A DNA stretch of 35,757 nt from Planctomycetaceae bacterium (GTDB lineage Bacteria; Planctomycetota; Planctomycetia; Planctomycetales; Planctomycetaceae). The DNA is taken from the NCBI GenBank assembly GCA_002724415.1, contig PBOU01000209.1, forward strand, positions 1 to 35,757, given 5' to 3'. The notes beneath the pieces are model-generated. The model searched no databases. It was not told the origin of the DNA and saw only the letters and a program-made list of their open reading frames with translations. Below, one piece after another: positions 1 to 35,757 of this stretch. Each line of letters starts with the position of its first letter. Within the stretch, counting starts at the first letter, position 1. The translations under genes and the position numbers were made by a program.

Positions 1-183
1 CAGGTCATCGGCGCATCAGACTCCAAGGGCGGCTACCCGATCGCCGCTCCCTATGGGCCCAACAACGTGCAGGCAATGATCTACCGCCACCTCGGCATCG
101 ACCCGTCACTGAAGTTTCCCGACCCGGCCGGCCGGCCGCGATACGTGCTCGAGGAACGCGGGTTGATTGGCGAACTGATCTGA
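1..183 (+). CDS. DUF1501 family protein, C-terminal fragment (cut by window edge)
   Basis: The frame is open from the first base to a TGA at 181-183, giving 60 residues. It matches the C-terminal tails of the complete DUF1501 proteins in this window: it begins with the QVIGASDSKG segment that follows the Gly-rich AGGG stretch in the paralogs, contains a MIYRHLGID segment, and ends in GLIGELI. The closest local relative is the gene at 24568-25947, whose tail reads QVIGASNSKG and ends in PIAELI. DUF1501 (PF07394) proteins belong to the alkaline phosphatase-like fold, are usually Tat-exported, and have no established substrate. The N-terminus, leader and metal-site motifs lie outside the window. 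It converges with the sialidase gene, whose stop is 17 bp away. Confidence 0.9.
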   Translation, partial: QVIGASDSKGGYPIAAPYGPNNVQAMIYRHLGIDPSLKFPDPAGRPRYVLEERGLIGELI

Positions 184-199
184 GCCACAACCACCGCGA

Positions 200-1291
200 T
201 CACTTGGTCTTGCCCTCGGTCAACCAGGCCAGGTTAAACCGCACCAGCTTGATCGTCCGGTAGTCATCGCCCTCGTAGGCCAACAACACGTCACCATCGC
301 CGTTGGTGGCCATGTCCGAGTAAGCCGCCGGTCCGACCTCGGCCACCCGAGACACCGGCCAGGTCTTCGCCTCGTCACGGCTCAAACGAACCGTCAACAG
401 CCGGCGGGATTTCGTGTCGGCCGGATGTGCGACCACGATCGCCTTGCGCCCCACCCGCACCAGGCTGCCCTGGCAACTCCGTTCGGGCATTCCCTCGTGA
501 TGAGAAATCGGCGACCAGGTCGCTCCACCATCAGAACTCAGACAAAAAGCTCTCCGCTTCTTGCCCATCCGGCTGCGGGCGTTCATGTACAACCGGCCGT
601 CGGAAAGTTCGACAACCTCGCACTCGTCGGACTGGTCCACCGTGGCCGGCTTGCCGTATTGCCAAGTCTTGCCCGAGTCGTCGCTGAAGAAGGCATAGGA
701 GAGTTGCCGTCGGCCGAATGGCACGTCCTTTTCGATCCCCGCCCAGGCCGGAATCACCAGCCGTCCGGCATGTGGGCCGTGTCGCAACTGGATTCCGTGG
801 CCCGGCCCCGGACCAACCCAGCCCCAGGCAGAGGGCAGCGCGCCCCGCGTGATATCGACCGCCCTGGACCACGTCCGACCGTCATCGGCACTGCTGCTCA
901 GCAACACCTGCTTGTTGTTCTTGGAAAATGTCAGCCAGATGGTGCCGGTGCGGCGATCGAGAACCGCGCACGGATTGCCCACGGTGTGCGGGCCATCGTC
1001 AAAGAGCACCCGCATGGCTCCCCAACTCGCGCCACCGTCATCGCTGCGTTTCAGGACCAGGTCAATATTGCTGTGGTCGCGGCCACTTTCACGCCGTGCC
1101 TCACAGAAAACCAACACCGTCCCTTTCCGGGTTGTCACCAGCGATGGGATCCGGAACGTGTGAGTCTTCTGGGTCCCGGAGCGAAACAGGACCTGTTGTC
1201 CAAAGACAGGCGCCTCTCCAGCCAGGCAAACCAGGGGAACAGACAACCAGGCCAGCACGGCCAACAGGCAACGGCGATGAAATGTAGACAT
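200..1291 (-). CDS. exported sialidase-like BNR/Asp-box protein
   Basis: A 363-residue secreted glycoside hydrolase-like protein with a six-bladed sialidase fold, probably acting on terminal sialic acid or related acidic sugars outside the cytoplasm. Residues 1-24 form a Sec signal peptide (MSTFHRRCLLAVLAWLSVPL). The FRIP motif places the first substrate Arg at R47. Asp boxes of the S-x-D-x-G-x-x-W type occur near 83-90, 134-141, 203-210 and 252-259, with a degenerate one near 304-311. E223 in the DEC motif, R239 in NAR, Y324 in AYSD and E340 in AYE match the catalytic Glu, Arg, Tyr and late Glu of GH33-type enzymes. The frame opens further upstream at a GTG (1318), but the ATG at 1291 gives a clean signal peptide. 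No sialic acid catabolic gene is nearby, so the substrate is inferred from family only. Confidence 0.87.
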   Translation of the reverse strand: MSTFHRRCLLAVLAWLSVPLVCLAGEAPVFGQQVLFRSGTQKTHTFRIPSLVTTRKGTVLVFCEARRESGRDHSNIDLVLKRSDDGGASWGAMRVLFDDGPHTVGNPCAVLDRRTGTIWLTFSKNNKQVLLSSSADDGRTWSRAVDITRGALPSAWGWVGPGPGHGIQLRHGPHAGRLVIPAWAGIEKDVPFGRRQLSYAFFSDDSGKTWQYGKPATVDQSDECEVVELSDGRLYMNARSRMGKKRRAFCLSSDGGATWSPISHHEGMPERSCQGSLVRVGRKAIVVAHPADTKSRRLLTVRLSRDEAKTWPVSRVAEVGPAAYSDMATNGDGDVLLAYEGDDYRTIKLVRFNLAWLTEGKTK

Positions 1292-1433
1292 GCCCACCAT
1301 ACTCTCAAACCGCGACACGATTTGCGAACCACCGGGAGTGTTCCCCGGTGTGGTGACCGGCCCCCGGGAAAGACCGTTTCAAGTGGATTGAAAATGGGGT
1401 AGTGTGAATGTCCCCTTGCTGGAGAACCGCTCG

Positions 1434-2906
1434 ATGACGCCCTCCTCACAATCACACGTGCCGAACCTGTCACACGTCTCGACCCGACGCCAACTGCTGC
1501 AGGCTGGGTCCATCAGTCTGCTGGGCCTGGGCATGCCCGGCATCGCTGCGATGCGGGCCGCAGCGGCCGGGCCGGCAGCGCCCAAACCCCGCTCGGTCAT
1601 TTTCATCTTCCTGACCGGGGGAGCGTCGCAACACGACACGTTCGACATGAAACCGGAGGGGCCAAGCCAGTACCGCGGTGAATTTTCTCCGATCCAGACC
1701 GCCACTCCCGGGATCGAGATCTGTGAGCACTTTCCCCGGCTGGCTCGACAAAGTGACCGCTGGAGCCTGGTGCGGTCACTGAGCCACCCCGACACCGGAC
1801 ACCAATCCGGCACCTACATCATGCTGACAGGGCGTCGCGACAAGACGCCGTTCCGGTCCAGCCGACCGCATGGTGACGACTGGCCGTCCATTGCCGCGGT
1901 GGCCGGAGCCATGACCGACGCTCGCAGCAACCTGGCCAACAGCATCGTGTTGCCCGAAAAGGTCATTCACAGCCAGCAGGGTGTGTTCCCCGGCCAGTTC
2001 GCCGGCAAACTGGGGTCCCATCACGAGCCGTGGTTCCTGAACATGACCGACAAGCCCCACGGTTACCATGCCTTCTCGGGCGCGTTTCCCGGTTACCTCT
2101 ACAACCTGCACAGGGGCAACCACTCCGACCGTGACGACTGGCGGTTTGAAGTGCCCAACATTTCACTGCCCGAGGGAGTTTTCGCTCCACGATTCCGCCG
2201 CCGCGTTGAATTGCTCGACATCGTCGAAAAACAGCGAGAGCAACTGGAACAGTCGGCCGCATCGGCCGATTACGGCCGGGCCCGGCAGGGAGTCGTCTCG
2301 CTGCTGGCTGATCCCCGAGTTCGCGATGCGTTTGACGTGCGTCGATCCGATCCCAAGACACTTCAACGATACGGCAACAACTCATTTGGCTGGTCACTGC
2401 TGATGGCGCGGCGACTGGTCGAACTGGGTGTCAACCTGGTCCAGGTCAACCTGGGCAACATGGGCACCTGGGACCTGCACGGCAACGCATTCCCATTGGC
2501 CAAGAACTTCCTGTTCCCGCCCACCGACCTGGCCATCTCGGCATTGTTCGACGACCTGTCGGATTCCGGATTGCTCGAGAACACGATGGTGGTGATCGCC
2601 GGCGAATTTGGTCGCACCCCGAGAATTTTCAATGGCGCTCCCAGCGTCTACAAGACGGTCGGCCGTGGCCACTGGGGACAATGCCAGACGGTGATGATCG
2701 GCGGCGGCGGCGTGGCCGGCGGCCGGGTGATCGGGTCGTCGGACAAGAGCGGTGCCTACCCCGCCTCCGACACACAGACGCCCGAGAGCTTTGCATCAAC
2801 GATCTACCACGCCCTGGGCATCCCACACGACGCCCACTGGCACGATGCCGCCGATCGCCCCTACCCGGTCTACCGGGCCGAACCCATCGACGGCCTGTTT
2901 GCCTGA
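1434..2906 (+). CDS. DUF1501 family protein, Tat-exported
   Basis: A 490-residue DUF1501 (PF07394) protein of the alkaline phosphatase-like superfamily, molecular function unknown. The ATG at 1434 follows GGAG at 1421-1424; an in-frame GTG at 1404 is less likely. The leader has a twin-Arg signal (STRRQLLQAG, R18-R19) followed by a hydrophobic Gly/Leu/Ala stretch, so Tat export is expected. The family landmarks are present: a GGASQHDTFDMKP segment after the leader and GEFGRTP at 390-396. The usual GRDHW motif reads GRGHW (410-414), so the conserved Asp is replaced by Gly. It is followed 100 bp later by the PQQ-like propeller gene on the same strand, which could share its transcript. Confidence 0.93.
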   Translation: MTPSSQSHVPNLSHVSTRRQLLQAGSISLLGLGMPGIAAMRAAAAGPAAPKPRSVIFIFLTGGASQHDTFDMKPEGPSQYRGEFSPIQTATPGIEICEHFPRLARQSDRWSLVRSLSHPDTGHQSGTYIMLTGRRDKTPFRSSRPHGDDWPSIAAVAGAMTDARSNLANSIVLPEKVIHSQQGVFPGQFAGKLGSHHEPWFLNMTDKPHGYHAFSGAFPGYLYNLHRGNHSDRDDWRFEVPNISLPEGVFAPRFRRRVELLDIVEKQREQLEQSAASADYGRARQGVVSLLADPRVRDAFDVRRSDPKTLQRYGNNSFGWSLLMARRLVELGVNLVQVNLGNMGTWDLHGNAFPLAKNFLFPPTDLAISALFDDLSDSGLLENTMVVIAGEFGRTPRIFNGAPSVYKTVGRGHWGQCQTVMIGGGGVAGGRVIGSSDKSGAYPASDTQTPESFASTIYHALGIPHDAHWHDAADRPYPVYRAEPIDGLFA

Positions 2907-3006
2907 CACCGTCCGACGGATGGCCGTATGCGAGAACGCTCGGGCTGTCGGCCCTGCCTGTTCCTCGCTATCTTGCTGCCAACCTTTCCTCAATGTGTGT
3001 GCCCCA

Positions 3007-4305
3007 ATGCCCCATCAAAATTCTCTTCCAACCACACTCCTGCTGGTTCTCGCGTTCCTCTCGGCACCTCGCGTTTTTGCCGAGGAACTCTCAGCCAACA
3101 CCGCTGCCGCCGGAACGGCTCCCATCAAGACCACGTCCAACGACTGGCCGTGGTGGCGCGGCCCCGGGCGAGACGGCGTGGCCGCCGATGGACAGACACC
3201 ACCGATCAGTTGGAGCGACACGTCCAACGTGGCCTGGAAAGTGGCGATTCCCGGACAGGGGCACGGTTCCCCCTCGGTGCTGGGTGCTCACGTGTTCCTG
3301 GCCACCTCCAATCGGGCAGCCGGAACACAGACGGTCTTCTGCCTCGACCGCAAGACCGGCAAGACCGCCTGGAAAACCATCGTGCACCGTGGGCCCCTGG
3401 AAACTCGTGGCAACAAAAAGAGCAGCCAGGCCAGTTGCACTCCCGCGTGTGATGGCCAGAAGATCTACGTCAACTTCCTGCACAAGGGTGCCGTCGTCAC
3501 ATCCGCCCTGGATCTCACCGGTCGGATCGTCTGGCAAACCACCGTCAGCAACTACCGCACTCACCAGGGATTCAGTTCCTCACCATGCCTGTTTGGCTCA
3601 CTGGTGCTCGTCTCGGCCGACAACCGGGGCGGTGGAGCCGTGGTGGCCATGTCGCGGGCAACCGGGAAGGTGGCCTGGAAACAGGCTCGCCCCAAGAAGG
3701 CCAATTACACCTCGCCGATCGTGCTGCGAGTCTCCGGCAGGGACCAGGCCCTGATGGTCGGCACCAACCTGGTCTCCTCGTACGATCCGCAAACCGGAAA
3801 GAAACTCTGGGAGATCGACGGAGCGACGACCGAGTGTGTCACTTCAGTGGTGACCGACGGCACAAGGATCTTCACCAGTGGAGGTTACCCGCGCAACCAC
3901 GTCCAGGCCGTTCTCGCCGATGGATCCGGCAAGACCGCCTGGCAAAACAACCAGCGCGTCTACGTCCCCTCGATGGTCGCTCACAAGAAAACCCTCTACG
4001 CCGTACTGGACGCCGGAATCGCCACGGCCTGGGACACGACCACCGGAAAAACGCTCTGGAAAAAACGGCTCGGAGGGGTTTTCACCTCCTCGCTGGTACT
4101 CGCCGGCGGCAACCTCTATGCCACCGACGAATCGGGACAAACCACCGTTTTTGCCGCCAGTCGGGAGGGGCTGGACATCAAGGCCAAGAATCGCCTGGGA
4201 CAGCAAACCTACTCCTCGATGGCCATCTGTGGCAGTCGCATTTTCCACCGCGTCGCCACAACAGACGGCAGTCGCAAGGAATGGCTCTACTGCCTGTCCA
4301 GGTAG
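3007..4305 (+). CDS. exported PQQ-like beta-propeller protein
   Basis: A 432-residue exported propeller. The chosen ATG opens a Sec signal peptide ending near RVFA-EE (residue 27); the frame is open further upstream, but those starts lack an export signal. Next comes the WWRGPGRDG motif typical of planctomycete proteins of this class. Six PQQ/BamB-like blade motifs follow, each ending in a Gly-Lys/Arg-x-x-Trp pattern (LDRKTGKTAWKT, LDLTGRIVWQT, MSRATGKVAWKQ, YDPQTGKKLWEI, GSGKTAWQN and WDTTTGKTLWKK). Catalytic PQQ-dehydrogenase residues and a cytochrome domain were not recognised, so a scaffold or binding role is likelier than a quinoprotein dehydrogenase. It stands between two DUF1501 genes. 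Function beyond the fold is unknown. Confidence 0.9.
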   Translation: MPHQNSLPTTLLLVLAFLSAPRVFAEELSANTAAAGTAPIKTTSNDWPWWRGPGRDGVAADGQTPPISWSDTSNVAWKVAIPGQGHGSPSVLGAHVFLATSNRAAGTQTVFCLDRKTGKTAWKTIVHRGPLETRGNKKSSQASCTPACDGQKIYVNFLHKGAVVTSALDLTGRIVWQTTVSNYRTHQGFSSSPCLFGSLVLVSADNRGGGAVVAMSRATGKVAWKQARPKKANYTSPIVLRVSGRDQALMVGTNLVSSYDPQTGKKLWEIDGATTECVTSVVTDGTRIFTSGGYPRNHVQAVLADGSGKTAWQNNQRVYVPSMVAHKKTLYAVLDAGIATAWDTTTGKTLWKKRLGGVFTSSLVLAGGNLYATDESGQTTVFAASREGLDIKAKNRLGQQTYSSMAICGSRIFHRVATTDGSRKEWLYCLSR

Positions 4306-4364
4306 AGGAACTTGCGGTCCAATCGTCCGAAGATCCGGATTTCCGATAACAAAACTGGCTCCCA

Positions 4365-4394
4365 TTGCCTCAGCGGTTCGATTCAGTCAATAAT
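4365..4394 (+). promoter_or_regulatory. candidate sigma-70-type promoter for the DUF1501 gene at 4490
   Basis: TTGCCT (4365-4370, 4 of 6 matches to TTGACA) is followed after 18 bp by AATAAT (4389-4394, 5 of 6 matches to TATAAT). It lies in the 184-bp gap after the PQQ-like gene and about 95 bp upstream of the next start codon. This is a match to a general consensus only. Confidence 0.35.
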
Positions 4395-4489
4395 GGAACA
4401 CATCGGGAACGGTGGATTCGTCGTCCCCGAATCGACCCGGGGAGTGGGTCTGATCAAGCCAGGACCAGGAAGCCAAGAGAACCGTTCGC

Positions 4490-5845
4490 ATGCTCAATCG
4501 CCGTGACATCCTGCAGATTGGTGGCTCATCCTTCTTTGGACTGGGGCTGTCTGGTGTTCTGGGCCGGCAACAGGCTGCAGCCGCCTTGCACCATCCGCCA
4601 CGAGTCAAGTCGGTCGTGCTGGTGTTCCTGCCCGGCGGCGGTAGCCAGATCGACATGTGGGACCCCAAGCCGGAGGCCTCCGAGGCCAAGGGCGAATTCG
4701 GGGCCATCTCGACGAAACTCGCCGGCATCCAGTTTTCCGACAAGATGGCCAAGATGGCCGAGCGTGCCGACATGGTCTCGGTCGTCCGTTCGATGCACCA
4801 CGGTGACAACCGGCACCTCTCGGGCTCTCACAACGCCCTGACCGGCTACGTCCAGCCGTTCACCGGCAACTCCAACCAGGACAAGTCACTCAAGCGGTCC
4901 GACTGGCCGTGCTATGGCGGTGGCGTTTCATTGTTGAGACCTCGTGCCGATGGCCTGCCCAGCCAGGTCACCGTTCCCAACCCGCTGATCGAGGGCGTTT
5001 TGGTCTGGCCCGGCCAACACTCGGGATTTCTCGGCCCCAAGCACGACCCATTCGTGCTCAACAGCGACCCAAACACCAAGGACTACAAGGTCAACGACCT
5101 CTCGCTGCTTGATGGACTCAGTTTCAGCCGGCTCGACGATCGTCGCAAGCTGTTGCGAACCATCGACGAACGGCAGCAGGGCATCGAGCAATCGCCACAG
5201 GGCATCAAGTACACCAGCGAGCAGCAGGCCGCTTTCTCGATGTTGTCATCCCGGCAACTCAAGGGGGCCCTGGACATCAACGCCGAGAGCGACAAGGTTC
5301 GCGATCGATACGGACGGCACAAGTACGGCCAGACACTGCTGCTGGCCCGTCGCCTGGTCGAAATGGAAATCCCGGTGATCCAGGCCAGCATGGGACACGT
5401 GCAGATGTGGGACACCCACGTCAACCACTTCCCGCGACTCCGGACCATGTTGCCGGCCCTGGACAACGGCCTCAGCGCGCTGCTGGACGATCTCAAGGAC
5501 CGAGGATTGCTCGACACCACCCTGGTCGTCTGTGTCGGCGAATTCGGCAGGACCCCCACCATCTCGCCACTGCCCAACCAGAAGGTCCCCGGACGGCACC
5601 ACTGGGCCGCGGTTTACTCGGCCCTCTTCGCCGGTGGCGGGACCCGTCCCGGACAGATCATCGGGGCCAGCGACAACATCGGTGGTCAGCCGATCACCAC
5701 GCCCTACCACCCCAATGACATGGGCGCCACGATCTACGACTCGCTGGGAATCAACCCGGCCACGATGATCAAGGATCGCCTCGGTCGTCCGGTGCACCTG
5801 AACACCGGCAGCGTCATGGACGTTCTCTACAACGGCGCTGGCTGA
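4490..5845 (+). CDS. DUF1501 family protein, Tat-exported
   Basis: A 451-residue DUF1501 protein. The N-terminus MLNRRDILQIGGSSFFGLGL is a compact twin-Arg leader (R4-R5), so export by Tat is expected. The PGGGSQIDMWDPKPEAS segment and GEFGRTP (350-356) are conserved with the other paralogs. In place of GRDHW it has GRHHW (368-372), a change of the conserved Asp to His. It ends with a typical DUF1501 tail (GATIYDSLGI, then a LGRPVHL segment). A weak purine-rich stretch (AAGAGA) precedes the ATG. A 184-bp gap with a candidate promoter separates it from the PQQ-like gene, so it may be its own transcription unit. Substrate unknown. Confidence 0.93.
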   Translation: MLNRRDILQIGGSSFFGLGLSGVLGRQQAAAALHHPPRVKSVVLVFLPGGGSQIDMWDPKPEASEAKGEFGAISTKLAGIQFSDKMAKMAERADMVSVVRSMHHGDNRHLSGSHNALTGYVQPFTGNSNQDKSLKRSDWPCYGGGVSLLRPRADGLPSQVTVPNPLIEGVLVWPGQHSGFLGPKHDPFVLNSDPNTKDYKVNDLSLLDGLSFSRLDDRRKLLRTIDERQQGIEQSPQGIKYTSEQQAAFSMLSSRQLKGALDINAESDKVRDRYGRHKYGQTLLLARRLVEMEIPVIQASMGHVQMWDTHVNHFPRLRTMLPALDNGLSALLDDLKDRGLLDTTLVVCVGEFGRTPTISPLPNQKVPGRHHWAAVYSALFAGGGTRPGQIIGASDNIGGQPITTPYHPNDMGATIYDSLGINPATMIKDRLGRPVHLNTGSVMDVLYNGAG

Positions 5846-6007
5846 GCCAGCCTTGATACCGCGGTGTGACAGCAACGCCGAAGGTGTATCAGTTCGCAAC
5901 ACCGGCCCGGCTGGCTGTGTCAATTCGCCACACCCGGACACTCCTCCCAGCAGAACGTGGATTCGGTTTTCCGCGGTTTTATCGAGTGATCACGCGTCAT
6001 CGTGTCT

Positions 6008-6024
6008 TGGCACGCAATGTGCTT
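6008..6024 (+). promoter_or_regulatory. sigma-54-like -24/-12 element upstream of the ECF sigma gene
   Basis: The sequence TTGGCACGCAATGTGCT (ending at 6023) has GG at 6009-6010 and GC at 6021-6022, separated by exactly 10 bp. It matches the sigma-54 consensus TTGGCACG-N4-TTGCW except for one core base (G for T at 6019). The predicted transcription start near 6034 falls only about 7 nt before the GTG start codon, which would truncate the ribosome-binding site, so the assignment is tentative. The same bases form a GCAC/GTGC inverted repeat that could instead be an operator. Confidence 0.35.
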
Positions 6025-6040
6025 CTCATAGAGAGTCATT

Positions 6041-6688
6041 GTGGATCACACGACTGCGCATGACGCGGGACATGCGCCTCAAGCGGACCTGGCACACTCG
6101 ATCACACCCAACGAGTGCAACCTGGGCCCACTGCTGGGCGTCTACCGCACCCGACTCGAACAACTGGCACAACAGAAAGTGTCGGGACGGTTGGGGGTGC
6201 GCACGAGTCCCTCCGACATCGTCCAGGACACGCTGTTGCACGCGTGTCGTGACTTCCGGAGTTTTCGCGGGCACAGCCGAGGCGAACTGTGGTGCTGGCT
6301 GCGACAGATCCTGACACACCGCGTCCTGGGTGCCGTTCGCCGTCACATGGGAACTTCCGGTCGTGATCTCAGACGCGAGGTGACCGCCGCGCATGGTTCC
6401 ACAGACAACCAAACGAGTTGGAACCGACGGACCGACAACCAACTGGCAGCCAACCAGACATCCCCCAGTGGACGAGTTGTCCGCAGCGAACAGAGAACCC
6501 GGATCCGCGTCCTGATCGCCGCATTGCCAGTCGAATACCGCCGGGTTCTCTTGCTGCGGATCGTCTCGGAAATGCCGTTCGAAGCCATTGCCAAGCGACT
6601 GAATCGCAGTTCGGCGGCCACTCGCCAACTCTACCACCGCGCCCGCAAGGCCATGCTGGCACGGTTCGAGCAACAGGAAACACAATGA
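6041..6688 (+). CDS. ECF RNA polymerase sigma factor (planctomycete kinase-linked type)
   Basis: A 215-residue ECF sigma factor that would direct RNA polymerase to a specific promoter set. The GTG start at 6041 is preceded by GAGAG (6031-6035). Region 2 spans roughly residues 28-105 and contains the characteristic SPSDIVQDTLLHA segment followed by the FRSFRGHS and WLRQIL segments. Region 4 lies near 155-210, with a LPVEYRRVLLLRIV helix and the recognition helix FEAIAKRLNRSSAATRQL. The linker between them (about 110-150) is long and polar. Its stop codon overlaps the ATG of the downstream Ser/Thr kinase gene (ATGA, 6685-6688), so the two proteins are probably made in a coupled way. Kinase-linked ECF groups are known in planctomycetes; the target regulon cannot be read here. 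Confidence 0.92.
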   Translation: MDHTTAHDAGHAPQADLAHSITPNECNLGPLLGVYRTRLEQLAQQKVSGRLGVRTSPSDIVQDTLLHACRDFRSFRGHSRGELWCWLRQILTHRVLGAVRRHMGTSGRDLRREVTAAHGSTDNQTSWNRRTDNQLAANQTSPSGRVVRSEQRTRIRVLIAALPVEYRRVLLLRIVSEMPFEAIAKRLNRSSAATRQLYHRARKAMLARFEQQETQ

Positions 6689-9144
6689 CCGACACGGCAC
6701 CAAACAACTCGGGCATCGACCTCACAACATGGCGTGAACTGCTCTCGGATTGGGGCCGCACCGGTTCCCTGCGGCGTCAATCGGCTATCGACGCCCAGGG
6801 CGACCGCCTCGCCATGCTCCGGGCCGAGTTGGCCGCGGATGCAGCCGAACGGTTTGTGCCTCCGACCGGCCCACTGGGAGACTTCGAGATTGTCCGGGAA
6901 ATCGGACGAGGCGGCATGGGAATCGTCTACGAGGCCCATCAACGTTCCGTCGACCGCCGAGTCGCCCTGAAACTGTTGCCGGCCAGCGAGTGGCTCGACC
7001 CGCAACGGATCGAACGGTTTGGAGCCGAGGCGCGTGCGGCGGCGGCGTTGCACCACACAAACATCGTGCCCGTCTTCTCGCAGGGACACGAGCAGGGTGT
7101 CCATTTTCTCGCGATGCAGTTCATCGATGGCATCTCGCTGGACCAACTCGATGATCGTGCCGCCCGGTACACGCTGGGGTCACGGTCGACGGTCGAGCAG
7201 GCGATCGCTGACATTGGTCGACAGGCGGCCGACGCACTCGATTACGCTCACCGACAGGGTGTCATCCACCGGGACGTCAAGCCGGGGAACCTGCTACTGG
7301 ACCGGCACGGCACGATCTGGCTCAGCGATTTCGGATTGGCCAGGAGCCGTGAAGCCGAAGACCTGACGGCCACCGGTGCGATCCTGGGCACACACCGTTA
7401 CATGGCGCCGGAGTGTTTCCGGGGTGAGGCCGATGCGAGGAGCGACGTTTACAGCCTCGGAGCAACCCTCTTCGAATTGGTCGCTCACGAACCGGCGTTC
7501 GGCTCCGATGACAGCCCCTGGGACCGCCAGCCGCGCCCCCTCCATTCACTCGTCCCGGGCATCTCCCGGGACCTGCAAACAATCATTGCCAGGGCCATGG
7601 ATCCCGATCCTGACTGCCGGTACCAGTCGGCCGCGGCCCTGGCCAAAGACCTGGAGAATTTCCTGGCCGGAGAGCCAATCGTGGCTCGTCGGATCGGGTG
7701 GTGTGGCCGGACTCTCCGCTGGTGCCACAAGAATCCTGCCCTGGCCAGCATGACCTCGCTGGCCATCCTGTTGCTGATGACCCTGACGGCCGGATCCATC
7801 GCGGCGGCCAGTCACTTTCGTCACCAGGCCATGGAGTCTCGCGAACTGGCGAGATCCCGCGAGGCGGCGAGATGGGCCCGCCAGGTGGGCTTCGATCGCG
7901 AACAGACCGCCAAGGCTGAAGCAACGTCACTGAAACAACAGTCCGAGCGAGACTCGCAACGAGCCGAGGCTTTGACCCGGTTCCTGGTCTCGGAAGTGAT
8001 CCGCGACCTCCGGCCCGATCGACGACTCGGCCGTCCCCTGTCGGCCCGATCAATCCTCGACCATGCCGCCGGGCGCGTCGAAACCGTGTTCGCCGACCAA
8101 CCGGCCACCGCCGCGTCGATCCAGATGTCACTGGGCGAGAGCTACGATGCGCTGGGACTGCACCTGCAGGCAATCGACCAACTGCAACGAGCCGTCAAGA
8201 ACCGCCACGCCACACTCGGCCCACAGCACCGTGAAACCCTTGCCGCAACCTCTTTGCTGGCCACCGCCCTGACCCATCAAGGTCGCTTGGCCCAGGCTCT
8301 GGAACTCCACCAACAGGCTTACGACGGCCTGCGGGACGACTGCACCGCTCCGGATTGCCACGTGCTGATGGCCCGGCACAACCTCGGATTGTGCCTGTTG
8401 AAAATGTGCCGTTTCGAACAGGCCCTTGAGCACTACGAAAAAGTGGTCGCCGACCGCATCCGGATCGATGGCCCCGACCACGTGAGAACGCTCAAGGCAA
8501 TGAACAACCTCATGCTCTGTCTCAAGGGACTGAGACGGATCGAGGAAGCTCTGCCGTTGAGCGAGAACACGCTGGCCGCTCGGAAACGGACCCTGGGAAA
8601 CACCCCCCCCGACACGCTCTCGGCCATGCACAACCACGCGCAGATGTTGGGATTGATGAAACGATATTCCGAAGCACAGACGCTCTATACACAAACACTG
8701 GAAATCAAGCGGCGTACGCTCGGAGCCGAGCACCCCTTCACGCTCAACACGCGTCACAATCTGGCCAACATCCTGCTGAGACTCGGAAAAGCCAGGGAGG
8801 CCGAAGCAATCAACCGCGACGTGCTGACGATCCGTCGCAGGGTGATCGGCCCCCACCACCCCTCGACACTCAAGACACAAGCCAACCTCGGCCGGACATT
8901 GATCCGGCAACGGAGACTGGACGAGGCCGAGACCGAGTTGCAAGCGGCCTGGACCGCACAGGTGGCCCACCGGGGCGAATCTCATTCCGACACGCTGGCG
9001 ACCAAGCGAACCCTGGACCACTGCCTGGCCCTCTCGGCACGACAATCTCGCACCCGCTTTGTCGGCATCCGCAAAACCTCCAAGCCGAACCAAAAACATC
9101 CGGAAAAACAAATCGCAAACCAAAAAACTGCGTCACATCCGTGA
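6685..9144 (+). CDS. membrane-anchored Ser/Thr protein kinase with C-terminal TPR repeats
   Basis: An 819-residue Hanks-type kinase. The ATG overlaps the sigma factor stop (ATGA) and follows AGGA. The kinase domain spans about 65-335: glycine loop GRGGMG (74-79), ATP-binding K96, catalytic HRDVKPGN with D197, DFG at 215-217 and APE at 241-243. All are intact, so it should be active. A hydrophobic segment near 353-375 is a single membrane span. After it come a charged, coiled-coil-like stretch (to about 430) and then TPR units of the 42-residue kinesin-light-chain type from about 475 to 780. These place a protein-binding sensor domain on the far side of the membrane from the kinase. The likely partner is the coupled sigma factor. 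The far C-terminus is basic and low-complexity. Confidence 0.94.
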   Translation: MTDTAPNNSGIDLTTWRELLSDWGRTGSLRRQSAIDAQGDRLAMLRAELAADAAERFVPPTGPLGDFEIVREIGRGGMGIVYEAHQRSVDRRVALKLLPASEWLDPQRIERFGAEARAAAALHHTNIVPVFSQGHEQGVHFLAMQFIDGISLDQLDDRAARYTLGSRSTVEQAIADIGRQAADALDYAHRQGVIHRDVKPGNLLLDRHGTIWLSDFGLARSREAEDLTATGAILGTHRYMAPECFRGEADARSDVYSLGATLFELVAHEPAFGSDDSPWDRQPRPLHSLVPGISRDLQTIIARAMDPDPDCRYQSAAALAKDLENFLAGEPIVARRIGWCGRTLRWCHKNPALASMTSLAILLLMTLTAGSIAAASHFRHQAMESRELARSREAARWARQVGFDREQTAKAEATSLKQQSERDSQRAEALTRFLVSEVIRDLRPDRRLGRPLSARSILDHAAGRVETVFADQPATAASIQMSLGESYDALGLHLQAIDQLQRAVKNRHATLGPQHRETLAATSLLATALTHQGRLAQALELHQQAYDGLRDDCTAPDCHVLMARHNLGLCLLKMCRFEQALEHYEKVVADRIRIDGPDHVRTLKAMNNLMLCLKGLRRIEEALPLSENTLAARKRTLGNTPPDTLSAMHNHAQMLGLMKRYSEAQTLYTQTLEIKRRTLGAEHPFTLNTRHNLANILLRLGKAREAEAINRDVLTIRRRVIGPHHPSTLKTQANLGRTLIRQRRLDEAETELQAAWTAQVAHRGESHSDTLATKRTLDHCLALSARQSRTRFVGIRKTSKPNQKHPEKQIANQKTASHP

Positions 9145-9148
9145 CGCA
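9129..9148. other. perfect 8-bp hairpin at the kinase stop codon
   Basis: TGCGTCAC (9129-9136) and GTGACGCA (9141-9148) pair perfectly around an ATCC loop, and the kinase stop codon lies inside the 3' arm. An A6 run just upstream would give a U-run only in minus-strand transcripts, and there is no minus-strand gene here. On the plus strand it is more likely an mRNA-end, processing or translational element than a terminator. Confidence 0.55.
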
Positions 9149-9161
9149 AGCGTTCCTCGAA

Positions 9162-9188
9162 GAACAGCGACACTCCCAGTCGCTGTTC
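9162..9188. other. perfect 10-bp hairpin upstream of the RTX gene
   Basis: GAACAGCGAC (9162-9171) pairs perfectly with GTCGCTGTTC (9179-9188) around a 7-nt loop. It ends 14 nt before the GAGGA ribosome-binding site of the RTX gene and has no T-run. It could stabilise the 5' end of the RTX mRNA, control its expression separately from the kinase, or be a binding site in DNA. Confidence 0.55.
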
Positions 9189-9214
9189 ATCCACCCGAAC
9201 TCGAGGAACCCGCC

Positions 9215-11302
9215 ATGCGTTTCACCAACTGGACCCGCCGGATCGCACGCCTGCTCTCTCCTGCCCGCCCCCGCCCTCGCCGGGGACGTCGTGGCGTCGT
9301 CTCGGCCGAATCGCTCGAATCCCGCACCCTGCTGACAACCATGTTCTACCTCGACTTCGGCACCGCGCTGCCGGCAGGTGGCATGTCGACAACTGTCGAG
9401 GACTTCCAGAACATCGACGGAGCCGGCACCAACGGTTACGGAACCGGATCCAACCTGCAGGGATTCGGCGGACTGTCCAGTTCCGACCAACTCGATTTCA
9501 ATCCCGTGCAGTACGACTTCAATGGCGATTCGGTGATCGATGCCGGTGATGCCATGGCCCTGCAGAATGCCGTGTTGCCGATCGTGCAACGCGAACTCAA
9601 CGCATTCGACTTCGAGGTCGTCGGTGTCGGAGCCTCCAGCTTTCTTGACGTGGTCAACACCCTGCAAAACAACGACACGGGAATGGCCGGGTTCGACGGG
9701 TATGGGGAACACGATGCCTACAACTTCGTGATGGAACTCTCCTCGCCCGCCATCACCGCCGGTGGTGGGCTCGTCGGTTCCGCGGCAGGCCTGTACGGCA
9801 TCGCTGCCGGAGAGGACCTGTTCTCCGCAACGGGCAACAACCACGACGAGGCGACCCTGACGTTCACCGACACGATCGTCGCGGCCACAAGTGGCATTTC
9901 GGGAACCGAGGAATTCAACGAGAACCTGGCACACCGGGTGGCCTACACGGTCGTCCACGAGGCGATGCACACCTTCGGGCTGTACCACACCAAGGGGCTC
10001 ACTCCGCAGGAACGGCTGCTTTCCAGCGGCGACACGATCCGTCATGGATCCATCACCCGTGAAACCAACAACATCGTCACCCGTTTTGACCTGCAGTTGT
10101 TCGGCAGCGGAACACTGGTCAACAACTACGAGATTCTCGCTTCCGACCCGGACATCGGGCTGCGAGACACCGACCGTGACGGCGTGCCCGATTTCGCCTA
10201 CATCACCGGCACCGGGGCCCACGACCTGATCACGCTGACCGACCTGGGCGGCGGTGTGACACAGGTCCAGATCGACGCGTTCTACGACAGCGGCATGACC
10301 GACTTGATCCGTAGCGACAGCTACACGATCACACAGGGACTCGACACCGAGGGACGAATCGTGATCGACTCGAGTGTCGGCGACGACACCGTCCTGATCG
10401 ATGCCGCCGTCACGGCCAGCGTGATGGTCCAGGCCGGACAGGGCGACGACGTGGTCGAGAGTGGATCCGGGAATGACCGGATCTACGGCGAGGATGGCAA
10501 CGACACCGTCGCCGGCGGAGCTGGCAACGACTGGCTGTTTGGCGGAGACGGCTCCGACCTGATCAGCGGGAACAACGGTGCCGACCTGGCCATCGGGGGC
10601 GACGGAGACGACGTGATCCACGGACACGCCGGCAACGACCTCCTGCTGGGCAATGATGGCAGCGATCAACTCTTCGGTGAACTTGGCAACGACTGGCTGA
10701 TGGGCGGGGATGGCCTGGACATCCTCATCGGCGGACTGGGCAACGACCTGCTCTGGGGCGGCCGTGACAACGACTTCCTCGCCGGCAACGAGGGGCGAGA
10801 CCGTCTCGACGGCGGCAGCGGTGATGATGTTCTCGAGGGCGGCACCGGTAGTGACCACCTGCTGGGCGGAGTGGGCAACGACCTGCTCGACGGCGGCAAT
10901 GGCGACGACATCATGGATGGCCAGGACGGCAATGATTACCTGCGAGGCGGGAACGGGAACGACCGCATGGCCGGCGGCAACGGCCGCGACATCATGCTTG
11001 GCCAAGCGGGCAACGACCGGATGTCCGGCGACGCTGGCAACGACATCATGCTCGGCGGCGATGGCAACGACGTCATGCTCGGCGGCGATGGCAACGACGC
11101 CATGCTCGGTGGCAACGGCAACGACGTCATGCTCGGTGGAACCGGGAACGACCGCATGGCCGGCCAGGACGGCAACGACATCATGCTCGGCAACGCCGGC
11201 AACGATTACATGCTCGGCGGCAACGGCAACGACATCATGATCGGCGGACCCGATGCCGACATGATCTTCGGTGGGCCGGGACTCGACCTGATCTTCCAGT
11301 AA
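9215..11302 (+). CDS. secreted metzincin-like zinc protease with 32 RTX calcium-binding repeats
   Basis: A 695-residue exported protein. The ATG follows GAGGA (9203-9207). The N-terminus is very Arg-rich and carries SLESRTLL (33-40), a variant of the LEPR-XLL motif common in planctomycete exported proteins. Residues 101-112 (DFNGDSVIDAGD) look like an EF-hand or dockerin-type calcium loop. HEAMHTFGLYH at 248-258 is a full HExxHxxGxxH zinc site with catalytic E249, as in matrixin and serralysin metzincins. No clear Met-turn methionine is seen in the segment that follows. Residues 407-694 are RTX nonapeptides folding as a calcium beta-roll, and the protein stops one residue after the last repeat with no classical type I secretion tail. 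Likely a surface or extracellular protease; activity is inferred. Confidence 0.9.
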   Translation: MRFTNWTRRIARLLSPARPRPRRGRRGVVSAESLESRTLLTTMFYLDFGTALPAGGMSTTVEDFQNIDGAGTNGYGTGSNLQGFGGLSSSDQLDFNPVQYDFNGDSVIDAGDAMALQNAVLPIVQRELNAFDFEVVGVGASSFLDVVNTLQNNDTGMAGFDGYGEHDAYNFVMELSSPAITAGGGLVGSAAGLYGIAAGEDLFSATGNNHDEATLTFTDTIVAATSGISGTEEFNENLAHRVAYTVVHEAMHTFGLYHTKGLTPQERLLSSGDTIRHGSITRETNNIVTRFDLQLFGSGTLVNNYEILASDPDIGLRDTDRDGVPDFAYITGTGAHDLITLTDLGGGVTQVQIDAFYDSGMTDLIRSDSYTITQGLDTEGRIVIDSSVGDDTVLIDAAVTASVMVQAGQGDDVVESGSGNDRIYGEDGNDTVAGGAGNDWLFGGDGSDLISGNNGADLAIGGDGDDVIHGHAGNDLLLGNDGSDQLFGELGNDWLMGGDGLDILIGGLGNDLLWGGRDNDFLAGNEGRDRLDGGSGDDVLEGGTGSDHLLGGVGNDLLDGGNGDDIMDGQDGNDYLRGGNGNDRMAGGNGRDIMLGQAGNDRMSGDAGNDIMLGGDGNDVMLGGDGNDAMLGGNGNDVMLGGTGNDRMAGQDGNDIMLGNAGNDYMLGGNGNDIMIGGPDADMIFGGPGLDLIFQ
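10433..11296 (+). repeat. 32 tandem 27-bp units encoding RTX nonapeptides
   Basis: The stretch is exactly 864 bp, or 32 units of 27 bp, encoding GGxGxDxUx nonapeptides without a single insertion or deletion. Units 1-17 use Leu, Ile, Val or Ala at the large hydrophobic position. From unit 18 to unit 30 this position is Met in 12 of 13 units, and the units are very alike at the nucleotide level (repeated ggcaacgacatcatgctcgg-like blocks). This suggests recent local amplification. Each unit is expected to contribute to calcium coordination in a parallel beta-roll. Confidence 0.97.
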
Positions 11303-11318
11303 CCGGTGGATGGTTGCG

Positions 11319-11362
11319 AACCGGGTGGTTTCCAGTCACGACTGGAGCCACCCGGTTTTTTT
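11319..11362 (+). terminator. strong intrinsic terminator after the RTX gene
   Basis: CCGGGTGG (11321-11328) pairs with CCACCCGG (11348-11355), and the inner TCCAGT pairs with ACTGGA around a CACG loop. The stem is directly followed by seven T residues (11356-11362). It begins 16 nt after the RTX stop codon and separates it from the convergent sialidase gene. Confidence 0.93.
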
Positions 11363-11382
11363 GTGTCGCCCCGGTTGGTGAC

Positions 11383-12972
11383 CTAACGACGCATCAAATC
11401 CTTCAGGGAGACTCTCTGGTAGACCAGCTTTGCCCCGCTCCCCTCGTAGACGATTCCCACATGGTCACGATCGGCCCGCGAGAGACTCGGGTAACCGGCC
11501 CCGCGACCGATGTCCAGCAACACGCGGCTGGGCCACGTTTTTCCATCATCGAAACTGGTGCGGATCGAGTGATTCTCACGACCTGTCTGCGAGAACGGAT
11601 TCGCGAACAACAGCACGTAACGATCGCGGTCACCGCGACGAAAATCGAACCGGTAGATGCTGCCATTGCAGTTGGGCTCGATCAGTGTCTTGCGACTGGT
11701 CGGATGGGGCGCCCAGGTCTTGCCCAGGTCGCGGGTCACGTTGACCGTGCGAAACTTGGTGGGGGATTCCGTACGACTGTTGAGCATGATGCTCCCATCC
11801 CCCAATTGCACCGCCTGGCACTCGGTGTTCCCGATCGAGGCCTTGGCACTGACCGTCCAGTTCTTGCCGTGATCGGTGCTGACGAGCAGGTTCGAGAAGT
11901 GTCCGTCATTCTCATCGCGGCCCTGAATGGGCATCACCAGGGTCCCGTCAAACAAGGCGATGCCCGACTGGGGCGAGGGAGCCAGGAGAATCCAGTCTTT
12001 TTTCTTCCACGTTCGTGTCATGTTCTTGGGCTTGCTCCAGGTCTTTCCATCATCGGTGCTGGTGACCATCAGGAACTGCGCACTCTTGCCAATCTCGAAG
12101 CCCTTTTCCGAGCCCCCCTTGTTCCACTGGTGGTTCCCTTCCTTGCCAACCATCCAGACGGCAAAGCACCAGATCTGGCCGGTCGCGGGATCGACGATCA
12201 AGCCCGGGTCACTGACACCATTGAGATGTTGGGGATGCCCTCCCCAGGTCCCCATGTCCATGATCACCTGTTGCGGCGTCCACGTCCGCCCACCATCGGC
12301 ACTTCGCATCAACCCGATATCAATATCCTCCTGCAGGTCACGTCCCTTGCGACGCCGCATGTCGTAGGCACACAGCAGCGTGCCCTTGGCCGATGTGGCC
12401 AGGGCAGCAATCCGGTACGTGTGAACGCCATCGTCAAAGTGCTTTCGCAGTGCCAGGCCAATCCGCAACCGCTGGCCGTTGGTCTTGTCAACCGGCCGGA
12501 TTTCACCAGCGGACGTCTCGATGCGAACACACGTGGCATCCAACTGGTTGTCCAGGTCCGCATCGGCCCGAAGACGACACGAGACCCAGAAGTGGTTGTC
12601 GCCCTTCTCGAGCCTCGCGTGACCGGCAATTTTCACCCGCTTGCCCGTGACAGCCACCCGGTCCCCAAAACGCACCAGCGGGTTGAAATCACCGCCGCCG
12701 AAGACCTCGATCACGTCAATGTCCCTGCGATCGTCTGTGCCCGCCAGAGACACGGTCAATGCGTCCACCACCACGTAGGGCTGCTGGCACGTCACCGTCA
12801 ATTTGAACAACCGGTTGTGGAGATTGCGGACCAGTACCGGCCGCACCTCCTGGGTCACCACCGCGGTCACGTCCGCCGACCAGGCCAACGTCGGCGACAA
12901 CACGCCACCCACGACCAGTCCGGCCATCACACTCATCAAACCACGAAGTCTCATCAGGGCACCCGTTTCCAT
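11383..12972 (-). CDS. exported GH33-type exo-sialidase with N-terminal accessory domain
   Basis: A 529-residue secreted sialidase. A signal peptide covers the first 30 or so residues. The ATG at 12972 is given; an ATG at 12954 would leave an equally good leader. Residues 35-160 resemble the beta-sandwich found before the propeller in BNR neuraminidases. The catalytic propeller carries R187 in YRIAAL, the acid Asp in the RDLQEDID segment (212-218), E384 in NTEC, R400, R465, Y494 in GYPSL and E510. Five Asp boxes occur at about 224-231, 305-312, 365-372, 413-420 and 473-480. All key residues are present, so cleavage of terminal sialic acids is likely. It lies 99 bp downstream of the unknown gene at 13072-13971 on the same strand and faces the RTX gene tail to tail. 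Confidence 0.92.
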   Translation of the reverse strand: METGALMRLRGLMSVMAGLVVGGVLSPTLAWSADVTAVVTQEVRPVLVRNLHNRLFKLTVTCQQPYVVVDALTVSLAGTDDRRDIDVIEVFGGGDFNPLVRFGDRVAVTGKRVKIAGHARLEKGDNHFWVSCRLRADADLDNQLDATCVRIETSAGEIRPVDKTNGQRLRIGLALRKHFDDGVHTYRIAALATSAKGTLLCAYDMRRRKGRDLQEDIDIGLMRSADGGRTWTPQQVIMDMGTWGGHPQHLNGVSDPGLIVDPATGQIWCFAVWMVGKEGNHQWNKGGSEKGFEIGKSAQFLMVTSTDDGKTWSKPKNMTRTWKKKDWILLAPSPQSGIALFDGTLVMPIQGRDENDGHFSNLLVSTDHGKNWTVSAKASIGNTECQAVQLGDGSIMLNSRTESPTKFRTVNVTRDLGKTWAPHPTSRKTLIEPNCNGSIYRFDFRRGDRDRYVLLFANPFSQTGRENHSIRTSFDDGKTWPSRVLLDIGRGAGYPSLSRADRDHVGIVYEGSGAKLVYQRVSLKDLMRR

Positions 12973-13071
12973 TGGAGAATCTGGTTGGCGGTCGCCGGGA
13001 CACGCAACCCGGTCAACACAGGCCTTCCAACCAACTCATTCGACTGACAATTGTCAAACCAGACGACCGTC

Positions 13072-13971
13072 TCACTGACTGACGAACCAGCGGATGGCAT
13101 AGCGACGGTCTTCGCGCCGGAACTTCAACGTGTGCGGATCAACCAGCCAACCGGCCACAAAGCCATCAGTCCGGGGCATCAGCCAACCAAAATCCCAGGA
13201 TTCCGTGCCGTAACCCAGCGGCATGGCAGGTCGTGTCCGCACCACCGGGTGTGCTGCCGCCATCAACCGCTTTTCTTCCGTGTAGTAGTAGCAGGCACCC
13301 AGGTGCACAAAAACCTCGTGATCGACCGGCGAGGATGAACCCTGCAGGTCCGCACACAAGCCGCGGATCGCCACCTTGATCTCCGCACCTGCAGCGAATG
13401 CATCGGCCAACCGGTCGATCGATCCGGACGTCACGCTCCCATCACTCTCGTGGGCCAGCACCTCGACCCAGTCGGCCCCGACGAAATACCGGAAGTACTC
13501 GAAGTCGTAGATGAAGTTGCTGCTGGGCGCGTTGGTCTCGGTGTCAAACGCATCCAGTTCATGGTACTTGGGCATGTCCGGCCACGGATTCGGTGCCGAG
13601 ACACCCGGCCCTCCTGTCGGCGCCGCGCCGTCGAGGAACGGACGGGCGATGGCCTGGTGGCCATCCTGGTTGTACAAGAAAAAACTCATCGACTCGCGAG
13701 GACCAAAGCCGTCGGGCAACGCGATGGGCATCCTCAGGTTTTCAATCCCCGCCACCCACCGGTCCTCGAGCAGGTAGGTCACACGAAAATCCATCACCTC
13801 TCGGATCAACTCCTCGCGTTCCGACGAGGTGTCGATGTGTTCGTTGTGACGAAAACCGGTGCCGATCCTCAGGTCGGCTCCCGACCGTACAGCGGCCACC
13901 AGGGCATCGGTTTCGCCCGACACGACATGGCGTTGAGCATCAAGTTCCAGAACCTGGGTCCAGCGGGGCAT
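13072..13971 (-). CDS. conserved-looking protein of unknown function
   Basis: A 299-residue soluble protein that I do not recognise. It has no signal peptide and no membrane span. It is rich in Asp and Glu and in aromatic residues, with clusters such as NFIYDFEYFRYF, HLGACYYYTEEKR and SWDFGWLMP. The ATG at 13971 is the first start in the frame, and the stop lies 99 bp before the sialidase start, so the two may form one transcript. It is divergent from the Tat-exported propeller gene at 14135 across a 163-bp region. Codon use and GC content resemble the neighbours, which supports a real gene. Cytoplasmic location is inferred from the missing leader. Confidence 0.75.
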   Translation of the reverse strand: MPRWTQVLELDAQRHVVSGETDALVAAVRSGADLRIGTGFRHNEHIDTSSEREELIREVMDFRVTYLLEDRWVAGIENLRMPIALPDGFGPRESMSFFLYNQDGHQAIARPFLDGAAPTGGPGVSAPNPWPDMPKYHELDAFDTETNAPSSNFIYDFEYFRYFVGADWVEVLAHESDGSVTSGSIDRLADAFAAGAEIKVAIRGLCADLQGSSSPVDHEVFVHLGACYYYTEEKRLMAAAHPVVRTRPAMPLGYGTESWDFGWLMPRTDGFVAGWLVDPHTLKFRREDRRYAIRWFVSQ

Positions 13972-14134
13972 GAGTTACGGTCTCGATGACAGGGAATTCA
14001 AGAGGATGTTCACCGCCGACAGTGTTGGGTTTTCCGGGATGGGGTTCAACCCGCCGCGAGTTGAATTGGCGACGGGATTGGCCGACGATGCGTGCCAACC
14101 CGACCGACAACTCACCCCAGATGGACTCCCTGGA

Positions 14135-15805
14135 ATGCCCGGCCCGACTCGGCGACAGTTCCTCGCCTCCTCGATCACCCTCGCCGCAACCGCCGGATCG
14201 CCTGGTGGCCCCCCCCGCGTCCTGGCAGCACCATCGGACGATGGCAACCAGAGTTACCTGCTCGCCACGAACAAGGATCCGCAGGACCATCACGACCCCC
14301 ATCTGCACCTGTTGATTGACGACCACGAAGTCTCCGAGCAGAAACATGTCCTGAGGATCATGAACCGGCTGCGGAAACACCCGCGGCCCGTGCTGGTGGC
14401 CGACCGCCCGTGGGAAGGCGAACGAGCCCAGGCCTGGGGCAGCGTGATCCAGGAACCCGACGGGCTGTTCCGGATGTGGTACTTCGCTTTCAACACCCAG
14501 CGTCGGTTCGACCAACTCGATGTCGGAGGATACGCCTACGCCGAAAGTCACGACGGCATCCACTGGCACAAGCCCAACCTGGGAGTCGTTGAATTCCGGG
14601 GCAGCAAGAGAAACAACCTCTTCTACAGTTGCCACCCACAGGGCAAAAATCTGGTCGACGAGGAACTGGCCAGGCGGGGCCTGGGACTTCCAGCGATCGA
14701 TGAACACGGCAACCAGATCGGCGTGATCAACAATCTCGACGGATTGACCGTCGTCCGCGACGACGATGACCCCGATCCGATGCGGCGATACAAGCTGATC
14801 GCGAACATGCAAGACCATCGCATGTGGGCTCTCGCGTACCCCAAACGGTACCCGGGAGTCAGCCCCGAACAGGTGGCCCGATCCCGAGCGGTTTTTGGGC
14901 AGTACATGGACACCAGCCCCGACGGGATCCACTGGACCCGAAAACCTCGGCGACTGTTTCCCGCCCTGGGAGGCGACTACATGATGGTCACTCGCGACCA
15001 TCGCCACAGACGCTGGTGGCTCAACGAACGGGCTCACGACCAGGGCGGGCGAAATGCGTCGCTGAGAACCAGCCAGGACTGGAAGAAGTGGTCGAAACTC
15101 CAGGTGGTTTTTGGCAAGGGGTCCGATCCCGAGTACAACAAGACCTTCCAGTGGCACGGGGGCATCACTCCGTTCAACTACGGCAACGTGAACATCGGAC
15201 TGGCCGAGCGCTGGCCACTGGCTGGCCTGGGAGCCACCTGCGAACTGGTCTGCCAGCGGCCCGGCCAGGCGTGGCACCGGGTGTTTCCCAACCGGCCGTT
15301 TCTCGACGTGGGAGCCGAGGAGTCATTCGACCGTATCCTCGCCTACCCATCGCACAATCCCCCCGGACGAGTCGGCGAAAAATTGCTGATTCACTACACA
15401 GGTGGTGGCATCAAGACGCACTCCAATCGTGGTGTCCCGATGTCGATGGGGCTGGCGACCATCGGTCTCGACCGGTTTGCCGGGCTGGGCCAGTGGCGGA
15501 ACCTGCCCCCCGGCCACGTCCGCACCACGCCGATCAAGCTGACACGAAAGCACCTGGCCATTAACGTCGAGTACCTGGAACACACACCAATCCGGGTCGC
15601 TGCAATCGGTCCCGACGGCTCACCGCTCCCCGGCTACTCCCTCGAGGAATCCCAAATCCCCGTCGACAACAAACGGCTGTACTCCCTCGCCCGCTGGAAG
15701 ACCAAGCCCGACCTTGATGAACTGGTCGGACAGACGGTCTCACTGCATTTCGAAATTCGCGGCGCGGTTCTCTACAGCTACCGCTTTTACCCCCGGTTGG
15801 CCTGA
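14135..15805 (+). CDS. Tat-exported glycosidase-like beta-propeller protein
   Basis: A 556-residue protein beginning with a twin-Arg leader (MPGPTRRQFLASSITLAATA, R6-R7), which fixes the ATG at 14135; the frame is open further upstream to 13970, but that adds a leader-blocking extension. The mature part has repeated motifs of the type Tyr-x-x-Ser-x-Asp-Gly-x-x-Trp (YAESHDGIHWHKP, TSPDGIHWTRKP, RTSQDWKKWSK). These are typical of five-bladed propellers related to GH32/GH43/GH-J enzymes and of many planctomycete proteins annotated only as glycosyl hydrolase-like. Aromatic and Asp/Glu-rich loops would suit carbohydrate binding, but I cannot point to a certain catalytic pair. The SMP-30-like gene follows after 67 bp and may be co-transcribed. 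Confidence 0.82.
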   Translation: MPGPTRRQFLASSITLAATAGSPGGPPRVLAAPSDDGNQSYLLATNKDPQDHHDPHLHLLIDDHEVSEQKHVLRIMNRLRKHPRPVLVADRPWEGERAQAWGSVIQEPDGLFRMWYFAFNTQRRFDQLDVGGYAYAESHDGIHWHKPNLGVVEFRGSKRNNLFYSCHPQGKNLVDEELARRGLGLPAIDEHGNQIGVINNLDGLTVVRDDDDPDPMRRYKLIANMQDHRMWALAYPKRYPGVSPEQVARSRAVFGQYMDTSPDGIHWTRKPRRLFPALGGDYMMVTRDHRHRRWWLNERAHDQGGRNASLRTSQDWKKWSKLQVVFGKGSDPEYNKTFQWHGGITPFNYGNVNIGLAERWPLAGLGATCELVCQRPGQAWHRVFPNRPFLDVGAEESFDRILAYPSHNPPGRVGEKLLIHYTGGGIKTHSNRGVPMSMGLATIGLDRFAGLGQWRNLPPGHVRTTPIKLTRKHLAINVEYLEHTPIRVAAIGPDGSPLPGYSLEESQIPVDNKRLYSLARWKTKPDLDELVGQTVSLHFEIRGAVLYSYRFYPRLA

Positions 15806-15872
15806 GCGACATCCGGAACAGTCCCGTCCGGGACACGACTCGTCAAACACAATCTCTTCAAGGAAATACACC

Positions 15873-16931
15873 ATGCGACTCGCCACGACCTGCCTGCTGC
15901 TGATTGTCGGGCTCACCAGCCTGCCGACGGCCTCGGCCGCCGACCCCATTATCCCGCCCGGTGCCAAGCTCGAGAAACTCTTCGACGGCATCGTCCTGAC
16001 CGAGGGTGTCGCGGTCGCTCCTGATGGGATGGTCTACTTCAGCGACATCACCTTTTCACACCAGGCTGTAACCAAAACCGGGGCCATCCACGCCGGCCAC
16101 ATCTGGAAATACAACCCGAAAACAAACAAGACAAAAATTTTCCGGTCCCCCTCGGGTATGTCCAACGGCATCAAATTCGACGCCCGGGGCGACATGATCG
16201 TCTGCGAAGGCGCCGACTACGGCGGACAACGAGTCACACGCACCGACATGAAGACCGGAATGAGTTACATCGTGGCCGGCATGTTCGAGGGCCGGAAACT
16301 GAACTCTCCCAATGACGTCACCATCGATCTCAAGGGACGTCTCTACTTCAGTGACCCCAGGTACCTCGGACACGAGGCCATCGAGCAACCGGTGATGGGT
16401 GTCTACCGCATCGACACCGATGGATCGATTCACCGCATCATCAGCGATGCCGGCAAGCCCAATGGCGTCTGCATCTCCCCCGACCAGAAGACACTGTATG
16501 TCGTCAGCAACGACAACGGTGCCACCGGCTTCGAACGACTGGGAAAAGCCGAGGACGCCAAGGGGCCAGTCGCACCGGCGGCTCCATTGCGGAAGGGACA
16601 TATGGCACTGATGGCCTACGACCTGAACGACAAGGGAGAGGCCTCATTCCGAAAGACGCTGGTTGACTATTACCCCGAGGATGGTCCGGATGGACTGATC
16701 GTCGATGCCACGGGCAACCTGTTCGTCGCCGTGCGATCGGAAAAGAAGCCCGGAATCGTTGTCTACTCGCCCGTCGGCAAGGAACTGGCATACATCAAGA
16801 CGCCCGAACTGCCCACCAATGTCGGGTTTGCCCGTGGAAAAGATGCCAACCTGCTCTACATCACTTCAGGCAAGAGCCTGTACCGGATTCGGACCAACGT
16901 GACCGGATACCAATTGCCCAACTCGAAGTGA
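15873..16931 (+). CDS. exported SMP-30/gluconolactonase-like protein
   Basis: A 352-residue six-bladed propeller of the SMP-30/gluconolactonase/LRE family. The ATG follows AAGGA (15860-15864), and a Sec signal peptide ends after SAA at about residue 23. The metal-site landmarks are visible: LTEGVAV with E44, a LNSPNDVTID segment giving the central Asn-Asp, and EDGPDGLIVDATGN near the C-terminal third with the conserved Asp. Such enzymes hydrolyse sugar lactones to aldonic acids using one divalent metal ion; here the reaction would be periplasmic or extracellular. It follows the Tat propeller gene and precedes the cytochrome-DUF1549 gene after 132 bp. The precise substrate is not evident. Confidence 0.88.
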   Translation: MRLATTCLLLIVGLTSLPTASAADPIIPPGAKLEKLFDGIVLTEGVAVAPDGMVYFSDITFSHQAVTKTGAIHAGHIWKYNPKTNKTKIFRSPSGMSNGIKFDARGDMIVCEGADYGGQRVTRTDMKTGMSYIVAGMFEGRKLNSPNDVTIDLKGRLYFSDPRYLGHEAIEQPVMGVYRIDTDGSIHRIISDAGKPNGVCISPDQKTLYVVSNDNGATGFERLGKAEDAKGPVAPAAPLRKGHMALMAYDLNDKGEASFRKTLVDYYPEDGPDGLIVDATGNLFVAVRSEKKPGIVVYSPVGKELAYIKTPELPTNVGFARGKDANLLYITSGKSLYRIRTNVTGYQLPNSK

Positions 16932-16995
16932 CACCAGCAAAAGGACTCCAACGGACACAACCGGCCACAGGCCATCTCCCAACCGTGGTCGGTTG

Positions 16996-17004
16996 TGCTA
17001 GACT
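16996..17004 (+). promoter_or_regulatory. candidate extended -10 element
   Basis: TGC directly followed by TAGACT (16999-17004) resembles an extended -10 box. It lies 60 nt upstream of the ATG of the cytochrome-DUF1549 gene, in the 132-bp gap after the lactonase gene. No good -35 hexamer is seen. The same hexamer occurs upstream of 22805 and 24568. Confidence 0.25.
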
Positions 17005-17063
17005 GGCGTTCCTGCCACGAGGAGAACCGGTCGTCTCCTCGCAGTTTCTGCTACCGGGTTCCG

Positions 17064-19724
17064 ATGTTTCGACTGCCCCTTCTCGCTGCCCTTGCCCTCT
17101 CGCTCTCGTGGAATGGCCCCACGACGGCCGCGGACAAGACACGGCCCCCCGGCTCCAGGTTGGCGACATTCGAAAAAACGGTCCTGCCAATTCTCAAGGC
17201 CCGATGCACCGGTTGCCATTCCGGCAGCAAGCCCAAGGCTGGCCTGGATCTCTCGACCCGACGAGGCGTCCTCGCCGGCAATGCCCAGGGCGCGGTGGTT
17301 CGACTCAACGCTGCCGAGAGCAGTCGCTTGTGGGGCGTGCTGGCCTCGAACCGCATGCCACCCAAGGGGCCAAAACTGACCGCCGCCCAAAAGGGAGTGA
17401 TTCGAACATGGATCAACGAGGGCGCCCCGGGTGAGAACAAGGCCGCCGGCCCGTCCGACCCATTGAACGATATCCGCCTGGAAACCCTGTCGGAGGACGA
17501 ACGGACCTACTGGGCGTTCCAGCCACCACGGCGTCACCCCGTGCCATCCGTCAAGGACCCGGCAAATGCCCGGCGTGTGCGGACCCCTGTCGATGGCTTC
17601 ATCCTCGCCACGCTCCAGGATCGCCACCTCCAACTCTCGCCCGAAGCCGACCGCGCCACGCTGCTGCGACGTCTCAGCTATGACCTGACCGGACTGCCGC
17701 CGGCCGATCACCACGTCGCCGGTTTCCTGGCCAACCCCTCGGACGACGCGTTTCGACACGAGGTCGACAGGCTGCTGGCCAGCCCGGCCTACGGGGAACA
17801 CTGGGGACGGCACTGGCTCGACACCGCCGGTTACGCCGACTCGGCCGGTGTGCTCAGCGCCGACGTCCCCCTGCCCTTCACCTGGAGATACAGGGATTAC
17901 GTCATCCAGGCTCTCAACGCCAACAAACCCTACGACCGTTTTCTGCACGAACAACTGGCCGGTGACGAGTTGACCGATTACTGGTCAATCCATGACACGG
18001 CCGAGCGATTGCCCGAGCATGTCGTCGAGGGATTGATCGCAACGGGTTTCCTGAGAATGGCCGCCGATGCCTCCCGGCCCGACTTCAAGACCATCAAGAA
18101 CGCTGACGCCCTGTATCACTACCCGACACTCAACGACACCCTGCAAATCGTCGCCTCGACAACCATGGGACTGACCATCCATTGTGCCCGATGCCACAAT
18201 CACAAGTTCGACCCGGTTTCCCAGGCCGATTACTACCGGCTGCAGGCGATCTTCATGCCGGCCCTGCGTCCCAAGCAGTGGATTCCTCAAACGCAACGAC
18301 GCCTGCTGATCGCCACGTCAAAACAGAAAAAAGCGGCCAAGGCCAGAAACGCGGAGGTGGATGCCAACATCAAGCGCATCGCCTCGGAACTGAAAGCACT
18401 CGACACCTCCTTTGCCAACAAGTTGTTCGACAAGCGAGTGGCCACGTTGCCCGAACCCATTCGAGCCGATGTTGCCAGGGCGGTCCGCACCGCGGCCGCT
18501 GACCGGGATCCCATCCAGAAATACCTTGCCGGCAAGTTCGGCACCTTGCTGCGGCCGGGCACCAAGGCCCTGGCCACGCTGCTGCCCAAGGAGTTTCCCG
18601 ACTACGTCACGCAGAAAACTCGGCTGCAATCCGAATCAGGATCGTGGCAGCGACGACGGGTGTACCTCGAGGAGATCCGTGCACTGTATGACCTGCCAGG
18701 CAACGTGAAGACCCCGCTGCTGCGGCGGGGGGACCCGTTGACACCGGGACCGATTGTCGCCCCGGAGGTCCCGGTGGTCCTCCGCAATGGCCGGTCACTC
18801 GAATGGAAATCTCCACCCAAATCAGCCCGCACCACCGGACGTCGACTGGCCTTTGCTCGCTGGCTGACTCACCCCGACCACCCATTGACGGCGCGCGTGA
18901 TGGTCAACCGGATCTGGATGCATCACTTCGGACACGGCATCGTCAGAACGCCCGACGATTTCGGTTCCAGCGGTGCTGCACCAACACATCCCAAACTGCT
19001 CGACTGGCTGGCTCGCGAGTTCATCACATCCGGGTGGGACATCAAGCATGTGCATCGCCTGATCGTGCTCTCCTCGGTCTATCGCCAGACCTCCCGTCCC
19101 TCGCGCGACATGATCGCCCGGTCCGAGACCATTGATCCCGACAACTTCTTCCTGTGGCGGCAGAACCTGCGGCGGCTGGAAGCCGAACCGTTCCGTGACG
19201 CCGTCCTGGCAGTCTCCGGGAGGCTGGATCCACGACCATTCGGAAACGCGTTGCGGGTGGCACGCCGCCCCGACGGCGAGGTGAACATGGCAGACGGCCA
19301 GCCCGACAACCGCCGCAGCGTCTACATCCAGATCCTGAGGCTCAACCCCCAGACGATGCTACAGGCCTTCGACCAGCCGACCATCGAGATCAACTGCGCC
19401 CAGCGGTCCCAATCGACCGTCGCCACCCAGGCCCTGACACTCTGGAACAGCCGCTGGATGGAGAAAGCCGCCCGGTCATTTGCAATCCGAGTGGCCAGCC
19501 CGAAAAACCTTCAGGTGGCCGACCGGGCGATTGGCCTGGCCTACGCGCGACCGGCGACCGACCAGGAACGACAGGTGATTGCGGAATTCCTCTCCGCACA
19601 AGCCAGGCGTCACCTCGTCGGAACCGACGGCAAACCGGTGGCCCCCGACGCCGCCCGCCAGCAAGCCATCATCGACGTTTGCCACATGCTGTTGGCCAGC
19701 AACGAATTCGCATACATCGACTGA
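17064..19724 (+). CDS. planctomycete cytochrome C / DUF1549 / DUF1553 protein (PSCyt1-PSCyt2-PSD1)
   Basis: An 886-residue exported protein. A Sec signal peptide (MFRLPLLAALALSLSW onward, to about residue 23) sets the ATG at 17064. A PSCyt1 domain (about 25-130) carries one heme c site, CTGCH at 48-52. DUF1549 (about 150-400) contains the second conserved motif CARCHNHKFDP, starting at C374. A charged helical region (about 415-560) precedes DUF1553 (about 605-860), recognised by RVMVNRIWMHHFG and the VATQALTLWNSR segment. These proteins are a planctomycete hallmark, and their biochemical role is unproven. It is followed 26 bp later by a DUF1501 gene of the GRDHHP subtype, the usual partner, and then by a second DUF1501, which indicates a three-gene operon. 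Confidence 0.95.
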   Translation: MFRLPLLAALALSLSWNGPTTAADKTRPPGSRLATFEKTVLPILKARCTGCHSGSKPKAGLDLSTRRGVLAGNAQGAVVRLNAAESSRLWGVLASNRMPPKGPKLTAAQKGVIRTWINEGAPGENKAAGPSDPLNDIRLETLSEDERTYWAFQPPRRHPVPSVKDPANARRVRTPVDGFILATLQDRHLQLSPEADRATLLRRLSYDLTGLPPADHHVAGFLANPSDDAFRHEVDRLLASPAYGEHWGRHWLDTAGYADSAGVLSADVPLPFTWRYRDYVIQALNANKPYDRFLHEQLAGDELTDYWSIHDTAERLPEHVVEGLIATGFLRMAADASRPDFKTIKNADALYHYPTLNDTLQIVASTTMGLTIHCARCHNHKFDPVSQADYYRLQAIFMPALRPKQWIPQTQRRLLIATSKQKKAAKARNAEVDANIKRIASELKALDTSFANKLFDKRVATLPEPIRADVARAVRTAAADRDPIQKYLAGKFGTLLRPGTKALATLLPKEFPDYVTQKTRLQSESGSWQRRRVYLEEIRALYDLPGNVKTPLLRRGDPLTPGPIVAPEVPVVLRNGRSLEWKSPPKSARTTGRRLAFARWLTHPDHPLTARVMVNRIWMHHFGHGIVRTPDDFGSSGAAPTHPKLLDWLAREFITSGWDIKHVHRLIVLSSVYRQTSRPSRDMIARSETIDPDNFFLWRQNLRRLEAEPFRDAVLAVSGRLDPRPFGNALRVARRPDGEVNMADGQPDNRRSVYIQILRLNPQTMLQAFDQPTIEINCAQRSQSTVATQALTLWNSRWMEKAARSFAIRVASPKNLQVADRAIGLAYARPATDQERQVIAEFLSAQARRHLVGTDGKPVAPDAARQQAIIDVCHMLLASNEFAYID

Positions 19725-19750
19725 CTCGAGCCCCGCCACGGAACCACATC

Positions 19751-21172
19751 ATGTTCGTCCAACCACTCACCCGCCGCATGGCCCTGGGTCGCTTGGGTGA
19801 CGGTTTCGCCGGGTTGGCCATCGGGTCGTTGATGACCTCGACCACCTCGGCCGATTCCCCCAGAACTTCACTCAGCCAGAGATCGCCCCGTCACCGGGCG
19901 CCCGCTCGTGCGGTGATCCAGTTGTTCATGCACGGCGGCCCCAGTCATGTCGACCTGCTGGATCCCAAGCCGATGCTCAGCCGTTATCACGGCACCACAC
20001 CGCCGGCCGAGGTCGACGATGACGAGGACAGGACCAAGTACCTGCTGGGCAGCCCGTTCTCATTTCGGAGATATGGGGAAAGCGGCCTGGAGTTTTCCGA
20101 GGTGATGTCGGGAGTAGCGACTCACGCCGACGACATCGCCGTGGTCCGGTCCATGTTCACCGAACACCGGAACCACGAGCAGGCCATCTGGATGGCCAAC
20201 ACGGGCCTGATCCGGCCCGGACGACCCAACATCGGCAGTTGGGCTGCCTACGGTTTGGGTTCAGAAACCGACGATCTCCCGGCCTACATCGCACTGCCGG
20301 ATCCCGTCGGACTGCCCGTCGACGGGGTCCGCAACTGGTCCAGTGGCTGGCTGCCGCCGGTCTACCAGGGAACCGCCTTCCGGTCACAGGGGGTCCCGGT
20401 ACTGCACCTCAAGCCTTCCCAATCGCGAACCCAGGCGGTCAGCCGTGGACGCCTCGGATTCCTCCAGGCCCTCAACCGCAAGCACCTCCGCACCCGGCCC
20501 GGCGAACTGGAACTCGAGGCCCGTATCGCCAACTTCGAACTCGCCGCCCGCATGCAGTTGTCGGCCACCGACGCATTGGACCTCTCATCCGAAACCAAGG
20601 CCACCCACGAGATGTACGGGTTGAACAACCCGACGACGAAATCCTACGGCCGCCGCTGCCTGATGGCCCGTCGGCTGATCGAGCGGGGCGTGCGATTCGT
20701 GCAGTTGTTCATGAAGGGACAACCCTGGGACACACACACCGGCAACACCAATGGTCTCAGGAGCGTCTGCGGACAAACCGATGGGCCAATCGGTGCCCTG
20801 CTAACGGACCTGAAACGACGGGGACTCTTCGACTCAACCCTGGTCCAGTGGGGAGGAGAGTTCGGCCGGACCCCGGGAGCCGAGTTGCGAGACAACAACA
20901 CCACCAAGGGAAACGAGGGCCGCGACCATCATCCGTATGGATTCAGTGTCTGGTTGGCCGGTGGCGGAATTCGCGGCGGACAGGCGTACGGCGCAACCGA
21001 TGATTTCGGCTACCGCTCCATCGAAAACCGCACTCAAACCGCCGACCTGCACGCCACGATCCTGCACCAACTCGGCCTCGATCATGAACAGTTGACCTAC
21101 ACCCACAACGGACGGGACGAGCGATTGACCGATGTTTACCAGGCCCGTGTCATCTCCGAATTGATTGGATGA
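19751..21172 (+). CDS. DUF1501 family protein, PSCyt-paired subtype
   Basis: A 473-residue DUF1501 protein. The leader MFVQPLTRRMALGRLGDGFA has an Arg pair (R8-R9) before a hydrophobic stretch, so Tat export is likely. After it comes the segment MHGGPSHVDLLDPKP. GEFGRTP is at 369-375 and the metal-site motif reads GRDHHPYGF from 390, a variant shared only with the minus-strand gene at 25950. Both these genes directly neighbour a DUF1549/DUF1553 gene and share a C-terminus of the form LHATILHQLGLDHE..TY..NGRDERLTD. This supports a distinct subtype that works with PSCyt proteins. The start lies 26 bp after the cytochrome gene and the stop 7 bp before the next start. Confidence 0.94.
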   Translation: MFVQPLTRRMALGRLGDGFAGLAIGSLMTSTTSADSPRTSLSQRSPRHRAPARAVIQLFMHGGPSHVDLLDPKPMLSRYHGTTPPAEVDDDEDRTKYLLGSPFSFRRYGESGLEFSEVMSGVATHADDIAVVRSMFTEHRNHEQAIWMANTGLIRPGRPNIGSWAAYGLGSETDDLPAYIALPDPVGLPVDGVRNWSSGWLPPVYQGTAFRSQGVPVLHLKPSQSRTQAVSRGRLGFLQALNRKHLRTRPGELELEARIANFELAARMQLSATDALDLSSETKATHEMYGLNNPTTKSYGRRCLMARRLIERGVRFVQLFMKGQPWDTHTGNTNGLRSVCGQTDGPIGALLTDLKRRGLFDSTLVQWGGEFGRTPGAELRDNNTTKGNEGRDHHPYGFSVWLAGGGIRGGQAYGATDDFGYRSIENRTQTADLHATILHQLGLDHEQLTYTHNGRDERLTDVYQARVISELIG

Positions 21173-21179
21173 CTCCACG

Positions 21180-22568
21180 ATGCTGAGCCTGCTGGACCAC
21201 GGACAGACACTCTGTGACGGCATCACCCGTCGCGAGTGGATGCGAATCGGTGGAATCGGCCTGGGTGGCCTGACGATGCCTCGCCTGGCAGCCGCCCGGG
21301 CCGCCGCGACGACTTCGATCGCACCCACCGCCAAACGAGTGATCCTGTTCGGGTTGACCGGCGGTGCTCCTCAACACGAAACCTGGGACCCCAAGCCCAA
21401 TGCGCCGGCCAATATTCGAGGCGAATTCGGTGCCATTTCCTCGTCGTTGACAGGTCTTCCTGTCGGAGAACTGATGCCACGCACGGCCAGGTGGGCCAAC
21501 CGGCTGGCGGTGCTGCGGGCGGTTGTCACGGGCGACAACTCCCACTCCTCCAGCGGCTACCAGATGCTCACCGGCGTCCCGCACCAGCCGCTGAACCGTG
21601 AAAGTGCATTGCCCAAGCCGCCCAACAACTGGCCCTGCGTCGGCGCCCTGGTCCGATCCCTGAAGCAGGAAGCCGGACAACTTCCCGCGGCAATCACACT
21701 GCCCGAACACATCTGGAACGACGGCAACTTCCCCTGGCCCGGACAGGACGCCGGCTTTCTCGGCCGTCGCCACGATCCGTGGCTCATCCACTGCCAGCCC
21801 CAGGACAACACCTTCAACGTCCCGGGACTGACAATGGAATCCGACGTCGCGGGGCTGAGGTTGAACCGTCGACGCCGACTGCTCGAACAGTTCGATTCCA
21901 CCCGCTCACACCTCGATCGTGCCCCGGCGGTCAGTTCCTACCAACTCCAGGCCAGGCAGGCGCTCGACCTGCTCACCCGCGGACAGGCGGGCACGGCATT
22001 CGATCTTGGAGAAGAATCTGACGCGACCCGGGATCGTTATGGACGCAGCCGCTTCGCCCAGAGCGTGTTGCTGGCGCGGCGACTGATCGAACGCAACGTG
22101 TCACTGGTCCAACTCAACTGGACCCGGATCAAGGACAAGCCCAACCAGGGCGGGTGGGACACCCACTCCTTGCACTGCAAGTCCCTGAGATCATTCCTGA
22201 TGCCCATGATGGACCAGGCCTTCACCGCATTGCTCGAGGACCTCGAACAACGGGGCCTTCTGGACGACACGCTGATCGTGTGGCAGGGAGAATTCGGACA
22301 CACACCCAAAATCAATAAGAACGCGGGACGGGACCACTGGGGGAACTGTTTCTCGGTTGCGATGGCTGGAGGTGGCATACGTGGTGGAGTCGTCCACGGA
22401 TCCAGTGACCGGCATGCCGCGTTTCCCGTCGAGGGTGTCGTCCGACCCCGTGACATCATTTCCACGATGTTCCACTGCCTGGGCTACGGGTCAGAAACCG
22501 TTGTCCATGACCCACTGGACCGCCCGATCCCCATCAGCCGGGGACGTGTCATCCACGAAATCCTCTAG
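21180..22568 (+). CDS. DUF1501 family protein, Tat-exported
   Basis: A 462-residue DUF1501 protein, third gene of the cytochrome-DUF1549 operon, starting 7 bp after the previous stop. The twin-Arg motif is ITRREWMRIGGIGLGGL. A TTG 15 nt upstream of the ATG is in frame but unnecessary. The segment LTGGAPQHETWDPKP and the GRDHW motif (383-387) are intact. In the usually invariant GEFGRTP motif (370-376) the Arg is replaced by His (GEFGHTP). It belongs to the GRDHW subtype and ends in PIPISRGRVIHEIL. Having one protein of each subtype in a single operon suggests that they have separate jobs. Substrate unknown. Confidence 0.93.
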   Translation: MLSLLDHGQTLCDGITRREWMRIGGIGLGGLTMPRLAAARAAATTSIAPTAKRVILFGLTGGAPQHETWDPKPNAPANIRGEFGAISSSLTGLPVGELMPRTARWANRLAVLRAVVTGDNSHSSSGYQMLTGVPHQPLNRESALPKPPNNWPCVGALVRSLKQEAGQLPAAITLPEHIWNDGNFPWPGQDAGFLGRRHDPWLIHCQPQDNTFNVPGLTMESDVAGLRLNRRRRLLEQFDSTRSHLDRAPAVSSYQLQARQALDLLTRGQAGTAFDLGEESDATRDRYGRSRFAQSVLLARRLIERNVSLVQLNWTRIKDKPNQGGWDTHSLHCKSLRSFLMPMMDQAFTALLEDLEQRGLLDDTLIVWQGEFGHTPKINKNAGRDHWGNCFSVAMAGGGIRGGVVHGSSDRHAAFPVEGVVRPRDIISTMFHCLGYGSETVVHDPLDRPIPISRGRVIHEIL

Positions 22569-22652
22569 GACAACCCCCAGTTTTTTTTATTTGAAACCCA
22601 CAGTTGCCTTCAAAACTTGTCCGAACTTGCTAGCCTCGAGAGATAGCAGCCG

Positions 22653-22670
22653 CCGGGAGTCCCGGGTTTT
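22653..22670 (+). terminator. weak hairpin with short T-run after the DUF1501 operon
   Basis: CCGGG (22653-22657) pairs with CCCGG (22661-22665) around AGT and is followed by G and TTTT (22667-22670). It lies 85 bp after the operon stop. A T8 run at 22581-22588 closer to the stop has no clear hairpin. The rest of the 236-bp gap shows only a TAGACT -10-like hexamer at 22740-22745. Confidence 0.25.
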
Positions 22671-22804
22671 CCGGTATATTTCTTTCCGGGCCGGGAATCG
22701 AAAAAGGGGCTGCGAGGGGTTTTTCTCAACAGAACTCGTTAGACTGTTTTTACACAACTTTCGGTCGTGGTTCGCCACGCCCTTCTGATGCAAGGAATGC
22801 AATC

Positions 22805-23035
22805 ATCGCAAGAAATCGGAACACATTTGCCAAACGCCAACGTGAGATGGAAAAGAAGGCGAAAGCCGAAGCCAAAAGACAACGTCGGATAAGAAGAAAG
22901 CAGGGACTCGAGGATCCTGCGTCATCCGACGGTGACCCGGCCGACCTCGAGGCCAACGTGAATGAAATGGATGACTTTGACGACGACGATGACGATGGGG
23001 GCTTTTCCCTGGACTCTGGTCGTCTTCCACACTGA
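22805..23035 (+). CDS. small highly charged protein, probable AUC start
   Basis: A 76-residue protein with a strongly basic N-half, ARNRNTFAKRQREMEKK followed by a run rich in Lys, Arg and Ala, and an acidic C-half with a D6 run. The first ATG in this frame is at 22847. However, the frame is open upstream, and the added residues ARNRNTFAKRQRE look like the conserved beginning of a family of small basic bacterial proteins, as I remember it. AAGGA (22792-22796) lies 8 nt before an ATC codon at 22805, an ideal ribosome-binding distance, so a rare AUC start is proposed. The ATG at 22797 is in another frame. An RNA- or ribosome-associated role is a guess from the charge and the adjacent cold shock gene. 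Confidence 0.62.
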   Translation: MARNRNTFAKRQREMEKKAKAEAKRQRRIRRKQGLEDPASSDGDPADLEANVNEMDDFDDDDDDGGFSLDSGRLPH

Positions 23036-23078
23036 AATCGAGAGCAACAACGCAGGCCATCCCCGGTTCGTGAAGCGT

Positions 23079-23107
23079 TCACCAGTTGGGGGTGACCAAC
23101 TTTTTTT
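23079..23107 (+). terminator. attenuator-like hairpin pair in the cold shock gene leader
   Basis: AGTTGG (23084-23089) pairs with CCAACT (23096-23101) around GGGTGA and is followed by a run of six T (23102-23107), forming an intrinsic terminator. A competing hairpin pairs TCACC (23079-23083) with GGTGA (23091-23095) and encloses the first terminator arm in its loop, so the two cannot form together. Only 21 nt separate the T-run from the csp start codon, which leaves no room for a separate promoter. The element is therefore probably inside the csp transcript. Confidence 0.6.
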
Positions 23108-23128
23108 CTAGAGAATTGGACGAGACTG

Positions 23129-23326
23129 ATGGCCGAAGGCACGATCAAGAGACTGACTGACAAGGGTTTTGGATTTATCGAGGACGGCTCTGGCACCGAT
23201 GTGTTCTTTCACATGTCGGCAGTTGAGGGAATCCAGTACGATGACCTGCAGGAAGGTCAACAGGTTACCTACAACGTGGGCACCGGTCCCAAGGGACCGC
23301 GCGCCGAGAACGTTCGGGTCAACTAA
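23129..23326 (+). CDS. cold shock domain protein (CspA family)
   Basis: A 65-residue single cold shock domain that binds single-stranded RNA and DNA and melts secondary structure in mRNA. RNP1 (KGFGFI, 12-17) and RNP2 (DVFFH, 24-28) are both intact, and the length is standard for the family. The N-terminus MAEGTIKRLTDKG lacks the usual Trp of the GxVKWF motif, which is common in divergent family members. The ATG is preceded by a purine-rich GGACGAGA stretch. An attenuator-like hairpin lies just upstream, and the small charged protein gene comes before it. The gene converges with the oxidoreductase gene, whose stop is 52 bp away. Confidence 0.95.
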   Translation: MAEGTIKRLTDKGFGFIEDGSGTDVFFHMSAVEGIQYDDLQEGQQVTYNVGTGPKGPRAENVRVN

Positions 23327-23378
23327 AGCCAACTCGGCTTGACCCGATCTGGTTGATTCCGCGGCGAGCCCCGCCCTG

Positions 23379-24371
23379 TCACTGTGACGGACGGACCGCC
23401 GCCGTCAGCCGCTCCATCCACTCTTGAACCTGGATGGCGTCCTTGAATGTGGCCCCAACCGGGACCACTTGGTGCCCCTGCGCGACGCGGCAGAAGCAGC
23501 GCAGTTCCTCGGCCAGCATTCCAGTAGCGCCCTCCGGGTCGGTTCGGATTTCCAGGGCCATCGGCCACTCGGACCGGTCTCCCCAGACCTCCACGGGGCG
23601 CGGATTGGCCTCGGCCCGGGCTGCCCAACCGGCGCCGAAAACCTCCATCCGATCAATCCCGCGGGGCGGCATGCCCTCGGGAGTCAGGTACGAAGCGGAG
23701 AACGAGGCCAGGGGACCGTTCTCCCACTGCACCTGTGCCAGTGCCAGATCGATCGCCCCATCTGGCGTCCGGTGATACTGGCACGACACTGCGACCGGAT
23801 CGGCCCGATCCACCAGGACCTGCACCATGTACAGGTCGTGCACCATCGCGGCATGCAGAGGGTTTTCCCCGGCAAAATCCTGAACGATTGATGCCGGACG
23901 ATGACGGACACAATCGATATGAGCAATCGGTCCCCTCGCGACCACCTCATCGCGGATCTGTCGAAATTCGCTGTTGAACAGCAGGATGTGCCCGATCATC
24001 AGGTTGGCCGAATCGGCTGCCACCAGCGACTCCAACGATCTCGCCTCGGCCAGGTCTTCCGAAATCGGCTTCTCCAACAACACGGTCTTGCCCGCCTCCA
24101 GCAACTGCCGGGTGATCGGCACGTGCGCCACGGTGGTCGCCGCGACAACCCACGCATCCGCCGTGCACTCCTGCAACGCCACATCCAGGTCGGTCCACCC
24201 CGGAACCCCCGGCAACTCCTGCTGCAACGACTCGACGCTTTCCGTCCGCCGGGCCACCAATCCCACCAGTTCGGCCTCGGCCAGCCCGGCAAGCGTTAGT
24301 GCGTGCAACCGCCCAAAACGCCCCAGGCCGATCACAGCGACCCGTACCGGTGCTCCCTCTGATAACGCCAT
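23379..24371 (-). CDS. Gfo/Idh/MocA family NAD(P)-dependent oxidoreductase
   Basis: A 330-residue cytoplasmic dehydrogenase of the glucose-fructose oxidoreductase / inositol dehydrogenase family. The Rossmann dinucleotide motif is VIGLGRFGRLH (GxGxxG at 15-20). The family EKP motif is at 100-102, and H178-D179 in the AAMVHDLYM segment match the catalytic His region. The C-terminal half is the usual substrate-binding beta-sheet domain. The ATG at 24371 follows GAGG; an in-frame TTG at 24413 is not needed. No export signal is present, unlike many planctomycete relatives. It is divergent from the DUF1501 gene at 24568. The sugar or cyclitol substrate cannot be predicted; with GntP and SMP-30 in the window, sugar oxidation is plausible. 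Confidence 0.93.
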   Translation of the reverse strand: MALSEGAPVRVAVIGLGRFGRLHALTLAGLAEAELVGLVARRTESVESLQQELPGVPGWTDLDVALQECTADAWVVAATTVAHVPITRQLLEAGKTVLLEKPISEDLAEARSLESLVAADSANLMIGHILLFNSEFRQIRDEVVARGPIAHIDCVRHRPASIVQDFAGENPLHAAMVHDLYMVQVLVDRADPVAVSCQYHRTPDGAIDLALAQVQWENGPLASFSASYLTPEGMPPRGIDRMEVFGAGWAARAEANPRPVEVWGDRSEWPMALEIRTDPEGATGMLAEELRCFCRVAQGHQVVPVGATFKDAIQVQEWMERLTAAVRPSQ

Positions 24372-24481
24372 CGTGTCCGCCTCGATCCAGTTTCGTTTGT
24401 TTGTTCGGTGCAAAACCGATCGAGATTCTTACTCCTCAGCGCCCCACAAGCAACGTCAGCTTTTCGCGGTCACGTTCCACC

Positions 24482-24510
24482 TTTACCACACCCGATGGAA
24501 GGCGTAGACT
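24482..24510 (+). promoter_or_regulatory. candidate sigma-70-type promoter for the DUF1501 gene at 24568
   Basis: TTTACC (24482-24487, 4 of 6 matches to TTGACA) is followed after 17 bp by TAGACT (24505-24510, 4 of 6 to TATAAT), about 58 bp upstream of the start codon in the 196-bp divergent gap. No clear promoter was found for the divergent oxidoreductase gene. Confidence 0.35.
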
Positions 24511-24567
24511 CGGAGTCCCGAAAGCCATGTTTTATTCGACTGTGCCAGGGACGGGCACGCACCGCTC

Positions 24568-25947
24568 ATGCCATACACACGACGACAATTCCTCGACGGC
24601 ACACTCTCGGCCGGCACTGCTGGACTGGCATTGCCCGAATTGTTGCGATTGCGTGCTGCGTCGGCCGATTCGTCTCACAAGATCGACAGCGACACCGCGG
24701 TCATCCAGATCTGGTTGGGCGGAGGCCACAGCCAGTTCGAAACTTTTGACCCCAAGCCCGAGGCTCCCGTCGAATACCGGGGCCCCTACGGGGTGATCCC
24801 GACCAGGCACGCCGGCATCTCGTTTTGCGAGAAACTGCCGCGGACGGCACAGGTCATCGACCAGGCCGCCCTGATCCGTTCGATCACTCACACCACCAAC
24901 GGACATTACGTCGCCGCTCACTGGCTGTCGACCGGGTACCCGGGCAACATCACGCCTCCAACACATCCCTCTTCCGGGTCGATCGTGAGCCATTTCCGTG
25001 GCGCCAACGATCCCGGCCTGCCGCCCTACGTTCTGCTGTCCCACGAACAGACCCGGAACCCGGAAATCGGCGCCGTCATGGGAACCGGCTACCTGGGCGT
25101 TCAGCACGCTCCCTTCACAGTGATGCAGGACCCGTACCGAGACGAGTTCAAGCGACAGAAGGTGGTGGAGGCGACATCGAACCTGACTCTCGCCGACAAC
25201 CTGACAATCGATCGGGTCGATGACCGTCGCAGCCTGCTGCAGCAGCTCGATCGGTTTTCCCGCAACGCCGACGCCAGTCGCCAGATGGAAGGCATCGACC
25301 GGTTCACCGTCGCCGCACTCGACATGGTCACCAGCGGCCGCGCCCGGGCAGCCTTCGACCTGACACGCGAACCCGAACACGTCCGCCAGATGTACGGCCG
25401 GCACCGGTGGGGCCAGATGGCCCTGTTGGCCCGACGACTGGTCGAGTCGGGCGTGACCTTTGTCACCATCAACACCGCACCCGATTCATTGTGCTGGGAC
25501 TGGCATCTCAACATCGTCGACGACAAGCGGCCCGCCGACGGGTCCAATGGCCCCTCCCGCGGAATGGAACACCATGGCCCTCCCCTGGACCAGATGGTCA
25601 GTGCCCTGCTGACTGATCTCTACCAGCGCGGCCTGGACAAGAAAGTGATGCTTGTCGTCTGGGGAGAGTTCGGACGGACACCACGAGTGAACAAGACCGG
25701 TGGTCGGGATCACTGGGGAGCTCTGATGAGCATCCTGATGGCCGGCGGTGGCCTCAAGGTCGGCCAGGTGATCGGTGCATCCAACTCCAAGGGCGAGATG
25801 CCTTCCGAGCGCCCGATTCATCCCACCGATGTGCTGGCGACGATGTACCGTCACCTGGGAATTGACCTCAACGGCGAGACGATCAACAACGCCGGGCGGC
25901 CAATCCCGCTGCTGCCCAGCGGTCGGCCGATCGCCGAACTGATCTGA
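24568..25947 (+). CDS. DUF1501 family protein, Tat-exported
   Basis: A 459-residue DUF1501 protein with a short twin-Arg leader (MPYTRRQFLDGTLSAGTAGL, R5-R6). LGGGHSQFETFDPKPEAP, GEFGRTP (366-372) and GRDHW (379-383) are all intact, so this paralog has the consensus set of motifs. It contains a YGRHRWGQMALLARRLVESG helix shared with the other members. Its tail, ending in GRPIAELI, resembles that of the fragment at the left edge of the window. No good ribosome-binding site is seen, and a promoter-like pair lies in the gap upstream. It converges with the DUF1501 gene on the minus strand with only 2 bp between the stop codons, both inside a 10-bp palindrome. Confidence 0.94.
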   Translation: MPYTRRQFLDGTLSAGTAGLALPELLRLRAASADSSHKIDSDTAVIQIWLGGGHSQFETFDPKPEAPVEYRGPYGVIPTRHAGISFCEKLPRTAQVIDQAALIRSITHTTNGHYVAAHWLSTGYPGNITPPTHPSSGSIVSHFRGANDPGLPPYVLLSHEQTRNPEIGAVMGTGYLGVQHAPFTVMQDPYRDEFKRQKVVEATSNLTLADNLTIDRVDDRRSLLQQLDRFSRNADASRQMEGIDRFTVAALDMVTSGRARAAFDLTREPEHVRQMYGRHRWGQMALLARRLVESGVTFVTINTAPDSLCWDWHLNIVDDKRPADGSNGPSRGMEHHGPPLDQMVSALLTDLYQRGLDKKVMLVVWGEFGRTPRVNKTGGRDHWGALMSILMAGGGLKVGQVIGASNSKGEMPSERPIHPTDVLATMYRHLGIDLNGETINNAGRPIPLLPSGRPIAELI

Positions 25948-25949
25948 CG

Positions 25950-27443
25950 TCAGGCGACGATCTCAGAAATCACTCGCCCGGCCACATCGGTCAAACGGAA
26001 ATCCCGACCGTTGTAACCGTAGGTCAGCAATTCATGATCCAGCCCCAGCAGGTGCAGGATCGTGGCGTGCAGGTCGTTGACGTGCACCCGGTTTTCAGCC
26101 GCTCGGAACCCCACCTCGTCGGAGGCACCGTAAGAGATGCCGCCCCGGATCCCGCCACCGGCCATCCACGCCGTCAGGCAATGCGGATTGTGATCACGTC
26201 CCGGCTTCTTCCCAGTCTGGGCAACCGGCAACCGGCCGAATTCCCCACACCACACCACCAGGGTTTCGTCGAGCAGCCCACGCTGGGCCAGGTCCTCCAG
26301 CAACCCCGCCACGGGCCGATCGGTTTCACCGGCGAACTGTGAATGGTTCCCCTGGATGTCGCTGTGCCCATCCCAGCTTCTCTGGTTCTCGTTCCCGCCG
26401 GAATACAGTTGCACGAATCGGACTCCCCGCTCGACCAACCGCCGGGCCACCAGGCACTGGCGACCAAAATGATCACACCGCTTGTCACCAATGCCGTAGA
26501 GTTGCTGGACCTGCCGCGATTCGGCCTCAATCGCCAACGCCTCCGGTGCCGCCGACTGCATCCGGTAAGCCAGTTCAAAGCTCTGGATCCGCGACGCCAG
26601 TTCACCGGCGGCCTGTGACAAACCGCCCGGGCTGTTCAATTGCCGGAGCAGGTTCAACTGGTTGCGTTGCGAGAGATCGGTCATCTTTCCGGGCCGTTTC
26701 AGATTGTCGATCGGCGGCCCCTGCGGTCGCAGGTGCGTTCCCTGAAAAACTCCCGGAAGAAACCCGGCACTCCAGTTGGCCGCATGCCCCTTGGGCAGCC
26801 CCCTGCCCTTCGGATCGCTCATCACGACAAACGCCGGCAGATCCTGGCTGCTGCTGCCCAACCCGTAAGTGACCCACGATCCGACACAAGGCAGTCCCAT
26901 CCGCGGCAGGCCACAGTTCATCATGAACAACGCCGGAGAATGGTTGTTTGACTCGGTGAAAACCGAGTGCACGAACGCCATCTTGTCGGCATGGCCGCCC
27001 AGGTGAGGAAAAATCGAGGAAATCGGTTTGCCACATTCGCCCCGACGTCGAAATGCAAACGGCGATGCCATCAGGTTGCCCACTGAATTGCGGAAGAACC
27101 CGGTGGTGTTCTCGAACTTGGGATCAAACGTCTTGATTGACATCCCGTTGCGACGCACCAGTCCCGGTTTGAAATCCCACGTATCAACCTGGCTGGGCCC
27201 CCCGTTGACGAAAATCCAGATCACCTGCCGGGCACGGCCGGAGAAGTGGGTCTGCTGAGGTGCCAGTGGAGCCAGGCCCCGTTGTCCCAGCCCGGAATCC
27301 GCTCGAACAGTCGGACCCAGCAACCCCTCCGAATGCAACAAACCCGACAGCCCCACCACGCCAAAACCGGCCCCGGCTCGAGCCAGGATATGACGGCGCG
27401 ACACCAGGGCCCGGCCCGGGCCGAGATCGGCAATTTCTCTCAT
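25950..27443 (-). CDS. DUF1501 family protein, PSCyt-paired subtype
   Basis: A 497-residue DUF1501 protein. The ATG at 27443 follows GAGGA; an in-frame GTG at 27479 would overlap the spacer after the upstream gene. The twin-Arg leader is SRRHILARAGAGFGVVGLSG (R16-R17). The segment NGGPSQVDTWDFKPG is conserved. GEFGRTP reads GEFGRLP (400-406), a Thr to Leu change, and the metal-site motif reads GRDHNPHCL, the subtype shared with 19751-21172. The tail, LHATILHLLGLDHELLTYGYNGRDFRLTDV (quoted in two parts: LHATILHLLGL, then DHELLTYGYNGRDF), is also subtype-specific. It starts 41 bp after the DUF1549/DUF1553 gene on the same strand, forming the standard two-gene unit. Confidence 0.94.
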   Translation of the reverse strand: MREIADLGPGRALVSRRHILARAGAGFGVVGLSGLLHSEGLLGPTVRADSGLGQRGLAPLAPQQTHFSGRARQVIWIFVNGGPSQVDTWDFKPGLVRRNGMSIKTFDPKFENTTGFFRNSVGNLMASPFAFRRRGECGKPISSIFPHLGGHADKMAFVHSVFTESNNHSPALFMMNCGLPRMGLPCVGSWVTYGLGSSSQDLPAFVVMSDPKGRGLPKGHAANWSAGFLPGVFQGTHLRPQGPPIDNLKRPGKMTDLSQRNQLNLLRQLNSPGGLSQAAGELASRIQSFELAYRMQSAAPEALAIEAESRQVQQLYGIGDKRCDHFGRQCLVARRLVERGVRFVQLYSGGNENQRSWDGHSDIQGNHSQFAGETDRPVAGLLEDLAQRGLLDETLVVWCGEFGRLPVAQTGKKPGRDHNPHCLTAWMAGGGIRGGISYGASDEVGFRAAENRVHVNDLHATILHLLGLDHELLTYGYNGRDFRLTDVAGRVISEIVA

Positions 27444-27484
27444 CGCGAGGTCCTCTTCAGAGACTGCCTCAAAAGGCACATATC

Positions 27485-29398
27485 TCAGTCAACGTAAATA
27501 AACTCGTTCATCCCCAGCAGGGCCTGGCACAGGTCGACCCGGGCGGTCTGAACCCCATCGGTCCGACCGGCCAGACGGTAGATCTGTTCCTGGCGGTCCA
27601 GGAACAGTGCCGTCGCAACCCGTTCGTCGGATCGGGGAGGACGCCCCAGGGCCAATTCCCATCCACGAACCACCGCCTGTTCCGGATCACCGGGCAGCCG
27701 GTCCGCCAGCGACCGCGCGTAGCCCCGCCCCGCCGGACTGTTCATGAATGCCAGCGCCTGGGCCGCGGTGGTCGTGTTGGATCGCCGCCCGATACTCACC
27801 AGGTGTTCGGGCCAATCAAACAGCATCATCGTCGGGACCAGGCGACTCCGCTTGACCTTCAAGTAGACGCTGCGACGCGGAGAGCTTTCATCGAGTGTAC
27901 CCGGACCGTACATCCCCGAATCGAGTCGCCCCGACACATCCAGCAACGCATCCCGGATCGCCTCCCCCTCGAGACGCCTGCGGGGCCTGTGCCACCACAA
28001 CCGATTTTCCAGATCAGCAGTCATTCGCCGGGCACCGGTCCGTCCCTGCTGGCAATAGACGCTGCTGGTCAACAACAGGCGATGAATCGGTTTCAATCGC
28101 CATCCCCCCCGGATCAGTTGCTCGGCCAGCCAATCGAGCAGTTTTGGATGAGTGGGCTCCTCACCCTGGGTTCCAAAGTCGTTGGGTGTGGCGACCAGTC
28201 CGCGGCCGAAGTGGTGGTGCCAGAGACGGTTGACGATCACGCGAGCCACCAGGTTCCCTGCTCCATCACGGGTGTCAGTCATCCAGCGAGCCAGTGACGC
28301 CCGGCGGAAGGACGTTCGCGTCCACCCCTCGGGAGGCTTCACCTGCCACCGCGACAACTGGCTGCCAGGCCGGATCAGCACCTGGAGATATCCTGTCTCG
28401 GCAGCACCGTGTTTCTGGTGAACGTCGCCACGAGACAGAAAAAAGACCTGCTTGTAGAAATGCGGAAAACCGCGACTATCGGCGTGATGCTTGAGCTTGG
28501 GTAGCCCCTCGCTGGTGACCAGCACCTTCTGATCCACGTCGTGCCACGGTGCCCGCGTGGTCACTTCTCCACGGATTGTCGTCGTGAATGCCGACAGCAG
28601 GCGGTAGTAGTCCTGGGATGGGATCGGGTCGTACTTGTGATCGTGACACCGCGCACAACCAACCGAGAGACCCAGGAAGGCCACTCCCGTGGTGGTCACC
28701 ATGTCGTCGAGTTCATCGTAGCGGGACGATTCGAATTCGGTTTCGGTCAACTGGCTGGGAAACACACCGGCCCCCAGGAACCCGGTTGCCATCAACGCCA
28801 GTGGATCTTTCGGAGCCAACTCGTCTCCTGCCAGTTGCCAGGACAGAAACTGATCGAAGGGCATGTCGCTGTTGAAAGCGGCAATAAGAAAATCGCGATA
28901 ATGGAAAGCTGTCGGCCGATCCGCATCGTGTTCAAAACCACCACTCTCGGCGAACCTCGCCACGTCCATCCAGTGCCGGGCCCACCGTTGTCCGTAATGG
29001 GGCGAGGCCAACAACCGATCGACCAGGTCGCTCCATGCCGACGGCGACTCGTCCGACCGGAATCGGGCAATCACCTCCGGCGAGGGTGGCAAGCCCAGCA
29101 ACGAAAAATGGGCCCGCCGTGCCAGCACCCGCCGGGACGCCCTGCCCGAAGGAGACAACCTGTTCTCCTCCAGTCGCGACAGGATGAACCGATCGATCGG
29201 ATTGCGACACCATCGTGATTGTTCCACCACGGGCAACTGCCCCGACTGCAAGGACTGGAACGACCAATGGTCGCGTTCGTCGACCGACACACGTGTCCGG
29301 GGAAAGGAGGATCCGGTGGGTTCATCGGCCAGCAATCTCACCGTCCACGGTGCCCCGGCAACGAACATCAGCAATGCGATCGGCCATCGAATCTTCAC
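27485..29398 (-). CDS. DUF1549/DUF1553 protein without heme domain
   Basis: A 637-residue exported protein. The GTG at 29398 opens a plausible signal peptide (VKIRWPIALLMFVAGAPWTV read from the start codon); the frame extends upstream to 29518 but adds a polar stretch. DUF1549 occupies about 60-310 and includes the CARCHDHKYDPI motif. DUF1553 spans about 370-620 with VARVIVNRLWHHHFG and the TTAAQALAFMNSP segment. Unlike the paralog at 17064-19724 it lacks the N-terminal PSCyt1 domain and its CxxCH heme site, and the linker between the two domains is shorter. It is the first gene of a two-gene unit with the DUF1501 gene at 25950 and is divergent from the GntP gene across a 146-bp gap. Confidence 0.93.
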   Translation of the reverse strand: MKIRWPIALLMFVAGAPWTVRLLADEPTGSSFPRTRVSVDERDHWSFQSLQSGQLPVVEQSRWCRNPIDRFILSRLEENRLSPSGRASRRVLARRAHFSLLGLPPSPEVIARFRSDESPSAWSDLVDRLLASPHYGQRWARHWMDVARFAESGGFEHDADRPTAFHYRDFLIAAFNSDMPFDQFLSWQLAGDELAPKDPLALMATGFLGAGVFPSQLTETEFESSRYDELDDMVTTTGVAFLGLSVGCARCHDHKYDPIPSQDYYRLLSAFTTTIRGEVTTRAPWHDVDQKVLVTSEGLPKLKHHADSRGFPHFYKQVFFLSRGDVHQKHGAAETGYLQVLIRPGSQLSRWQVKPPEGWTRTSFRRASLARWMTDTRDGAGNLVARVIVNRLWHHHFGRGLVATPNDFGTQGEEPTHPKLLDWLAEQLIRGGWRLKPIHRLLLTSSVYCQQGRTGARRMTADLENRLWWHRPRRRLEGEAIRDALLDVSGRLDSGMYGPGTLDESSPRRSVYLKVKRSRLVPTMMLFDWPEHLVSIGRRSNTTTAAQALAFMNSPAGRGYARSLADRLPGDPEQAVVRGWELALGRPPRSDERVATALFLDRQEQIYRLAGRTDGVQTARVDLCQALLGMNEFIYVD

Positions 29399-29544
29399 GT
29401 GTGCACCATTCCGGTGAAGCCAGTCATTGGAAGCGACCACTATGATACAGGATTCTCGCCATCGGAGACCGCTCGCACCAATCGGTTCGTCTGGTAATAT
29501 CTCGACCAAGAGACTCACACCGCCATCCTGTGGAACAGTTCTTC

Positions 29545-31200
29545 ATGGCCAGCACAACGACAATTCTTGGCATCATTCTTGTTGGCATTGTCACGGTGAT
29601 CGGCGGGATTCTTTTCCTGAGACTCCATGCCTTCGTGGCGTTGGTCCTCGGCGCCATTTTTGTCGGCCTGCTCACCCCTGCTTCCTCCGTCGAACGGTGG
29701 TCCCTGGAGAAAGCTGCCGTTGCGTTCCAACCCGCCGCCCCTGGCGAGGCTCCCCAACGAGTCGACTTCAACGGACCGATCAACCAGGACACGCCACTCC
29801 AGGTCGTTCGTTTCTCGACTCAGACCGGGCATCACGAACCCATCGGAACACTCGCGGTCGAAGAATCCGGCAAGTCGGCCGTGTTTCATCCCGAGGCCAT
29901 CGGAACAACCATCCGGGCCGACGACCTGGTCGTCCGGTCCTCGGCAGTTGCCACCGCCAACCGGTTGTCCGGCCAGACAGTCGGTGAACGGGTGGCAACA
30001 GGTTTCGGATCAACATGTGCCAAGATCGGCATCCTGATTGCCCTGGCCTCGATCGTCGGCAAGTGCCTGCTCGACAGTGGTGCCGCCGACCGAATCGTCC
30101 GCAGCGCGCTGGGAGTACTCGGGCAGCGCGGAGCCGGCGGGGCGTTCCTGGGCAGCGGTTTCCTGCTGGGCATCCCCGTCTTCTTCGACACGGTCTTTTA
30201 CCTGATGATCCCGCTGGGAAAGGCAATGCGGATGCGGACCGGCGGGAATTATCTGCTGTACGTCCTGTGCATCGTCGCCGGGGCCTCGATGGCCCATTCG
30301 CTGGTGCCCCCCACCCCCGGCCCGCTGTTCGTGGCGGGTGAACTGGGCGTCGATCTCGGCGCCATGATCCTGGCCGGATCGATCGTGGGCACCTTCACTG
30401 CCGGATTCGGCTACCTGTACGCTTCGGTCCTGAACCGTTTTCGCGATCTGCCGCTCCGGGAGACCGCCGAGTTCTCTCTCGCTGAACTCGAGACCTTGTC
30501 ACAGAAGGACGAAAGCGAATTGCCGGGCTTGTGGGTCTCGCTGATGCCGATTGTCTTACCTGTGGTGTTGATCAGCGGCCTGACTGTGGTCAACACGTTC
30601 CAACTGCAACTGCCCAAAACGGTCCACTCGACACTGGAAACGCTGGGCAACAAGAACATCGCCCTGCTGCTGTCTGCCGGAATCGCCCTGGCCACGGTGG
30701 CCTGGCAGAAGCGGACCAGCCTGAAAGAACTGGGCGGCTCGATCGAACAGTCGTTGGCCAGCGGCGGCGTGATCATCCTGATCACCGCCGGTGGCGGAGC
30801 CTTTGGCCAGGTGTTGCAACAAACCGGAGTGGCCGGCCTGATCAAGGATCTGCCCGATGCCTCCCCGGCACTGATCGTCACGCTGGCTTTTTTGATCACC
30901 GCCGCGGTCCGCACAGCCCAGGGATCGGGCACCGTCGCCATGATCACCGCCGTCGGGATCCTCTCGGGACTGGCCACTTCCGGCAACCTCCCGTTCCACC
31001 CCGTCTACCTGGCATTGGCGATCGGCTGCGGGTCGAAACCAATCGCCTGGATGAATGACAGCGGTTTTTGGGTGATTGCCAAGATGAGTGGAATGACTGA
31101 AAGTGAAGCCCTGAAGTACGTCACGCCGATGTCCTGCATGATGGGGCTGGTGGGACTAATCGTGGTCGTGATCGGTGTCTCGGTGTTTCCGATGGCCTGA
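29545..31200 (+). CDS. GntP-family gluconate/sugar-acid permease with large insert
   Basis: A 551-residue inner-membrane transporter of the GntP family (PF02447), which takes up gluconate and related sugar acids with protons. The ATG at 29545 follows a weak TGGAA; an in-frame GTG at 29530 is possible. Two N-terminal membrane spans (about 5-43) are followed by about 95 polar, beta-like residues (50-143) that ordinary GntP proteins of 440-450 residues lack. The family core then resumes with the GFGSTCAKIGILIALASIVG segment, SGAADRIV, and the conserved FFDTVFYLMIPL and HSLVPPTPGPLF motifs. The C-terminal half has GGGAFGQVLQQTGV, RTAQGSGTVAMIT and a WMNDSGFW motif. Its stop lies 43 bp before the next DUF1501 start, so the two may be co-transcribed. 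Confidence 0.92.
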   Translation: MASTTTILGIILVGIVTVIGGILFLRLHAFVALVLGAIFVGLLTPASSVERWSLEKAAVAFQPAAPGEAPQRVDFNGPINQDTPLQVVRFSTQTGHHEPIGTLAVEESGKSAVFHPEAIGTTIRADDLVVRSSAVATANRLSGQTVGERVATGFGSTCAKIGILIALASIVGKCLLDSGAADRIVRSALGVLGQRGAGGAFLGSGFLLGIPVFFDTVFYLMIPLGKAMRMRTGGNYLLYVLCIVAGASMAHSLVPPTPGPLFVAGELGVDLGAMILAGSIVGTFTAGFGYLYASVLNRFRDLPLRETAEFSLAELETLSQKDESELPGLWVSLMPIVLPVVLISGLTVVNTFQLQLPKTVHSTLETLGNKNIALLLSAGIALATVAWQKRTSLKELGGSIEQSLASGGVIILITAGGGAFGQVLQQTGVAGLIKDLPDASPALIVTLAFLITAAVRTAQGSGTVAMITAVGILSGLATSGNLPFHPVYLALAIGCGSKPIAWMNDSGFWVIAKMSGMTESEALKYVTPMSCMMGLVGLIVVVIGVSVFPMA

Positions 31201-31209
31201 AACTACGTG

Positions 31210-31215
31210 TATACT
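31210..31215 (+). promoter_or_regulatory. candidate -10 element upstream of the DUF1501 gene at 31244
   Basis: TATACT (5 of 6 matches to TATAAT) lies 29 nt before the start codon, just after the GntP stop. The best -35 (TTTCCG, 31186-31191, 18-bp spacer) is poor, so a separate promoter is only possible. Confidence 0.25.
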
Positions 31216-31243
31216 GTCGTTTCCACTGGAGGCGAGATCGACA

Positions 31244-32692
31244 ATGCTCAACCTGATGCCCATGCACGTCCCGCACCGCGGCGGTTTCAGTCGACGGGAT
31301 GCATTGCGTCTGGGCACCGTCGGCGGCCTGGGAATGACATTGCCCGAGATCCTCTCGGCGGCCGACACATCCTCCCAGGCGATCGAGGCCACGCGGCATT
31401 CGGCGACGGCCAAACGGTCCATCTACATCTTCCTCTGTGGTGGACCCTCGCAGTTGGACATGTGGGATCCCAAGCCTGATGCGCCAGTCAAGATCCGGGG
31501 CCAGTTTGGTGATATCGCGACCGCGGTCCCCGGCACACGGTTCGGTGGACTGCTGCCCAAGGTCGCCCCGCACGCCGACAAGTTCGCCATCATCCGATCG
31601 ATGAATGTCGACACCCAGTCACACGATACAGGTATCTACCGCACGCTCATGGCCAGTCGGCTGGCCACCATCCGGAACAAGGCCTACCCGGTCTCACCCG
31701 ATGACCATCCCGCCATCGGCGCCATCCTCCACAAGTTGCTGGGGCCCTCGGGAAGCTTGCCACCGTGGGTCGTGGTCCCGAGGCACTTCACCACCGGCAC
31801 ACGTTTCTACAAGGGCCAACGGGCCGGTTTCCTCGGCCCACGATTCGAACCATTGAGCCTGGGCACCGAAAAAACTGGGTCCCTGGAAAGAACCGAATTC
31901 ACCCTGAAGAACCTGGAACTGCACGGCGAGCAGATGACAGTGGAACGTCTGGATGCCCGGCGATCGTTGCTCGACGCAGTCGGACCACAACGGGTGGGCA
32001 ACGACGGTGCGGTGCTGGCCTACCAGCAGCAGTACAACAAGGCGATCGAGATGCTGACGTCAAAGGCATTTCGTGAGGCTTTCGATGTCACCAACGAATC
32101 GATGACGTTGCGTGAACAGTATGGGATGAATGAGTACGGCCAGAGCTTCCTCCTGGCGCGTCGACTGATCGAGCGGGATGTGCGAATGGTCAACGTCTTC
32201 TGGACCTACTACGGGACCGACGGCTGCCAGTTCAATCTCTGGGACAACCACGGAGCCGAGAAGAAGACCAAGGTCTGTGGCGGCACCAACCGTGGCAAGG
32301 AGATGCTCAGCAACAAGAACTGCCTGCCGTCATTCGACGCGGCCTTCTCGACATTGCTGTCGGATCTCGATCAACGGGGACTGTTGGAAGACACCCTGGT
32401 GACGGTGATCGGGGAATTCGGACGCACACCCACAATCAACAAGTTCACCGGCCGGGACCACTGGGGCGCGTGCTACTCGGCCGTGCTGGCCGGAGGCGGT
32501 GTCCAGGGAGGACGGATCTATGGCGCCAGCGATCCACTGGCCGCCTATGTCCACGACTTGCCGGTGAGTGTCTACGATTTCCAGGCCACGATCCTGCACG
32601 CCTTTGGACTGAAACCCGAAGCAGCAGTCCCCGACGGCAGCGGACGACCGGTACGAGTCTCCGACGGCCGCCCGGTCATCGAGTTGTTCTAG
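31244..32692 (+). CDS. DUF1501 family protein, Tat-exported
   Basis: A 482-residue DUF1501 protein. The ATG at 31244 is preceded by GGAGG (31228-31232). The leader has a twin-Arg motif (FSRRDALRLGTVGGLGMTL) and a hydrophobic Gly/Leu stretch. LCGGPSQLDMWDPKPDAP, GEFGRTP (390-396) and GRDHW (403-407) are all consensus. A Cys-containing insertion before the last third (segments KVCGGTNRG and NKNCLPSF) is absent from most local paralogs. The tail, ending in GRPVIELF, places it in the GRDHW subtype. It follows the GntP gene by 43 bp and precedes the glutathione peroxidase gene by 153 bp. Substrate unknown. Confidence 0.94.
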   Translation: MLNLMPMHVPHRGGFSRRDALRLGTVGGLGMTLPEILSAADTSSQAIEATRHSATAKRSIYIFLCGGPSQLDMWDPKPDAPVKIRGQFGDIATAVPGTRFGGLLPKVAPHADKFAIIRSMNVDTQSHDTGIYRTLMASRLATIRNKAYPVSPDDHPAIGAILHKLLGPSGSLPPWVVVPRHFTTGTRFYKGQRAGFLGPRFEPLSLGTEKTGSLERTEFTLKNLELHGEQMTVERLDARRSLLDAVGPQRVGNDGAVLAYQQQYNKAIEMLTSKAFREAFDVTNESMTLREQYGMNEYGQSFLLARRLIERDVRMVNVFWTYYGTDGCQFNLWDNHGAEKKTKVCGGTNRGKEMLSNKNCLPSFDAAFSTLLSDLDQRGLLEDTLVTVIGEFGRTPTINKFTGRDHWGACYSAVLAGGGVQGGRIYGASDPLAAYVHDLPVSVYDFQATILHAFGLKPEAAVPDGSGRPVRVSDGRPVIELF

Positions 32693-32771
32693 GCTCGCCG
32701 GGTTGCCCACGAACCGCGTACACCTCCCTTGCCGACAAGACGCCGGGCCACATCCACCCCGGCCGCCGCAG

Positions 32772-32800
32772 TTGCGATTCAATTCACAGTCAATTAGCCT
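32772..32800 (+). promoter_or_regulatory. candidate promoter for the glutathione peroxidase gene
   Basis: TTGCGA (32772-32777, 4 of 6) is followed after 17 bp by TAGCCT (32795-32800, 3 of 6), 45 nt before the start codon, in a locally AT-richer part of the 153-bp gap. AAGGA near 32830 is the likely ribosome-binding site. Weak match. Confidence 0.25.
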
Positions 32801-32845
32801 GCCAAGACGACACGGTCAAATCCCCCTGAAAAGGACCATATCCCC

Positions 32846-33418
32846 ATGAGACAAGTTGGACTGCTGGCCGCCGGGCTGGTGTTTTCCGGACTGATGGCAC
32901 TGCCGGGCCAATCAGCCGAACCTGCCGCCGGACTGAAATTCAAGATGAAATCGATCGACGGCAAACCGGTCGACTTCAAGAAGTACAACGGACGCGTGAT
33001 GTTGGTGGTCAACCTGGCCAGCCAGTGAGGCCTCACCCCCCAATACCTGCAGTTGCAGGCCATGCACACCAAGTACAACAAGTCGGGTCTTTCGGTTCTC
33101 GGCTTCCCCTGTAACCAGTTCGGCGGGCAAGAGCCCGGCACGAACGCCGAGATCAAGACGTTTTGCACGTCGAAGTACAAGGTCAGCTTCGACATGTTCT
33201 CCAAGGTCAACGTCAACGGCAAAGACGCCGCGCCGTTCTACAAGCACCTGACCAAGCAGGCTGCCAAGCCCAAGGGGCCCGGCAAGGTCGCGTGGAACTT
33301 CGAGAAATTTGTCATCGACCGCCAGGGCAACGTGATCGGACGTTTTGGTCCCCGGACCAAGCCGGACGACCCGGCCGTGCTCAAGCTGATCGAGGGCGCG
33401 TTGGCCAAGAAGAAGTGA
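32846..33418 (+). CDS. exported selenocysteine-containing glutathione peroxidase (TGA = Sec61)
   Basis: A 190-residue GPx-family peroxidase that would reduce hydrogen or lipid peroxides. Residues 1-24 form a Sec signal peptide (MRQVGLLAAGLVFSGLMAL onward), so it should act outside the cytoplasm. The frame runs from ATG 32846 to TGA 33416-33418 and is interrupted only by an in-frame TGA at 33026-33028 (codon 61). The residues around it read NLASQ-U-GLTPQYLQL, which is exactly the GPx active site, where the family has Cys or Sec. The rest of the catalytic tetrad follows in the same frame: Q91 in FPCNQFGGQEPG, then W150 and N151 in WNFEKF. C107 sits where thioredoxin-dependent GPx enzymes have a resolving Cys. 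A hairpin after the TGA fits a bacterial SECIS. A nonsense mutation at this exact codon in an otherwise intact gene is the less likely alternative. Confidence 0.93.
33029..33061 (+). promoter_or_regulatory. candidate bacterial SECIS element
   Basis: Directly downstream of the Sec TGA, CCTGC (33046-33050) pairs with GCAGG (33055-33059) around an AGTT loop that starts 23 nt after the TGA. The second loop base is G. Distance, stem length and an early G in the loop agree with the known loose consensus for bacterial SECIS elements, which SelB binds. GGCCT (33029-33033) and AGGCC (33057-33061) could form an alternative, longer-range stem. Confidence 0.6.
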
Positions 33419-33441
33419 CCAACGTGTCATGAGCAACATGA

Positions 33442-33478
33442 GACCCCGCGGTGAAGACTGTTCACCGCGGGGTCCTTT
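33442..33478 (+). terminator. intrinsic terminator after the glutathione peroxidase gene
   Basis: A perfect 14-bp stem, GACCCCGCGGTGAA (33442-33455) with TTCACCGCGGGGTC (33461-33474), around a 5-nt loop, followed by CTTT. The stem is very stable but the T-run is short. It starts 23 nt after the stop codon and separates this gene from the dipeptidase gene. Confidence 0.82.
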
Positions 33479-33521
33479 GCATTCCGCTGGCCCCAGTCTT
33501 ATTCCCTGACAGGCCCACACC

Positions 33522-34610
33522 ATGCTGATCGTAGACGGCCACCTCGACCTGGCACTGAATGCCATCAAAGAAAACCGGGACCTGCTGGTCAACGTCTGGA
33601 CCACACGGGTTCGGGAGAGCCACGAAACGGCCAAGGGCAAAGGCAAAAGCACCGTCTCGCTGGACGAGATGCGCAGCGGCCGGGTGGCGCTGTGCTTCAC
33701 CACGGCGCACGCATTCGCCACGACCGGCCGGTTCATCCCACACATGGACTTCGGGTCTCCCGAACAGGCATTCGCCGTCGCCCGTGGCCAGTTGGCTTAC
33801 TACGAGGCCCTGGAACGACAGGGACACGCCAGGATCATCCGCTGCCTGGAGGACCTGGACGGCCACATGGACGAGTGGAGCCAGTGGGATGCCGCCGACA
33901 CTCCCGACCCGGCGACTTCTCCCCCGCTGGGCCTGGTCGTCAACATGGAATGTGCCGACGCGGTGCTTGACCCGGGCCAACTCGAGGACTGGTGGAACTG
34001 GGGCCTGAGACTGATCGGCCCGGCTCACTCGGCCGAGGGCCGTTACGCCGGGGGCACCGGCAGCGCCAGTGGACTGACCGCGCTCGGCCCCCCACTGCTG
34101 GCCGAAATGCAACGGCTGGGGATCCCGCTCGATTTGACCCACTGTTCGGACGCCTCGTTCTGGGAATGCCTGCAGCATTACGAGGGCCCGGTGTTGGCCA
34201 GTCACTGCAACAGCCGCACGCTGGTCCCTCATCAACGCGAACTCGACGACGCCCAGATCCAAGCGATCCTTGACCGCAACGGCGTCATCGGCGTCACGCT
34301 GGGAAACTGGCAACTGCAGTACGAGTGGAAATGCCTGGGAGACAACCGGCACCTGCGGGTGATGCTCGATCGGGCCGTCGACCACATTGACTACATCTGC
34401 CAGATGGCCGGCGACCATCGGCACGTCGCCATCGGCAGCGATCTCGATGGAGGAGTCGGCACCGACGAATTCCCGGCCGACCTCGACACCATCGCGGATC
34501 TGCAGAGGTTCACCGAAATACTCGACAAACGTGGATACTCGGCCGAAGCCACCGCAGCGATCCTCAATGGAAACTGGCTCAGGTTTCTGCGAGACGCCTG
34601 GGGCGAGTGA
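33522..34610 (+). CDS. membrane dipeptidase-like M19 family peptidase
   Basis: A 362-residue cytoplasmic zinc hydrolase of the renal dipeptidase family (M19), which cleaves dipeptides, including some with D-residues. The binuclear metal-site residues are visible: H7 and D9 in DGHLDL, bridging E143 in NMECAD, H207 in DLTHCSD, H228 in SHCNSR and D307 in IGSDLDGG. R232 in the SHCNSR motif matches the substrate Arg. The C-terminus ends in the typical ILNGNWLRFL segment. No signal peptide is present, so the name membrane dipeptidase is only the family name. It follows the peroxidase terminator with no obvious promoter in the short gap and converges with the WD40 gene, whose stop is 17 bp away. Confidence 0.94.
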   Translation: MLIVDGHLDLALNAIKENRDLLVNVWTTRVRESHETAKGKGKSTVSLDEMRSGRVALCFTTAHAFATTGRFIPHMDFGSPEQAFAVARGQLAYYEALERQGHARIIRCLEDLDGHMDEWSQWDAADTPDPATSPPLGLVVNMECADAVLDPGQLEDWWNWGLRLIGPAHSAEGRYAGGTGSASGLTALGPPLLAEMQRLGIPLDLTHCSDASFWECLQHYEGPVLASHCNSRTLVPHQRELDDAQIQAILDRNGVIGVTLGNWQLQYEWKCLGDNRHLRVMLDRAVDHIDYICQMAGDHRHVAIGSDLDGGVGTDEFPADLDTIADLQRFTEILDKRGYSAEATAAILNGNWLRFLRDAWGE

Positions 34611-34627
34611 CCCCCTGCCCCGACCAC

Positions 34628-35757
34628 TTACCGGGCCTGTGACACCCGCGGCATCTCGTACAGCCCGACCAGGCCCTGGTCCCCGTAGGTCTGGGGACCA
34701 CCCATCTGGGCAACGATGATGTGACGACCATCCGGGTGCAGGTCCATCCCGTAGGCGGGCCCCGACACCTTGACGCTGGCCAGTTTCTCGTCTTCACCGG
34801 GCGTCCAGAACCAGATCTCACCCGTCTGGGCCCCCACCCCCGCGGTCACGAAGAAACCCTGCGGGTGGAACACCAGGTGATGAAAGATCGAGTTGGTGAA
34901 CGTGGACACCTGCTTGCGGACCTGTTGACCGGTCTTCCAGTCGAACTGCAGGACAATCGCCGGGCGGGCGTAACTGTCTCGACCGCAGCAGAACACCACG
35001 TCCCCCGCCGGAGAAAAAGCCAGGTCGCGGACCCCTCCGTAATTGATGTCCGTCCCGCCCTTGTAGTTCGACAGGTCCTTCGCATCGAACTCCCGGATTT
35101 CCCGGCCGGCCCTGTAGTCCCACTGCTTGATCTTCTGGTCGCCACGATCACCCGAGAGCAAGTGCACTCCATCGGGATGAAAGGCGGTGCTGAACACCGG
35201 ACAGGTGTGCCCCACCAATTCACGAACCGCCTTCCCGTCGTCCAGGGACCAAAGACGGACCACGCCATCTCCGCCACCCGTGGCCACCAGTTGTCCGTCT
35301 CCCGAGACCGCAACGCTCCTCAGTGTCCCGTGGCCGGTCTCGATGCTCCAGCGGACCACCGGCCCGTCTCCCAGCGTGTCCCAGCAGATCAACCGGCCCA
35401 CCAGGTCACCGGTGACCACCACCGATTTCTCGTTTGGCATCACGACCGGCGTCGGCGAACCGGATTCCACCGACGCGGTGTCTCGTGGTTGAGGTGGCGG
35501 AGGCGGCGTCAATTCGGCCGCCGGCGATTTCACCGGCACTTCCGCGGTACTCCAACGTGTCGCGGTGACCACCCAACTCTCGTGATCCTCCAGCGACCGG
35601 GTCACACCCGTGTCGAGATCGGTGACATAAACCCGGCGACTGCGGCCACCGGCAAAGCACCAGCGACCGGTCGGATCGACCACGCACGACATCAGCGGCG
35701 TCTCGTGGGGGAATTCCCGCAATCGCCTGGTGGCAGCGGGATCCAATTTTTCACCAG
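34628..35757 (-). CDS. WD40 repeat protein, N-terminus cut by window edge
   Basis: At least 376 residues of a WD40 beta-propeller; the frame continues through the right edge of the window, so the start codon and any leader are missing. Several blades are recognisable by their Gly-His/Trp-Asp signature: GRLICWDT, GVVRLWSLDDGK, then GHTCPVFSTAFHPDG and KIKQWDYRAGRE, and EIWFWTPGEDE near the end. A proline-rich insertion (AELTPPPPPQPRDT) interrupts an early blade. Proteins like this act as scaffolds, and in planctomycetes they often stand beside DUF1549/PSCyt or serine protease genes; the upstream neighbour here is outside the window. The function is not predictable from the sequence. Confidence 0.9.
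   Translation of the reverse strand, partial: GEKLDPAATRRLREFPHETPLMSCVVDPTGRWCFAGGRSRRVYVTDLDTGVTRSLEDHESWVVTATRWSTAEVPVKSPAAELTPPPPPQPRDTASVESGSPTPVVMPNEKSVVVTGDLVGRLICWDTLGDGPVVRWSIETGHGTLRSVAVSGDGQLVATGGGDGVVRLWSLDDGKAVRELVGHTCPVFSTAFHPDGVHLLSGDRGDQKIKQWDYRAGREIREFDAKDLSNYKGGTDINYGGVRDLAFSPAGDVVFCCGRDSYARPAIVLQFDWKTGQQVRKQVSTFTNSIFHHLVFHPQGFFVTAGVGAQTGEIWFWTPGEDEKLASVKVSGPAYGMDLHPDGRHIIVAQMGGPQTYGDQGLVGLYEMPRVSQAR

Follow-up and report, generated by a model that had tools for sequence, protein, structure and literature searches.

A glutathione peroxidase gene of a marine planctomycete with an in-frame UGA codon that is most likely read as selenocysteine

The glutathione peroxidases (GPx) of Schistosoma mansoni and the vertebrate GPX4 carry selenocysteine (Sec) at the active site. 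Among bacteria, a selenoprotein GPx has been reported from Treponema denticola (PMC1794560), and Sec-GPx sequences are known from marine bacteria of the Sargasso Sea (5 sequences; PMC1088965) and from the GOS data (40 sequences; PMC2398784). The planctomycete Sec-users P1 and P2 have selA, selB, and selD together with predicted selenoproteins, of which the main text of the report names formate dehydrogenase and formylmethanofuran dehydrogenase, and the term ‘glutathione peroxidase’ is absent from that main text (PMC4807772). Bacterial Sec-GPx and planctomycete Sec use are therefore both already in the literature; what is new here is a well-supported further Sec-GPx.

The protein described below shares with the T. 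denticola, Sargasso Sea, and GOS sequences, to which we liken it by description, its family (COG0386/PF00255), Sec at the peroxidatic position, a bacterial SECIS downstream of the UGA, and a marine setting, but here it is tied to a named lineage, the Planctomycetota, with sel genes. As a planctomycete with selA, selB, selD, and predicted selenoproteins, the host resembles P1 and P2 as the main text portrays them (PMC4807772). The fold and the Sec active site are shared with the S. mansoni enzyme and vertebrate GPX4 (2v1m, 6elw); the SECIS of eukaryotic GPX4, however, lies in the 3′ UTR, whereas the planctomycete element lies inside the coding sequence. Cys-type planctomycete GPx (e.g., L085, 63% identity) have the same family, the same Gln/Trp/Asn tetrad residues, and the same Cys at 107, but carry TGC or TGT at codon 61 and lack both Leu68 and the hairpin. 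Bacterial Sec-GPx thereby acquires an identified host lineage, together with decoding genes, a conserved SECIS, and closely related Cys forms. Natural pairs can thus be used to test the Cys-to-Sec switch, the limits that the SECIS sets on the protein at Leu68, and the part played by the resolving Cys. We are highly confident that the gene encodes a functional, probably exported Sec-GPx in which UGA61 is decoded as Sec with the downstream hairpin, and in which recycling through Sec61 and Cys107 is most likely.

The stretch of DNA analyzed (hereafter, the window; 35,757 nucleotides) is the whole of contig C204 of genome G000, an assembly of 6.26 Mb in 228 contigs that is 94% complete. As a sequence-only reading had pointed out, a single frame runs from 32846 to 33418 and is broken internally only by TGA at 33026-33028 (codon 61); its terminal stop is also TGA (33416-33418). 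With codon 61 read as Sec, translation gives an uninterrupted protein of 190 residues, M...VNLASQ-U61-GLTPQYLQLQ...WNFEKF...KKK. The same reading expected annotation to leave a headless GPx, and under the standard code the list of open reading frames indeed gives only a TTG-started remnant of 121 residues at this locus (33053-33418); a standard gene caller would truncate the gene. The features of the locus are as follows:

32846-33418, + strand: coding sequence of the Sec-containing glutathione peroxidase, 190 residues, Sec at 61, terminal TGA (translation, PF00255, model, fold)
32846-32917, + strand: probable signal peptide, residues 1-24 (cleavage after QSA judged by eye; low-confidence N-terminus in the model)
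33026-33028, + strand: UGA codon 61, the peroxidatic residue, read as selenocysteine (frame, conservation, alignment)
33046-33059, + strand: bacterial SECIS hairpin CCUGC-AGUU-GCAGG (conservation and the model in PMC13188914)
33128-33130, + strand: Gln95, the tetrad glutamine, in FGGQEPG (alignment)
33164-33166, + strand: Cys107, the resolving-cysteine position (Cys in 86/86 homologues of the tree set)
33293-33298, + strand: Trp150-Asn151, tetrad residues (invariant alignment columns)
33442-33474, + strand: terminator-like hairpin of 14 bp with a short T run, just 3′ of the gene

The read-through protein scores 147.8 bits against the PF00255 profile (curated cut-off 27) and matches PDB glutathione peroxidases with E-values down to 7.5e-44. 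Its AlphaFold model (pLDDT 90.7, from a 44-row alignment) has the thioredoxin-like GPx fold, with S. mansoni GPx as the best Foldseek match (2v1m, E 4e-22) and TM-scores by target length of 0.93 for 2v1m and 0.85 for 6elw. The hydrophobic N-terminus, which ends QSA-EP, makes export likely. The terminator-like hairpin is weak by count alone, as shuffled sequences average 1.3 such sites. Upstream, the window holds four DUF1501 genes and one DUF1549/DUF1553 gene within about 11 kb (21165-32692), and a GntP-type permease (29530-31200) within the same interval.

Alignment with 43 homologues places codon 61, between NLASQ and GLTPQYLQL, at the peroxidatic position, where the sequence-only reading had put it, and yields a complete catalytic tetrad of U61, Q95, W150, and N151. 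Trp150 and Asn151 are the residues first proposed, but the glutamine is not Gln91 as had been suggested: Q91 (in NQF) varies to E or D among homologues, and Q95 is nearly invariant. This agrees with the tetrad of GPX4, which we take to be numbered U46, Q81, W136, and N137. Cys107 follows the Gln motif in helix 100-111 of the model and is Cys in every row of the tree set, in Sec and Cys forms alike. Hydroperoxides would be reduced at Sec61, activated by Gln95, Trp150, and Asn151; a Sec61-Cys107 selenenylsulfide would then form and be reduced by a thioredoxin-like protein. Cys-type thioredoxin-dependent GPx use a resolving Cys, and we prefer this recycling route because Cys107 is kept in every homologue, as in those enzymes; the Cys-type homologues of related planctomycetes would be expected to be regenerated in a like manner.

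The alternative that survives best is a GPX4-like enzyme that works on its one selenium, takes its electrons from glutathione or another low-molecular thiol, and does not need Cys107. Sec is able to cycle without a resolving Cys, and the structures that match the model best are GPX4-type enzymes of S. mansoni and human, whose catalysis relies on Sec and thiols. We consider this possible but clearly the less probable route, given that none of the 86 homologues, Sec or Cys form, lacks Cys107 and that the nearest kin are planctomycete Cys forms.

Decoding of UGA61 by SelB and Sec-tRNA would be aided by the stem-loop CCUGCAGUUGCAGG at 33046-33059, which has a 5-bp stem and the loop AGUU, with G at loop position 2 followed by U. 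The hairpin begins 17 nt after the UGA and its loop 22 nt after it. Its dimensions fall within the bacterial SECIS model, which allows a loop of 3-9 nt, a stem of 4-16 bp, G in the first two loop positions, and a loop 16-37 nt after the UGA (PMC13188914). All eight TGA-type GPx genes found carry the 14-nt hairpin unchanged and at equal distance, down to 43% protein identity, and no other invariant stretch within 330 nt is longer than 8 nt across these genes; shuffling of codon columns reached a 14-nt invariant run in 64 of 5000 trials, any place counted. The element also constrains the protein sequence: Leu68, which the hairpin dictates, occurs in 8/8 Sec rows of the alignment and in none of the Cys rows. 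The case for a SECIS rests on this conservation, because the hairpin is not more stable than shuffled sequence (folding energy, z ~ +0.4) and some Cys homologues have chance hairpins of equal stability. A search of Rfam gave no match for the hairpin, and its stem, being invariant across the GPx genes, shows no covariation there. An identical AGUU loop follows the Sec UGA of a Prx-like gene elsewhere in the genome, and the stem there differs by a U-A to C-G exchange between G000 and the counterparts in a congener (G002) and another family member (G011).

A profile search of the genome recovered, all over their curated cut-offs, selA (478.6 bits) and the adjoining selB (299.7 bits) on contig C161 and selD (342.9 bits) on contig C59. 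The selD gene itself has an in-frame TGA at the active site (SCAG-U-AGK), a position we take to be that of catalytic Cys17 of E. coli SelD, followed by a 7-bp SECIS-like hairpin whose loop, GGUCG, starts 32 nt after the UGA. No tRNA-Sec in the G000 assembly passes the Rfam cut-off; the eight best candidate places hold only Ser, Leu, and Gly tRNAs according to ARAGORN, and a weak DNA match to selC on contig C72 is not a tRNA. The expectation that the organism would have a Sec-decoding gene set was borne out for selA, selB, and selD; selC is present in the relatives G002 and G011. In these two a tRNA-Sec with anticodon TCA is clear and lies, in each, beside the same VWA-domain gene cluster. The first part of this region has its counterpart on G000 contig C202, but that contig stops at 30938, inside the VWA-domain gene cluster; by G002 coordinates, selC would come about 4.4 kb further on. 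Because the syntenic location is thus beyond C202, an assembly gap best explains the missing tRNA-Sec, which accounts for its absence and does not prove its presence. In a further congener (G001), selC itself is cut by the end of contig C353. A selA above the cut-off is present in each of the five other genomes that have a TGA-type GPx, and UGA61 is most likely readable as Sec by this marine bacterium.

In G001, G002, and G011, contig ends fall close to selC or within it. G002 has a tyrosine-recombinase-like frame adjoining selC (L119:8383-9366), and a similar one is found in G011 (L120:52-630); mobile elements may use selC as an integration site in this lineage.

The TGA at codon 61 is kept in G002 (91% identity), in G011 (81%), and in the metagenome-assembled genomes behind L030 and L031 (72-76%), as well as in a second paralogue group of G001, G002, and G011 (44-57%). 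In G002 and G011 the gene has the neighbors that it has in the window, a DUF1501 gene on one side and an M19 peptidase gene on the other. Across the tree set of 86 homologues, codon 61 is Cys in all 78 rows other than the eight Sec rows, which form one side of one tree branch with moderate support (SH-aLRT 83). A UGA that is retained in other genomes, at a site where homologues have Cys, is the pattern of a bacterial selenoprotein, and together with selA, selB, selD, and the conserved SECIS-type hairpin it upholds the initial proposal of a selenoprotein in a Sec-decoding organism. This Sec-GPx appears to derive from a Cys-type planctomycete GPx by one Cys-to-Sec change. In the genome search, four rows marked as having one TGA (G136, G121, G115, and G109) carry Cys at codon 61 and hence are not Sec forms, and no further Sec-GPx was seen among the loci read in a wider phylum sample of 392 genomes.

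Could the TGA be a nonsense mutation, or a sequencing or assembly error, in an ordinary Cys-GPx? It is one base from either Cys codon (TGC or TGT), single metagenome assemblies contain errors, and the G000 assembly is without a tRNA-Sec. This explanation is in practice refuted by the recurrence of the same codon in five separate assemblies and a diverged paralogue, by the presence of sel genes and a conserved hairpin, and by selection on the codons that follow: dN/dS after the TGA is 0.05 against L028 and 0.095 against L029, strong purifying selection that marks the downstream part as a working part of the protein.

The genome probably carries at least five other selenoproteins, besides the Sec-GPx and SelD, as judged from motifs with TGA at the catalytic Cys:

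L172, contig C74: PrxQ-like, TGG-U-TKQC, with a clear SECIS-like hairpin after the TGA
L184, contig C181: TlpA-like, FWGDW-U-PPC, with a clear SECIS-like hairpin after the TGA
L199, contig C104: Prx-like, HLT-U-LPC, with a clear SECIS-like hairpin after the TGA
L200, contig C104: FSFLR-U-GGC, with a clear SECIS-like hairpin after the TGA
L201, contig C38: FFEEG-U-PKC, without a clear SECIS-like hairpin

A genome-wide reassignment of UGA (e.g., to Trp), or its read-through by a near-cognate tRNA, would also account for a UGA inside a frame. We regard either as highly improbable, since in related redox proteins each in-frame TGA that we examined coincides with a catalytic Cys, and since Sec genes and a SECIS are present; genome-wide reassignment is rejected by the 12 of 17 inspected open reading frames of the window, the Sec-GPx included, that end in TGA, although several of the 17 are without a family assignment. 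It is equally hard to credit that translation yields just the portion downstream of the TGA, starting from the TTG at 33053: the 121-residue frame exists, but its product would be missing the active-site motif as well as the initial strands of the fold, and the codons before the TGA are under purifying selection too (dN/dS 0.31 and 0.24).

Two further Sec/Cys differences were seen among relatives. A Prx-like gene of G011 (L205, contig C19) has two TGA codons in one motif, HLT-U-LP-U (UxxU), where two related genomes have UxxC. In an AhpC-like peroxiredoxin, the codon of the peroxidatic residue is TGA in G002 (L171, contig C175; TFI-U-PTE), and the residue is Cys in G000 (L202, contig C158; TFVCPTE), which, if the two are orthologous, is a Sec/Cys difference inside one genus.

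The least expected part of the findings is the second Sec-GPx paralogue (L112:983-1459 in G001, L113:1034-1510 in G002, and L114:1018-1527 in G011; no match in G000, the window's own genome). It shares the active-site TGA and the SECIS hairpin with the first group, but Phe (DQFGSF or DQFGDF) stands in place of the tetrad Gln. An even chance seems fair for a single-lineage history in which a thioredoxin-type Cys-GPx changed to Sec once while keeping its resolving Cys, and the resulting exported Sec-Cys peroxidase then gave rise to the Gln-to-Phe paralogue of G001, G002, and G011. If this is true, the paralogue would imply a changed chemistry or substrate.
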